Source: Dichetophora obliterata (taxonomy: Eukaryota; Arthropoda; Insecta; Diptera; Sciomyzidae). Taken from it: 64,000 nucleotides of DNA. The translations under genes and the position numbers were made by a program. The notes under the pieces are model-generated. The model saw only the letters and a list, made by a program, of their open reading frames with translations, searched no databases and had not been told where the DNA came from. The stretch is taken from NCBI GenBank assembly GCA_963920525.1, contig OY986436.1:93241910-93305909 (forward strand). The letters run 5' to 3'. Position 1 is the stretch's first letter, and every line of letters begins with the position of its first letter. Below, piece after piece: positions 1-64,000 of the stretch.

Positions 1-47
1 CCAAATACTCAATTAGACCAAAATGACCTGATCGAGCTCGTCTTTAA

Positions 48-285
48 GGGCCAGTTTTTTAGTACGAGTTTAAGGTCTAGTCAAATTGAGCAGACCTTAA
101 CTCACCACAATTGGACGTTTAAACTTTGTTTAGTCAAAAAAGAACCACATTATTTGATAATTTAAGTCAATTTCATATCAACGAATGCTAAAATATCTAG
201 TTTACCGAGTTTAAAAGTCCAATTTTGGTGAGTAAAGCTAGATTTAATTTGACTAAAGTTTAAACTCGTTCTGAAAAACTGGCCC
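48..285. mobile_element. MITE, PIF/Harbinger-like, TSD TAA
   Basis: Both ends carry the inverted repeat GGGCCAGTTTTT, and similarity continues inward for about 45 bp with scattered mismatches. TAA flanks the element at 45-47 and 286-288, which fits the 3-bp TWA target duplication of PIF/Harbinger transposons. It is 238 bp with no coding capacity. A half copy of the same end lies near 16524-16600. The superfamily is inferred from TIR and TSD only. Confidence 0.82.
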
Positions 286-407
286 TAAGTCATTAAAAAA
301 TTCGCCAATTTGTATATTAATTAGTTTTGATTAGTTTGTTCAGTTTAATTTGTGATAACAGGAATGAATCGCGAAAATAAGTTGATATTAATTTCATTTA
401 AATTCGT

Positions 408-586
408 TTGAAGCTGATTCCTTACGGAACATTCGATTTTAATTGCTTTCGCTGCAACCCGATCAAGTTAACGAAACTTGACGATAAAGCTGGCTTGACC
501 AATTATGGGTTGTACGCATCATTTCTATGTAGTCGTATAAAACTTGACATTAGCTGCAGCCAGCTCGAGCCTATTATGTTTCGGCC
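408..586 (-). repeat. Partial MITE related to the palindrome-centre MITE
   Basis: Read on the minus strand, this starts GGCC(G)AAACATAATAG and continues with blocks also found at 46625-46720, including CTCGAG, AATGTCAA and a shared stretch around ATAGAAATGATGCGTACAA. It is followed by TTAA at 587-590. I could not find the partner end, so it is probably truncated. Confidence 0.6.
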
Positions 587-589
587 TTA

Positions 590-1375
590 AGATAGCGTTT
601 TGAAGCAAGGAAAACAATTAAAATTATATTCTCCAATTTAGCGGTTCCAAAAAACAAATTTTTGACTGAACGCCTTAATTGAATTGTTCATTTCATAACA
701 TTAATTTTTTCTAAATTAAGGTCAAATTTATCTATAATTTTAAGTCGTTATATTATAAATAATAGTATAATATTATATTTAATAGAAGAATTATTAATAT
801 ATTGAATTAAAAATATATCATTTGTATTCTTAAAAAAAATAGTTGCATGGTAGCCCTAGCATGAGCGCCTGCATTGCTAAAATTATAACTGCGCTCATTG
901 TGCTCAGAGCCGCCTAAAATCAATGTTGCATCCACAGTGATATAAAAATCAGGCGTTTTATAACTGTAATCGTAAATACTGTGAAAATTATTCAGTTACC
1001 GTATCGAGTTTGTATTTTGTCATAAAAAACAAAAAATTGTTGATATATTTTGACTGTTAAAATTTTGAGGAAAAAATATTTATTTTGTTTTTTAGTATTT
1101 TACGCAAAAATAAAACTTAAAATTTGCCTGATATTCTGCCATGTGAGAAGTTCTAATTGTACTTGCGAAAAAAGGTTATACAATTTTATCAATATTCGCC
1201 ACGTAACTGATATTTTGTTACATATTTTATCTTTGAACGTTGAATATTAAAGGCTGTACGTTTACCCCAAAGTTGAAACAAAAACATACAAACAAATTTG
1301 CGCTGTTAGACGTCAAAGAATACATAGATTTTGTAGCTATGTCAAATAATAAAAACCCTTTTAAGGAAAAATATG
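590..1375. other. AT-rich stretch, no gene seen
   Basis: I see only long A/T tracts and short chance ORFs of fewer than 110 codons with no recognisable motif. The more GC-balanced piece near 845-925 is not a repeat I recognise within the window. Confidence 0.5.
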
Positions 1376-1556
1376 CAGAATGTGCAACACTGCTTTTTCA
1401 TTACAGCATGTTCTCGCTCTCACGTGTTCTGTACATCTACGCTCTTTGTCCTCTCAAAATTTTCCGCTCCTCTTTCCGCTTCACCCCTGAATTCATCAAG
1501 CAGACGGCAAAGTGCACTGCCTGCCCTCTGTCGACGCACGGGCAAGAATTCTGGAC

Positions 1557-1622
1557 GGCCCTAGTCTAATGGATAAGCTGATTCACTTAAACTCACGCAG
1601 CCGAGGTTCAAGTCCCCGGATA
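1557..1622 (+). repeat. tRNA-like SINE head or tRNA relic
   Basis: TAGTCTAATGGATAAG (about 1562-1577) resembles a Pol III A box. GGTTCAAGTCC (1605-1615) resembles a B box. The spacing suits a tRNA, but the acceptor stem does not pair, so it is not called as a functional tRNA. Related tRNA-like blocks lie inside the two MITEs at 39826-39890 and 41640-41708. Confidence 0.6.
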
Positions 1623-1664
1623 ATGATAATTTTTCAATTTTCATGGGTTGGAAGTTCAGGAAAC

Positions 1665-2150
1665 ATGCTCCTCGCCTCCATACCCGCTATTTTTTTTTTA
1701 TAAGCATGTCCTAGGGCGGCATGCCAAATGAACTGCCGTGGCAGCAATGCAGCATGCTTTGCTTTGGTCTCTCAGGCCGACAAATCAATAATCGGAAAAT
1801 CAGGAGACTTGCTCGCCTCCACACGCATTCATCTCACGGTATTTATTCTGCATTCTTACCATGAGATGCTTGCAGCATTGCTGCTAGGGCAGTTCATTTT
1901 GGCAGACATGTCGCTAGAAAAAAGAGATAATAAGTGCGTGTGGAGGCGAGCATGGTAGAAGAATACAGGTATATGCACCAGATGAGAGCATACTGCCGGA
2001 ATTGTCAAAACGAAGCAAAACTTTTTCTTTATTTTCTTTTGTTTCCATTCGCCACACAGCTAAATTTGACAGATATGGCAGTATGGAAAGAGAGCACAGT
2101 CAGCGCTGCATATACCTCTATCCTTCTACCATGGAGGCGAGCATGTCTCC
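1665..2150. repeat. Four-fold GGAGGCGAGCATG-type motif
   Basis: A 13-17 bp motif occurs near 1665-1681 and 1811-1825 on the minus strand, and near 1940-1957 and 2133-2148 on the plus strand. It makes nested inverted repeats, with the inner pair extended by CACACGCA/TGCGTGTG. Function unknown. It may be the subterminal repeat set of an unrecognised DNA transposon. Confidence 0.5.
1990..2084. mobile_element. 95-bp hairpin MITE, copy 1
   Basis: The ends form an imperfect inverted repeat with consensus ATACTGCCRKRTYTGTCAAA. A copy of the same 95-bp length lies at 33455-33549 in inverted orientation, with similarity running on into both flanks (about 1975-2136 and 33404-33567). No target duplication could be defined. 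Confidence 0.6.
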
Positions 2151-2225
2151 TTATTTTCTGAGGTATGTTGCCGGCAGACATGCAGCAGGCCTGCTTTTCC
2201 AACTGGGCTGAAACAGTAACACTTA

Positions 2226-2690
2226 GGCCTTTTCCACACTTGGTCAACGCAACTCCAACTCAAGTTGCTAGCCTGTGTATTTATACCGGAACCTTCAGAT
2301 TAAGCAACTTGGACGCAACAAGTTCTCGACACGTTCTCAACCTGTTCAACGCAACGCGGCTTTCCGCAATTTTCATCGGCGACTTGTTACCTCAGTTTGT
2401 TTGTTTTGTGAATTCAATTATTTTTCTATATATTAATTAAGGTGAATAAGTTAATTAGTTCTTTTTTTCATTAATAGAATCTAAAAGAAGAAGAAATAGT
2501 TTGAAAGGTGTATGAGCAAGTGCAAGAAGTCCAGAAACATGAGTTATCATATAATTATAAGCTTACACATGTTGCATGATTTTTGAAGCAAGTATGAAAG
2601 CATTTGGCTTATAGTTGCATTGCTTATCAACTTTTTCGCTGTTGCGTTGAGGTTGCGTTGGAATTGCGTTGACCAAGTGTGGAAAAGGCC
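2226..2690. mobile_element. MITE, TWA target, GGCCTTTTCC family, copy A
   Basis: The inverted repeat GGCCTTTTCCACACTTGGTC continues through CAACGCAA. TTA flanks both sides (2223-2225 and 2691-2693). The length is 465 bp and it is noncoding. Copy B is at 55378-55865. The 3-bp TWA duplication suggests PIF/Harbinger mobilisation, which is an inference since no transposase is present. Confidence 0.88.
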
Positions 2691-2904
2691 TTATACTCGC
2701 GTCGGTCTCACAGGCCAATAACTGTAGTAAATTCTGACACATTAACTCTGCACATGCGGTCACCCTGCAGTGAACAATGCGCAACAAAAAATAAAAAGCT
2801 ACTAAATACCGTAAAGTTGCAGTGACGTTAATTTTTCAAAAACATCGAATTATTGATTTGTCGGCCTGAGAGACCAAAGCAAAGTTTTAGGCCATTGTAC
2901 TCAT

Positions 2905-3345
2905 TTTGGTGGAATTTAAGGAGATTTTACTGATTTCATAAAGTTATTTTGTATGGGAGGTAGACGTGGTTTTCATTGGATTTTTATAAATTTCATACGT
3001 AAAGTGCCTATTACAGGTTCAAGCGTATGTGCAAAATTTAAAGTAATTATATTAATTTTTGTGGGATTTAAAGATATTTTACCGTTTTGATAAAGTAACT
3101 TTGTATGGGAGGTAGGGCTAGTTTTAATCCGATTGTGCTCATTTTCAAACTTAATCTTTATTTTTGAATAAAAAGCTAATATATTGAATTTCGTTACGAT
3201 AAGTCTTAAATTACGGCTGTTATCGTGATCACATACAAACAGACGGACAGCCGGACAGCCGGACATGGCGAAAACGACTCAGGAGGTGATGCTGATCAAG
3301 AATACATCGTTCATATTTTCTATACCTGCTACGCCTCCTTATAGG
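2905..3345. repeat. Dispersed repeat with 'gatgctgatcaagaat' tail, copy 1
   Basis: It contains the repeated phrase TTTGTATGGGAGGTAG, then CGGACAGCCGGACATGGC, then GATGCTGATCAAGAATACAT and a CGCCTCCTTATAGGCGTG hairpin. The same order of phrases occurs at 31130-32275. From memory, similar phrases are common in fly genomes. The element class is not resolved. Confidence 0.55.
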
Positions 3346-4866
3346 CGTGACAAACAGAGTGACAAAGTTAATATTCCTCATACGCTATTTATATGCGTGG
3401 GGCTATAAAAAACAGTTACGGCACGAATTGAACAATTTGCAGACACGGATACCTTTGTCTGTTCTCAATGGGTCAACTTTGTAATTATGGGGACTGAAGT
3501 CTAAATCGTATCGAAATGTATACAAAAAAGATACAAAAGATTCGCAATAAGAGTATACTTATATAGTAAAAAGTTTATACTGATATTCGTGGTAACCATT
3601 TTTGTTTAGGACAGTTTTTTTTAAATTTCAGCAAGTCTAAGGGTTAACACACCACGAAATCCTTTCGTTATGGGTACTACAATGAGCCAAGGAATATTTT
3701 AGACCGAGTTTATCAAACACTTGTTGGTTTTGTATGGAGACCGACCCGGCCTAGTATACATATGTAAATTAAAACAATTATTGCTTCATTTAATATTTTA
3801 TTGATTATTTTCTTTTTTAACTATTTTCCAGTTTGATTTCTTATAGATTTCTTATTTTTTCCTCTTCTTACAATCTTTTTAGTTCTTAATTTTTTATTTT
3901 ATTATTATTTTTATTATTATATAAGTATAATTAGCAAATATTTAGCATATATTTAGATCTTAGTTTTTAGTTATTTATTAATAATTTTTTAATCTATAAG
4001 ATGAAATTCTTTCAAACGTTTATGAATATTTTTGTGACTGGTTTTAAATATTTTTTGTTAGGCTTACTAATTTTAATGAATAATAAAAAGTTCTACAATA
4101 TAAGGAAGTTCATGTCTTGTATATGTATGTATATATGGAGTGTGTGTATATGTGAATGTTATATATATGATTGTGTTAGTGTGTAGAGAACATTTCACTC
4201 AATGCTATGTATTCGTATTTATAAATATTAACATATGGCTGAAATATTATTGAACAGTTTTTATGTTTTGCTTTTTTGGTATGAGATTTAGTAAGTGTTT
4301 TTCAATTAATGACTTTTTTCCATTTAAAATTGTGTACATTCTGGTTGCTTTAGCAGCATAGTAACAAAATCATTTAAATAAAAAAATTATGAATGTTGAG
4401 TAAGTGACTTTATTTACTTGTTCATTTCCTTGCATCAATTCGTTTTACTTAGTATTTTGATTGGTCATTTGACAGATTTCCAATTTTTTTAGTTTAGCAA
4501 ATTTGAATTGAATTCACAATATTAAAACTTAAACAAAATTTCAAAATAGTATATTTTTCTTGCAAATTGTGACATTGAATATAGTTACCACTTAGTAATT
4601 TTTTGGTTTTATCATTCATTATAATTTTATTTTTAAGAAATTGTTTTTCCAAAAGTTTCTTATATGAAATTTAATTTGTTCATAAGTAATACATTTTAGT
4701 TGAATTGGTTGCTTTGTCAATATTTTTATTTTTTTTTTAACAATCAGATTGGACAATTATGCTATTTATTTTCCTTTAATTTTTTAGTTTAATAACATTG
4801 TCATACGAAAATAAACTAAACAAAAAAGTGAATGTTACCCAATTTCAATTTTAAGCAAGGATACTT
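3346..4866. other. AT-rich stretch, no gene seen
   Basis: Long A/T tracts with short low-complexity ORFs. No inverted-repeat element or recognisable protein was found. Confidence 0.5.
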
Positions 4867-5065
4867 ATGGCGTTTTCGTTTCTCGAAAAAATGCAACATT
4901 TTTTCTGTCCTTTTGGGAAATTCTGCTCTCTTGAGAAAAAAATAGTGACCTCTAAAATTAAATCGTGTTTTTTTCTCGAAAATGTTGACCTCAAAAGTAG
5001 AAAAAATTCAGAACTCTCAAAGAGGGCAAAAAATGTAATATTTTATCGAGAAGCGAAAACGCTAT
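4867..5065. mobile_element. 199-bp hairpin MITE (GCGTTTTCG ends)
   Basis: The left half (ATGGCGTTTTCGTTTCTCGA and on) is mirrored by the right half ending CGAAAACGCTAT. Inverted similarity spans roughly 60 bp per arm. Most of the element could fold on itself. A 2-bp TA-type target is possible but cannot be proved. The apparent 77-codon ORF here is an artefact of the repeat. Confidence 0.65.
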
Positions 5066-5896
5066 TAGTTAAATTAATATTAGTAAATAAATGCTTTTAA
5101 TGTAAATGCTTTTAATGCTAAATGCTTTTTAGTAAAGCTTGAAGTGTTTTTCGTACATTTTTTCAAACTTTATTTTTCTCCAAAATATGTACTGATAGGA
5201 TTTTAAAATGAGTGATGCGGTCCACACTTTAAATAATATTATTTAAAAAGTAAAAAGTCTGTATTTTGACATCTTATGTCGACCAATCAATATACTAATA
5301 TGTACTTTAATAAATCAAAATAAATACATATGTACATAATATATAAATTAAAATTACAAAATTTTTATAAAAAAAATGTATATATGCATGAAAGTTTAAA
5401 TTTTTTCCAAGCTGGTTTTATAAAATTTTATTTTAAACACATCGACTATCTAACATTTTTATTAAATATATTAATTTTAATAAACAGAGTTTATATTTTG
5501 TTTTTTTTTATTCTTATTTTATTTTTATTATGAATGAACAAGATTTTTACTGAATAATTTACGAATTTTTTTCAAAATTTTTGTATATCTTTTTTTTTTT
5601 TTGTCTTGGTGTGAGTAATATTTTTTTTATTGTGTTTTAAATATTTACATTTTGTATTTTTTTAATAAATAGATGCTTGTGTAGGTATTCGATTATTCAG
5701 ATTTATTTTAGTTAGAAATGAGCTTAAGAATCTCAAATGATATACATACATGTATTATGGTATATTTGTAGGTTTCTATATAATATATGTAGATCGGTCT
5801 ACCTTTGTTTATTCTGCTGCAAGTTTGGCAAAACTGTGGATAAATGTTCAATTTTTTTGGGATCTACCGATTCCGTTTTGAAAGTATAACACTTAC
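5066..5896. other. AT-rich stretch, no gene seen
   Basis: Poly-T and poly-A rich, with many TATA-like stretches but no gene or repeat structure I can support. Confidence 0.5.
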
Positions 5897-5998
5897 CGCT
5901 CATTTTGTATTGCGAAACAGCACATCAACGACGAAATTCTATTGCTGCTCGTGTCTTGCTTGTCGTTAGTGTGAGTTTTTGTGATACAAAATGAAGCG
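5897..5998. mobile_element. 102-bp MITE
   Basis: CGCTCATTTTGTATTGCGAAA at the left is matched by the reverse complement of TTTTTGTGATACAAAATGAAGCG at the right, with CGACGA/TCGTTAG matching further in. Very short and noncoding. No target duplication assigned. Confidence 0.6.
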
Positions 5999-6179
5999 AT
6001 TAAAATAAGATTGATAGTTTATCATAAACTTTAAAGATAGCTCATCGCAAAGTAAAAAATGTTTCATTCGAAAATTTGTACACTGAAAAAATCAACATGT
6101 TTAAAATTAAACACAAAGTGTTAAATTTCATTGTGTTCGTGTTCATACAAAATTTGAAAAATTTCAAATACCCAAAAGA

Positions 6180-6930
6180 AAACCGAGCGTTTCACTAGCG
6201 CATTTGAAGAGCTCTCAAAAAGCAATAGAGCGCTTCGTTCTCCTTGTGGATTGCGCATTTTTTAACATTGTCATGTCATCAGATGTAAGCTGTAACTACA
6301 GTAAAGGCCCAATTATAATAGACGTAACGTAATGTTTTCAACTGTCATCATGACGGGACGCAATGTAAGACAACGTTATAACAATTATAATAGGCAGTAG
6401 CCAGGCAGTTGTTTGCCGTAAATAGTTGCACGTTCCCGTACAAGTTCAATTAAAACTTCGTCATCCATAGCTGTAGATTTATAGAACTATCACATAAATA
6501 ACGAAAACTCAACAAAAAACGTAGTTTCAACAATACACATTACACACTAATCGAATCTTATCTCAATGTTCAGTTGCTTTTTGACAAGACGTAATGTAAA
6601 GTAACGTAGAAATCCAAAATGCACGGATCTGTACTTTCCGTCCCGTTACGTTACGTTTATTATAATCACTTGTATAAGAAAGCATTGTTTCAAACAATAA
6701 GTGAAAGAACGCACTGCTCAACTGACATTAGATCTCTTCTTTTATTATAATTGAACCTTAAATAAGAAAACGCAGCGAAAGCAGAGCGCTCCGTTCTCCT
6801 TGTAGCATATATAGAAACAGCGAGAACTGAGCGCTCTCCTTGTAGTAAATTCACTGTTGCCAGATCAGCAGATTTCCCGCCAAAAAAGATGATTTGAAAG
6901 TTTTTTGGCGGGATGAAAAATTTCAAATGC
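6180..6930. repeat. GAGCGCT...TTCTCCTTGTRG repeats around the 6304 MITE
   Basis: Related phrases with GAGCGCT and TCTCCTTGTRG appear at about 6228, 6785 and 6823. CGCATTTGAA (6200) faces its inverse TTTCAAATGCGC (6922-6932). This suggests an older inverted-repeat element split by the 6304-6671 MITE. The 78-codon minus-strand ORF here has no recognised domain. Confidence 0.4.
6304..6671. mobile_element. MITE with ATTATAATARACGTAACGT ends
   Basis: Left AATTATAATAGACGTAACG and right CGTTACGTTTATTATAATC are inverted repeats. Another TATAATAGGC block lies inside near 6387. About 368 bp and noncoding. The outermost bases diverge, so the boundaries are approximate. Confidence 0.6.
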
Positions 6931-6934
6931 GCTG

Positions 6935-8412
6935 GCCGAATTTTTAGCGGATTCTTTATTTATTGTTTTATTAAATTTAGCTTAATTATTTTTAATTTAA
7001 TAACGATGACCATACATCGAAAATATGAGTAGTCAAACACTGATGTTGAATTATCGCTTAGTCAGCTCAGTATTGTAAAGTCTACAATAATAATAATTTT
7101 AACTTTCAAGATACGACTTAATAAGCCACCAGGAGTGCTGTCACGACTATAATATACCCCAATCTTATATATATTACGCAAACGCAAATTTTATACGGCG
7201 TAAATCTTTTTGAGTTCAAGTCCAATCTTAATAAATTTAGTATGGTTTGGCAGGTTTAGACCTGTAGATGTGCAAACTGCACTTGTTAATTCTTAAAAAT
7301 GAAGATTTTTTAAATGATAGTGAGTTAAAGTTTGCATATAATTGTTGTTGTTATTTTGGTTTTTCTCTTCTTAATTTCAGCATATGCCAAAAAATATGTG
7401 AGGTACTTAGCGCCACCTATTGGCAAATAGCTATGAAACTGTTATACTGAGGAATAATATTTTATAATTTCACAGCTACAACTATGAACTGATAAATTCA
7501 ATATCAAAGTGATACTGGAATGATTTCTTACAGTTGAAAAATTATTTCTAAACTGTTCGGAAATTCTTTATAATTTTTAAAAATTATCACAAAACTTTAA
7601 TAAGAAATTGGAAACTAGTAATGAAACATTTTTGTTCAAACATTTTTCAACTGGAAATCAAAAAGTATTCTTACTCCTGTATATTTAAAATAAATTTGGG
7701 TATAAAATTAATTATGCTAACATTATATCGTCGTTGCGCGTGCAATACCGCGTATATTGCAAAAAGGCCAAAATTGATTTCATTTCAATTTTAATCAGTT
7801 GAAAATCTATTCAATAGCTTAAAATAAAATCTAGGTAGGTTTGATTTTGGCGTTTTTACGCCACACGGCCTTACTAGTCATATCTAATGTTGATTGGGTC
7901 GAATGCAATCGATGTCAGCAAGAACATTATTGAAGAAAGGATTGATTTAAAGTAGTATATAATTTTAGTGTTTTAATTGGAACTTGAATTGATATTTTTT
8001 GTAATTTGTTTATAATTATAAGTATTTATATTTTGTTATAAGCACACTACGTTATTAAATGTAAAAAAAAGATTAATTACCGGATTTTAGCAAATTTTTC
8101 GGATTTTGATCAGCAGTAGCTGGTCAACACTGAGTATATTCAAAAACAAAGAGAAAGCAGAGCATTTTTTTTCTTTTTGAAACATTTCAAATTCAAGATA
8201 ACATATTGTCAATCGGCTGTATCGAGCGTTCGAACGGTCAAATACGAGGCCTGTCCTACAATGCGTGACAACATGTAGGACCATGTGAACCCCGCTAATG
8301 GAACGCGTCTTTGGCTTTTGTTCTTTGTCGTTTTTTTTTTAGAACTGCTGTTTGGTTCGGAATAAGTCAATTCCGCCTTGTTTCCTTTTTATATTGCTGT
8401 TTGTGCTTTGTT
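6935..8412. other. AT-rich stretch, no gene seen
   Basis: Short ORFs only, none with family motifs. I see no clear repeat boundary. Confidence 0.45.
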
Positions 8413-8710
8413 GTGACGGCCGTAGCTTAGTAGGTAGAGTGCGTGGCCCCTAAGTTAAAGGCCAATTCCAGTTTATTTCAATTGAATTAATTTTTCTGTT
8501 CGGTCGTCACCTCACTGCAGACAAAGGCAAACCTCAGAGAGTAAAAACTGCTATGTAAAGCTTCTTGAGAACATAAGCCGTTCGGAGTAGGCATTAAACT
8601 TGTAAGTCCAGTTCTCGATCATTTGGGATCAAACATTTAATAACACCCCCAATACAATTGATCAATAGATGCTAGGTCAAAGTCCTTCCAAGGGCTGAAA
8701 TGGCCAGTTT
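8413..8710 (+). repeat. tRNA-derived SINE-like element
   Basis: TAGCTTAGTAGGTAGAGTGC (8423-8442) is a good tRNA A box of the Lys/Ala style. GGCCAATTCCAG (8460-8471) sits where a degenerate B box would be. The body contains the phrase AAGCCGTTCGGAGTAGGC, which I recall from tephritid dispersed repeats. The tRNA cloverleaf is not complete, so this is a SINE rather than a tRNA gene. Confidence 0.6.
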
Positions 8711-8930
8711 ATTTACTTTTTGTTTGTGCTTTTTGCTTAAGTGCTACGCAATAGCTTCGGAAAGTGCTTACAATACAGAGCTATATTATCGGCGCTATTT
8801 GTAATGAGAAAAAAGTGCCTTCAAACAGCATACAGGCAAAGCTCATCCAAATTTTACTTAGATATATTTTGAATACTCTTGTTTTGGTTTTAAGCTATTT
8901 TTATTTTAGTTAAGTATCGTTTAACTAAAA

Positions 8931-9235
8931 ACAAATGTATTCAAAATATCTGTGTCGATAAGCAATAATAGCTTAACTTCATCCTTTTGCAAAACGAAAC
9001 GAAGGCTGAACGTGGTATGCGAGACATGGAAAGCAATACATTTTTGCATATCAAAAAATATTGTCGCTCATTTCTTTCACAATGTTCAGCGTTCGTTCCG
9101 TTTTACTTAAAGTGCAGTAAATCTGATTTCAAAGTTTCGAGAAATCTTGCTTAAAAATTTCCAATCGCCATAAGTTATATGAAAGGATCTTACGTTTTCG
9201 TGCCATAACTTTGGCTGAGGTCAACGCCTGTCCAA
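8931..9235. repeat. Third, rearranged copy of the 256-bp MITE family
   Basis: TCTGTGTCGATAAGCAATAA (8950-8969) matches the terminal repeat at 22014. The part at 9121-9215 is the reverse complement of the inner part of 22150-22250. A smaller inverted-repeat unit, 8990-9106, with ends GCAAAACGAAACGAAGGCTG and its complement, sits between the two halves. Confidence 0.5.
8990..9106. mobile_element. 117-bp MITE nested in the 8931-9235 repeat
   Basis: The left end ACGAAACGAAGGCTGAAC pairs with GTTCAGCGTTCGTTCCGT at the right. It interrupts similarity to the 22014-22269 family. No target duplication is defined. Confidence 0.5.
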
Positions 9236-9725
9236 CCGCATGTGAAGACCGTGCAAATCAAATTTTATTAAATACTAGTAAATTTTATTTAAAAATACTA
9301 AAGTTATTTGCGGACATTTTATAAATATTATAAAGCCTTCGAACAAATAATTCTAAGTTATGCATAGAAAGTTGACAAAATTTTTCATTAGGCGCAAACA
9401 GTAATTAAAACATTTTAGTTTTAATTGAAAAAGCGCTAAAGAAATGTGAAATTGTTCTTTTAAATATTAACAAGTTAAAAAAAAAATCTAAATGAAGAAG
9501 TATTTACAAGTGATTTCTTAATATAATTCTAAAGGCGCGCACAAATTATGAACAGTAAATATACTCATTTCATTTACATATATTTGATAAATTTCACTAA
9601 TAAATCTTAATATTTTAAAGAGAACTGTTTCATTATCATGCAATGCGCAGCTGCTTGGTTTTTCTTCTAAGAAAATTTATTCTATGAAGATTTGGTAAAA
9701 AGTAATATTATTCGAGTCATCGATG
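9236..9725. other. AT-rich stretch, no gene seen
   Basis: No recognisable coding sequence or repeat structure. Confidence 0.45.
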
Positions 9726-10316
9726 TTCTTAAGCAGTCATGAGCAGGAAAATAAATTTAGTGAGCCAATGTTTTTTTTAAACTCATTGCTTTTGCTCATC
9801 GTTGCAAAAAAAAAGAACAAAATAAAAAATGTTAATGCAATAAAAAACCCCAATAAGGGTTTTATACTGATTTTCTATTTCTATTAAAAAATTGACCAGC
9901 AACACAAAAACGATTCATGTGTGTTTGTGTGTAACACATGTAACGGCACAAACATCTCAAGCGCAGCTCTTGAGTAATGGTCTAATTATGTTCGCGTAAC
10001 GCAACGCAAGGTGGCCGTAGCAAAAGGCGGATTGCACGTAGATAATGCAGACGTACATCTACTTAAAAAACTTCAACTCAGCTGCTTTTGTTTACAAAAA
10101 AATAGGCGTTTTTAATTGGCGGAGAATTATATTTGTTAGCAAATTTACCGCACTACTAACAAAAGACAGAACAAAAAAAGAATTGAGCGTTAAAAGACAC
10201 AATTTATCAGCAAATTTACCGCACATAAACTTGCTATGAAAATGAGGCTATCACCACTGTTGTCACATGCAAATTGTAAATAGTGGTAGATTGAGTATAG
10301 GGAAGTGGTGCAATAA

Positions 10317-10776
10317 TTCAAGAATAGCGATAACTCTCTTTTTTAATAATTTTTTGACGGATGATATGGATTTTGGCCTCCTTAATCTAATTCTGCCGCT
10401 CGCAATTGGTTTAGAACTTATAGGCCTCCGAATTTGAAAAAATGGCCTAAAAATCTTGCTGTTTTTTCAATTTTCCAACAAAACTAAGCTTTATGGATAT
10501 CAAAACAAATGTAATGCGAGTATCTATTCAACAAGGTATCAAACATAAAAATCAATGCATAAAGATATAACTTTTTTTATACTTAAAATCACGCAAACAT
10601 AAAGCTTAGTTTTGTTTGAAAACTGAAAAACTAGCTACATTTTTAAGTAATTTTTTTCCAACTTTAACTCCTACACCAAATGCGAGCGGCCTGAAATTTT
10701 GAGATTTAGATTTTGGAGGTCAAAATCCATATAATCCGCAAAAAAATTAAAAATTAGAGCTGCCGCTATTCTTGAA
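10317..10776. mobile_element. 460-bp MITE with long imperfect terminal repeats
   Basis: TTCAAGAATAGCG at the left and its complement at the right begin inverted repeats that continue through ATATGGATTTTG and CCTCC (about 70-80 bp). Inner CTAAGCTTTATG and CATAAAGCTTAG also pair. It has no coding capacity. Confidence 0.68.
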
Positions 10777-10937
10777 ATGTTCCAAAAAATTTCCAAAGCC
10801 AGTATTTTTTGTTTAAAGTTCTAAGTTTTATTGAGATAGAAATATAAAAGCATAAGAACAGCATTGTATTTTATAATAAATTTTATAAAAATCGAGTCAA
10901 CAGTCTGCTTTTGAGTTGATCGGTCGTCTATCTCAGT

Positions 10938-11334
10938 ATGTCGCAACTACGTTCGCATTGCATGATTTGTAACAAATCTACAGCTAAATTAGCAGCCGTA
11001 TGCTGCAGTGTATGTAAAAACTTTCACCATAAGTTGTGCGTAAACATCGATGATAATCTGATTGATTTAATAAATAATCATCAAAATGTTGTTTTTAGTT
11101 GCTCAAGTTGTGTAAATAACTCTACAAATTTCAGTGACATTTTGAAAACGTTAATCAAAGACGTGAGTGAAATCAAAGCTATTTTGGGCGCTGATGCAGA
11201 ATGTTTACAAAATAAAATAAATTTGCCGAAGAATAAAGTGTCATTGCCCTCAAATTCTAATGCTTGCTTGAACGTAAACACTGCAGAAAAAGTTGTTCGT
11301 GTTGATGCTTTGTCAACCTCCCTGCCTTCTGTGC
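10938..11334 (+). pseudogene. ORF1 N-terminal part, PHD-type zinc finger
   Basis: The start is the first ATG of the retrotransposon. Cysteines and histidine at residues 8, 11, 23, 26, 31, 34, 55 and 58 give the C4HC3 order of a PHD finger. A lysine- and asparagine-rich linker follows. In CR1-type elements this protein binds the element RNA and helps form the particle, and the PHD finger is thought to read chromatin. From about 11335 the sequence stops resembling ORF1 (poly-T-rich, then a TATATAAAAG stretch at 11809-11818), so the reading frame open to 11465 probably ends in foreign sequence. The related frame resumes near 11912. Confidence 0.75.
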
Positions 11335-11907
11335 CCGAGGGAGAATTGCTATTTTTTTCGCCTGCTTTTTTGCCTCCATTTCCTACTGCTGCTGTGCCAA
11401 GGTTCATTTATAAGGTTATGGCACTTGAGAGAGATTCACTCTTTTTCCGCCTTTGCTCGAAATGACACTGTGTTTTTCTTTGTTCTAAGCATTCATTTTC
11501 TTCATTTTTTTTCATCCATTCTGACATTTCGACCGAACACACGCAAGTTAATGAAGCCGTCAAAAATGAAATCGTTGAGCCAGAGTCGCGGTGACTTATC
11601 GCTAAAGTAAAATTGAATAGAATCTATTTTATTTTTTCTCTAACGACCGATGATTTCCTCTCTGAGTACAATTAGTGCTGCCGTATTTTGCGAACAATTG
11701 AGTATGTTCAAAGACAATTTCATAGTTTTTGCTATGTTCTCACGTTTCTTTTTTGTTTCGGTTTCACTTACACAACAACAAAAAAATGGCTGCTAACAAA
11801 ACTATACTATATAAAAGCAACCCTGCATCGTCAGTCGTAATCGCTTTCATTCTGGACGGGTTCTGTGTGTCTGGCGACCAGAGAGGATCGTTAGTCGTAA
11901 CGACTTT
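11335..11907. repeat. Unidentified interruption of ORF1, possibly a solo LTR
   Basis: ORF1-like coding stops near 11335 and resumes near 11912. Between them are a TATA box (TATATAAAAG, 11809-11818) and, about 20 bp later, TCAGTC, an insect initiator. That arrangement is typical of LTR promoters. I could not find clean TG...CA ends or a target duplication, so the call stays tentative. Confidence 0.35.
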
Positions 11908-11911
11908 TTAT

Positions 11912-12239
11912 TCTGTTCGGGCTCTAATGTGTCGAACTCTTGCACTCTCGCCAAACCGGTTTTGAGTGCTATTGGGTCACCAGCTCAAACTGCTACTGCT
12001 GCTGCTGTCTCATTACCATCGTCGGATGTGTTGTTGCCTGCTGCTGCTGAGCCTGTTGCATCTATTTCTCTATCTGAACCACTCTCTAACGATAATGCTC
12101 AATGGACTGAAGTGAGGAAAAGAAATGTAAAAAGTTTGATTTTGTTGTTGGTCAGAACTCAAGCTCAATTTTGGATGTGGTTGATAACAAACGCTGGCTT
12201 CACTTGTCATCGTTTATGCCGTCTGTTAGCGAAGATAAT
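11912..12239 (+). pseudogene. ORF1 middle part, Ala/Ser-rich
   Basis: Coding similar to the linker of CR1 ORF1: rich in alanine, serine and proline, then QWTEVRKR, after which a frameshift near 12130 is needed to continue. The next frame runs into the start of the C-terminal domain (WLHLSSF) and is then cut by the MITE at 12240. Confidence 0.6.
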
Positions 12240-12546
12240 AAGGCTATTCACAGTTTAAGCGTACTTTTTACAAATCGTATTTATAGCATTTGTTATTGTT
12301 CAAACTGTGAGCACCTCGCCATGTGACTATCGTATTAAAAAATTATGCAACCCTGTGATGTATGTGATTATGCGGCTGTAGACAGAGCATAAAAATACGA
12401 GGTACAAAAAACACGTCCAAGGGCTACTTTTATTTAAGCGTGCCTGCGTATTTGCGTTTGTATGCAAAACAACAACAAAGCAAAATACGCTTTCGTAAAT
12501 TGGCGTACAAATAGCAGACCATCGTATTTAAACTGTGAATAGCCTT
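12240..12546. mobile_element. 307-bp MITE inserted in ORF1
   Basis: The ends AAGGCTATTCACAGTTTAA and the complement of TTTAAACTGTGAATAGCCTT form inverted repeats. AAT flanks both sides (12237-12239 and 12547-12549). The ORF1 reading frame resumes exactly after the second AAT, which supports a clean insertion with a 3-bp duplication. Confidence 0.85.
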
Positions 12547-12786
12547 AATGTTATTGTATACGTAATGACGCATACAAATCTTAAAATAAGCCAAATTGCC
12601 TGCTACAAAGTAGTCAAAAGGGATGCGCCAGTAGGGCTGTTAAGAAAAATAACGTTTAAGCTTGGAGTTTCAGCATCGGAATATACAAACGTTTTTAATG
12701 CATCGCTTTGGACTTTAAATGTTAAAGAGCGCCCTTTCGTAAATAATTTTTTTCTACGAGAACGAGACCCACAGCCAATGGTATAA
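12547..12786 (+). pseudogene. ORF1 C-terminal domain
   Basis: The last part of CR1-like ORF1, with THTNLKISQIACYKVVKRD, then FKLGV and a final NVKERPF. These phrases match the conserved end of ORF1 proteins of insect CR1/Jockey elements. It ends at a stop at 12784-12786, and the endonuclease reading begins at once, as expected for adjacent ORFs. The preceding part lies before the MITE. Confidence 0.7.
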
Positions 12787-13630
12787 ATCCTAGTGTCAGC
12801 GTAAATAGCAATAATCTCGGTTTTAAAATATACTATCAGAATGTTTCTGGCTGTGGGTCATCATCATCTATCTTTGCTGTTTCATCTCAATACGAATATG
12901 ATGTTGGTGTTTTAACGGAGACATGGTTAAACAATACGTTTTTTGTCAATGAATTTTTCGATACTCGTCAATATCATGTTTTTCGAAAAGATCGTGATGC
13001 TGCAAAAACTGGTTGCCAGCGTGGTGGAGGTGTCCTGTTTGCTGTTAAACACACTTTGCAAGTTTCATCGTTTATTTTGGAAAATACTGATTCACTCTTA
13101 GATCAACTTACAACGTTAAAATAAATGGGTCTTTGCATGCGTTGTACGTATGAGTTTCATATATTCCGCCTCTTAGCACATTTGAGTTATATAAGTTGCA
13201 TGTTGGCAATATTCATAATTTGGCCACAAAACCGCTTGGAAGCAACCAGATATGTGTATTAGGTGATTTCAACTTAAGTAAAGTGACCTGGTCCTTTGTG
13301 AGTGCTGAAAACGGTCTTATTTCATCTAAAGTTACTAGTAACTCAGAGGTTTATGTCATTGATAACTTTTTCGACACAGGTTTAATGCAAATAAATAATT
13401 GTTATAATAAATTAAATAAAATTCTGGATTTAGTATATATTAGTAGTAATATTAATTTTAACGTAACTGAATCAATGTTTCCATTATCTTTTTTTGATAT
13501 GCACCATACTCCATTATCTATTGAGTTAAGCTTTTATGAATTTTTATCGCATAAATCAATTAAATTTAAGTATAATTTTAATCATTGTAATTGGGAACTC
13601 ATTAACAGCATAATTTGTGATATTGATTAG
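12784..13630 (+). pseudogene. ORF2 endonuclease domain (APE-like)
   Basis: Apurinic-type endonuclease that nicks target DNA for priming. Motifs in order: YYQNVSG (12828-12848), TETWL (12917-12931), RGGGVLFAV (13021-13047), then after a stop and a frameshift CVLGDFNLS (13256-13282) and FDMHHTPLSIEL in place of the usual SDH block. The last histidine motif is altered (MHH), so cleavage is doubtful even without the stops. It leads into the reverse transcriptase at 13836. Confidence 0.8.
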
Positions 13631-13835
13631 ACCAGAATTCTTTCTGCTTTAAATATCGATACTGCTTTTAATTTCTTTAAATCGTCAACGTTGTAAATTT
13701 GTACTTTGAATAAAGTGTCCAAACTTCCCTGGTGTACTCCGAGTCTAAAAAAGGTTAAAAAATCTTAGAAAAAAATTTTACAATAAGTATGTTGCTACTG
13801 GTAGCACTGATTTTTTCATTAAGTATCGCCATTAT

Positions 13836-15526
13836 ATGAGAGAGTTTAACTTTCTTGACAATTATCCGAACGTTATGTTCTACAAGAATCAACATTCCAA
13901 TTCTGCCCTGGACACAGCGAACCTTTTTGCTGAATATTTTCAAAATAATTTTGAGCCAAAAACTGATTATGCTGGTGAATATGATAATGAAAATTTTCAT
14001 TGCATTGATTTGGGTTCGTTATCTGATTCTGAATGTGATGTGGTGAGTGGAATTCGTAATCTAAAATATTCTGCAAAATCTGACATGGACGGTTTTTCTG
14101 CTTGTCTTTTCAAAAATTGTTGTTCTTCCTTTGTTAAGCCACTTCAAATAATTTTTAATAAATCCCTTAATACAGGAATATTTTTATCAGGTTGGAAGGT
14201 GTCATCTATTTCACATATTTTCAAGTCAGGAAATAAAAACAATATTGCCAATTACAGACCGATTTCAAAACTTACAACAGTTTCTAAACTTTTCGAACAT
14301 ATAGTCAAACAAAAAATATATTTTACAGTCAAATGCCTTATTTCACCATTTCCACACGGCTTTGTTCCATGTCGCTCGACAGCGACGAATCTTGCTTGTT
14401 TTTCGGAATATTGTATCTCCGCTATTCATTCTGAGTGTCAAGTTGATTCAGCTTATATGGATTTTTCCAAAGTTTTTGACAAAGTTTCCCATTCATTATT
14501 AATCAATAAGTGGGCCAAGCTTGGTTTCCACTCAAAAGTCCTAATGAGGTTGACGTCATATCTTAACAAAAGAAAAAGTTGCGTTGTTATTGAAAATTAT
14601 AATTCTTCGTCATTCATAGCGTGATCTGGTGTACCTCAGGGTAGCATTTTGGTAACCACTGTTATTTATATTATTCATTAATGATATCAGATCTGTTGTT
14701 ATGCATTCTAAAGGCCTACTATTTGCGGATGATCTAAAGATTTATCTCAAAATCATGGATTTATCTGATTACTACTTACTGCAGTCTGATATTGACGCAG
14801 TTTCTAACTAGTGCGTAATAAATCGAATCTGTCTCAATATTGAGAAATGCGTTTTTGCCACTTTCTCTAAGTCAAGTCGACCTCTTCCTACTACTTTTGT
14901 ATTAGCTAACTCAACATTGACATGCGTTAAGGAGGTTAAGGATCTTTGCATAATTTTTGATGCTTTTTTGTTTCCCCACTTTTGTTTCCCCACTTAAATT
15001 ACATAGTTCCAAAAGCATATGCGTTGTTAGCTTTCATGCGGCGAAATAGTTCAGATTTTTTAGATGCCTATACTCTAAAATCTATCTTAATTTCTATAGT
15101 TCGCTCAAAGTTGAAATATGCTTCTTTCATATGGAGCCCTTTTATGATATCCATATCTTACGGCTTGAACGTGTCCAAAAGTCTTTCATTCGATTTGCAC
15201 TCAGAACTTTACACTTCGAGGATCCTATTCCCTCATCAAAGCCTCTTCAAAGTCGACGAACAATTTCATCACTATTATTTCTCTATGATCTGGTATCGGG
15301 TAACATTGATTGTCCTGCATTGTTGAAATTGATTAATTTCAATCTTCCATCTAGATCGTTGCGAAGATCAGATATTTTTTATTTAGAAACTTGTAGAACA
15401 AATTATGCTATAAATTCTCCTGTACATAGAGCGTTATCAAATTTTAATGCTTTGCCGGCTCATTGTAATATTGATTTTTCTGTGTCTATATTCGAAATTA
15501 AAAGTTTATTAAATAGCCCTTTTTAA
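13836..15526 (+). pseudogene. ORF2 reverse transcriptase and C-terminal region
   Basis: The polymerase that copies element RNA onto nicked DNA. Visible blocks: NYRPISKLTTVSKLFE (about 14249-14296), AYMDFSKVFDKVSH (14452-14493), SGVPQGSI (14625-14648, after a stop), LLFADDLKIYL (14720-14752, the metal-binding FADD box), and a C-terminal end with WSPF and RLERVQKSFIRF (15140-15196), closing at 15526. At least three frameshifts or stops split it, so no active enzyme can be made. Length and order match the CR1/Jockey group. Confidence 0.85.
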
Positions 15527-15620
15527 TGCATTGTTTTCCCTTCTTATATATTTACTATTTTTATATTATATTATTATTACTGTAAGTCTGTTCATTGACT
15601 GAAATAAATAAATAAATAAA

Positions 15621-16194
15621 AAATTATTAAATAGCGTCATTGTAATATTTTAATATACTAATATTTTAATGTACTAATTTCTGACAACTGTGAGCACAAT
15701 TTAAAGGAAAAATATTTATTAACAGCGCTGAAATCTTTAATATTCACCTCAGATGTTTTTGATTCTTTTAAAAGTTAAACAATTTAATTTAATAATCAGT
15801 TTTATTGAAAACTTCTTCAAACTACTCATCAGCCAACTCTTTTTTGATTCACGGAATAATACATTAACACAAATTATGCCTTAGGGCATATGTAAAAATG
15901 GCATGTACTTGTTTAACTTGTATTTACATGCAAAACAAAAACAAAAAACTAACAGGCAAAATAGCACATTTCAGAATGAGCAAATTAAATCTTAATTAGC
16001 ATGAACTGTGAATTGCCCAAATATATTTCAAATAAGTATATAGTTAACATTTAATTTTAACTGAAGAGGAAATGTAGCTATTTCCGAAACATGCTGTCTA
16101 GTCCGCTGTGTGATTGACTTTGTACAGAGTTCTTGTTCTTGTCCACAAATGATTACAGTTTACATGCAATTATTTATGAAAACTTAAATTTTTA
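15621..16194. other. Remnant of the TGGTC element, no gene
   Basis: AT-rich sequence between the retrotransposon tail and the next MITE. It belongs by position to the interior of the 9978-16940 element. Nothing coding seen. Confidence 0.5.
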
Positions 16195-16426
16195 GCTCTA
16201 TTCTGGTTATTGACAACTGTATAATCATTGTTAAGCTAGTTTTTTATGTTGTATTTTTTGGTCCATGGAGTTTTAAACATCCAAAATGTTTTTGAAAAAT
16301 TAATTTTTGTGATTATTTTTTCTGATGTTGACAGTTTTGTCAAGTTATGAGCTTTCGTTTACATTTTAGAATATAACTCTTTACAGTTGTCAATAAATTT
16401 GCAATTGTCAATCACCAGAATAAGGC
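16195..16426. mobile_element. 232-bp MITE, TA target
   Basis: GCTCTATTCTGGTTATTGAC at the left is mirrored by the right end, GTCAATCACCAGAATAAGGC. TA lies on each side (16193-16194 and 16427-16428), as for Tc1/mariner-type insertion. Noncoding. Confidence 0.7.
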
Positions 16427-16523
16427 TATTAATATCCAAAATAAAAAAAAAAATCTTAATACACACAATTCATTTTATTTAAAACAGCTAGCTTAAAATA
16501 ATATGCAATATATTTATATAAGA

Positions 16524-16605
16524 ACCAGTTTTTCAGTACGAGTTTAAAGTCCAGTCAAATTAAATTGAGTTTAACTCACCAACATTGGACATGAAAACTC
16601 GGTAT
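16524..16605. repeat. Half copy of the 48-285 MITE
   Basis: CCAGTTTTTCAGTACGAGTT followed by AGTCCAGTCAAATT and ACTCACCA matches the left half of the element at 48-285. No second end is present nearby. Confidence 0.6.
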
Positions 16606-17016
16606 AGGCAAAAAAAAAAAAAAAAAAATTATATGATAATTTATACGCATTTTAGCATTCGTTTAAGTTAAAAAGTTTAAGATCTACCACAGTTGTGATA
16701 AAGTGACAACACTGGCTGCCACAAGACCCCAGTGCCGACGTAAGTTCAAAATTAAATTTAATTTTATATTTGTTATACGTTTATCTTAAGGTTGTGAAAT
16801 ATGATTCTGTTTTTATCTATACTGTTCTAAGCTTCGTTACGTGGTGCATAACCAGATACATACAAAGCCCATACAACAGAAATTCTCGTGGCGTTTGCTA
16901 TGGAAACCTTGCGTTGCGTTACGCGAAAATAACTGGACCATAAGGCTTGCTTTTTGTTGCCTTTGCATGCATTTGTTGTTGTTAGCAAGTTAGAAATTTG
17001 GTGAACGTCGGTTTTG

Positions 17017-17122
17017 TTGTTACTTTATGTACGTATTGTTGTTGTTAATTTTTGTACGTGTTGTTGTTGTTATTTCTTGTACATGTTGTTGTATTTATTT
17101 TTGTACGTGTTGTTGCTTTTAC
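17017..17122 (+). repeat. Tandem GTTGTTGTT...TTTGTACGT units
   Basis: About four units of roughly 28 bp (TTTTGTACGTGTTGTTGTTG type) within the right part of hAT-like copy 1. Copy 2 has only one to two units (about 55936-55970), so the array length differs between copies. Confidence 0.6.
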
Positions 17123-17475
17123 TAATGTGCAAACACCAAGTCGATAAAACGAAACAAATTTGTAGCTGAGCCAACTGAGCCAATTGAGCTTCTGGAAGGA
17201 AGCTCATGTCTGTTCTATAGGCATTTACCCTAGGTCTACACGAGACAAATTGTCATGACAATTTCAATACACTCACACATTTTTTACTAACACATTCATA
17301 TTTTCTCAGTTGTCAGCTCAATTGTTTCAACATTCAGGCAGACAATTGAACTAACAACGATTTGACGTAGGCTGACATTTTTTGACATTTTCTTCTGAAA
17401 GTGAAGAACAAGAACAGAGAAAAATTTAAAAACCAAAGGAAACGTCAAATAATACAACAATTGTCATTTATTGAG

Positions 17476-17899
17476 CCTGTTCTCACGCGCCTTACGTTAG
17501 GCGGATCATCGGATTAATTTTGACGTCTACAGGTAAGGTGGGAAGTGGGAAGGTGACAAGTTACGTGAGGCAGCATTTTCAAAAATTTTAAAAATTTTGC
17601 GATTCATTTTGACGTCTGTTACTTTGAAGTTTCATTGTGCCTCATTTTCCTCGTGGTTCCCTTATGTTTTAGCGCAAATAAATTTTGTTTTGCATTGGTT
17701 GGGTTTTCTGTTTGCGTTGCTGTTTAATTTAAGACTTACAAAGTAATGAATTCTCCGAAATTTAACACCACATTTATGGACTGTTCTCGGAATGCAAAAT
17801 AAGGCGGGCTTAAAAAAGTCGGTAGTAAGAACACCTGACAGATGCATAGTGTCAAAATAACGCCATTACTCTGCCTTTTTTAAGGCGAGTGAGAACAGG
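17476..17899. mobile_element. 424-bp MITE with CCTGTTCTCAC ends
   Basis: CCTGTTCTCACGCGCCTTA and its right-end complement (TAAGGCGAGTGAGAACAGG) pair, and AATTTTGAC/GTCAAAATAA continues inward. Noncoding. The 61-codon ORF on the minus strand is within it and has no recognised motif. Confidence 0.7.
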
Positions 17900-18544
17900 G
17901 TCATTGTCTTGCAATTGTTAAGCCCACCTGCGTCACGCTCATAGAAGTAAAATATAAGGAAGCGGTGTAGTTGAAGTGAAATGAAGTATTTTACAAACAC
18001 AGTGAAGTTGACACAAACACAAAAACATTCAAACAGAGCCGCATTTAATTATGTAGTAAATAAAGGCGTAAACTATTTTTTATTTTTTAGATGTATGCTT
18101 ACTATGCAATTTTTATATAGCACCGTTATATAATATGTTGCGTTACCAATTTTTTTACAGAGAAAAGCATTGCTAAAATAAAGTAAAAGACATGAACTCA
18201 GAATAAAACTGAAACGACAAAAGTTACTTTTAATGATTTTTTAAAAATTCATTTCAAAAAACTATTCTTTATAAACTATTAGATTGATATTAAAATAACA
18301 CAAAAACTTAACAACTAAAATACATACCAAATTAAACTCTTTTAAAATAAAAAGTTTTGTGTAGTTTTTTCCGAACTGTCGGCTTTTAATTAGTTTTATT
18401 TATATAAAAATACCTAGTTATAGCTTGTAACCTTAGTTCGCTAATCCACTTTAATTTCATGTTAAGTTTTCAAAGAAATGGTAAACAAATAAATAACTTT
18501 AAGCTTATCCCAATATGAAAAAAAATTAAGGCCCTTGCCACCCT
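17900..18544. other. AT-rich stretch, no gene seen
   Basis: Interior of the putative 17232-18831 element. No coding motifs or further repeats seen. Confidence 0.45.
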
Positions 18545-18549
18545 AAATA

Positions 18550-18671
18550 ATGAATGCGCTCAAGAAGCAGAACTTGTGTTTTGACAGATGCTCTTCCTCA
18601 AAAATGGATTTTTTTTTGCTCGGGAAGGGCTTATGTCAAAAAACGACGCTCTATCTCGCTTCTTCAGCGAC
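18550..18671. mobile_element. About 120-bp hairpin MITE
   Basis: GCGCTCAAGAAGC and TTTGACAGATGCTCTTCC on the left pair with GGAAGGGCTTATGTCAAA and GCTTCTTCAGCG on the right. The loop is about 30 nt. Edges are approximate. Confidence 0.5.
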
Positions 18672-18847
18672 GAAAATTCCTTCTACACACGTATAGTGTG
18701 TGTGAGTATAACACCACTTCCTGATCTTTTATTTCTATAGTCACGCTAGACAATTTGCTTGAAGTTGACAAAAATTTGACAACTAATACGGATATAAACA
18801 ATTGTTATAGCAATTGTTACGTGTAGACGCAGCGTAAAGCCGACGTT

Positions 18848-19105
18848 ATGGAAAATTGTTTGTCAAATGTTGTAATTGCATATAGAATTGTATTAACAAG
18901 TCCTGTATCGGTTGCATCAGATAAAATAAGTTTTTTAAAATTTCAGATAATCAAACATTATCTCCGCAATTCGATAAAACAAGAGCGATTGAATGGTTTA
19001 GTCACAATATCAGTTGAATATGACATAGCAAATCCAATTCAATATGATAATATCATAGAACAATTTTCATCATCAAAACACGAAAAGATGCCTTCTACTG
19101 AATAA
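18848..19105 (+). pseudogene. hAT transposase C-terminal (dimerisation) fragment
   Basis: An 85-codon reading frame beginning with ATG at 18848. Residues about 11-52 contain RIVLTSPVSVASDKISFLK, then KHYLRNSIKQERLNGLVTIS. This is the layout of the hAT C-terminal dimerisation domain, in which transposase monomers contact each other; the usual version has VASAERSFSKLK. The catalytic RNase H fold and DNA-binding zinc finger are missing, so this is only the 3' end of a transposase gene. ZMYM1-like proteins, which derive from hAT elements, look similar, but the fragment size and setting favour a transposon relic. Confidence 0.75.
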
Positions 19106-20130
19106 TTTCAAATATAGCAACATTTAAAATATCCCGAGTAAAAATATTAGCGGACGAACAGAATTTGAACATAGGCCGCACGACCGTACAAGGGACGAAC
19201 ATGGCCTAAAAATAATCCGAAAAGCCTTGCTGTCGAAAGTTGGGTCCAACTACGGCCGTACAAGGCCTAAATTTATTTGTACGCCTTGTACAAACAAAAT
19301 TAAAAAACAAACGTATGCGCAAAAACAAAAGTAAACCTCTCTGCGCGATGTCAATGCTGATAGTATCGCCTCTTGTGTGTGGCGCAAAAGAATTTTTTGG
19401 CGCAAAAAACTGCAAAAAAAAATAACTCAGTTCTGTCTTATGTCGAGTTAAGCAATTATTGCTTATTGAGACAGGAATATGTTGATATTTAAAATTATTT
19501 AAATTCTTGTATGAAAATGAACTCATTGAAATTGATCACATTATGGCCAATTGTAAAACATGCTGACTTTTTCAGTATTGATAGGTATAAATCAAGAAAA
19601 TACTTTTTCAATTGTTAATAAAGTATAAAGGTGCTTTAGAAAGATAAAACAAATTGAAGGAACTCGCGTTAGAGGTACCAATTAAATAATTTAAAATATT
19701 ATTTCTCATAGTTATGGTATTCATTTTTGGTTTCTGCCCTACATTTGACATTTAGAACTTTATTGTTTTAAAGCATTTAAGTAAAAGCTAATCACGATTT
19801 TTTATTTTGTCGAATGACTCTTTCTGCACAGAGAAAATATACATTTCTGATATTTGAAACTCATTTGTTTTACGATTTTGATGAAATATATCTCTACGAT
19901 TTTCTTTAGTGCAATTATTTACTAAAAGTTTCTCTAGTACGAGAAGCAATTCTATTCCGAAAAGAATTTATACAAAATGATTCATATGGAAATAAACTTT
20001 ATAATGGTCTGACAATACATATTTAGATCAACGCAATACAGCCTACTCGATTGTCACATACATATGTACTAAACTAGGTTTATATGTATTTAAGTGGCTC
20101 ACAGCTTATTTTATGCATTGCATACTTTCA
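19106..20130. other. No gene seen; short CGTACAAGG-type repeats
   Basis: Between 19150 and 19300 the words CGTACAAG, GGCCTA and GACGAAC recur, perhaps the end of the hAT relic. The remainder is AT-rich with chance ORFs only. Confidence 0.4.
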
Positions 20131-21126
20131 ACTTTAGAGCTTCCCAGTAGTTCTGTTCTTAAAGAAATCGTAAAAGAATCATACGTCATTTTTCAGATTC
20201 ATTGACGAAACATGCTGATTCGGCCATACATTTCATTGACGAAAATCTCATATAAATGTTCCAAATTTGTGCTGGAACGCAATGCAGAACGTTGTATAAA
20301 TTTCGTAAGCGAAAAGAGGGAGAAATGTTAAAGGGAGAAAAGAGGGGTTAATGAAGTGGAGACCGAAATGTTTAGGAATCTCATTAAAATATTGATAAAG
20401 TTGATGAAGTTTCGTTTATGAAGTGAAAACCGAAAGTTTTAAAAAAAATAAAAATAAAATTGCTAGTTAAAAATTAATTGTGCTAGTTTCCACAATTCAG
20501 TTGTGAATTTTTTGTTTCAATAATTCTTAAATGTAGTAAAGAACAAAAAAAGCGTAAAAAACCATGCCCGAAACCATGTTGATAGTATAGCGCACTCTTC
20601 ACTAGACCACAAAGGCTGACAAGGAAGTTTTGTTGCATTTTAGTTTTGTTCAACCGCGTACAAGAACACATGTTTCTAATTTGTTACTTTGTTTTTTTTT
20701 TTTGACGAGCACGAGACAGAAGCGTTAAGGAATTTTCGATAAGAAACACAAGAGGGAAGAGTTATCGCTACCTCTCCGTTTCCTTTGCTGATTTGCTCTT
20801 TTTGTTTCTTTATTGTTGACGAACGAATCCAGATGAGATAAAGTATGTTCTTTATCTATTTTATTTTATAAGATAAATATTCTTCAAATATGTTATTGAC
20901 AAATACAAAACAGACACGTTTAAGAATATTCTGTAAGTTTGGCCTATGCAGCAAGTTTCTTTAAGAAATCACCAAAGAAACAATTTTTCGATGATGCCCG
21001 ATAGTGCTGGGCTTATAACAGTGTGGGACAGCTTTACACCAGTGTCGGGCAGCTTTGCACACTTGAGATTGTTTTTGTGCAGTAAAATATGTATTCATCT
21101 CACCTACAGAACGATCAAAGCTTCAG

Positions 21127-21950
21127 CCCAGTAAAAAAACATGCGATCGTTCCTATGAGGAGCAACAACAGAGCGCTCTTTTGCTGTTTTATTCTATCAA
21201 AAAGTGAGCACTTGTGCTCTTGTGCTCCTTTACTGTTTTAAAAAATCAATAGGTGAGCAATCAATGAAAAAAAGCACATAAAGTGAGTCATGTGCTTTGT
21301 AAGAACTCGATCATTATTTGCTGTGAAAAATCGGCCATTATAGTCTAGTGGAGAATGCGCTAGACTAACAATCCAGAGGGCCTTGGTTCGACTCCGGGTT
21401 CGGGCATGTTTCTTTTCACTTTCTTTGTTCTTTTCTACATTTAAGAATTATGGAAAACTAAAAAATCCACAGCTAAATTGTGGAATTAAAGGACAGGAAC
21501 AACTAAGGGCTGAAAATGCTTGCCGAGGTTAAGGCATAACACACACTAGCCTCGGTTAAAAGCGATTGAAAGCATTATCTTTCACGTCTGTTTCGTCTAA
21601 TCAATAATTCACGTATGGTTCCAATCAATTCCTCTAGCTAATCTATCCATTTCCTTTCACGTCAAAGACCAAACCTTGTTTGTATAAGGCGCATGTTGGT
21701 TCTTTGATCTTTTAAAAAAAAAAACAAAAAAAAAATATTTTAAATATTCCTTTGCAGATCCATTTGAATCATTTATTGATCGCTCCTTTTGAGCTCCTCT
21801 GGGATGTTAAAGGGAGCGCTACCCTTCCTAGGACATGCAATGTTAAAAGAGAACCCAAAATACACCTAGCTTGGATCAATAAGGAGCACTCCACTGTTCC
21901 TCCGGAAGCACTCCCATATCGCTCATAGGATGATCCACTTTTTTGCTGGG
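21127..21950. mobile_element. 824-bp MITE present only in unit 1
   Basis: CCCAGTAAAAAA...ATCGTTCCTATGAG at the left pairs with CTCATAGGATGATCC...TTTTTTGCTGGG at the right. In unit 2 the flanking blocks B and C are joined directly, so this is an insertion relative to unit 2. It contains the tRNA-like block at 21338-21406. Confidence 0.65.
21338..21408 (+). repeat. tRNA-like block (Val-like anticodon loop), probably not functional
   Basis: A box TAGTCTAGTGGAGAATGC (21350-21367), anticodon loop CTAACAA giving AAC, and a canonical B box GGTTCGACTCC (21391-21401). T-run TTTCTTTT follows at 21408. The T and anticodon arms pair reasonably. The acceptor arm does not: the 5' side reads GGCCATT against 3' TTCGGGC. 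I read it as a tRNA-derived SINE head or tRNA pseudogene inside a MITE. Confidence 0.55.
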
Positions 21951-22013
21951 AGTGTTCAAGCGAATGTCAAGCAGATAAGATCTGCGCTTGCGTGTTCCTT
22001 GGATATATTTTAT

Positions 22014-22269
22014 TATATTTGTGTCGATAAGCAATAATAGCTTAAGTCGATTTAAGATAGAACTGAGTTATTGATATAGTTGTGTTCCAGGTATATATCA
22101 TTATGAACACACAAAATCTAGAACTACTAGCATGACCTTAGCCAAAGATATGACGCAAAAACAAAAGGCCCTTTCATATAACTTATATGGCGATTGAAAA
22201 ATTTGAAGCAAGATTTCTGGAAACTTTGAAATAAGACTTAAGCTGTTATTGCTCATCACCACAGATATA
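22014..22269. mobile_element. 256-bp MITE, copy in unit 1
   Basis: TGTGTCGATAAGCAATAATA with AGCTTAAGTC at the left is mirrored by GACTTAAGCTGTTATTGC and CACAGATATA at the right. The copy in unit 2 (23705-23960) is the same length. Confidence 0.7.
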
Positions 22270-23487
22270 ACGTAAGATTACACTGTATAAAATTTTATGT
22301 ATGCAAAATTTTTGGAAGTATATATGAAAAATTTTTGTATTTTTAAAAAATAACGGCATGGCGCGGCATCAAAGAGGTAAAATTAAAATTATGCAATATA
22401 AGGCCAATATAAGGTAATTGTGGGGCATGCGATGGAAAAATTAATTAATTATTTAAAGGCGGCATTTCCACATATCATATCATATAGTGATCAGTTCGAA
22501 GTGCATATAATAGTGCAGTTTGGCCTTGGCAAATCACAATAAGCAACATAAGCACAATAAAAAAACATATTTGTTTTTTACTATTAGCCTGCCTTTTTAC
22601 ATTTTCGTCTGCTTATCTGTATTTCACATTATCCGTCTGTCGGTCTGTTTCCTTTTGACATTCCATCCACTACTTATTTATTTAATTTCGCAATACAAAT
22701 CCGAGCAAAAATATCCCATAATGCCTAGTAAGATTTCTACAAAAAGCGCTATAGCACTACTTTGTTTTCAGTGTTAGCTTTAAATTGCTCATGAATACAT
22801 ACTCAAGATGAGAAAGTATAGGTGTGCAAAGCTGCCCGACACTGCCCGACACTGCCCAGTAGTTCCAGTCTTGAAGAAATCTCAAATGAATCATGTACGA
22901 GTTTTCTTGATCCTTGACGGAACATGCTGATTTGGCCATACATTTCATTGACGAAAATTTTATATAAATGTTCCAATTTCGTGCAAGACGCAATGCAGAA
23001 ACGTCGGGATTTATCATGCACGAACCCAATATCGAAATATTGAGTAAGTTTCGTTAACGAAAAGTAGACAGCAATATAGAGAAAATTCGTCAAGGAATTA
23101 AAATCGAAAAGTGTAATAAAATTCTTGAAGGAATGCTTTACCAAAACGTTGAAGAAGTGAAAACGCTGTATTATTGCAGTTTAGCCTCTGAACGATTCGG
23201 CGAATTACAACAATCATGAATATCTTCAAGTTGTTGTAATAGAATGGAAAAAGTTAGGCGCTGACAACCGCTGCTTTGCATTATATTTTGTATGAATTTT
23301 TTTAAGTCCAGCAGCTCATGCAGAAACTTGCTTCAAGAAATCATCACGAAAAGTTCGTCAATGATGCCGCGAACTACTGGGTGCTTTACACACTTGAGAT
23401 AGTATTTGTGCAGTAAAATATGTATTCATCTCGCTTACAGAACGATCACGAGCTTGCGTGTTCCTTGAATATATTATATTATCAGAT

Positions 23488-23699
23488 ATGTTCTACATTC
23501 CACTTCCGAGTGGAAGTGAAAATAAATTATAATTGAATTCGATATTTGGTGTTATATATATAACTATTTTTGTTAATACATTTAATTATATTAATAATTA
23601 AATAAAATACAAAATGAAAAAAGTGATATGCAGAACACAATATATCGAATTCAATTATGATTTAATTTCACTTCCACTCGGAAGTGGAGTGCAGAACAT
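23488..23699. mobile_element. 212-bp MITE with double hairpin ends
   Basis: ATGTTCTACATTCCACTTCC at the left is matched by the complement at the right. Each end also contains a private palindrome CACTTCCGAGTGGAAGTG, and ATTGAATTCGATAT/ATATCGAATTCAAT pairs inward. It is absent from unit 1. Confidence 0.75.
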
Positions 23700-23704
23700 G
23701 CCTG

Positions 23705-23960
23705 TATATCTGTGTTGATAGGCAATAACAGCTTAAGTCGATTTAAGGCAGAACTGAGTTATTGATATAGCTGTGTTCGACGTATATATCATTATAAACA
23801 CACAAAATCTAAAACTTCTAGCATGACTTTAGCCAAAAACATGACGCAACAACATAATACCCTTTCATATAACTTATATGGCGATTGAAAACTTTGAAGC
23901 AAGATTTCTCGAAACTTTGAAATAAGATTTATGCTGTTATTGCTTATCGACATAGATATA
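23705..23960. mobile_element. 256-bp MITE, copy in unit 2
   Basis: Terminal repeats TATATCTGTGTTGATAGGC and CTTATCGACATAGATATA flank a body matching 22014-22269. Confidence 0.7.
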
Positions 23961-24167
23961 ATGTAAGATTACACTGTATAAAATTTTATGTATTCAAAAT
24001 TTTTGGAAGTATGTATTAGAAAAATTTTTTTAGAAAATTACGGCATGGCGCATTGCATGGTTTGTCATAAAGAGGTAAAATTTAAAAAATAATGCATTAC
24101 AAGGCGTTACATTAATTTGCATAGCTAATTTAAGGTAATTGTATGGCATACGATGGAGAAATCAATT

Positions 24168-24428
24168 GAAGAGCTTACTGCAAGAACATGATAAGCCACA
24201 TAAAAAATATTTTGAAAAAATCGGCTCTAAAAATTTGAAAAAATGTGTTTTTATGTAAAGAAATGAAATTGAACACGGAAACTTTTACAAATTGGTTATA
24301 AAATTAATAAGAAATAGTTAGTTAAAATCTTTTCAGGGTTTGTTGGCAATGCATTGAGTAATGTATTTAGAGTAAAAAATTGATTTTTTAGATCATGTGG
24401 CTTATCACGCTATTGTAATAAGCTTTTC
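24168..24428. mobile_element. 261-bp MITE, TSD AATT, present only in unit 2
   Basis: GAAGAGCTTACTGCAAGAAC and on to GATAAGCCACAT pairs with ATGTGGCTTATC...AAGCTTTTC. AATT flanks the element at 24164-24167 and 24429-24432. Unit 1 has an uninterrupted AATTAATT stretch at the matching place (about 22440-22453), an apparent empty site. Confidence 0.78.
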
Positions 24429-24828
24429 AATTATTGATTTAAAAGCAGCATGTCCACATATATCACATATAAAATGAAAGCATCTTACGTTGTCAGTTTG
24501 GCCTTGACGAAGCACAATAAGCAGCATAAGCACAATAAAACACATATTTGTTTTTACTATTAGCCTGCCTTTTTACCTTTCCGACTGCTTATCTGTATTT
24601 CACATTATCCGTCTGTAGGTCTGTTTCCTTTTGATATTCCGTCCACTACTTATTTATTTAATTTTGCAATATAAAACCGAGAAAAAAAAATCACATAATG
24701 CCTAATAAGATTTCTGTAAAAAGCTCTTTGGCACTACTTTTTTTTCAGTGTGAGCTTTAAAGCGCTCAATAATACATACTCAAGATGAGAAAGTATAGGT
24801 GTGCAAAGCTGCCCGACCAGGGTTGATA

Positions 24829-25053
24829 TTTTCGGTAAAATTGTACTTTTTTGGTACAGTATTATATTTTTCCTACTGCCAAAGTGTTTTCGGTACATTT
24901 TATTTCACTCTATAATAAACACAGAATTTAGAACTCTAAGTAAGCAAACAATTTAATTAAAAAAAATGTATATAGTTCTGAATTTTGGTACTCTGTAAAG
25001 TACTTAAAAAATGATTTTAAAGAGTCGATTTTTTCCAATTTATATAAAAATGC
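24829..25053. other. AT-rich stretch, no gene seen
   Basis: Contains several TGGTAC/GTAC words (TTCGGTA, TTTTGGTAC) but no structure I can name. Confidence 0.4.
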
Positions 25054-25857
25054 TTAACCCTTTATAAGGCAGAGAGAATATTTTTCCCACCAACATTAGT
25101 AGTTCATTTCAAGTATACAATAAAAATAGCAAAGTCTCACAGCATTTTTGCTCTACTGCAATGCTTAAAGTATTGGATGATATAAGGTCCCCTTATGATG
25201 ATGGTCAACTAATTCTGTCGTGTTTGCTTGATTTCTCTAAGGCATTATAGTGTCACTGTAAGTCATGAACTCTTATGTCAAAAATTGAAATACCTCTTTG
25301 GTTCTGCGACAACGCTACTCGTCTCCTAAGTAGTTATTTGACAGATAGAAAACAAAATTTAAAGGTTGGCACTAATTTTTCTAATTACGGAGCTATTTAC
25401 TGCGGTGTACCCTAGTGATCGGTTCTTGGCCCGATCGAATTTGGAATTCATTACATAGTCAATTAAAATCTATTCAGTTGAAAATGCTTTTCAAACATTC
25501 AATACTAAGGCATTTTTCATCGCCTAATTTCTAATAAAAGGTCAGTTTTCTTCTATCTCTTTCTTACGCTCTATCTCAATATCTTTTACTTCATCTTACT
25601 TTTTACATTCTTTTTTCCTTTCTCTTTTTCTTAATATTTAATTCCATCAAATTTGTTAATCATATTTAATTTCCATTCTAAATCAAATATTGTAATCAAA
25701 ACTCTTTGTCATTGATCTTTGTACTTTAAAATAACTAAGTTCTTAGTGTACTCATACAATAAAGGCATAAATTATAAAAAAAAAATTATAAATTATAAAA
25801 TTATATTTCACCAAAAATTTTGGTGGTAAAATATCATCTCAGCCTTATAATGGATAA
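25054..25857. mobile_element. MITE with TTATAAGGC ends enclosing a retrotransposon piece
   Basis: TTAACCCTTTATAAGGCAGA with ATATTTTTCCCACCAA at the left faces TTGGTGGTAAAATATCATCT with CAGCCTTATAATGGATAA at the right. The interior from about 25095 to 25795 is a separate non-LTR fragment. Confidence 0.6.
25095..25795 (+). pseudogene. Deleted non-LTR reverse-transcriptase fragment
   Basis: Blocks CSTAMLKVLDDIRSPYDDGQ and LSCLLDFSKA (about 25151-25247), then RLLSSYLTDRKQNLKVGT, then GVP at 25408 before a stop. After a large deletion the C-terminal phrase WNSLHSQLKSIQLKMLF follows (about 25441-25491). It ends in an A/T-rich tail with AATAAA (25759). It belongs to the same general Jockey/CR1 group as the longer elements here but is clearly diverged from them. 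The YADD box is missing. Confidence 0.75.
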
Positions 25858-26095
25858 AAAAATTTTTTCAATTTCTCTTTCGACAGCAAATGTTAAAAGA
25901 ATATTTTATTTTCTAAGTTTAATAAAAACTAATTACAGAAACAGACTGCAGATTGCAACAATTTATTTAATTTAATTTAAGCAAACTATTTTTTAAAATC
26001 TAGTGAACTAAATGCCACTATCTATATATCAAATGAAAAATTTCTAAAATTTTGACTGAAAGTGAAGAACTGCTTGACTGAAAAATTTTCCCATT

Positions 26096-26264
26096 AATTT
26101 CTTTCGTTGCCTTAACATAGAAAGGCCCTGAATAACATTAAAAAATTTTTTCGGCTGGATTGTGTCAGATTTCGGATGATGGGTGGATGAACTAAAGGTA
26201 TCTGCGAAGAACCTTATTTAAAAAATTTGAGTTGCCTTTCTATATTAAGGTAACGAAAGAAATT
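26096..26264. mobile_element. 169-bp MITE
   Basis: AATTTCTTTCGTTGCCTTAA with CATAGAAAGGC is mirrored by GCCTTTCTATATTAAGG and TAACGAAAGAAATT. Noncoding. No clear duplication. Confidence 0.68.
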
Positions 26265-26663
26265 CGCACGTTTATAGAAATTTTCGTTTTTTATATATAT
26301 AAATACCTCTAAACTTTATGTTTATATGATTTTTTTATAGAATTTATTGATTTCATTATATGAATATTATAAGACCTCTTGTCTTCCTTTTAGGACTTTT
26401 TGTCTTAAATTATTTATTTAAAAAATTTTATTTATTTTAATAAAAAAGAACTATCTTCGATTGGGTCGAAGCCTAGAAACCTCCACAGTATATTCGTAGT
26501 TATTCATGTTTTTAAAGTTTGATGACTTCACTTCGTATCAGTCGTGGTGTTATTCAAATTTTGCGAAAACTCAAATGCAGAACACGTTTAAGATATGAAA
26601 GATTATGTGTTAAATATGCTGTTAATACACCCATTTTTGTGGAATTTATAAAAGTTATGCTAC
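26265..26663. other. AT-rich stretch, no gene seen
   Basis: Only a 79-codon chance ORF. It borders the 3' end of the minus-strand retrotransposon. Confidence 0.4.
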
Positions 26664-27136
26664 TTCAATTTCAATTTCAATTTTATTTAATTAATTTGTT
26701 AGCATATAAGAACATAGGTCTTTTGCATGCCTCTACTATAACAGTAAATAACAACTAAAAAATATCATTGAGCAATGAATATAAAGTAATTTAGTAACTT
26801 AAATTTAATATAAAAAATTTATATAGTTTAAATAGAGTTTAATATAATTTAAATAAAAAATCAATTTCAATTTAAATTTATATAATATTCAACAATTTTC
26901 ATCCTTTTTTGATAATATAAAGAAAAAACATAAACTGAAAAGCAAGAATGAAGTAGTTAAATGAAGGAAAGAAAAGAGAGAAAAGATAGAAAATAGCTAT
27001 GAAAAGTGTTCGAAAATTAAATGCTTAAAGGCCTTTTGGTTGGAAATAATTTTAACATGGTTTGGCAGTGAATTCCACAATCTGATAGCGCTGACGAAAA
27101 ACAGCCTACTAGACCTTTTGTAATAAAAGCGAGGTA

Positions 27137-28644
27137 TCAAGAGGTTGAGGTTTCTGTTGACCTACAGAACTGAAGTTTCTCAAAAAGATAAAGTGGACGA
27201 CGTGAGTAGATGATTTTGTGCAAAAAGATACAATTTCTTGCTTCAAGATAGCTAACAAGGCTACGTCCAAGTAATTTTGCGCAGAAGGAAGAGATATGGT
27301 CAAACTTCTTTAAACCATAGACATAACGAGCCGCATTATTGAGAGCAACTAATAACTTGTGTAACGATCTCGAGTCGAGTTTGCTATAAACAACTTCAGA
27401 ATAAGTTATAATTGGCATCAGTAGCTGCAAAACCAGTTTTCGTCTCATCTCAACGGGTACAAACGATGCCGTCATTCAAGGTTCCTTAAAACAAAGTATA
27501 TTTTGCTCACACAAGAATTGATGTGATCCTCACAGGACAACGAGGAGTTCAATTGAAAACCAAGATTTGATACCTTGCTTACGATTTTTAATTCAGTGTT
27601 ATTAAGGAATATCAAAGGGAATTCAATATTTATGAATGGAGTGCTAGATATCGGTAAAACATATGATTTTAAGGGATTTAGCTTGAGTTTATTTGTTCTG
27701 GCCCATTCTGTTACAATGTTCAAGACTTCATTCATCCTAACACATAAATCTTCAACGAGGCCAGTAGGCCTAGACAAATACAATTGAAGGTCATCAGTTG
27801 AAGATGACATCAGTTAAGTCATCACTTAAATAGTTACCTAATAAGCGTACAGAAGTATCAGAAAACCCGAAATTAAACTTCAGTTTCCAGCACAATATGG
27901 AGTGGTTGACAGTATCAAATGCTTTTGAGAAGTCCAAAAGGCAAAGCAAGGTCAGATGCTTATTATCAAAGGGTACTCTAATATCATCTAAAATTTTAAC
28001 TATGGCTGTGGAGCAGCTGTGCCCAGGATGAAAACCAGACTGAAATTTTGACATAAGACCATTTTATGTCATTTTATGTCATTTATGTAGTCAGAAATCT
28101 GTTCAGCCATAATAGACTCACAGATCTTTGATACAGACGACAGTAAACTTATTGGTCTGAAGTCACATGGCTCAATCGCATTGGATTTTTTTGCTATTGG
28201 GATAATTGTTGCCACTTTCCAGATCGCAGGAAAGCAAGAGGTAGTAAAGATATGGTTTAATATATGCACAAGATGGCTAAGGACGAATGGCAATATCAAT
28301 TTTAGAAACCTCATAGAGATACCATCCTCGCCTGAGGCATTCGATTTTAATTTCCTGACACAACGTACTATATCCAGTTCACTTACAGTTACAAATTCAA
28401 ACTCCATGGGAAAAACAGAATCAGATCTAAAATTATCAATTGATGGAGTAGGTTCACCAGATATCAAATTTGCAGTGAAGTTATTATTCAGATAATTGGG
28501 ATAAATTTGACAAGCATCATTTCTTTTGTTACAGATGCCTATACTTTTCAAGTTACTCCACAAGCGTTTTGAGGGTAATGTGGGACTTAACTTTGACCGA
28601 TAAAATTTCTTTTTTGACAGTCTGGTTGCTAATGACCATAGCAA
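27137..28644 (-). pseudogene. Reverse transcriptase of family B, catalytic box deleted
   Basis: Blocks on the sense strand: ASGEDGISMRFLKLILP, FRPISLLSSVSKICESIM (about 28100-28160), QSGFHPGHSCSTAIVKI, then LLCLLDFSKAFDTVNHSIL (about 27900). Where the related copy has SGVPQGS and YADD, this copy jumps from GNYLSD to DDLQLYLSRPTGLVEDL near 27810, a deletion of roughly 45-50 codons that takes out most of the catalytic region. The thumb and connection follow, with IMPIITYSEVVYSKLDS and AARYVYGLKKFDHISSFC. The polymerase cannot work. Confidence 0.85.
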
Positions 28645-28738
28645 TCATTGCACCATAGTCAATAGACTTGAAATTACGAAACGAAAAGTATGTATCAGTA
28701 GCGGCAGGTGAGAGATTTATGTCAAACGTGCAGAATAT

Positions 28739-29473
28739 TCAATCATGATCTGATATAAAGGATAGCTGATCGAAGAGCAAAACAGAAGAAACATCAGACA
28801 CTACAAATACATCTAATAAGCTGGGGCAAGCGTTGTTTGCAAACCTAGTTGGCATAGTTGTATTTACTATATTGAGTCCAACTTCGGCCAAGCTGTCAAA
28901 AAATTGTTTACAGTGATTGTCTTTGGATAATATATTCAAATAAAAATCACCACATAACACTAAGTGTTGAAATTCTATAGCATTCTTGGATAACTCACTA
29001 AATAAGGGATCTAAACAACAACTACGGTTGGGGTTATAGACGCAAGAAAGGAAAATTTTAGTTATGTTGTCATGGATTTCGAAATTTAAATAATCAACAT
29101 CTGAGCCGTTAGATTTGCCGAGAACATTTACATTTAAATGTTGCTTACAATATATTGCTACCCCACCACCTTTTTTATTGCATCGATCATTCCGAAACAG
29201 CTTGTAATTGTTAAGATTTACAAAAGAGTCATTTACATCGCTATGAAGCCAAGTCTCTGAAACACAAATAACATCTACCGACGAATTTTCAAAGACATAT
29301 TTAACAAAATCTACCTTAAACGGATTTAAGCTCCTTGCGTTAAAATGAACAACCTTCAGTCCTGAACGCTGTTGGCATAAAACCTCAATCATCGTTTTCT
29401 GATTTTCGTCAGCACTGAAAATAGTGTTAACTATGCCTGTTATAGATAGGTAAACTGATGACACAATAAGCAT
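28739..29473 (-). pseudogene. Endonuclease domain of family B ORF2
   Basis: APE-type target nickase. The sense strand encodes VVHFNARSL (N motif), then VICVSETWLH (E motif), KKGGGVAIYCK, YNPN, HLVLCGDFYLN (D motif; the usual DFN is DFY), and ends at SFISDHD followed by a stop (28739). The active-site histidine of SDH is still there. Similar to 50269-50966 on the other strand. The open frame begins at 29473, but the functional start is probably near 29390. The stop after SDHD separates it from the reverse transcriptase. Confidence 0.85.
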
Positions 29474-29612
29474 TTATTTTAGAAGAAGAAAAATTAAAGT
29501 AGAAAAAAATACATGAAGATACAGGGCTAATAAATAAAACAGAGATCTGAAAGTATAAGATTAAAAAAAAAAATATTGATAAAAAGGATGATATATAAAA
29601 AGTGGCATTAGT

Positions 29613-30551
29613 CAAAATCTTCTCCATCGACGACATCGCATGAGAATTCCAGCTAATTTTATTTGTAGCGCCTTTTCTTTGCAATCTGATGTAAACAGAG
29701 CCGCGTAGCGTAAAAGCATTGAAGATTTTTTTGTTGCGCTTAAGGGCGATCGCAGCTTGCAAAATTTTTCTATCGCTTGGATTGAGGCCCTCATGAATGT
29801 AAACATTATTATCTGAATCGAGGCCTGCATTGCGCAAGTTGATAGCATTTTTGGCGCGCCTGCGATAGTCACCGAAAGCTTTCAAAGCACGGTTTCTATC
29901 GAAAGGTGTATAGAACTTTACAATAACCATAGGGCTTTGGTTAATTGATTTCGGTTTAACTCGAAAAATGTCTTTAATTTGGGGGGATAAGAAATCAATC
30001 GATCTACAGATTTGATTGAAGGTACTCTTTAGGTTTTCACTAAGAGAGAGGGGCACTCCAAACAAAACCGCGTCGGCAGAGTAATCGATAGCTGTGTTGT
30101 TGTTGCTGGTGCTATTAGTCTTTAAGAGTTGAGCAAGCTCGTCACATCGAGAAGAGAGAGTGCTAACTTTTTCTTCGAGTGCGTATATTTTACTGTCGTA
30201 CTCTACAAATTTAGCACTAATTGAAGCAATATCCGTCTCCAACTTTCTGAAGCTGCTGGAAAAGTTAGACGTTGCGGAATTAATAAGGTTATCAGTATGC
30301 TGTCTGAAGCGTTCTTCAAGAAGTCTCAATTCCTCTCTGGCATTAGTACTGAGACGCTCTTCCAAGGCACTGAGTTGATTGCCAAGTGTAGCTGCGTTGC
30401 TGTTCATTAATTTCGGTGTGCCGTCATTTTTGTTTGAACTTCGGGGAGCAAGCAAAGAGTATAAATGAGTACTACTACTCATTTATACTCTTTGGAGCAA
30501 GTTGCTCACGCTGTTGTCGAGTCAGCATAGGAGCGGGCGTCATTTCAACAG
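29613..30551 (-). pseudogene. ORF1 of family B retrotransposon
   Basis: Nucleic-acid-binding protein of the element. A heptad-like region rich in Leu, Glu and Ser runs through the first 150 residues (LEERLSTNAREELRLLEER and ALEEKVSTL), then an FP-like domain with VIVKFYTPFDRNRALKAFG and VYIHEGLNPSDRKILQAA. The natural start is probably the ATG near 30551, because the frame from there reaches the hairpin at 30453-30494 and meets a stop inside it. The downstream frame continues from within the hairpin. The C-terminal end near 29613 also needs a frame change. So the gene is broken but nearly complete. Confidence 0.82.
30453..30494. mobile_element. 41-42 bp hairpin insertion, minimal transposon-end pair
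   Basis: Two 19-bp arms CAAAGAGTATAAATGAGTA (30453-30471) and their exact complement (30476-30494) are separated by 4 bp. GGAGCAAG flanks it at 30445-30452 and 30494-30501, an 8-bp duplication that shares one base with the hairpin, or 7 bp (GAGCAAG) if the arms are taken as symmetrical. It interrupts ORF1 and introduces a stop on the sense strand. The arms are identical to the outer ends of the giant palindrome at 43934-49683. Confidence 0.85.
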
Positions 30552-30580
30552 TCAGCAAGACAGTGCTTTAGTTGAGCGCA

Positions 30581-31129
30581 GAATGTAGAGCGATACACTA
30601 ATAGTTTATGTCTTTTCTTATTTTTCTGGTTTTTCGACTTTTTTAGTTGTTTATTGTTTGGTTTCTAATGATACCGATAGCAATCTTGAGTTATATTTGC
30701 TTTTTTTTTCTTTTTTTTTCTTTTGTTTATATAAATTAAGCACAGTTTTATTTAATATAGGTAATAAATAATACACTGCTTTTATATCATAAATTTTTCA
30801 TTTATACTTGTTCGCGGATATTTTCATATTTTCATATTTTTCTTTTTTTTCGACTTTTTTAGTTGTTTATTGTTTGGTTTATATTGCTTTATATCACAAA
30901 TCTTTCATATGATTTTATGCGCGGATATTTTAAAAACTTTAACTTATTTTTTTTTATTTTATTTAAAGTTTTCTGGACTGCAAAAAATAAACGTCCGTTC
31001 TCTTCAAACACCGCAACATGAATGATTCGATTTTCGATTTTGCCAAATTCCAAACTCAAAGTGAAGTTTTATATTCTTAGCATATGTTGAAAATTTTAAT
31101 TTATTAAATTAATTTTTGCGGAATTTTTA
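30581..31129. other. AT-rich stretch with a duplicated phrase
   Basis: TTTCGACTTTTTTAGTTGTT occurs at about 30634-30653 and again at 30848-30867, with similar flanks (TTATATCA...TTTCATAT...GCGGATATTTT). A small direct duplication. No gene. Confidence 0.5.
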
Positions 31130-32275
31130 GAGACTTAACCGTTTTCATATGGTTACTTTGCTTAGGAGGTAGCCTTGGTTTCTATACTATTTTGCCAAAA
31201 TTGAAATATTTGGTGAATATTTGAGACCAAAGTTCATACGCAAAATTTCAATTGATTAAATTATTAGTTTTTGTGGCATTTTTTAAAGTCACTTTGTATG
31301 GGAGGTTGATGCGTTGTTTTTTTGATAAATTTCAATTATATTCTGAATTTTTGGCGGCCAAAGTTTATGGGCAAATTTTTAGTCATGACAGTAAATTGTG
31401 TCATTTTTAGATATTTTAAAGATTTGATAAAGTAACGTTGTATGGGAGGTAGACGTTGTTTTTATCCGATTTGAAATATATGGTGAATATTTTACTTCAA
31501 AGCTTGTGTGCACAATACCAAGTATCTTCAAAAATTTTTGTGGCGTTTTTAGAAATTTTATTGTTTGAAAAAGAAGGCGTGGTTTTCATCCGATTTTGCT
31601 TATTCTTGAACTTTATCTTTGTTTTTTAATAAAAGTAAATATCGATGATTCCATATCAATTCGACTAATTTTGAGCAAAATCTGACTTTTGTGTTCCCGA
31701 TTTTTTTGAAACTATGCAGGTAGTAGTGCCTATAAAAATAACTTAAATTTTGTTTTTGTTTTTTGCGAAATTTTTTTTTAAAAGCAATACACTGAAAATA
31801 TTAAAAAAAAATATAAAAAAATACAATTGGTGCATTTATTCAAATAGATGTAGTTTTGAAACCGTAAGTTGTACAGAAAAAAAGAATGCTTATATTTCAA
31901 AGAATTTGAATTTGTCTTCTTAGTAGTATATATTTTTTTGCAGTTTATTTATGGAAAATTCCTTTTTATTTTGACCTGAAATTTTTAGTCACATTTTTCA
32001 TAGTCTTCTCAACAAATTTTTTTATAGTGTAGTATTTAATTAAGGCATCAATTGTAGGCATACAAAAAATGGAATTTTCGGTATAAAAGAAAGAAATCTT
32101 TTGTAGGCATTTTTTTAAAAATTCGTTAAAAATAGCAGTCTTTGGAATCTTTGGAGTCTTTGGAGTGTTGACAGACAATCGGAAAGACTGACCTAACGAA
32201 ATCGGCTCAGGTGATGCTGATCAAGACTATATATACTTTTCTATACTTGCCACGCCTCCTTATAGAGAAACAAGC
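31130..32275. repeat. Dispersed repeat with 'gatgctgatcaaga' tail, copy 2
   Basis: The phrase TTTGTATGGGAGGT or a variant occurs near 31162, 31291 and 31438. The end has GGTGATGCTGATCAAGACTA and CCACGCCTCCTTATAG, as at 3280-3345. Noncoding and diverged. Confidence 0.5.
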
Positions 32276-32670
32276 AGTATGCGTAGAGTAAACAACATTT
32301 ATTCCATACGTTTTATTTTTCATTTAGTACAATATTTTCTAAATTTGTATACCAAAATGAAAAAGTCATTCATCAAACCTGTGCCCGACACTGCTTTAGA
32401 ACAACAAAACTCACAGGAGTGCAAAAGAGAATATGGTATCATTTAAAAGAGAACAGAAAATGTTGCAGCCACGGTTTAAGCCCACGAAAATAACGTTTTT
32501 TTAAAATTGCTGTAGCTCAGTCGTTATTCAATTTATCAACTTTGGGTTTTTTTAAGGTGAAAGCAGACGTAATTTTCTAACTTTTTCGTATGTTTTTAAG
32601 CTTCGAGTTTTTTTATTCCCCCTCCCAGAATGAAAAAAATGGTTACGTAAAAATGAGAAGGCAAACGGAA
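32276..32670. other. No gene seen
   Basis: Contains TGTGCCCGACACTGC (32382-32396), the same word found at the junction of the tandem duplication at 22833-22856. Otherwise AT-rich. Confidence 0.4.
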
Positions 32671-32985
32671 TGTCGTTTTTCTTGAGAACCAGATTTCGTA
32701 TCGAAATTCTGTGGACGGCATGCTGTTGGTAATCACGCCAGGCAGGTCCTTAACTAAGATATTTCCAAAATATAAAAAAAATTAAAAAATAGAGCGATTT
32801 AAAAAAAAAAATTCAAAAATTATGTTTTTTGTGGCTTTTGCCCCACCTTCTCCAGTAGTAGAGTTAGCCGAATTATCCTAGTTTTTGATCTGCCTGACGT
32901 GATTACCTACAAAACGCCGCCCGCCGCATCTTCATCCGACTTCTGGTTCTCGAGAAAAACGACACCCCGACTCGTTTGAAAAAAG
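32671..32985. mobile_element. Inverted-repeat element (MITE-like)
   Basis: GTCGTTTTTCTTGAGAACCA (32692-32711) pairs with TGGTTCTCGAGAAAAACGAC (32943-32962). GGTAATCACGCCAGGCAG pairs with CTGCCTGACGTGATTACC. The arms are about 90 bp and more GC-rich than their surroundings. Outer edges not fixed. Confidence 0.58.
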
Positions 32986-33454
32986 TGATTTCGAGAAAAA
33001 AGCATGCACTTCGGAGCGAGTGAATATAGTGTTTTTCAACCGCAGGTCATTCCTTAATTTCATCTCGCAGCTTATTTTATGCAATCACTTCTCTCTGTTA
33101 CGGTACTCTGTCTAAAAGCGCTGTCTAACGGTACTGTTGATAGCTATGCCTTCGTTCTATTTCCATAATTGCTTTGTGTTAGCTTTTTAGTTTGATCCTG
33201 TTGCATGAAGTATCTTCTTCTATGATTTTCTTTAAAAATGGCAATTTAACACGGCAGCTCGCATAAAAAATAGCTCAATAGGTTACTATCAATGCCTACA
33301 TAGAGCGCTTCGTCTATGAGAATCGATAAGGGCAGATAAGCACCAAACAAAATTTTTAATGCAACCCACGAGCGACATATTATTGTACGGAAAATAAAGT
33401 CTAACCATGGCAGAAGGATAGAGGTAGCTGCAGCGCTGACTGTGCTCTCTTTCC

Positions 33455-33549
33455 ATACTGCCATGTCTGTCAAATTCAGCTGTGTGGCGAATGGAAACAA
33501 AAGAAATGAAATAAAAAGTTTTGCTTCGTTTTGACATTTCCGGCAGTAT
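33455..33549. mobile_element. 95-bp hairpin MITE, copy 2
   Basis: Inverted copy of 1990-2084, with the same length and similar 30-50 bp flanks. It lies just upstream of the Tc1 relic. Confidence 0.6.
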
Positions 33550-33619
33550 GCTCTCATCTGGTGCATCTACCTGTATGAAACAGTAGAAAAACAGTAGAAA
33601 AACACTGAGAAAACAGTGA

Positions 33620-34306
33620 AGTGTGGAAAGTATTCGCCGTGTCTTGCGCAAACAGAACTTTCATGGCCGTTTAGCATGAAGCAAGCCATTCATTAGCTCC
33701 AAGAACAGATTATGTAGACTTAACTACGCCAAAGAACATGTGTCCAAGGCCACAGAGTACTGGAATTCGGTAATTTTTGCAGATGAATCGAAATTAAATT
33801 TATTTGGTTCATATGCTATCACACATAGCACGGTATGGCGAAAACCTAATAACAAACTCAACAATGAAAACATAAAACCAACAGTGAAACATGGCGGTAG
33901 CAGCGTCATGGTTTGGGCCTGCATGTCAGCTGCTGGTACTGGGAAGTTGTCGTTTATTAAAACAACAACGGAAAAATTTTAGTACCTACAGATCCTGAAG
34001 AATAATTTGTTGCAGTGCGCAGAGAATCTGGGTATAAAATCAGATTTCCGATTTTAACGAGGATAACGATCCAAAGCACAAGCGGTGTTGTGCAAACCTG
34101 GCTAATATACAACTGCCCACATTTGATGATGCCCCCAGTACATTCGCCAGACCTTAATAATATTGAAAATTTGTAGTCTATATTGGAAAATAACATCTGG
34201 AAACACAAAATTAAAAAAAAAAACGACCTAAAAGAGACAGAGAAAACGGAGTGGGCGAATATTACGCCTACTATCACTCAAAAATTAGTCAGATCTAAAT
34301 ATTAAA
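33620..34306 (+). pseudogene. Tc1-like transposase, broken
   Basis: DDE transposase that would cut and join transposon ends. The sense strand encodes [20 protein letters not shown], then [10 protein letters not shown] with the first catalytic Asp (33777-33806), [19 protein letters not shown] (33889-33945), EDNDPKH with the second Asp (about 34060-34080), and LNNIENL with the catalytic Glu (about 34155-34175). It closes with ITQKLVRSKY and a stop at 34306. All three catalytic residues survive, but a stop after EKF (33980) and frameshifts near 34045 inactivate it. The N-terminal DNA-binding region is largely missing. No terminal repeats found. Confidence 0.85.
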
Positions 34307-35632
34307 AGTGTCAGATATCATTAATTAATATGAAAAATTTTAAATAACAAGTGACTGCATAAAATAAGTTGCGAGATGAAATTAAGCAGTTTTTCTGTTT
34401 TCTTAATTTTAAGACAACTAAATATAGATTTTTAAGAATAAATGAAGTTAATTTTTAAAACTGTACTTCTTGTTCTCTTAAATGATATTATATTCTTTTT
34501 TCTATTTCTGTCAGTTTCGTTGTTATAAAGCCCTAAAGTTGAAACCATGCACTTCAAACATTGAGCCACTGTATATGATTACCGAAAACGTGTCGTAACA
34601 TAGAATGTTAAATATAAATTTCTATGTTACGTGACATTTTTCTAGGTATAAGCTTGCCACTTGTGTAATATTTTTACTTTTCTTTAATTTCATGTTGATT
34701 TGCAACCAATGACGTTGAAATAACTCAAATTTAATAGCAAATCTTCCTTCATATCTATTTGATTTTTTAGGAGTTAGCAAGTGATTTACTTTGCATTTTG
34801 TGTTTTTGCTATGGTTGCATTATATTTTGTAATGCTAACCTATTATATGTTTTGTCAAGTATGCATAAATAGAAAATAATACTTTTTTAGAATTTTTGAA
34901 AACTTTTGAAAAAAATTATTTTGTTCATAAAACTAATATGTTTAGAAATAAGGATTGCTGAATATTGCTGAATTATTTTGTTAAGATGAATTTGCATATT
35001 AGTTGAACAAAATCCTTTTTAAAAAATGTATTATTAATATCATTTTTTTTCCCCGTTTCTTAATAAAAGTTTTTTCAGCATAAAGAACAATTTTAATAAG
35101 TATTATTTCAATAACTTTTGAATATTAGTACTAGGATGTGACAGATGTAATTTTGCGGATGCGGATTGTGATCTGTAAAGAACCTTTCTTGGGGATGTGG
35201 ATGTATTAATTTAAATTAGAAATATATTTTTTACAATTCTTAACATTTATTTTTTGAAGTAAAAATCTGTTTAAGGTATAAAATAAAAAACGAAACAATA
35301 TTTATAAATTGGACTATATGTTGGAGCCATAACATACTTGATACAAAAACAAAACTTTGAACAGACTTGGCTACAAAGCAGTAATTGATTATTTTAATCT
35401 TAAAACGGGGTTGCAATACAATTGTACTTACGCACACGAAATTTAGCACAAAGTGCCTATTTTTAATGTACCTTTTTGTGTTGATAATAAAAAAAATTCT
35501 TACTAATGTCAAAATAATACTTATATATGTTTTATTAAATTTAAAAACTTTTTGAGAGAACATATTTTATCAAATGTTCATATAAAAAGTCGAAAGTCTT
35601 TAACTAAAAGTCATAGCTAATTAACTATAATT
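34307..35632. other. AT-rich stretch; one small hairpin
   Basis: At 34592-34638 GTGTCGTAACATAGAA faces TTCTATGTTACGTGACA, a short inverted repeat. The remainder is AT-rich without recognisable genes. The 107-codon minus-strand ORF at 35240-35563 has no family motif and is low complexity. Confidence 0.5.
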
Positions 35633-36175
35633 AGCTATAAAACGCGTAAACTTCATTTTCGGTCGTAGAATTTAGTGGCATACTCAGTTTTTCCAATTCA
35701 GTTAAAAATGTCGAGATATAAAGATTTTTGATATTTGACCTTCATTTGACCTTTATTTAAAACATTTTGTAGTTTTTTAACAATTAATTTTTATTTTCTT
35801 TATAAAAAATAACTCCAACGTGAAAATCGAGCTAGCCTTGTTGAATCCATGCTTTTTCAATAGATAAGTTTTTTTTTGCTTTTTCCTCCATTTTCGTCAA
35901 ATTCGAATGTTGAACGTAAAAACTTGAAAAAAAAATCTTATAATATGTAACTCAAGTAAGTGTTTTTATTTCACAAGTAGATTAAATTCTGAAAGTTTAA
36001 GCAAAATCGGAAGTGCTCAAAATTTCTGGTCTAAAAGTGCCTAAATCTGAATCGCTAATATCTCGAGATTTTGATCTGATTGGGAAAACTAAGTATACCA
36101 CTAAGTTCTTCTAAGACCAACAAAGAAGTTAAGTGTCTCGGCATTTTCATGTGTCTTTTTGACGTCCCTACAGTA
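35633..36175 (+). repeat. Hairpin-ended repeat, copy 1
   Basis: Direct repeat of 36764-37254. Shared order: TTTTCGGTCGTAGAATTTAG, ATCGAGCTAGCCTT, AAGTAGATTAA, and the end GTGTCTTTTTGACGTCCCTA. The ends are also inverted with respect to each other (CTCGGCATTTTC against the start), so each copy is a MITE-like hairpin. Confidence 0.6.
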
Positions 36176-36763
36176 TAGTTGAATATATATGATTGTAAAT
36201 ATAGGGTAGAAGCAAGGGCGAAGAAGGATGAAAATTAGGGGGGAAAGACCTTACACAATTTGTTTACCATATCTTTAATTCATGCATTTTATGAGTCAAT
36301 GCAAATAGTTCAAAATAAATGTATGGTGTCATATAACCTGATATTTTTATATATAATCGAGCTAAATAGAAAAAATATTTTCAACTAATGTATATCAAAC
36401 AAACGCAACACATGAGAGCAAAAAAGCTACATTTATTGAATTCAGACTGAATTAATTTTAAAATATGTTATCGATTAAAAATTTACTTAAAAAAATAAAC
36501 AAAAATTCACAAAAACTTAAACTAAGGAAAACTCAACAAAATAATAAAAGAAAAATAAAGTAAAGTAATAACACGAGAATAAAGGTAACAAAACACAAGC
36601 TACGAAATACCAAGCACATTGCTCCAACTCACAATTTGCTACGGCTCACGTACCGAGAAAACGGAAGTGAAAACAAACGGAATTAAACCAATACAAACGG
36701 TATTAAAGAGGGTTATTTTCATTTTTATACAAAAATTAAAAGTAATAGAAAAATGTTTATATT
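36176..36763. other. No gene seen between the two hairpin repeats
   Basis: AT-rich spacer. No coding motif or repeat assigned. Confidence 0.4.
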
Positions 36764-37254
36764 AACGAGACACGTAAGCTTTATTTTCGATCGTGGCAAA
36801 ATCAGTTTTTGCAAATCAGATCAAAATTCATTTGTTGGTCAACGTTTAAAAACTTTTTATAGTTTTTTAACAATTATTTTTTTCAAAACCACCTCAAAAG
36901 TTAAAATCGAGTTAGCCTTAATTAATCTATGATTTTTCAAAAGTTAAGTGATTTCGCTTTTTCTTCCATTTTGGTTAAATTTGAATATTGAATGCAAAAA
37001 ATTTAAAAAAAATCTTAAAATTTTTTACTCATATTAGTGTTTTTATATCATAAGTAGATTAACTTCTGAAAGCTTAAGCCAAAAATAAAGAAAATATAGC
37101 TAAAAATGGGTCTAAAAGTGACTAAATTTCAATCGGAAATGCCTCGAAATTTTGATCTGATTTTGAAAAACTGAGTATGTCACTAAATTCTACGACCAAA
37201 AAATAAGTTCACGTCTCTCGGCGTTTTCGTGTGTCTTTTTGACTTCCCTACAGT
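36764..37254 (+). repeat. Hairpin-ended repeat, copy 2
   Basis: Direct partner of 35633-36175, with matching ends and internal phrases but many base changes. Its end GTGTCTTTTTGACTTCCCTA is followed by CAGTGTT. Confidence 0.6.
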
Positions 37255-37429
37255 GTTATCAAAAGTACTCAATATACCCATATCCAACTACCCAAGTCGG
37301 TGTGAATACCCCTATTGATATGAAGTGGAGTGTCAAGAAGCTCCGAAATGTGACAACCACAAAAATATTTTAAAAAGTAATTGAAAAAATATGTGGGGCT
37401 TTTTGTAATAAACGATAAGTATATTTGTA

Positions 37430-37735
37430 TTGCGCAAATCCGGTAATGGTAATAGCTTTTGTTATAGAAATATTCGCTAAAATGTGAACCAATCTTTCTT
37501 TTGTTAAATTTCTAGAGTTCGTTCCCATTCACTCTCTCTTATTTCTCTTGATCTTACATTTTTTATTCATACGGCGATTTTTCTATGCAAAAACAAAACT
37601 TTCAAATTAGACAATGTGAAATATTATGCAGTTTTGATATATAATTCAAAATATCGAATTATATTACATCAAAAATATTATTATAATGAGGCAATAAATA
37701 ACTACGGCTAAGAAGTTGGTCACGAAAAGTGGCCT
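37430..37735. repeat. Diverged repeat shared with 40890-41215
   Basis: Common phrases in order: CACTCTCTCTTATTTCTCTT, GATTTTTCTATGCAAAA(A), TTAAATTAGA-like, and near the end GTTGGTCACGAAAAGTGGCC against ATTGGCCAGGAAAACT. Function unknown. Confidence 0.45.
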
Positions 37736-37890
37736 GTGAGTGAAATCCAAGTTTCAGTTTATCTTTAGTTGAATTTAAAATAAACATTTGGACTGCGGGA
37801 AAAATTACTCGGTCGATACATTTTAACCTTTTTTTTACACATACACTTTTGAAATGACTTAGATAGTGTAGGTCGTAGGTCTGGTCGAGC

Positions 37891-38370
37891 GTAACACAAA
37901 ACGGGGCAAAAAAGTTGTCACCACCTTAAAAATGTTGACTTACCGTAAAAAACCAGGTACTCAGTCAATTATAAGCCAATTCAAGATTTTTTGATAGTTT
38001 AAGTTTGGTTAAACAAAGATCTTTCCAACATTATACAATACATTGTGGAATTTGTATATTTTCTACGTGTAAATTATCAAGTAAATGTTAAGTTTTTGTT
38101 ATTTTTTCCAACTTATTAATCTTTGCTGATGTATTTTTGACACAGTTTCTTCAAAAAGCACATTTTTTTTACTAGTAAATTGAGTGTTTGTTATTTGAAA
38201 TAGAAGTAAAAAATTGAAATCTTTGTGTTAACTTGATAAATACACGCAGTTAATACATAAATTCCACAAAGTTTTGGATATCGTTTAAAAGGTTTGTATA
38301 TTGTCTTCTGAAACTGGCATAAAATCTTGAATCAATAGATAACTTTTATGCGCTGTTTCGTGTTGAAACC
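37891..38370. mobile_element. 480-bp MITE with long hairpin arms
   Basis: AACACAAAACGGGGCAAAAA, CAAGATTTT, CATTGTGGAATTT and TTATCAAGT on the left appear in inverse order as complements on the right, ending GCGCTGTTTCGTGTTGAAAC. The arms are about 200 bp and imperfect, making nearly the whole element self-complementary. Confidence 0.62.
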
Positions 38371-39454
38371 TACACTAGCTCATTTCAACAGTGTAAAATG
38401 GCGATAGAAACGTTTTATGTTAAGATATCAAAAGAAGAAAAAAAAATATAATCAACATTCAAACTATTGGTGTTTTCACACATTCTTACGAAATTTAACC
38501 TAATTTGAAGAGATTAAACCAACATGCGGGTTATGCCTTTGGCTAAGAGTCTGAGCTAAGAGTCGTTTATCAAATCCCGCAATAATGTTTTTTCTTAATA
38601 ACTACATAATTAACAATTTTTTATTAAGCTTAACTTACACGCTAACTCTTTGTGTTTCTTTTTAATCAATTAATTTTTAATCAAATATTAGTATTTTTTT
38701 TAATGGAAGACATTTTTATACAAGTTTAAGACACAGAAAATATTTATACATGTATATGTTTTAAGTTTTAAAAATACAATACGAAAAGAAATAAAGTCAA
38801 TTGTCAAAACATTATAATAAGTTAAAAAAATAAATCAACATCAAGACAAGTTCACAGAGGATATGTTTAGTTCTTATTCTCATCAAATTTTATACTAATT
38901 TTACCAAAGTTTTCAGTTGCTCAGATATTCAAAAAGTGTCTCAAACGAAAGTAGCAATTATGTTATTGTTTTTATTCTATTTTATTTTTTCTGTAGTAGT
39001 ATTTAAACAATATTATTTCAATATAAACATTTAGTGTTTCTTTTTATTTCTCTGATACTAAATACATATTATATAAAATAAATTTAATATATCTTTTTTT
39101 TTCTTTGAAATTTGTTTATTTTTCTTTGTTGTTGATTTTATATATGTATATTGCTATTCGAATTTCATTTCTTGTTTTTTTTTTGTATATTCGGTTGTAT
39201 TTCGTTCAAGTTTTGAGATTTGTTTTAGTGGTTGTTGTTTGCTTCTATTTTTAGATATTTGGTAATTTTTTTTTCTTTTTAAATAATTTCGGCTGTTGTC
39301 TTTGATATGAATTTCAGTTAATTCTTAAGTCTTTTTATAGCTTCAAAGCTTAAATATAAATATATATATAAAAAAAAAATAATAAAAGCTTCAGTGACGA
39401 TATGCAGGGTATACAATTTCATTATTTCAAATTGTTTCACGTCATAAGCACGCA
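38371..39454. other. AT-rich stretch, no gene seen
   Basis: Poly-T and poly-A rich DNA. Nothing recognised. Confidence 0.45.
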
Positions 39455-40088
39455 CACGGATAAAACTGTTTTTTAATTTTGTATGGAGATTAAGAAAACT
39501 TGAGCATGATTCTAACGTATTTCAAAATGTTGCTTAATTTTAGCAGAAATTAATCAAAATTTAGCTTTATAGTCTTCATTGCTTGCAAATATTTGCTAAG
39601 TTATTATAAACTCAAATAGCAAATTTTTACTAAACTCAAGCAAGTATTTGCTAAGTTATTATAAGCTCAAATATAAAATTTTTACTAAACTCAAGCAAAT
39701 ATTTGCTAAGTTATGATAAACTCAATTTGCAAATTTTTACTAAATTCAAGCAAATTTCTTTCAAACACACGAGCACACGTTTATTCTTAATGAAGAAAGT
39801 TAGACGGTGATTAGTTAACAACTGCGATGGTCGAATGGATAAGCCCATGCACTAACACTCACGCGGCTGAGGTTCAAGTCTCCAGATCCTGGTAATTTTT
39901 GAAATTAATTTAATGTTAATAATTATTTAACTTCAATAATATGCTTATAATAAGTTATAATAAAAATGAATACCAAATTTTGATTAGTTTTTGCTGAAGT
40001 CTAGCATAATTTTGAAGTGCGCAATTTTTGATTCAAGCGCAAGTTTTGCTTAACCATAATACAAATTTAGCAAAAAGTTTTGTCCGTG
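39455..40088 (+). mobile_element. MITE with CACGGA ends and tRNA-like core, copy 1
   Basis: The terminal repeat starts CACGGAYAAAAC and is similar for about 150 bp (GCTTAA, AACTTG, CTTCAAAATTATGCT and ATCAAAATTT blocks in both arms). CA flanks both sides. Inside are three 58-bp direct repeats (39583-39757) containing TATTTGCTAAGTTATTATAA and a tRNA-like block at 39826-39890. Copy 2 at 41375-42089 is inverted. Confidence 0.78.
39826..39890 (+). repeat. tRNA-like block inside the CACGGA MITE, copy 1
   Basis: A-box-like TGGTCGAATGGATAAG and B-box-like GGTTCAAGTCTCC are in tRNA spacing. CACTCACGCGGC lies between them. Similar to tRNA-Arg/Leu-type heads but without a paired acceptor stem. Confidence 0.6.
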
Positions 40089-40090
40089 CA

Positions 40091-40855
40091 AAAATGGCAC
40101 TTCTGGTTAAACTGCATTCTGAGATATTCGCGTTTTAAGTTTTTGATGTGTGATAACTTTTTGTTGTTGTAGTATACAATAAAAGGTTTTAACATTTTTT
40201 ACTACTCATATATTGTCATTCCAATGTGTATATTTTAAAAATCTGTTTTCCATATTACTGTTCAAAATCTGTAAAAAAAGTCAACGGGAGATGTGCACTT
40301 CTTGCATAAAACAAAGAAGTTAAAGGAAAAATTTAACGTTTTTATTTCACAAAAACATTTTTTATTAAAATAATGAGATTTTTTATTCCAAAGTGGTTTT
40401 TGTTACCAAGGGTAGTATATTTTCGTATTTCAAAAGCATTATGAAGCAATGACATTTCTTAAGAATTGTTTTTTATTTGATCATTTTAGGCATTGCTATA
40501 ATAAAATGAAAACTTTTTCTAGCCATAAAAAATAAGTTTTATATTTGCTTGGAAAAATAAGTCCAAGCAAAGAACAAAACAAAATTTGCACTGAATTGCA
40601 CTGAATAAACAAAATACCGCTTTTTTCATATTGTTACTTTTATCGTTCCATGCAAGATGGCCACATACAGAGTTGCACATTTTTTGCTGTTAAAAAGTCT
40701 GTTAGAGATATCAACACAATATTTTGAGGGGACATAAAGGAGGAACTGTTCTTTCTACAGAGCCGTTTTATGCAAAAATGGCACATTTCTTTATGTGCCC
40801 TTATTGCATCTACCTCCCCAATTGCTTGATTCAATTCAAGAAGTATGTAATGTAA
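40091..40855. other. No gene seen
   Basis: AT-rich. ORFs here lack any family signature. Confidence 0.45.
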
Positions 40856-40889
40856 ATGAGGCTAATTAATTTTGTAAAATTTTCAAAAG

Positions 40890-41215
40890 ATGTATGGCAA
40901 ATTTTGATACCTTTTAAATACCCTGTTACAAAAATAATTAAAAATGCTTACAAAAATTTTGAACATTTACCTTTTGGACATTTTAATTACCTTGCAATTT
41001 TTCACTCTCTCTCTCTCTCTCTCTCTTATTTCTCTTATTGATCATACATATACATGCGTTCCGAGATTTTTCCATGAAAAACCAAATCTTTTAAATTAGA
41101 TATGAAGTTATGGTATGTATGAAAAATTTCGAAAAAAATTATATGAAACATATTGTTACAATAAAAAGATAAATCACTGCAGTTAGGAAATTGGCCAGGA
41201 AAACTACCCATTTTA
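40890..41215. repeat. Diverged partner of 37430-37735, with a CT microsatellite
   Basis: Contains (CT)n at about 41002-41025, where the partner has only CACTCTCTC. The rest aligns in order with 37430-37735. Confidence 0.45.
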
Positions 41216-41374
41216 GCCACCTTGTTTAGAAAATTTTTTAAGTCCTGATCGAGTTCTCATGTTTCGATTTTATTATAAAAACCACATAAGTTTGTACATC
41301 GGTTTTTACATGAACAAGAAATGTTTTCGGGAAGTAGAGGATTCAATATATGCTGATAAAAACAATTATTTCTA

Positions 41375-42089
41375 CACGGAGGAAACTGTTTGCTAAATTT
41401 GTGTTGTGGTTAAGCAAAACTTGCACTTGCATCTCAGCCACTTCAAAATTATGCTAGATTTCAGCAAATACTAATCAAAATTTAGTATTCCTTTCAAATT
41501 TAATTCAAAGAAAATTTATATTTAATTCAATCAAATATTTGATAAGTTATTATATATTGGTATAGCAAATTTTGATTCGTTTTTGCTGAAATATAGCATA
41601 TTTTTTAAGTGAAATAATTAAAAACATTACAGTAAATTGAAAAATTTCCATTATCCGGAGACTTGAACCTCGGCCGCGTGAGTGCATGGACTTATCTATT
41701 CGACCATTGCAGTTGTTAACTAATCGTCGCCTAGTTTTCTTCATTAAGAATTAACGTGTGCTCGTGTGTTTGCTTGAATTTAGTAAAAATTTGCTATTTG
41801 AGTTTATAACTTAGCAAATATTTGCTTGAGCTTATTAAAAATTTGCTATTTGAACTTATAATTACTTAGCAAATATATGTTTGAGTTTAGTATAAATTTT
41901 CTATCAGTTTATAAGAACTTTGGAAATATTTTCTTGAATTTAATATAATTTAACTTTTTCCTAAATAAATGAGGAGTGATTTCAATTTAGCAATCTTTTT
42001 CTTAAGTCACACCGTGATTGAGCAAAGTTTTGCAGATTTGCTTTTAAGCAAGATATTTGCTTGATATGAGCAAAATAATTATCTCCGTG
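41375..42089 (-). mobile_element. MITE with CACGGA ends and tRNA-like core, copy 2
   Basis: CACGGAGGAAACTGTTTGC at the left and its imperfect complement ending TCCGTG at the right. TA flanks both sides (41373-41374 and 42090-42091). It carries the same direct-repeat block and tRNA-like core on the opposite strand (41640-41708). Length is 715 bp against 634 in copy 1, the difference lying mainly in the repeat block. Confidence 0.8.
41640..41708 (-). repeat. tRNA-like block inside the CACGGA MITE, copy 2
   Basis: On the minus strand: TGGTCGAATAGATAAG, then CACTCACGCGGCCGAGG and GGTTCAAGTCTCCGG. These keep the A-box and B-box positions seen in copy 1. Confidence 0.6.
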
Positions 42090-42091
42090 TA

Positions 42092-42541
42092 TTAAAGGAT
42101 TATAACAATTATTAAAAAAAATATGTAAAGGTGAAAGCGGGTAAGCGTAGTACGTAATTTTATGCATGTGACGGTCCTAGTTTTTAAGCAAAATATCTCA
42201 TATGACGACGTCTGTCTTAGAAAACAGCGCATAAGCTTGCAGGTACACAAGCGATCTCTAGGAAAAATATACATAGTTAATAGATAGCCTTTCAGGTGCA
42301 TACATTTTGCAAAAGTATTTTGGATTCTCCTGGCTAGGGCAGATTCTTAAAGTGGCATTCTATAAACACAGGTAGACTGAAAAAAAAAATCAAGAAATTG
42401 CAAAAACTGAATGCACTAAAAGTGTGATTTTGGAGGGTATTTTTTCAGTAGTTTCAAGTCGATGTTGTGTTAATACATGTAGTTGTGTTAATACATTAAA
42501 CATTTCATATTTTGTGTCAATAAAGTATCTGGTATATGTCC
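42092..42541. other. No gene seen
   Basis: No recognisable structure. It contains a short direct repeat GTGTTAATACAT (42467-42500). Confidence 0.4.
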
Positions 42542-42971
42542 AGTGCCCGTGTCGGTTAATGTCCGACCTCTGCACCGAAAGAAGTGCTAGTTCTGGAACA
42601 CCTTGGGCAGGCAAAATGTACGAACGCAGACCGATTCGGGCACTCGTCAGTTTATTGTGTGCGAATATAGTCGCTCGTTTTTGAGCAATTTATTGACATA
42701 ATACAGACTTACTAGGGCTCTATTTTAGGTGACTTTCGAGGTACTTGTTGGATGTGTTTCGGGGCCATTATAGTTTAGACTCGGACGAGTTTCGATACAT
42801 ATCAGGTACTTTGACACGATATATAAATTTTGTTCTCGGGTCCACTTCGCAAAAACTTCGCAGTGTTTCGTTACTAATCATAAAATTGAGTCCGATACTC
42901 TGGACTTTTGTGCCTGAGTAGTTTGGTACGGATACAAATTGTTTCTCGGGTACGCTGGCTCCACGGGCATT
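42542..42971. mobile_element. Possible 430-bp element with TGCCCGTG ends
   Basis: CAGTGCCCGTG at the left and CACGGGCATTG at the right make a short inverted repeat. The interior is richer in CG (TTCGGG, CTCGGGT words) than its surroundings. No duplication assigned. Confidence 0.35.
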
Positions 42972-43706
42972 GGCAATATTTATTTCATCAATAACAACAA
43001 TAATCGTATCACGGCAAAAGTCAACAAAATGTAATCCAAATTACATATAATCGTTAACTTTTATAACCTGGTAAAACTGCTTTCTGACAAGTACTCACGT
43101 TAGGAGTATTTTAGTTACGTAAGCAACATAATTGTGGACGACGACGCAAGGAAAAAATACATCAAGCCAATTTTGTCCGATCTCGTCGGGAAACGAACGA
43201 GGCTCAAGACGAAGGCTACGTTTTACATAAGGATGCGATTAACCTTAAATAATTTTTAACATAGTTCAAAGCATTAAAAAAAATAAAGAAAAACACCGAA
43301 GTTAAGATTTCGATAGAATATGTTTAATACATTTTAGTAACTTTTGATGATCTCGAATCGGAATGGTTATCGAATAGAGGCCTTTTCCTTGTTTTGTCTG
43401 CAGTACATTTAAACTTCACTTTTGACAGGAAGTTAAGGAAAGTTTTAGGCGAACAATTTTTTGAAAATAATTTTTTTTTTATTGATTAGTGTTGAACAAC
43501 TATTCAAGAATATGTAAAAATTGAAATCAATCCGCTTATGATACAGATTCTACAGTGCTTAAAATTCGGTGTGCCAGAGTAACTTTAAGCGTGGTTTTCT
43601 TAAAACATACTTTTTCAAAACGGGCCACACTACTGCAAACAACCTAATCGACTGATATATTTTTTTTAAGCTGTTTGTATTTTTAATACAAACAAATATA
43701 TACATA
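42972..43706. other. No gene seen
   Basis: Mixed AT-rich sequence to the left border of the pogo-like element. Confidence 0.4.
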
Positions 43707-43720
43707 TAGGAGATAGGGGG

Positions 43721-43748
43721 CTAGTGTGGACTAGGGGCTAGTGTGGAC
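43721..43748 (+). promoter_or_regulatory. Left subterminal repeats, likely transposase sites
   Basis: Two copies of GGGGCTAGTGTGGAC in tandem (43717-43731 and 43734-43748). The right end has four related words (about 54807, 54836, 54857 inverted, 55032). Such repeats are typical transposase-binding sites. Binding itself is inferred. Confidence 0.6.
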
Positions 43749-44366
43749 AAATTGAAATTCTCGCGGCGTTTTGAATATTTTGTTTTTGTTTAATTTTTTT
43801 AAAGTTGATATTTGCACTCTTCATCACCAAAAAAATTCATTCGTTGAAATTTCATCGTTGCATGTTAACGGGAACGAACGTGTTTTGCTCAGCAAAAAGA
43901 AATTTTTTTGTTTTTAAATAATTAAAGTGATACCAAAGAGTATAAATGAGTAGAAGAGGTCCAGCCACTCAATGTTAAATTTTTCTCCTTAATCTCGGTG
44001 AGGTGCGCAAGAGATGTCCTAAAATTGAAGCGCAGCTGCAGCGGCAGAGCGATGTCGCTTTGCAGCCAATTTCGAAAATCTCTTTTAGGACTAGAGAGAT
44101 TTCGAATTAGAAATTAAAATGTGTGCGCACAAGCGAGCTAGAAATATATTGCCTTGCTGGTTTCTTGCTTCCTTTTATGATCCCAATAGAATCGATTCAA
44201 GGTCTTATTATAGAAAAAAAAATGTTTGTTTACATTTTGTTTTCTATATTTTTAATAACTTCGCCTGTGTGCACAAGGGAGCAAAAAGATTGGTTTTTTT
44301 TAATGGCCTTGCCTGTTTCTTCCTATTTGAATATAAATCGCATTGTTGTCATTCTTATTACATTTG

Positions 44367-44441
44367 GCTACATTTGGTAAATTGCAAGATTTATGAAAGA
44401 AATGAAGCAAAGCAGATTTCTTGCAATTTACCAAATGTAGC
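44367..44441. repeat. 75-bp hairpin in left arm
   Basis: Perfect 23-bp arms starting GCTACATTTGGTAAATTGC with a 29-nt loop. The mirror copy in the right arm is at 49176-49250. It may be another minimal transposon-end pair like the one at 30453. Confidence 0.7.
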
Positions 44442-44547
44442 AAGTGTCAATGCGTTGCCAAATTTATTTCTTCTTAATAGCTGGAAATTTTTGTTCTGAT
44501 TTTTTTGTAGCTAGGTATATTTTGATTTTCATATTTTGATTTTCAGA

Positions 44548-44597
44548 TATTTCATTAGCCGAATAGAATACGGATTTCTGATTCGGCTAATGAAATA
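44548..44597. repeat. 50-bp hairpin in left arm
   Basis: 17-bp arms TATTTCATTAGCCGAAT and complement around a 16-nt loop. Mirror copy at about 49020-49069. No target duplication evident. Confidence 0.7.
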
Positions 44598-45084
44598 ATT
44601 ATTGCTTAGTAATGACTTCAACAAATGTTTGTTCATTAACAGAACAAAAGAATGCCCTTTACAAATTTTTCCTATTATTTATTTAGAATATACCTATTAG
44701 AAAATTTAAATTAAATTAAATTTATATTAAGTGTTGTCCATATTTTTATATTTATTTTAAAAATTATACAAACCAACACCAAATATATTTCTCTCAAATC
44801 TGAAAAGGAGAACGGAAATTGATTGCAAAGTATTTCTTTAGATAACTTTATATATTTTGCGTTATTCAAATTATTATATTAATTAAAAAAATAATTATAT
44901 ACAAACCACCACCAAAAATATATCTTCCAAACCAGATAAGAAGAGATAATAAAAGATCTGAAAAAAATAATTATATACAAAGCACCACCAAAAATATATC
45001 TTCCAAACCAGACAAGAACGTAGCAGATGCAGTTGCTGATGCATTAAGGTTTTTAGGTAATTAAAATAAAATTCCAAATAAATT

Positions 45085-45320
45085 TCAATGTTAATCTTAT
45101 TATTTAATATAATACTTACAAACTATATGGCTAATTATATAATATAATAACGTACAAACTAAAATGAATTCTTATTATATAATATAATACATTAAGAACT
45201 AAACGAAAATCTTATTATATAATATAATATGTTACAAACTAAATGAAAATCTTATTATGTAATATAATATGTTACAAACTAAATGAAAATCTTATTATTT
45301 AATATAATAACTTACAAACT
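45085..45320. repeat. Minisatellite, about 42-bp unit (left arm)
   Basis: About five units with TTATTATATAATATAATA followed by a variant of GTTACAAACTAAATGAAAA. Mirrored in the right arm at about 48297-48532. Confidence 0.7.
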
Positions 45321-45703
45321 AACTGAAGCGGCAAACATTTTAATTTAATTTCATCGTATGTAAATAATCCTAAGCTAACAACTTAACCTAATAATATTTA
45401 CAAAATATTTACAAAAAATTACAATATTTACAAAGTATTTACAATTTGCAAAATTTACAAAATATTTACAGAATTTACAAAATTGAACCAAATTGAATAG
45501 AATTTTACATTGATTACAATATTTAGGAATTATTTACAATATTTACAAAACTAAACAAATTTTTATTAAATATTAATACAATATTAATATTTACAATATT
45601 TACAAAAAGCTTCTGTTGGTCAAGAGAGATTTGTTTTGATAAAAATTAACTAAAAGATAAAACCAAAAAGAGAAGATAGAAAATTTTGAAAAGTTTTAAT
45701 ATG

Positions 45704-46058
45704 CGTTTTCGTTTATTTGTTGGGAGCAGGGCACATACCGAACGTTCCGAGAAGAGTATACACTGAGTGTGCTCGGAAAACTCTGAATTAATAAAATATC
45801 AAAACAGAACACCAATTGTTAAGGGTGTCACTTAGTATTTTGTTTTGGTCGTTTTAACAAATTAAATAAATATATTATATACAAATACATAAATATTAAA
45901 TATAAATATATTACGTGCTCGGCCATTTGATTGAGAACACGTAGAGTAACGTCGAGAACGCTTTCACCGTGCTACGAGTGTATACAAAAACACCATTAAT
46001 GTACGAGCATGGTGTTTGCTAGTTCTTGCTCTGCTCCCAACAAATAAAGGAAAACACG
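45704..46058. mobile_element. 355-bp MITE nested in left arm
   Basis: TTTATTTGTTGGGAGCAGGG at the left and the complement of CTGCTCCCAACAAATAAAGG at the right, extended by CGTTTTC/GAAAACACG. TAAT may be duplicated at both edges. An identical copy is at 47559-47913 in the right arm. Confidence 0.7.
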
Positions 46059-46199
46059 TAATGAGTCTAACGAGGACAAAGCTAAAAGGGGTATTGTTAT
46101 TAACACGTTCGCTGCCAAAATAAAATTTTGCATTAAAAAAAATACTTACAATATGTACAATATATTTACATGGCAATACAAGCAATTTATTAAAATATT

Positions 46200-46455
46200 T
46201 ACATGTATTCCAATATTTGCAAAATATTTACAAAATGTACAAAATATTTACAAAATATTTACAAAATATTTACAAAATATTTGCATAATATTTACAAAAT
46301 ATTTACAAAATATTTACAAAATATTTACATAATATTTACAAAATCTTTACAAAATATTTACAAAATGTACAAAATATTTACAAAATATTTACAAAATATT
46401 TTTCAAAATATTTACAAAGTATTTACAATATTTACAAAATGTTTATAATATTTAC
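46200..46455. repeat. 11-bp tandem repeat ATATTTACAAA (left arm)
   Basis: More than 20 units of the 11-mer with small changes. Because 11 units make 33 nt, the chance ORF here repeats KIFTKYLQNIY every 11 residues. It is not a real gene. Mirror array at 47162-47417. A looser array of the same word is at 45390-45610. Confidence 0.85.
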
Positions 46456-46624
46456 AATATATAATATGTACATATATGTGATGGGTGGTAGCGAACGTGT
46501 TAAAAGAAAGTGTTTGTGAGAAATACTACGAAAAAGCTTTCAAACTAGTAAAAGAGCTCTTGAAAGCAGTGGTCGGTTCAAAAAAGAATCGAAACTCAAA
46601 GAAAAAAACTTAATGAAAAATAAA

Positions 46625-46990
46625 GGCCCAAACATAATAGCCTCGAGTTGGCTGGTAATGTCAATTTTTATACGAATGCATAGAAATGATGCGTACAAAC
46701 CACAACAGCTCAAGGCAGCTATTTAATTTTCGTTAATACAAATGTCAAAAGTGTTTATGACTAATTCAAGTCATGCAAAATAAAATCCAATCGTCAACTG
46801 AGTCGGTTGTTGCTCAAATCAAAGATTTTGATTTTTTCAAGTTTTCTGGCAAGTCTTTCAAATCGATTGTGCTGTGTATGGTCAAATCGTTTGATAAGCT
46901 GTCAACATACATATTTTTAGCTGTCGTTTGTGAAGATTCGTATAAAAATTGACATTACCAGCCAACTCGAGGCTATTATGTTTGGGCCTT
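46625..46990. mobile_element. MITE at the palindrome centre
   Basis: GGCCCAAACATAATAGCCTC at the left and GAGGCTATTATGTTTGGGCC at the right are part of the palindrome arms and look like the terminal repeats of a MITE. The family resemblance to 408-586 supports this. The unpaired 258-bp spacer of the palindrome is the MITE interior. Confidence 0.7.
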
Positions 46991-49683
46991 TATTTTTCAT
47001 TAAGTTTTTTTCTTTGAGTTTCGATTCTTTTTTGAACCGACCACTGCTTTCAAGAGCTCTTTTACTAGTTTGAAAGCTTTTTCGTAGTATTTCTCACAAA
47101 CACTTTCTTTTAACACGTTCGCTACCACCCATCACATACATATATGTACATATTATATATTGTAAATATTATAAACATTTTGTAAATATTGTAAATACTT
47201 TGTAAATATTTTGAAAAATATTTTGTAAATATTTTGTAAATATTTTGTACATTTTGTAAATATTTTGTAAAGATTTTGTAAATATTATGTAAATATTTTG
47301 TAAATATTTTGTAAATATTTTGTAAATATTATGCAAATATTTTGTAAATATTTTGTAAATATTTTGTAAATATTTTGTACATTTTGTAAATATTTTGCAA
47401 ATATTGGAATACATGTAAATATTTTAATAAATTGCTTGTATTGCCATGTAAATATATTGTACATATTGTAAGTATTTTTTTTAATGTAAAATTTTATTTT
47501 GGCAGCGAACGTGTTAATAACAATACCCCTTTCAGCTTTGTCCTCGTTAGACTCATTACGTGTTTTCCTTTATTTGTTGGGAGCAGAGCAAGAACTAGCA
47601 AACACCATGCTCGTACATTAATGGTGTTTTTGTATACACTCGTAGCACGGTGAAAGCGTTCTCGACGTTACTCTACGTGTTCTCAATCAAATGGCCGAGC
47701 ACGTAATATATTTATATTTAATATTTATGTATTTGTATATAATATATTTATTTAATTTGTTAAAACGACCAAAACAAAATACTAAGTGACACCCTTAACA
47801 ATTGGTGTTCTGTTTTGATATTTTATTAATTCAGAGTTTTCCGAGCACACTCAGAGTATACTCTTCTCGGAACGTTCGGTATGTGCCCTGCTCCCAACAA
47901 ATAAACGAAAACGCATATTAAAACTTTTCAAAATTTTCTATCTTCTCTTTTTGGTTTTATCTTTTAGTTAATTTTTATCAAAACAAATCTCTCTTGACCA
48001 ACAGAAGCTTTTTGTAAATATTGTAAATATTAATATTGTATTAATATTTAATAAAAATTTGTTTAGTTTTGTAAATATTGTAAATAATTCCTAAATATTG
48101 TAATCAATGTAAAATTCTATTCAATTTGGTTCAATTTTGTAAATTCTGTAAATATTTTGTAAATTTTGCAAATTGTAAATACTTTGTAAATATTGTAATT
48201 TTTTGTAAATATTTTGTAAATATTATTAGGTTAAGTTGTTAGCTTAGGATTATTTACATACGATGAAATTAAATTAAAATGTTTGCCGCTTCAGTTAGTT
48301 TGTAAGTTATTATATTAAATAATAAGATTTTCATTTAGTTTGTAACATATTATATTACATAATAAGATTTTCATTTAGTTTGTAACATATTATATCATAT
48401 AATAAGATTTTCGTTTAGTTCTTAATGTATTATATTATATAATAAGAATTCATTTTAGTTTGTACGTTATTATATTATATAATTAGCCATATAGTTTGTA
48501 AGTATTATATTAAATAATAAGATTAACATTGAAATTTATTTGGAATTTTATTTTAATTACCTAAAAACCTTAATGCATCAGCAACTGCATCTGCTACGTT
48601 CTTGTCTGGTTTGGAAGATATATTTTTGGTGGTGGTTTGTATATAATTATTTTTTTCAGATCTTTTATTATCTCTTCTTATCTGGTTTGGAAGATATATT
48701 TTTGGTGGTGGTTTGTATATAATTATTTTTTTAATTAATATAATAATTTGAATAACGCAAAATATATAAAGTTATCTAAAGAAATACTTTGCAATCAATT
48801 TCCGTTCTCCTTTTCAGATTTGAGAGAAATATATTTGGTGTTGGTTTGTATAATTTTTAAAATAAATATAAAAATATGGACAACACTTAATATAAATTTA
48901 ATTTAATTTAAATTTTCTAATAGGTATATTCTAAATAAATAATAGGAAAAATTTGTAAAGGGCATTCTTTTGTTCTGTTAATGAACAAACATTTGTTGAA
49001 GTCATTACTAAGCAATAATTATTTCATTAGCCGAATCAGAAATCCGTATTCTATTCGGCTAATGAAATATCTGAAAATCAAAATATGAAAATCAAAATAT
49101 ACCTAGCTACAAAAAAATCAGAACAAAAATTTCCAGCTATTAAGAAGAAATAAATTTGGCAACGCATTGACACTTGCTACATTTGGTAAATTGCAAGAAA
49201 TCTGCTTTGCTTCATTTCTTTCATAAATCTTGCAATTTACCAAATGTAGCCAAATGTAATAAGAATGACAACAATGCGATTTATATTCAAATAGGAAGAA
49301 ACAGGCAAGGCCATTAAAAAAAACCAATCTTTTTGCTCCCTTGTGCACACAGGCGAAGTTATTAAAAATATAGAAAACAAAATGTAAACAAACATTTTTT
49401 TTTCTATAATAAGACCTTGAATCGATTCTATTGGGATCATAAAAGGAAGCAAGAAACCAGCAAGGCAATATATTTCTAGCTCGCTTGTGCGCACACATTT
49501 TAATTTCTAATTCGAAATCTCTCTAGTCCTAAAAGAGATTTTCGAAATTGGCTGCAAAGCGACATCGCTCTGCCGCTGCAGCTGCGCTTCAATTTTAGGA
49601 CATCTCTTGCGCACCTCACCGAGATTAAGGAGAAAAATTTAACATTGAGTGGCTGGACCTCTTCTACTCATTTATACTCTTTG
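46936..49683. repeat. Right arm of the giant palindrome
   Basis: Carries in mirror order the 11-mer array (47162-47417), 355-bp MITE (47559-47913), minisatellite (48297-48532) and both small hairpins (49020-49069, 49176-49250). ORFs in either arm, such as the 126-codon one at 49118-49498, have no recognised domain. Confidence 0.9.
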
Positions 49684-50045
49684 CATTAACCCTGTAGTGG
49701 TGGCTAAGTTCTATACACCTTACGATCGGAATCGTGTCCTAAAGGCATTTGGGGATTATCGTGGGCTACACAAAAAAGCGTTTAATCTACGTGAAGCTGG
49801 TATCGACTCTGACAACAATGTCTACATACACGAGCGCCTCACCGCAGATAATCGTAAACTACTACAAGCGGCGATTGCCTACAAGCGCCAAAAGAAAATT
49901 TATAATACTTTTACTCGTCGAGGTGTCAAAAAGCGCCAAAAGAAAATTTATAATACTTTTACTCGTCGAGGTGTCATCTGCATCAAGCTTTTAAAGATGC
50001 TGATCTTATAAATATTACCAACTACGAAGAACTTCAAAGAATTGT
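49684..50045 (+). pseudogene. ORF1 C-terminal part with internal duplication
   Basis: Encodes the FP-like domain: VVVAKFYTPYDRNRVLKAFG, then IDSDNNVYIHERLTADNRKL and KRQKKIYNTFTRRG. The last phrase occurs twice because of an exact 48-bp tandem duplication (about 49882-49977). The coiled-coil half seen in the other copy is absent, replaced by the palindrome. The upstream ATG at 49649 lies in the palindrome and is not the natural start. The frame changes near 49990 before the expected end. Confidence 0.75.
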
Positions 50046-50268
50046 ATGTGCTAGTGAGGATGGAGAGGGCAGCTGACTTATTTTCATGTTATTTTATAAT
50101 TGTTATATATATTATGCCTTTTACTTTTTTTACATACTTACTTACTTACTCACTTTACGTATTTTTCTTTTCCATCTTCCATTATGTAATTCATTCACTT
50201 TTAAACTATTCGTTCTCTTGCCGTATTTCTTTAAATGCTTTTAGTTCGTTGTTCATAAATATTTTCTT

Positions 50269-50966
50269 ATGTCAGTTGTAAATTATATGTATTTTGATGT
50301 CAAAAACAATCATAAAACTGTGATAGAAATTTTGTGTTGGCAGCATGAAGGATTAAAAATCGTTAATTTTAATGCTCGAAGTCTACATGATTTCAAGTTA
50401 GATTGCGTAAGACATGTCTTTGTAGATTCATCTGTTGATGTTATTTGTGTCTCAGAAACGTGGTTTCATGAAGATGTAAACGACTCCTATCTTAACTTTT
50501 TAAAAATTATAGGCTTTTCAGAAATGATAGAGTGGAGAAAAGAGGTGGTGGAGTTGCAATTTGTTGTAAGAATAAAGTAAATGTTGTGGGTAAATCGAAT
50601 CAATCGGAAGTAGAATTTTTGAACGTTGAAATTTTAGGCAATTTAAATAAAGTATTTGTTTCTTGCGTCTACAATCCAAATAGTAGTTGCAGTTTGGATC
50701 CCTTATTTATGTCTTTCTATAATAATTGTAACACTCTCATGCCGACTAGGTTTTCAAACAACTCTCCTCCGAGCTTACTAGACATTTTTATTATCTCCGA
50801 CGCATCAGCTATTTTGCTTTTCGATCAAATATCTTTTGTTTCCGATCACGATCTTATTTTCTGTACATTAAATATCAGAACGTCAACCGCTGAACCTTCA
50901 ACTCTTTTTAAATATAGCGATTTTAGGTCTATTGATAATAACCGTTTGCATCAGAATTTGGCTTAA
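50269..50966 (+). pseudogene. Endonuclease domain of family B, copy 2
   Basis: IVNFNARSLHDF, VICVSETWFHEDVND, a frameshift near 50520, KRGGGVAICCK, VFVSCVYNPN and QISFVSDHDLIFCTLNIR. The SDH motif is intact. The block holding GDFN in other elements is deleted between DPLF and TLMPTRFSNN (about 50705-50740), so the active site is incomplete. The sense is opposite to the copy at 28739-29473, with which it aligns well. Confidence 0.82.
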
Positions 50967-50999
50967 GTTAATTGGTCAGATTGCTAGTTTTTACAATCA

Positions 51000-52658
51000 G
51001 TGGATGAAAAGCTAAATTTTTTCATTGACGTAATGAATACTCTTTTCAATATGCACGTTCCCTTACGCACGCGTCACATCATAAATAGTAGTTGTCCATG
51101 GTTCACGCGGTCTGTTAAAGTAGCTCTCAAAAATCGTAGCAAAACATATTGTAATTGGAAGCGCAACCCCACTACCTTGAACTGGAATAAGCACAAAAGA
51201 CCGAGGAATGATGCCACATCCGCTTTCAGGCTGTCCAAATCGGTTTATTTTATATCCAAACTTAATCCTGCGCTACCCTCTATGATAATAATAACAGTGG
51301 TAATTCTGAGTCTCCGAACGCTTTTCGGTTTAATGCTGTAAGTGAATTGGACATAGCTATCTGTATAAGGAAAGTAAAATCGTATGCATCTGGGGAAGAT
51401 GGAATCTCCATTAGGTTTATTAGCTTATTTTACCTCACGTCCTTGGTCCACTCGCTCATATAATAAATCACTGCTTTACCACCTCATGCTATCCAGAGAT
51501 TTGGAAAGTAGCGACTATTCTTCCTATTGCTAAAAAGCTTGCAACCAATGCGAGTTCCGTTCAATAAGTCTTTTGTCCTCGCTGTCTAAAATATGTGAAT
51601 CGCTTATGGCGGATCAGATATCTCATCATTTAAGTCTTTTTAACCTCATGTCGCCTCTCCAGTCTGGTTTTCGGCCTGGGCACAGCTGTTCGACTGCTGT
51701 GGTAAAAATACTTGATGATATAAGAGTACCTTTTGATAATGCTGATTTGACATTGCTTTGCTTGCTGGATTTCTCAAAAGCATTTCACACCGTCAGCCAC
51801 TCTATACTCTGCAAAAAACTATCTTTAAATTTTCGTTTTTCAAAATCTGCGGTCCGTTTATTAAGAAACTATTTAGTAGGTAGGTCTCAAAGAGTTCGTG
51901 TTTGTGAAAATATTTCTATGCTAAAAAGCACTACTAGCGGAGTACCTCAAGGTTCTGTTCTTGGACCGTTGCTATTTACAATGTTTATAAATGATATTTT
52001 CAGCAAGTGCCAACACGTGACTATACATGCATATGCAGATGACCTCCAATTATACATGTCCAGGCTTATCGGCATAGTTGAAGATCTATGTGCTAGAGTT
52101 AATGAGGACTAAGCTTTGGTATCTAAATGGGCAGATGAAAATATGCTCACGTTGAACCCCACGAAATCATTTGTTTTGCCTATATCTAAAAATCCATACT
52201 ATCACGAAGATTTGCCTCCAATCCTACTTAATACCGTGAAACTGAAGCTTGCTAATAAAGCCACTAATCTTGGTTTTCAAATAAACTCATTTCTTGCCTG
52301 CGATGATCAAATAAACTCATGTGTAAAAAAAGTGTACTATCTTCTTCGATATCTCCGAATGACATCATTGTTTGTGCCCATTGAAACAAAAAAGAAACTT
52401 GTATTGCAGTTGATTATGCCGATCATAACATACTCTGAAGTCGTGTACTGCAAACTTGACTCTATGCAGCGCTCTATGTTTACGGTCTTAGAAAGTTTGA
52501 TCATATCTCTGTCTGTTGTAAAAAATTACTTGGTAGTGACTTACCAAGTTACCTTGAAGCTAGACATTGCATTTTCCTACACCGGATCATCTCTTAGCTC
52601 CCAATTTTCTTTTACTCTCATTTTTTTCTTCTTCTCTCACTCTCTACTTAGTTTCTAA
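51000..52658 (+). pseudogene. Reverse transcriptase of family B, catalytic motifs kept
   Basis: The N-terminal linker (PWFTRSVKVALKNRSKTY) is followed by several frameshifts. Then come SLSSLSKICESLMADQISHH, FRPGHSCSTAVVKILDDIRV, LLCLLDFSKAFHTVSHSILC, STTSGVPQGSVLGPLLF and HAYADDLQLYMSR (about 52027-52065). YADD and the first Asp (LDFSKAF) survive, so the motifs missing from the minus-strand copy can be seen here. A stop at 52110, after LCARVNED, and a deletion past SKLDS-like sequence near 52460 break the frame. The final 40 codons are out of frame. Confidence 0.85.
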
Positions 52659-52659
52659 A

Positions 52660-53006
52660 GAATACTTGTTCATTGTCTAAATTTAAGTCCTTTTAAGTAC
52701 AATTATATTTTTTATACAAATATTTATTTGCATTTTGTATCTTATATATAGTTATTTCCATTGTAAATTCGGCATGCAAAAGAATTGTTCTTATATGCCA
52801 ACAATTTTTTAAACTAAAAATAAATAAAGAAATAACTAAATAAAGTGTTAATATATAATACAGCTTAAACTTGTGTATTTTCAAATAATAGAAATTATTT
52901 TTGAGAAAATTTACCGTAAGATAAAACAAAAACTATTTTGAACCCACTTGAATTTATTTTGATAAGGAGGGTATGTAATGTTAATCGAAATTAAATTTAT
53001 TTAGAA
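52660..53006 (+). other. 3' end of the retrotransposon and pogo 5' leader
   Basis: 52660-52845 matches the 3' region of the minus-strand copy (GGCATGCAAAAGAATTG, TTCTTATATGCC). From about 52847 the pogo-like leader resumes until the ATG at 53007. Confidence 0.6.
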
Positions 53007-54697
53007 ATGGTGCGTACATACAAACGGAAAACGGATCGTGCCGATATATCGGAGAGTGTCGTGGCTTTGGCTGTTAAGGATGTCTTCATAAAAAATTAAC
53101 AATTCGAGGTGCAGCGTTGCAATATAATTTTAAAAAAATCAATGTTCTACAAGCGCGTTCTAATGGCAAAATCAACATGCGTCAACCAACAACTTGATTC
53201 AGACTCCGGCAATAGCAACGATGAGGAAACAAATTCCCAAGAGTAGCTGGCAGAGGAAAATATATGTCGTAGCTTATATTTACAAAGAAACAAGAATTTC
53301 AGTTGATAAAGTATTTATTAAAAGCATCCCTAATACACTATGGCCTCACCTATTCTCTAACAAGAGAACTAGCTTTTGAATATGCAGTGAGAATTAAAAT
53401 CGCGTACCCTGAATAATGGAATAAAAATAAATCTGCTGGTTTGGATTGGATAAAAAGTTCTATGCGCCGTCATCGTGAATTGTCACTTGGAAAACCAGAA
53501 AATACTAGCCTAACTAGAACAATCGGGTTTAACCAGGCAAACGTTTCCACTTTTTTCGACAATTATGCCAAAGTTATGGATAGCTAAAAGTTTGTACCGA
53601 ATCGCATATTTAATATTGATGGAACCGGCATAACAACAGTAGCACAGGCCTCAACAGTTATAGCAGCGACAGGTAAAAAGCAAATTGGTCAAATTGTGTC
53701 TGGTGAACGTGGTGAATTGGTTTCTTTCTGTGGCATTGTAAGTGCTGCTGGTACCACCATTCCACCAGTGTTCATTTTCCCACGAATAAAGTTTAAAGAC
53801 TGTTTTTTGAATGGTGCTTCTGTTGGAAGTCTGGGATTATCATCGGAAAATGGATGGATGACAGCGGAATAATTTGTGTGAGTTTTGGAACACTTAGTAA
53901 AGACTAAAGGCTGTTCAACAATGCATCGAATTCTGTTAATCATGGATAATCATGTAAGCCACGTTACAATCGAAGCAATTACTATTGCGAAAGCCAATGA
54001 AATCGTGCTGCTAACATTTCCGCCTCATTGTTCCCATCGCCTTCAGCCGCTTGATGTCGGGGTTATGGACCATTCAAATCAGCAATAAAGATTGCATTTA
54101 ATGACTGGATGAGGAATAACCCTGGCAAAGCCATAAATATTTACAATGTGGCTGAGCTTGCCAATAAAGCATTTTATAAAAGTTTTACTTTTGACAATAT
54201 CTCTAGCTTCTTAAAAAAACTCTGGGATATGGCCTATAAACAGCATAATTTTCACCGATGAAGATTTTGGTGCTGCATTTGTTACCGATCAACCTGAGAC
54301 AATACCTTATTGAACACAAGAAGATGTTCCACCTATTCCAGAATCCATTTCTAACGTTTTAAAAAAATATTATACTCATCGGCGGATTCAGATAGCGATG
54401 CTCCCAATGTCACCATAATGGAATTGGAGGAAGAGCCTGGACTTGATAAAATCGATGACGACAGTAATGAGCCACCTCTTTTTATTGACCAAAAAATTTG
54501 GTTTTGGTCAATTTTACTCTTAAGAATCAAAATGAATTCTACATTGGCAAATTTGTCACCGTCCACAGTCCTCAAGATTTCGACATTACGTTTCTAAAAA
54601 GAAAGAAGGACAGACGTATCCTGATTTGCCTGATACCAGTCAAATTTCAAAGTTATATCAAGTTGGATGTAAATTTCTCCAAATACAACATAGGATA
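53007..54697 (+). pseudogene. pogo/Tigger-like DDE transposase, broken
   Basis: Starts MVRTYKRKTDRADISESV, a common opening of pogo-type transposases, leading to the helix-turn-helix region, where a stop falls after VKDVFIKN. Later blocks: SLTRELAFEYAVRI (CENP-B-like DNA-binding part), FNIDGTGITTV (about 53610-53645; first catalytic Asp kept, usual ETG changed to GTG), VSFCGIVSAAGTTIPPVFIF, LLIMDNHVSHV (about 53935-53967; second Asp) and FPPHCSHRLQPLDVGVM (54019-54069; third Asp). The tail has FVTVHSPQDFDITFLKRKKD. At least five stops or frameshifts. The neighbouring terminal repeats fit this enzyme. Confidence 0.87.
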
Positions 54698-54799
54698 AAA
54701 GTTAATTTTGTTATTGTAATGAGGTATGTTATTATTGTCTAAAAGAAATATATAATTGAACTCTTTCCTTACATTTTTTTTAATTAATTTACAGGTTTC

Positions 54800-55054
54800 T
54801 AATGGTGTCCACAATAGCCCCTAGTAAAATCAATGGTTGTCCACACTAGCCCCGTATAAGGGGCTACTGTGGAGAAATGTAAGCTCTTTTAAAAGTAATT
54901 TAATATTACATTTGTGAAGATAAAAATTTTTTAGCTATTATTAGATGTATATATGTATAAGTAACCGCTAAAAATTAATTTATTGCAAAACTGATATATT
55001 TACATATATAATTTTATAATTATGTCAAAATTGTCCACACTAGCCCCCTCTCCC
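54800..55054. promoter_or_regulatory. Right end of pogo element with subterminal repeats
   Basis: GTCCACAATAGCCCCTAG, GTCCACACTAGCCCCG, its inverse GGGGCTACTGTGGA and the terminal GTCCACACTAGCCCCCT. The middle pair forms a small hairpin (54836-54871). Confidence 0.65.
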
Positions 55055-55121
55055 ATACATATAAGAAAAAAATATATATTAAAAAAAAAAAAACATTTTT
55101 TACTTATACTATGTTATACAT

Positions 55122-56047
55122 CAGTCATGAGCAGGAAAAAAAATTTAGTGAGCCAATGTTTTTTTTTTTAAACAAACAAACAAACTTATTCCATTATTGC
55201 TTTTGCTCATCGTTGCAAAAAAAAAAAAAACAAAATAAAAAAGTTAATGCAATAAAAAACACCAATAAGGTTACACTGATTTTCTATTTCTATAAAAAAA
55301 TTGACCAGCAACACAAAAACAAATCATGTGCAACACTTGTAACGGCACAAATATCTCAAGCGCACCGCCATGAGTAAGGCCTTTTCCACACCTGGTCAAC
55401 GCAACTCCAACTCAAGTTGCTAGCCTGTGTATTTATATCGGAACCTTCAGATTAAGCAACTTGCACGCAACAAGTTCTCGACACGTTCTCAACCTGTTCA
55501 ACGCAACGCGGCTCTCCACAATTTTCATCGGAGACTTGTTGCATCAGTTTGTTTGTTTTGTGAATGCAAGTATTTGTAGTGCAGTAGACTATATATTAAT
55601 CAAGGTGAATAAGCTAATTAATTAGTTCCTAATAAAATCTAAAAGAAGAAGAAATAGTTTGCAGGATGAATGAGCAAGTGTTAAATATTAAATTAGTGCA
55701 AGAAGTCGAAAAACATGAGTTATTATATAATAACAATTATTATATGCTGCATGCGAGTTGAAGCAAGTCTGAAAGCATTCGGTTTATAGTTGCATTGCTT
55801 TTCAACTTTTTCGCTGTTGCGTTGAAGTTGTGTTGGAATTGCGTTGACCAAGTGTGGAAAAAGCCTAAGGCTTGCATACATTTGCATGCATTTGTTGTTG
55901 TTGTTAGCAAGTTAGAAATGTGGTGAACGTCGGTTTTGTTGTTATTTTTTGAACGTGTTGTTGTTTTTACAAATGTGCAAACACAGAGTTGATAAAGCAA
56001 AATAAATTTGTCACTGAGCCAACTGCGCTTCTGAAAGCTTATGTCTG
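55122..56047. mobile_element. Non-autonomous hAT-like element, copy 2
   Basis: Ends CAGTCATGAGC and, inverted, CAGACATAAGC. The 8-bp flanks TTATACAT (55114-55121) and CTATACAT (56048-56055) match at seven of eight positions and have T2/A7. Interrupted at an internal TAA by the 488-bp MITE, at the same point where copy 1 is interrupted. Confidence 0.82.
55378..55865. mobile_element. MITE, TWA target, GGCCTTTTCC family, copy B
   Basis: Same terminal repeat and body as 2226-2690. TAA on each side (55375-55377 and 55866-55868). It sits inside hAT-like copy 2. Confidence 0.88.
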
Positions 56048-56055
56048 CTATACAT

Positions 56056-57510
56056 CATAAAATGAACATGCACATAAAATTTTTCGTATATATAATGACC
56101 TTTTGTAGAAAATATCTTCTAAAATATGCCTTAATTTAAACCGCCTTTACCTAAAACCTCCCTTAATCATTGTAAAAGTTATTAGCAAATATGTAAACTT
56201 TTCTGCGCAAAATCGAAATTTTTTCAAAAGCTTGCCATTTTTCGAAAATTGATATTTAAAAATTCCAGACGCATTTCTCTTAAAAAAAGCAGAAGCTTCC
56301 TACAGTTAAAGTAAAAGTCAATCGAATGAATATGGTTTTAGCTTTACTGCAAGCCGTCTTAAAAAAAATGCACTCATTAGAGCTGTCCTGTGACACGAAT
56401 TTATTTTGAAAACTCAAAACGTGTACTTTAAGCATATCATAGTCCGGAGATTCATGTGCTCCATACGCCATATGAGTCAATGGTACAATTTTGAGTTAAT
56501 GGCACGTTAAACTGTGCAAGAGGTCACCAAAAATGTCTGTTTAAAGAGATATAGAGCAAAATGGACACGAAATATCTCAGTTTCTGAAAGAGATCGCAAA
56601 AAACGAACTGCAGATTTGAAAAATTTGAGTATCAAAAACCATTACCACAAAATTCTCAAAATGGCGTATGGAGCATTTGAATACCCGGACGACGATATGT
56701 TAGAAAAATGTGCTATTCTTTGTTTCCTTAAAAAAACTTTTTTTTTGTAATCCAAAAAATTATTAAAAAGTTGATTATTTGAGTCTTTTGATGTAGCATA
56801 AGGCTTTAAAGAATTGATTATATTATATAAATTTAATTATTTTGAAAGTTCATTGCACAAGAGTTATTTTCAAGAATGATATTAATTTGTAATGTTTCAA
56901 AATTATTCGACTCTTTCATCTTTTCTTCAAGTATTTTTTCTCATTGTTAACAAGACAAAAAGGTATGGTGGTATTTTTATATTAATGACTAAACGAACTC
57001 ATATTTTAATAGTAATTTTTTCGAACAGAAAGCTTTTATACATAAACTGGCATAAACATTTTCAAATGATATCATTATTCCAAAATAAACTCCTACACAT
57101 CGTCGTTACTTGAAAATTAAAATTGGTTTCGGAAATAAATATTGTGCGCTTAAAGATAGTGCTAGAAATAATTCAAATCGATAAAATAAAAAATTAATGT
57201 TCAGCTTTTACAACATAATTACACATAAACAAAAACACTTATCAGGACTCTTACAATTGACTCCTTAATTTCTGTTACTCTTACATCAATCTATTCTGTC
57301 ATATTTATTACATTTTATATACACAAAACATTTTTATGTATTTTATATTAATTTTTAATAACAATATATAATTTAGCTATGAAGTTGACATTTTTTTAAG
57401 TTTTTTCTTATTTTATTTTCATTTAATTCCTCTTCTCCATTAATTAATACAAAAATTTAGAAATAACTAAGCAAGTTCAATTGCCTCTTCCATATATTCA
57501 TATATATATA
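56056..57510. other. AT-rich stretch; short paired phrases, no gene
   Basis: GGAGATTCATGTGCTCCATACGCCATATGAG-like DNA at about 56449-56478 faces TATGGCGTATGGAGCATTTGAATACCCGG-like DNA at 56660-56690 (CATACGCCAT and ATGGCGTATG pair), hinting at an old inverted-repeat element. No recognisable protein. Confidence 0.4.
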
Positions 57511-57989
57511 TTAGGCCGGGTCGATTTGTGGGGAGGCAAAAAAATCGCCCATTGCTCAGTGGAAACCGTATTTTAGGGATCAAAATAAGAAACTTTGCCC
57601 GAGGAACTACATCTCTAAAATGAATTCTTATGCTCCAACTTTTGACTTTTGTAGGGACAATTTTGAAAAATACCTCTTTTTCCCTGCGGGTTCCCCATAC
57701 AAAAAATCACCATTTGTATGGGGAACCCCCAGTCGGTTCCAGGGGGTATGCCACTGGCATGGGTGGATCGGCCCTCCAAAGTTAGTGGGGGTCGGTCATA
57801 CATTTAGACTCGATTGGGGCACTCTATATGGGTCAAAGAGGGATTTTTCAAAAGTTTACCCCACGGGACAAAAGTTGGGGCATTAGAATTCGTTTTAGAG
57901 GTATAGTTCCTCGGGCAAAGTTTCTTATTTTGATCCCTAGAATACGATTTTCACTGAGCAATGGGCGATTTTAAATCGACCCGCCCTAA
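57511..57989. mobile_element. 479-bp palindromic MITE, TA target
   Basis: TTAGGCCGGGTCGATTT at the left, with TCGCCCATTGCTCAGTG and AAACTTTGCCCGAGGAACTA further in, faces the complement ending AAATCGACCCGCCCTAA. The arms are about 125 bp. TA on both sides (57509-57510 and 57990-57991). The two ORFs in it are by-products of the repeat. I recall similar ends from fly genomes, but no transposase is present here. Confidence 0.82.
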
Positions 57990-57991
57990 TA

Positions 57992-60410
57992 CATATACTA
58001 CATAGTTATTTATATAAATATAGATAAATGTTTGATTAAACGTTAAGTCTTATTAGACTAAAACTAAAAGGACTAATCTACAACTATAATTTGCTAATTA
58101 TGCTCCTTAGTAAAAATTAGTAAATTCTTCTATTTGCTTTGTCCTCTTCACGGAGTATTTATTTACCTTTTTTTGCTAATAAAAGAACGTAAAATGTAAT
58201 ATTTATTGTCTACAAAACTTATTTAAAAACTTCAATCTTTATCTTAATAAATAATTGAAATTATTTGAGATTTCCTACGAAAACAAAAAAAATTCATTCA
58301 AACGTAGGGCTTAGGGACTTTTTAAAATAAATTTTAAAAGCTTGTTGTGAGCTTTTGAAACTTGTTTCTCTGAAAAAGCTTATTATAAATTGAATTGTGT
58401 AAAGTAGTATCAGATAAACCTAAACTTAAAAATATTGAAAGTGAAACTATTTTAAAAATTATAATACTTGGTTGCTGTTGTTTTAGTCGTTGGTTAACGG
58501 AGTCTCATGTGGATTTAGTATCACGCGTTTGTCAATATGTATGTTGCTAGTAGCATGATCACGTGGGATACTATTATAGATGTCGGCGTCAGGAAGAATA
58601 TGGCTCCGCGACCACATTGTTGTATTTCAATTTCTTCGGGATGATAATTGATGCATTTTTTGGGCCTGCGACGTTTCTGTGTTTCTTGAGACTGTCGTCG
58701 GGTGCTGCATGCCCCTGGAATAAGGATAAAGATAAGGATGAATCAGTAATATAAAAGATAGTTTATAAGTTAATGGCAAGAATGCAAAAGTCGTATTTTC
58801 TTGATGTCTTTATGCAAAGACAACGTTGCATAATGCTGAAAATGCAACGGTGTACAATGTAAGATTTGAGCGTTTGGGCGCAAAAAAACTATCATTTGCC
58901 AAATATGTTATCTAAATATTTTGACGTAGAATTACGTCTTACAGCGCGGTTTGTATGAGGGTCATTTTCAAAAAATTTTTCAAGCACATTTAGGGATTTT
59001 AGTTGACGCTTTCGGGTATACCTACAGCCTTTAATATTCATCTTACAAAGAAAAAATATATGCCAAAATATCAGAGTGCGAATAAAACGAATATATCACT
59101 TTGGATTTTATCACTTCTTTAATGAAGTCACAATACAGCAAAATCTAAGAAGAAAAATTCATCTATTCCTATGAGAAATGCACAAGCTGCAGCTTCAAGT
59201 TTAACAAGCATGCTTCAGTACCTGCTTGTGCTGTTGTTATTGTTGTTGTTTTGGTTTTTGTTGTGGTAGTTTGTTTGGTTCGCTATCGTATCGTTCGTTG
59301 TTGTGTTGTTTTTGTGACTGTTCTTGTTATTAATATATATGGTAAATGCAAGAATGATAGAATAAGAGATTACGCTTTGCGCAGGTCCGTTACTTCTGCT
59401 AATCGAGTTTGACAACCATCTGTTCAGTTGACTACGTCACAATATTTTATTTCTTTGAGAAACGCACTGCGATCGCTGTGTTTTATTTAATTGTGTTTAT
59501 ATCGAAGTACATTTGCGAGTTTTTAACTTAAAATTTAAAAAATTAAGTGTGCAGTTGCTAATTGTGGTAACAATAGCAAACAAATATTTTTCAAAAACCT
59601 GATGTTTGCAATAAACTCAAAAATTAAACCAAGAAATTGTAGAAAAAGCACAAAAACGAAAACAAAAATACAAAAATATCTTAACTTAACAAAATTTGTT
59701 TCATTTTTTAAAAACTTGGAACTATCATTTATTTGTCTTTTCAATTCACAGGTAAATTAATGGAAATAAAATATCTGGGAATGTTTTAAGTGCATCAATT
59801 AAACTCGTAATGAACATTTTTATAAAATCCAAATCGAAAAATAATGCTAACTGAAGTTGGTTTCTCAAACAAATTTTTTTTTACTTAGCTGCTTACTGGC
59901 TGTAATAAAATATTAGTAAAAATAAAGTTTGCAAAGGAGTACTTAATAAATTTACCTTCTTCTCGTTCCAATAAATTGCTGCTTAATTCTTTTATTTTAA
60001 TTATACAAACTAAAATGTATGCAATTTTCATTTCTGTGTAGAAATCGTATGCAAAGTGAACGCTCTCCAAAACAGCATTGATATTATGACGTACATGCGC
60101 AGAACGACAATTTTGTTGTACACATTTTCTTGTCTTCGGCGCAATCTTTGTATTCTATCATTCTTGTGGTAAATGTACAAGTTAATGTCAAACATATTAA
60201 CTGTCGGTCAATAACCGACCCCATTAATTTGCTTACTTATAACTATCCATATTTTGCAATCATACCGCGCTGATCGATGGCCAACGACGGCTCCACTTAT
60301 TTTCGCAATCATATTGCGTTGACAAATATTTTATGCGGAGGTGAAGCGATAATCAACGATAATAACAACAACAACAGCAGCAGAAGCAGCGACGGAACAG
60401 CAGTGCAGCC
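57992..60410. other. No gene seen; simple-sequence patches
   Basis: TTGTTGTTGTT-type runs at 59230-59310 and AACAAC/CAGCAG runs at 60362-60400. GGTAAATGCAAGAATGATAGA (59341) has an inverse partner TCTATCATTCTTGTGGTAAATG (60156). No ORF with family motifs. A host exon in 58560-60400 cannot be excluded without transcripts. Confidence 0.4.
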
Positions 60411-60413
60411 TTA

Positions 60414-60836
60414 AGGCTTGATTACCCAAGCGTAACGTGAGGTGGCGCAGCGGGATGTAGCGTAGTGCGACGTTGCCTCGAGGATAAGCGATTACCGACA
60501 TCGTAATCCAACGTAGTGTAGGCGGCGTAATGCAGGGCACTCATTTTATTCTAGTAAGCTTATTTCTCCTCGTCAATAAAAGATTGCATTCTTTCTTATA
60601 TAGTATTAAAATTTACAAAAATGTGAAGTTAAACAAACTTTTTCGCTTGTAACACAGCTGTCAAACTGTCAAAAATCGTAACGTTGCGTAGAAATCTATT
60701 TTTTACAGACTTCTACGCTGCGTCACGCCACGTTACGATTTCGGTAACGACTTTTACACATTTATCATTAAACAGATTTTAGCTTGACAATTGGCAACGT
60801 CGCGCTACGTTAACTTACGCTTGGGTAATCCAGCCT
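60414..60836. mobile_element. 423-bp MITE, TSD TTA
   Basis: The inverted repeat AGGCTNGATTACCCAAGCG continues through TAA. TTA on both sides (60411-60413 and 60837-60839). The interior is rich in GTAACG/CGTAG words. Superfamily inferred from the TWA target as PIF/Harbinger-like. Confidence 0.82.
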
Positions 60837-60961
60837 TTAGGTATTAAGCTAACTTAAGAATATTTTATAATTAAGTTTCTGTTTAAGTTTTGGTGACGAA
60901 TGAAGAATAAAAAACAATAAAGAAAATCAACAGGGTTTGCTCTGATGATTATTTAAAAAAA

Positions 60962-61842
60962 AAAAAATTCAACGCTAAGGTGGGCAAGGAAAATATTTTT
61001 GGTCCAACAGTCCGAAAGTTCAGCCTCCACGACAACACCTCCGATAACGGAATGAGGCTGATTGACTTCGCCGCAGCACGAAACATGGTCGTAAGTAGCA
61101 CTAGATTCAAGCATCTCAATATTCATAAAGCCACCTGGATGTCCCCTGATCAAAAAACCAAGAATCAAATTGATCACGTTTTGATCGACGGAAGGCACTC
61201 TTCCAGTGTATTGGATGTACGCACGATCCGTGGTGCAAACATTGACTCGGATCACTATCTTGTTGCAGCCAAGATCCGTACACGTCTGTGCGCAGCTAAA
61301 AATATACGCAACCTTACACAGAGAAAGCTAGACGTCGACAAGTTGCAATCGAAACAGACAGCCGATGCTTTCGCCACTCGACTCTCACTCCTACTTCAAA
61401 GCACTCCTCCAATCGATGATATATACGCGCAGTGGACACACATTTCCAACTCCATGCGTGCGGCTGCTGAAGAGGTGATTGGCTATCAACGCCCTCGCCG
61501 AAACCAGTGGTACGACCAGGAGTGTCGCGACGCCACTGCAGAGAAAGACGCCGCCTACAAAGCCACCCTGCAGTGGCTGCTGCTGCTAAGGAGCAATATA
61601 AAGAAAAGAGGAGGGAAGAGAGACATATTTTCAGGTGGAAAAAAAGAGAGGCAGAAAAGCGCGAGCAAGAGAAGATTGAGATGTATGGTGACAGGAATGA
61701 GGCCCGAAAATTTTTCGAAAAAATAAGACGCCTTGCCGATGGTTTTAGAACCGGGGCCTCTTCCTGCAAGGATGAAAACGGGAATCTATTGACAGATGTC
61801 CAGAGTATACTGACATTATGGAGGGAACACTTCTCTTAGTTT
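60962..61842 (+). pseudogene. RTE-type retrotransposon endonuclease fragment
   Basis: The frame enters at FNAKVGKENIFG, the middle of an APE-type endonuclease, after a poly-A run, so the 5' part is missing. TWMSPDQKTKNQIDHVLIDG and NIDSDHYLVAAKI carry the conserved Asp and His of the nuclease. The linker to the reverse transcriptase follows (YDQECRDATAEKDAAYK, then after a frame change REERHIFRWKKREAEKREQ and LLTDVQSILTLWREHFS). It ends at 61842, where a gypsy-type LTR begins. Order and wording match RTE-clade elements; such predictions are often mislabelled craniofacial development protein 2. Confidence 0.85.
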
Positions 61843-62740
61843 TGTTGTATTTAACGTCCGAGGTCTCCGTGCTTTCCGCAAGGAGAAGAGAGACCAAAGA
61901 CGGGAGCAATTAAAACGATTAAGTTAATTTGTTTATTTGATAGCGTTTAAGCTAGATTTTTATTTCAATGTTTCAAAAAGGCCCGCTGTCTAGGCGAGGC
62001 TGCGACCTTTGTAAAACTCGTTCAAATTAGCTCTGCCAGTTTCTGGTCGACGCAGGGGTTTATAAAGAAAGTTTTTACTTTCCAATGATGTTCCTAATTT
62101 CCCGATATTCCTATAATTTCCAATAAGTGGAAATTATTTACCAATACATAATAAAAAAAAGTGCCTACTCAATATGTAAAAGTAAATTTACATATTGTCA
62201 TTTTACTTTCCCCTTAGCGGTACGCGATCACGCACACTTTGCATGCTACGCAGTTGCTGGCAATGCACTATGCAAACAGCGCTGCAGCTAGGGTAGGTAA
62301 ATGAACGGCTTTATGCTGACCGTGCAAGCTGATGCCGATGCACCCAACAGTGCAATGTCTTGGTTTTGTTGCCGCCGACGTTGTAGCCAGAAACACTTGA
62401 CAACTAAAAGCAAAGCATTGGTTTTGTTTATTTGGTAATTTAAGCGTGTGCGCTTAAATTAGGTCAGTCTTTTTATTTTCATGAACGCCGGCAATTTGAG
62501 TCACCGTACTCAAATTGGGTCTCGGTCGTTCGTTCATAATAACAAACAAAAGGTTGTTTGTTATTTATGCGCTTGTACTAGGAAATCTGCTATACGGTGA
62601 CGTATAGATTAAACAGATTTTTTGTACCGCATTCTAAAAAGTATTATGTTCTTTATTGGTTTTTTGGTTAATTGTTTTTAGGAACATCGTGTGAGGTCGG
62701 GGTGTACAAAGTGTACAGGCGAATGTTGTGGGATACAACA
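61843..62740 (-). repeat. 3' LTR of a Ty3/gypsy-type retrotransposon
   Basis: Bounded by TGTTGTAT...ATACAACA (898 bp). On the minus strand it starts TGTTGTATCCCACAACA just after the purine tract AAGGGGGGACGGA (62741-62753), the normal order of polypurine tract then 3' LTR. It interrupts the RTE fragment. The second LTR lies outside the window, so the target duplication cannot be checked. Confidence 0.78.
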
Positions 62741-63782
62741 TCCGTCCCCCCTTATAAAAGAAAATTTTTCCTTGAAGAGGCAAAAATTTTCTGCAGGTCG
62801 GGTCGATGTTCAGAAACTGACATAGCTTTACATTACACTTGTAAAGCTTAAATTTATATACATTTTTTTTTATTTTTTTTTTTCAATTAACTTATTTTGA
62901 TTAGTTAAATATATAGTAATAGTAATTGTAATAGAAAAATTAATGATTAATATATATATATGTATATCTTTTTTTTGTGTTCATTATGTCTATATATATT
63001 TTTTTTGTTTTTTTTTTTTCGTTTGTGAGGTTATATAATTAATGCAAGTTGTGTTTTTTTTTCTTCTTATTATAATCATTTTAAGCATAAAAATATATTA
63101 TTATATTTTCTTGTTACCGAAGTATAAGTAGTGAATTTTTTGGTACATTTTTTTTTCTAAATGTTTATTTTTTAATATATATAAAAATGTGCCTCTCCCT
63201 TTTTTTTTTATTTTTATTTTTGTTAATTAAAGTGGAGTAGGTATACAATTTGTTATAGCACTAGATTATTAAATGTTTTGGTTCCATTTTTTTTATATTT
63301 ATGTGTGTATGAGCCTATAATATATTATTTTTATGTGCATTATGCATTTTAGAGATAATTGCTCAAATATAGATATCTTATAGTTTTTGAGTTTTTAAGT
63401 TCGATTGGATTTGTATATTTCCTGTTTGAAAGCTTTTGCAAAAAAAAAATTTTGTTCTTTTTCTTCTTTATTTTTTTTTTTTTAAAAACTCTTTATTGTC
63501 TTTTTCGCTCGATATACATACCGTATCGGCCCGGACAATGACAACCCATGTAATTTGCTAAAAAAATTTTTTTTTTTTTTTTTACGGAAAAAATACGGAA
63601 ATACGGAATGTCAATTTGACGAACGACCTAGGAAAATTGGCTAAAACCTAATCTGCCAGGAATCTGAAACTGCTAGCAAAGGAAGCAAAACTGATCTTTT
63701 CTTAAAAATGATAACAAATTTGGTTTTTTTTTTTTTTGTTATTCTTAATGTTGTGGATGGGTTTTTGTGTGTGTTTGTTATT
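62741..63782 (-). other. LTR element region between pol and 3' LTR
   Basis: A-rich on the sense strand (long T runs on the plus strand). The polypurine tract is at its 62741-62758 end. I find no env-like reading frame. Confidence 0.5.
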
Positions 63783-63998
63783 TTAATCTGAAAATTGTTT
63801 GAGGTTGTTATTGTGTAAGACTTTAATTTTGTTCCGAATTTTTATTGCTGTATTTTCAGGTGAAACTATTTTTATTATTTCGTATGGTCCTTCCCATAGT
63901 GATGAAAATTTATTTTTCCTTGTTTGATTTTTAATTAATACGTTTTCTCCGACGTTGAAAATTTTCTGTTTTGAACCTTTATCATAATATTCTTTTGA
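63783..63998 (-). CDS. pol: Integrase C-terminal end of gypsy-type Pol (partial)
   Basis: The minus-strand frame runs in from beyond the window and stops at 63783. It encodes FNVGENVLIKNQTRKNKFSS, then LWEGPYEIIKIVSPENTAIK and a final HNNNLKQF. This is the GPY/F-type C-terminal domain of Ty3/gypsy integrases, here GPYEI, which helps bind DNA and position the enzyme at integration. No stops in the 71 codons present, so this element may be younger than the other transposons here. Confidence 0.85.
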   Translation of the reverse strand, partial: SKEYYDKGSKQKIFNVGENVLIKNQTRKNKFSSLWEGPYEIIKIVSPENTAIKIRNKIKVLHNNNLKQFSD

Positions 63999-64000
63999 CT

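Follow-up and report, generated by a model that had tools for sequence, protein, structure and literature searches.

Introduction

The closest described relatives of the palindrome reported here are copies of Galileo, a transposon of the P superfamily. As described for Drosophila mojavensis in PMC3573991, Galileo 2RT copies have two extended or recombinant TIRs in the order TIR1-F1-F1-TIR2; most are flanked by 7-bp target duplications, chimeric copies have non-matching 7-bp flanks, and the proposed cause of the structure is that one TIR was copied in place of the other. Among the D. willistoni copies covered by PMC4168063, palindromic copy 112 is larger than ours (9021 bp, with TIRs of 4246 and 4680 bp) and contains no transposase segment. 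Galileo also lies at inversion breakpoints in D. buzzatii, where, according to PMC2775673, copies that had undergone ectopic recombination are chimeric in sequence and have swapped their 7-bp target duplications.

Results

The window (i.e. the whole stretch of DNA that was analysed, 64,000 nucleotides of Dichetophora obliterata contig OY986436.1) contains a palindrome of 5.75 kb, confirmed as real, whose boundaries at 43934-49683 were returned by self-BLASTN exactly as an earlier note on this DNA had placed them. Arm A (43934..46677, + strand) and arm B (46936..49683, - strand), which had been described as near-identical over about 2.74 kb, indeed align over 2748 columns at 99.67% identity in a BLASTN of the region on itself, with 5 mismatches and one gap. 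The earlier note had named a single 4-bp indel, which is present as an insertion in the right arm and is accompanied by 5 substitutions that had escaped it. None of the differences lies in the outer 1048 bp, which are identical in both arms; all fall within arm positions 1049-2545, and each of the six is private to one arm when compared with the other aligned copies, which favours two real copies, as had been argued. Folding of the DNA at the palindrome centre gave a z of -17.7, which simply restates the mirror, and Rfam returned one tRNA match.

Alignment to two other copies in this genome, L012 and L011, identifies arm A as the left end of an element, starting at its position 1, and arm B as that left end again, in inverted orientation. 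Between them, an asymmetric spacer of 258 bp (46678..46935, +) extends the left end as far as position 3050 of the element, in L011 coordinates, and meets the inverted copy in a head-to-head join at 46936..46936 (no strand), where element positions 3050 (+) and 2791 (-) overlap by 1 bp (A). In element terms, the palindrome runs from 1 to 3050 and then, inverted, from 2791 to 1, and is made of two left ends. This is the 2RT layout: non-TIR sequence found beside one end of the element stands here inverted at both ends, and the transposase is missing. Arms A and B have two substitutions in common that occur in none of the 9 other sequences compared, from 8 copies (a letter being present at the two sites in 9 and 8 of them). 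The outer 600 bp of the window copy are identical to those of L010, L011 and L016, and because of this identity chimerism within the window copy is undetectable. That both arms are left ends, that a target duplication is absent and that a small insertion in the window resembles a footprint had all been overlooked in the earlier note.

The full-length element L011 is 9.9 kb long, is flanked by the 7-bp target duplication GTAATAC and contains an open frame of 878 aa. Its inverted ends of ~0.9 kb (616 columns at 99.5% and 279 at 92.8%) have the length of several hundred bp or more that is characteristic of Galileo. The Pfam and structure comparisons were made on the transposase frame of L012, shorter than that of L011; it matches five Pfam families, including THAP, Tnp_P_element and RNase H, and shows the domains that define the P superfamily (THAP, a P-type HTH and an RNase H with a GTP-binding insertion). 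The frame matches the Drosophila P transposase structure 6p5a at 5.8e-19 and, with residue numbers counted by hand in this alignment, its catalytic D, D and E align to D230, D303 and E531, the catalytic residues of P transposase named in PMC7776569. A protein search with the transposase returned 6 unnamed matches at 30-36% identity. The Drosophila P element has short ends and 8-bp duplications; the present family resembles it in its THAP and P-transposase domains and in the three aligned catalytic acids but, unlike it, has 7-bp duplications and inverted ends that are hundreds of bp long. The element may still be active in this genome.

The terminal 20 bp of the palindrome, CAAAGAGTATAAATGAGTAG (43934..43953, +; inverted at 49664..49683, -), occur 4 times in the window when up to 3 mismatches are allowed, against 0.01 expected. 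These matches are the two palindrome ends and the two ends of a separate insertion, which the earlier note had rightly described as sharing the palindrome ends, although its length is 42 bp rather than 41. This insertion (30453..30494, no strand) is composed of 19 nt from one element end, 20 nt from the other and 3 additional nt, lies between two copies of the 7-bp target duplication GAGCAAG (30446..30452, + and 30495..30501, +), and is most likely an excision footprint. Exact searches of the whole genome found three footprint-like places, two of them within one duplicated stretch, with 18-20 nt kept per end, which may be compatible with the long staggered cut of the P element, 17 nt in the accounts given by PMC10983969 and PMC7776569.

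The genome search, with the window arm as query, gave at least 116 matches, with 40 of 2675 candidates scored, and found the full-length L011 as well as other palindromic copies. The matching places were read as L009-L037, from which 28 elements were separated by hand. Left-left structures make up 13 of these 28, with at least 4 different joins, in a count that favours such copies because the query was itself a left end. The join of L009 is 4080/1561, with a 1 bp overlap, and that of L014 is 2725/1028, with 2 bp, a layout repeated in L015 and L030. A 3.5-kb left-left type is present in 8 copies that have one asymmetric centre in common (93 consecutive columns identical in 8/8), have inserted at various sites, with target duplications that differ between them, and bear signs of arm-to-arm conversion. 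Intact target duplications surround L009, L014 and 6 of the 8 copies of the 3.5-kb type. Chimeric sequence is found in L023, a copy whose flanks do not match and which lacks a target duplication: its outer 620 bp have 1-3 differences from main-lineage copies and 13/595 from its own other arm. The window palindrome shares its ends with a P-superfamily transposon that exists in multiple copies and generates 7-bp target duplications, as expected from the earlier suggestion of mobile ends rather than a random inverted duplication.

Exact 7-bp target duplications were found at 13 sites and yield the consensus GTA(A/T)TAC, read in both directions, which agrees with the GTANTAC of Galileo. We call the family Galileo-like, a putative assignment. 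At the edges of the window copy, the two 7-mers do not form a duplication. The left one, GTGATAC (43927..43933, +), fits the family consensus, and only 0.03% of window 7-mers score equally. The right one, CATTAAC (49684..49690, +), has an unremarkable target score, which is weak evidence since the score is weakly specific (3 of the 13 true target duplications fall below 0.5), and lies within ORF1 of a non-LTR retrotransposon. Of the 7 elements without a duplication, 4 were scored (the window copy, L015, L023 and L030), and each of these has one good and one poor 7-mer. A 37-bp remnant (L038) is flanked by no clearly good 7-mer: those that score equally make up 7% of window 7-mers for one side and 16% for the other.

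The retrotransposon remains (49684..52658, +, 3' end approximate), with a reverse transcriptase at 51534-52112, begin in the middle of ORF1 exactly at the palindrome end. The 5' part is absent from the left side of the palindrome and, in the other copies of this retrotransposon, the upstream continuation differs (4/4 read). Because the left 7-mer fits the target and the right end abuts the middle of ORF1, the flanks of the window copy were rearranged, and ectopic exchange is a likely cause in view of the chimeric L023, whose flanks do not match either. The data give no support to a simple inversion that left its two breakpoints intact, since each of the two 22-mers expected of its reciprocal partner gave 0 exact matches; a deletion or a diverged inversion partner may be compatible with this result. 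Had the retrotransposon inserted later at the palindrome edge, GTGATAC would be expected 3' of it, and it is not close by: of 5 matches in the window, just one lies past the palindrome, on the opposite strand at 58518. Another copy of the left flank (L059, 85% over 190 bp) is not decisive as a proxy for the empty site: the match breaks off 10 bases short of the palindrome, and what follows in L059 does not occur in the window.

Discussion

The window copy and the D. mojavensis Galileo 2RT copies of PMC3573991 are alike in belonging to the P superfamily, in having end-adjacent internal sequence in both ends and in having no transposase; the arms measure 2.74 kb here, while the longest D. mojavensis TIRs named there reach about 1.25 kb. 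Copy 112, as reported in PMC4168063, differs from the window copy in its identical target duplications and in arms that hold direct repeats and fragments of the Mar transposon. Both inversion breakpoints are reported from D. buzzatii (PMC2775673), whereas two exact reciprocal-end searches here gave none. As published Galileo copies include the same architecture, one of them larger, the window palindrome belongs to a known kind.

We consider it highly probable that the palindrome, as two inverted left ends (1-3050 and 2791-1) of a 9.9-kb Galileo-like P-superfamily transposon, likely originated from gap repair that copied the left end in place of the right. From the structure, we infer the following route. 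A DNA break or an excision at an element copy would leave a gap for repair, in which the broken right end would use the left end as a template, as is feasible because the element ends are alike over ~0.9 kb, with 99.5% identity across the outer 0.6 kb. Repair synthesis would extend into sequence found next to the left end only, and the joining of the two newly made strands would involve hardly any homology. One flank would have been replaced afterwards, either through an aberrant transposition or because the palindrome underwent ectopic exchange with a further copy. With both of its ends preserved, such a product could be mobilized in trans by transposase from another locus, which is likely how the 3.5-kb type spread. 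No repair intermediate was seen. Just 2 shared private sites tie the arms to each other, and these sites could stem from arm-to-arm conversion of the kind seen in the 3.5-kb type, a point against the repair proposal.

An assembly artefact, in which a read or contig that was chimeric or folded had mirrored one arm, was the main rival for the earlier note but appears very improbable to us: the six private differences, the unlike flanks, the asymmetric spacer and the exact target duplications on other palindromic copies all oppose it, even if near-identical arms with an identical outer 1048 bp are what it predicts, and even if the same assembly contains a locus (L013) whose flanks are mutual inverted copies, at 100% in the first 1.5 kb and once more from 2.8 to 3.2 kb, a mirror that could itself be an artefact. 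The chance that a random inverted duplication arose here without any transposon is practically nil; the mirror itself is all that speaks for it, and it is refuted by the transposon ends, target duplications and transposase-bearing relatives of a multi-copy family.

The remaining explanations deal with where and how the two left ends met. A chromosomal rearrangement may have joined the left halves of two broken insertions of the same young subfamily, creating the palindrome and its mismatched flanks in one step. The unmatched flanks, the right one a cut retrotransposon, and the 1-bp overlap at the join fit such a fusion, and the identity of the outer 600 bp to three other copies means that two insertions could be this alike; we nevertheless regard it as unlikely, given the two substitutions found in both arms and in no other copy compared, and given that left-left copies with intact target duplications indicate that the structure arises without a change of flanks. 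Somewhat less doubtful is that the palindrome was made elsewhere and moved in as a non-autonomous element, its right target copy being lost by one-sided transposition or by a deletion starting at the end. The 3.5-kb type, with one centre at different sites, gives a precedent, and so does the pairing of one good with one poor 7-mer in four elements. This last argument is tempered by the weak specificity of the target score and by the L038 remnant, and a second 3050/2791 join was absent among the matches (at least 116) of the first genome search.

Repair that copied the left end in place of the right would explain a striking palindrome through a named transposon mechanism. Several stages coexist in a single chromosome-scale genome: a full-length element whose transposase frame is open, varied left-left joins, a palindromic type at multiple sites, signs of arm-to-arm conversion, a likely excision footprint and a chimera whose flanks do not match. 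Proposals on how the extended ends of Galileo-type elements originate, and on what these ends contribute to rearrangements, thereby become testable here. It is conceivable, though we lean against it, that the repair of breaks in this family makes palindromes routinely, through repeated left-left joins with 1-2 bp of homology, products that move by themselves, arms kept alike by conversion and exchanges between copies that rewire the flanks. If this were true, one genome would show every stage from long-TIR transposons to foldback elements and rearrangements.

The palindrome joins two left ends of a P-superfamily transposon

The stretch 43934-49683 is a near-perfect inverted repeat, in which an asymmetric spacer of 258 bp separates two arms (arm A, 43934-46677, plus strand; arm B, 46936-49683, minus strand) that are 99.67% identical, with five mismatches and one 4-bp gap. 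Its terminal 20 bp have four matches in the window (0.01 expected) and recur there outside the palindrome only at a 42-bp insertion, 30453-30494. With arm A as query (2667 bp), a search of the genome (1.31 Gb, 76 contigs, the window lying on C2) gave 116 matches, 40 of 2675 candidates being scored, and the places fetched were split by hand into 28 elements, two of them at the single place L027.

The full-length element L011 measures 9.9 kb and has GTAATAC on either side, inverted ends aligning over 616 columns (99.5%) and a further 279 (92.8%), and an open frame of 878 aa from stop to stop. In another copy, L012, the frame is shorter (783 aa) and contains the Pfam domains THAP and Tnp_P_element, the N and C parts of a TNP-like RNase H and the GTP-binding insertion. 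It matches Drosophila P transposase (6p5a, E 5.8e-19), with D, D and E in the columns of D230, D303 and E531, residues of that enzyme given in PMC7776569; a protein search returned six database proteins at 30-36% identity, all without names. We file the family in the P superfamily and, provisionally, as Galileo-like. Among the titles listed by searches of open-access papers (10 of 175 for one of them), no report of a P-superfamily element with long inverted ends outside the Drosophilidae was found. Next to the transposase gene is a short second open frame (L011:8532-8810 and L012:7556-7834, both minus strand), which has a THAP domain of its own (Pfam 5.6e-13 for the L012 copy) and could encode a separate small DNA-binding protein or be an exon. 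The copy L016 also contains a 354-aa mariner-type transposase frame (L016:6498-7562, minus strand; HTH_48, Transposase_1).

Aligned to L011, the window palindrome reads as element positions 1-3050 followed by 2791-1 inverted, i.e. two left ends head to head (left-left), with one base common to both sides of the join and no right-end-specific sequence aligned. At arm positions 1200 and 1913 both window arms have a state absent from the other copies compared (nine sequences from eight copies, nine and eight of which have a letter there); these shared sites may be older than the join or a product of conversion. Arm A has four private substitutions; arm B has one, together with the 4-bp insertion.

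One palindromic type is present at several sites

The left-left layout is found in 13 of the 28 elements and involves at least four different joins; because the left end served as query, the count is biased towards such copies. L009 joins 4080 to 1561 with a 1-bp overlap, and L014, L015 and L030 join 2725 to 1028, the overlap being 2 bp in L014 (overlaps were read by hand). Eight further left-left copies form a 3.5-kb type (L023-L029), of which six have exact target duplications. Because all eight have the same asymmetric centre, with 93 consecutive identical columns (L025 is shortened and L023 longer on one side), they likely descend from a single join. L027 has two such palindromes in direct order, each with the same left flank, an arrangement suggestive of tandem duplication.

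Among 36 variable columns in the arms of this type, 12 are peculiar to arm A of L023 and 17 are found in one arm only (two of them in both L027 duplicates). In the other seven (503, 836, 982, 1088, 1646, 1661 and 1686) the two arms of a copy or lineage share a state that neither arm of the others has, as would be expected of arm-to-arm conversion; at column 503, arm A of L023 departs from the pattern. In a pairing test on five copies, with the chimeric L023 (see below), the short-armed L025 and the duplicate second copy at L027 left out, the within-copy sum was 13 against a mean of 26.3, and 325 of 20000 random pairings reached this sum.

Target duplications, a probable footprint and mismatched flanks

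Both ends were available for 20 elements. Exact 7-bp duplications flank 12 of them (L009, L011, L012, L014, L016, L017/L018, L024, L025, L026, the second L027 copy, L028 and L029), the flanking 7-mers of L022 differ at one of seven bases, and seven are without duplication (the window copy, L013, L015, L020/L021, L023, the first L027 copy and L030). These 12 elements and the 42-bp insertion give 13 duplication sites with the consensus GTA(A/T)TAC when read both ways, in agreement with the GTANTAC given for Galileo in PMC4168063.

Because P elements are cut with a long stagger, some 17 nt of each end stay behind at the donor site. The stagger of P transposase is put at 17 nt in PMC10983969 and PMC7776569. 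The 42-bp insertion lies within ORF1 of a second retrotransposon, near the start of that frame, and is bounded by 7-bp repeats GAGCAAG. It is made up of 19 nt from one element end and 20 nt from the other, with 3 nt in the middle. Genome-wide, the footprint-like pattern occurs at three places, this insertion and a 37-bp form present twice, and the reversed-pattern control at none. The 37-bp remnants (L038, C2:41686163; L039, C2:41689961) both sit inside a segment that is duplicated at 99.5% identity over 2.2 kb, and their flanking 7-mers do not match each other. The 42-bp insertion is likely an excision footprint, the alternative being a very short deletion derivative.

At the window copy, the score of the left 7-mer, GTGATAC, is equalled by only 0.03% of window 7-mers and that of the right one, CATTAAC, by 24%, on a target score built from the 13 duplication sites, the window copy not being among them; the contrast is weak, since a score below 0.5 is also seen at 3 of the 13 true sites. 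To the right of the palindrome lies a non-LTR retrotransposon that aligns to ORF1 residues 184-272 of another copy in the window. All four other genomic copies read, from 49 matches listed, share ORF1 sequence upstream, unlike the window's left flank, which indicates that the palindrome's right edge cuts ORF1, whose 5' part is missing on the other side. Exact searches with two 22-mers for the reciprocal ends of the window copy found none. In the left flank, 43433-43680 is occupied by a short repeat some 250 bp long; of the 40 matches listed for it, 38 are relatives at 79-84% identity. The retrotransposon ORF1 on the right contains a perfect 48-bp tandem duplication (49883-49976). Farther left, related 55-bp units form two arrays that run in opposite orientations and are separated by about 2 kb (39585-39755 and 41769-41942), and 21334-21406 gives a tRNA-like match, gene or repeat (34.8 bits, gathering score 29).

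In the left arm of L023, the outer 620 bp have 1-3 differences to main-lineage copies versus 13/595 to the copy's own other arm, whereas the inner 1070 bp have 1/1070 to the other arm versus 22-24 of about 1061 to the main lineage; the flanks of L023 do not match between sides. By sequence, L023 is a chimera, the outer 620 bp of one side coming from another lineage, and by analogy exemplifies how the cut ORF1 and mismatched flanks of the window copy can happen. Chimeric Galileo copies described in PMC3573991 show its pattern, as do the exchanged duplications at inversion breakpoints in PMC2775673. The right flanks of L030 and of L017/L018 are homologous from the same base and the left flank of L030 is different; L030 may be a rearranged copy.

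At L013 (with L041, L007 and L043-L054; C2:70772460-70779534) a 7.1-kb family element lies between chromosomal flanks that are mirror copies of each other at 100% identity, both in the first 1.5 kb and from 2.8 to 3.2 kb; flank probes at 5.8, 9.8, 19.8, 39.8 and 79.8 kb gave no match. This could be either a chromosomal palindrome around the transposon or an assembly fold.

A possible route

Palindromic Galileo copies have already been published, one of 9021 bp (PMC4168063). We propose that repair would take the left end, not the right, as template, a choice put forward by Marzo and co-workers for extended Galileo ends (PMC3573991), and that the strands would then be joined with almost no homology. 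The palindromic product could be mobilised by transposase made elsewhere, and its flanks may have been exchanged at a later time.
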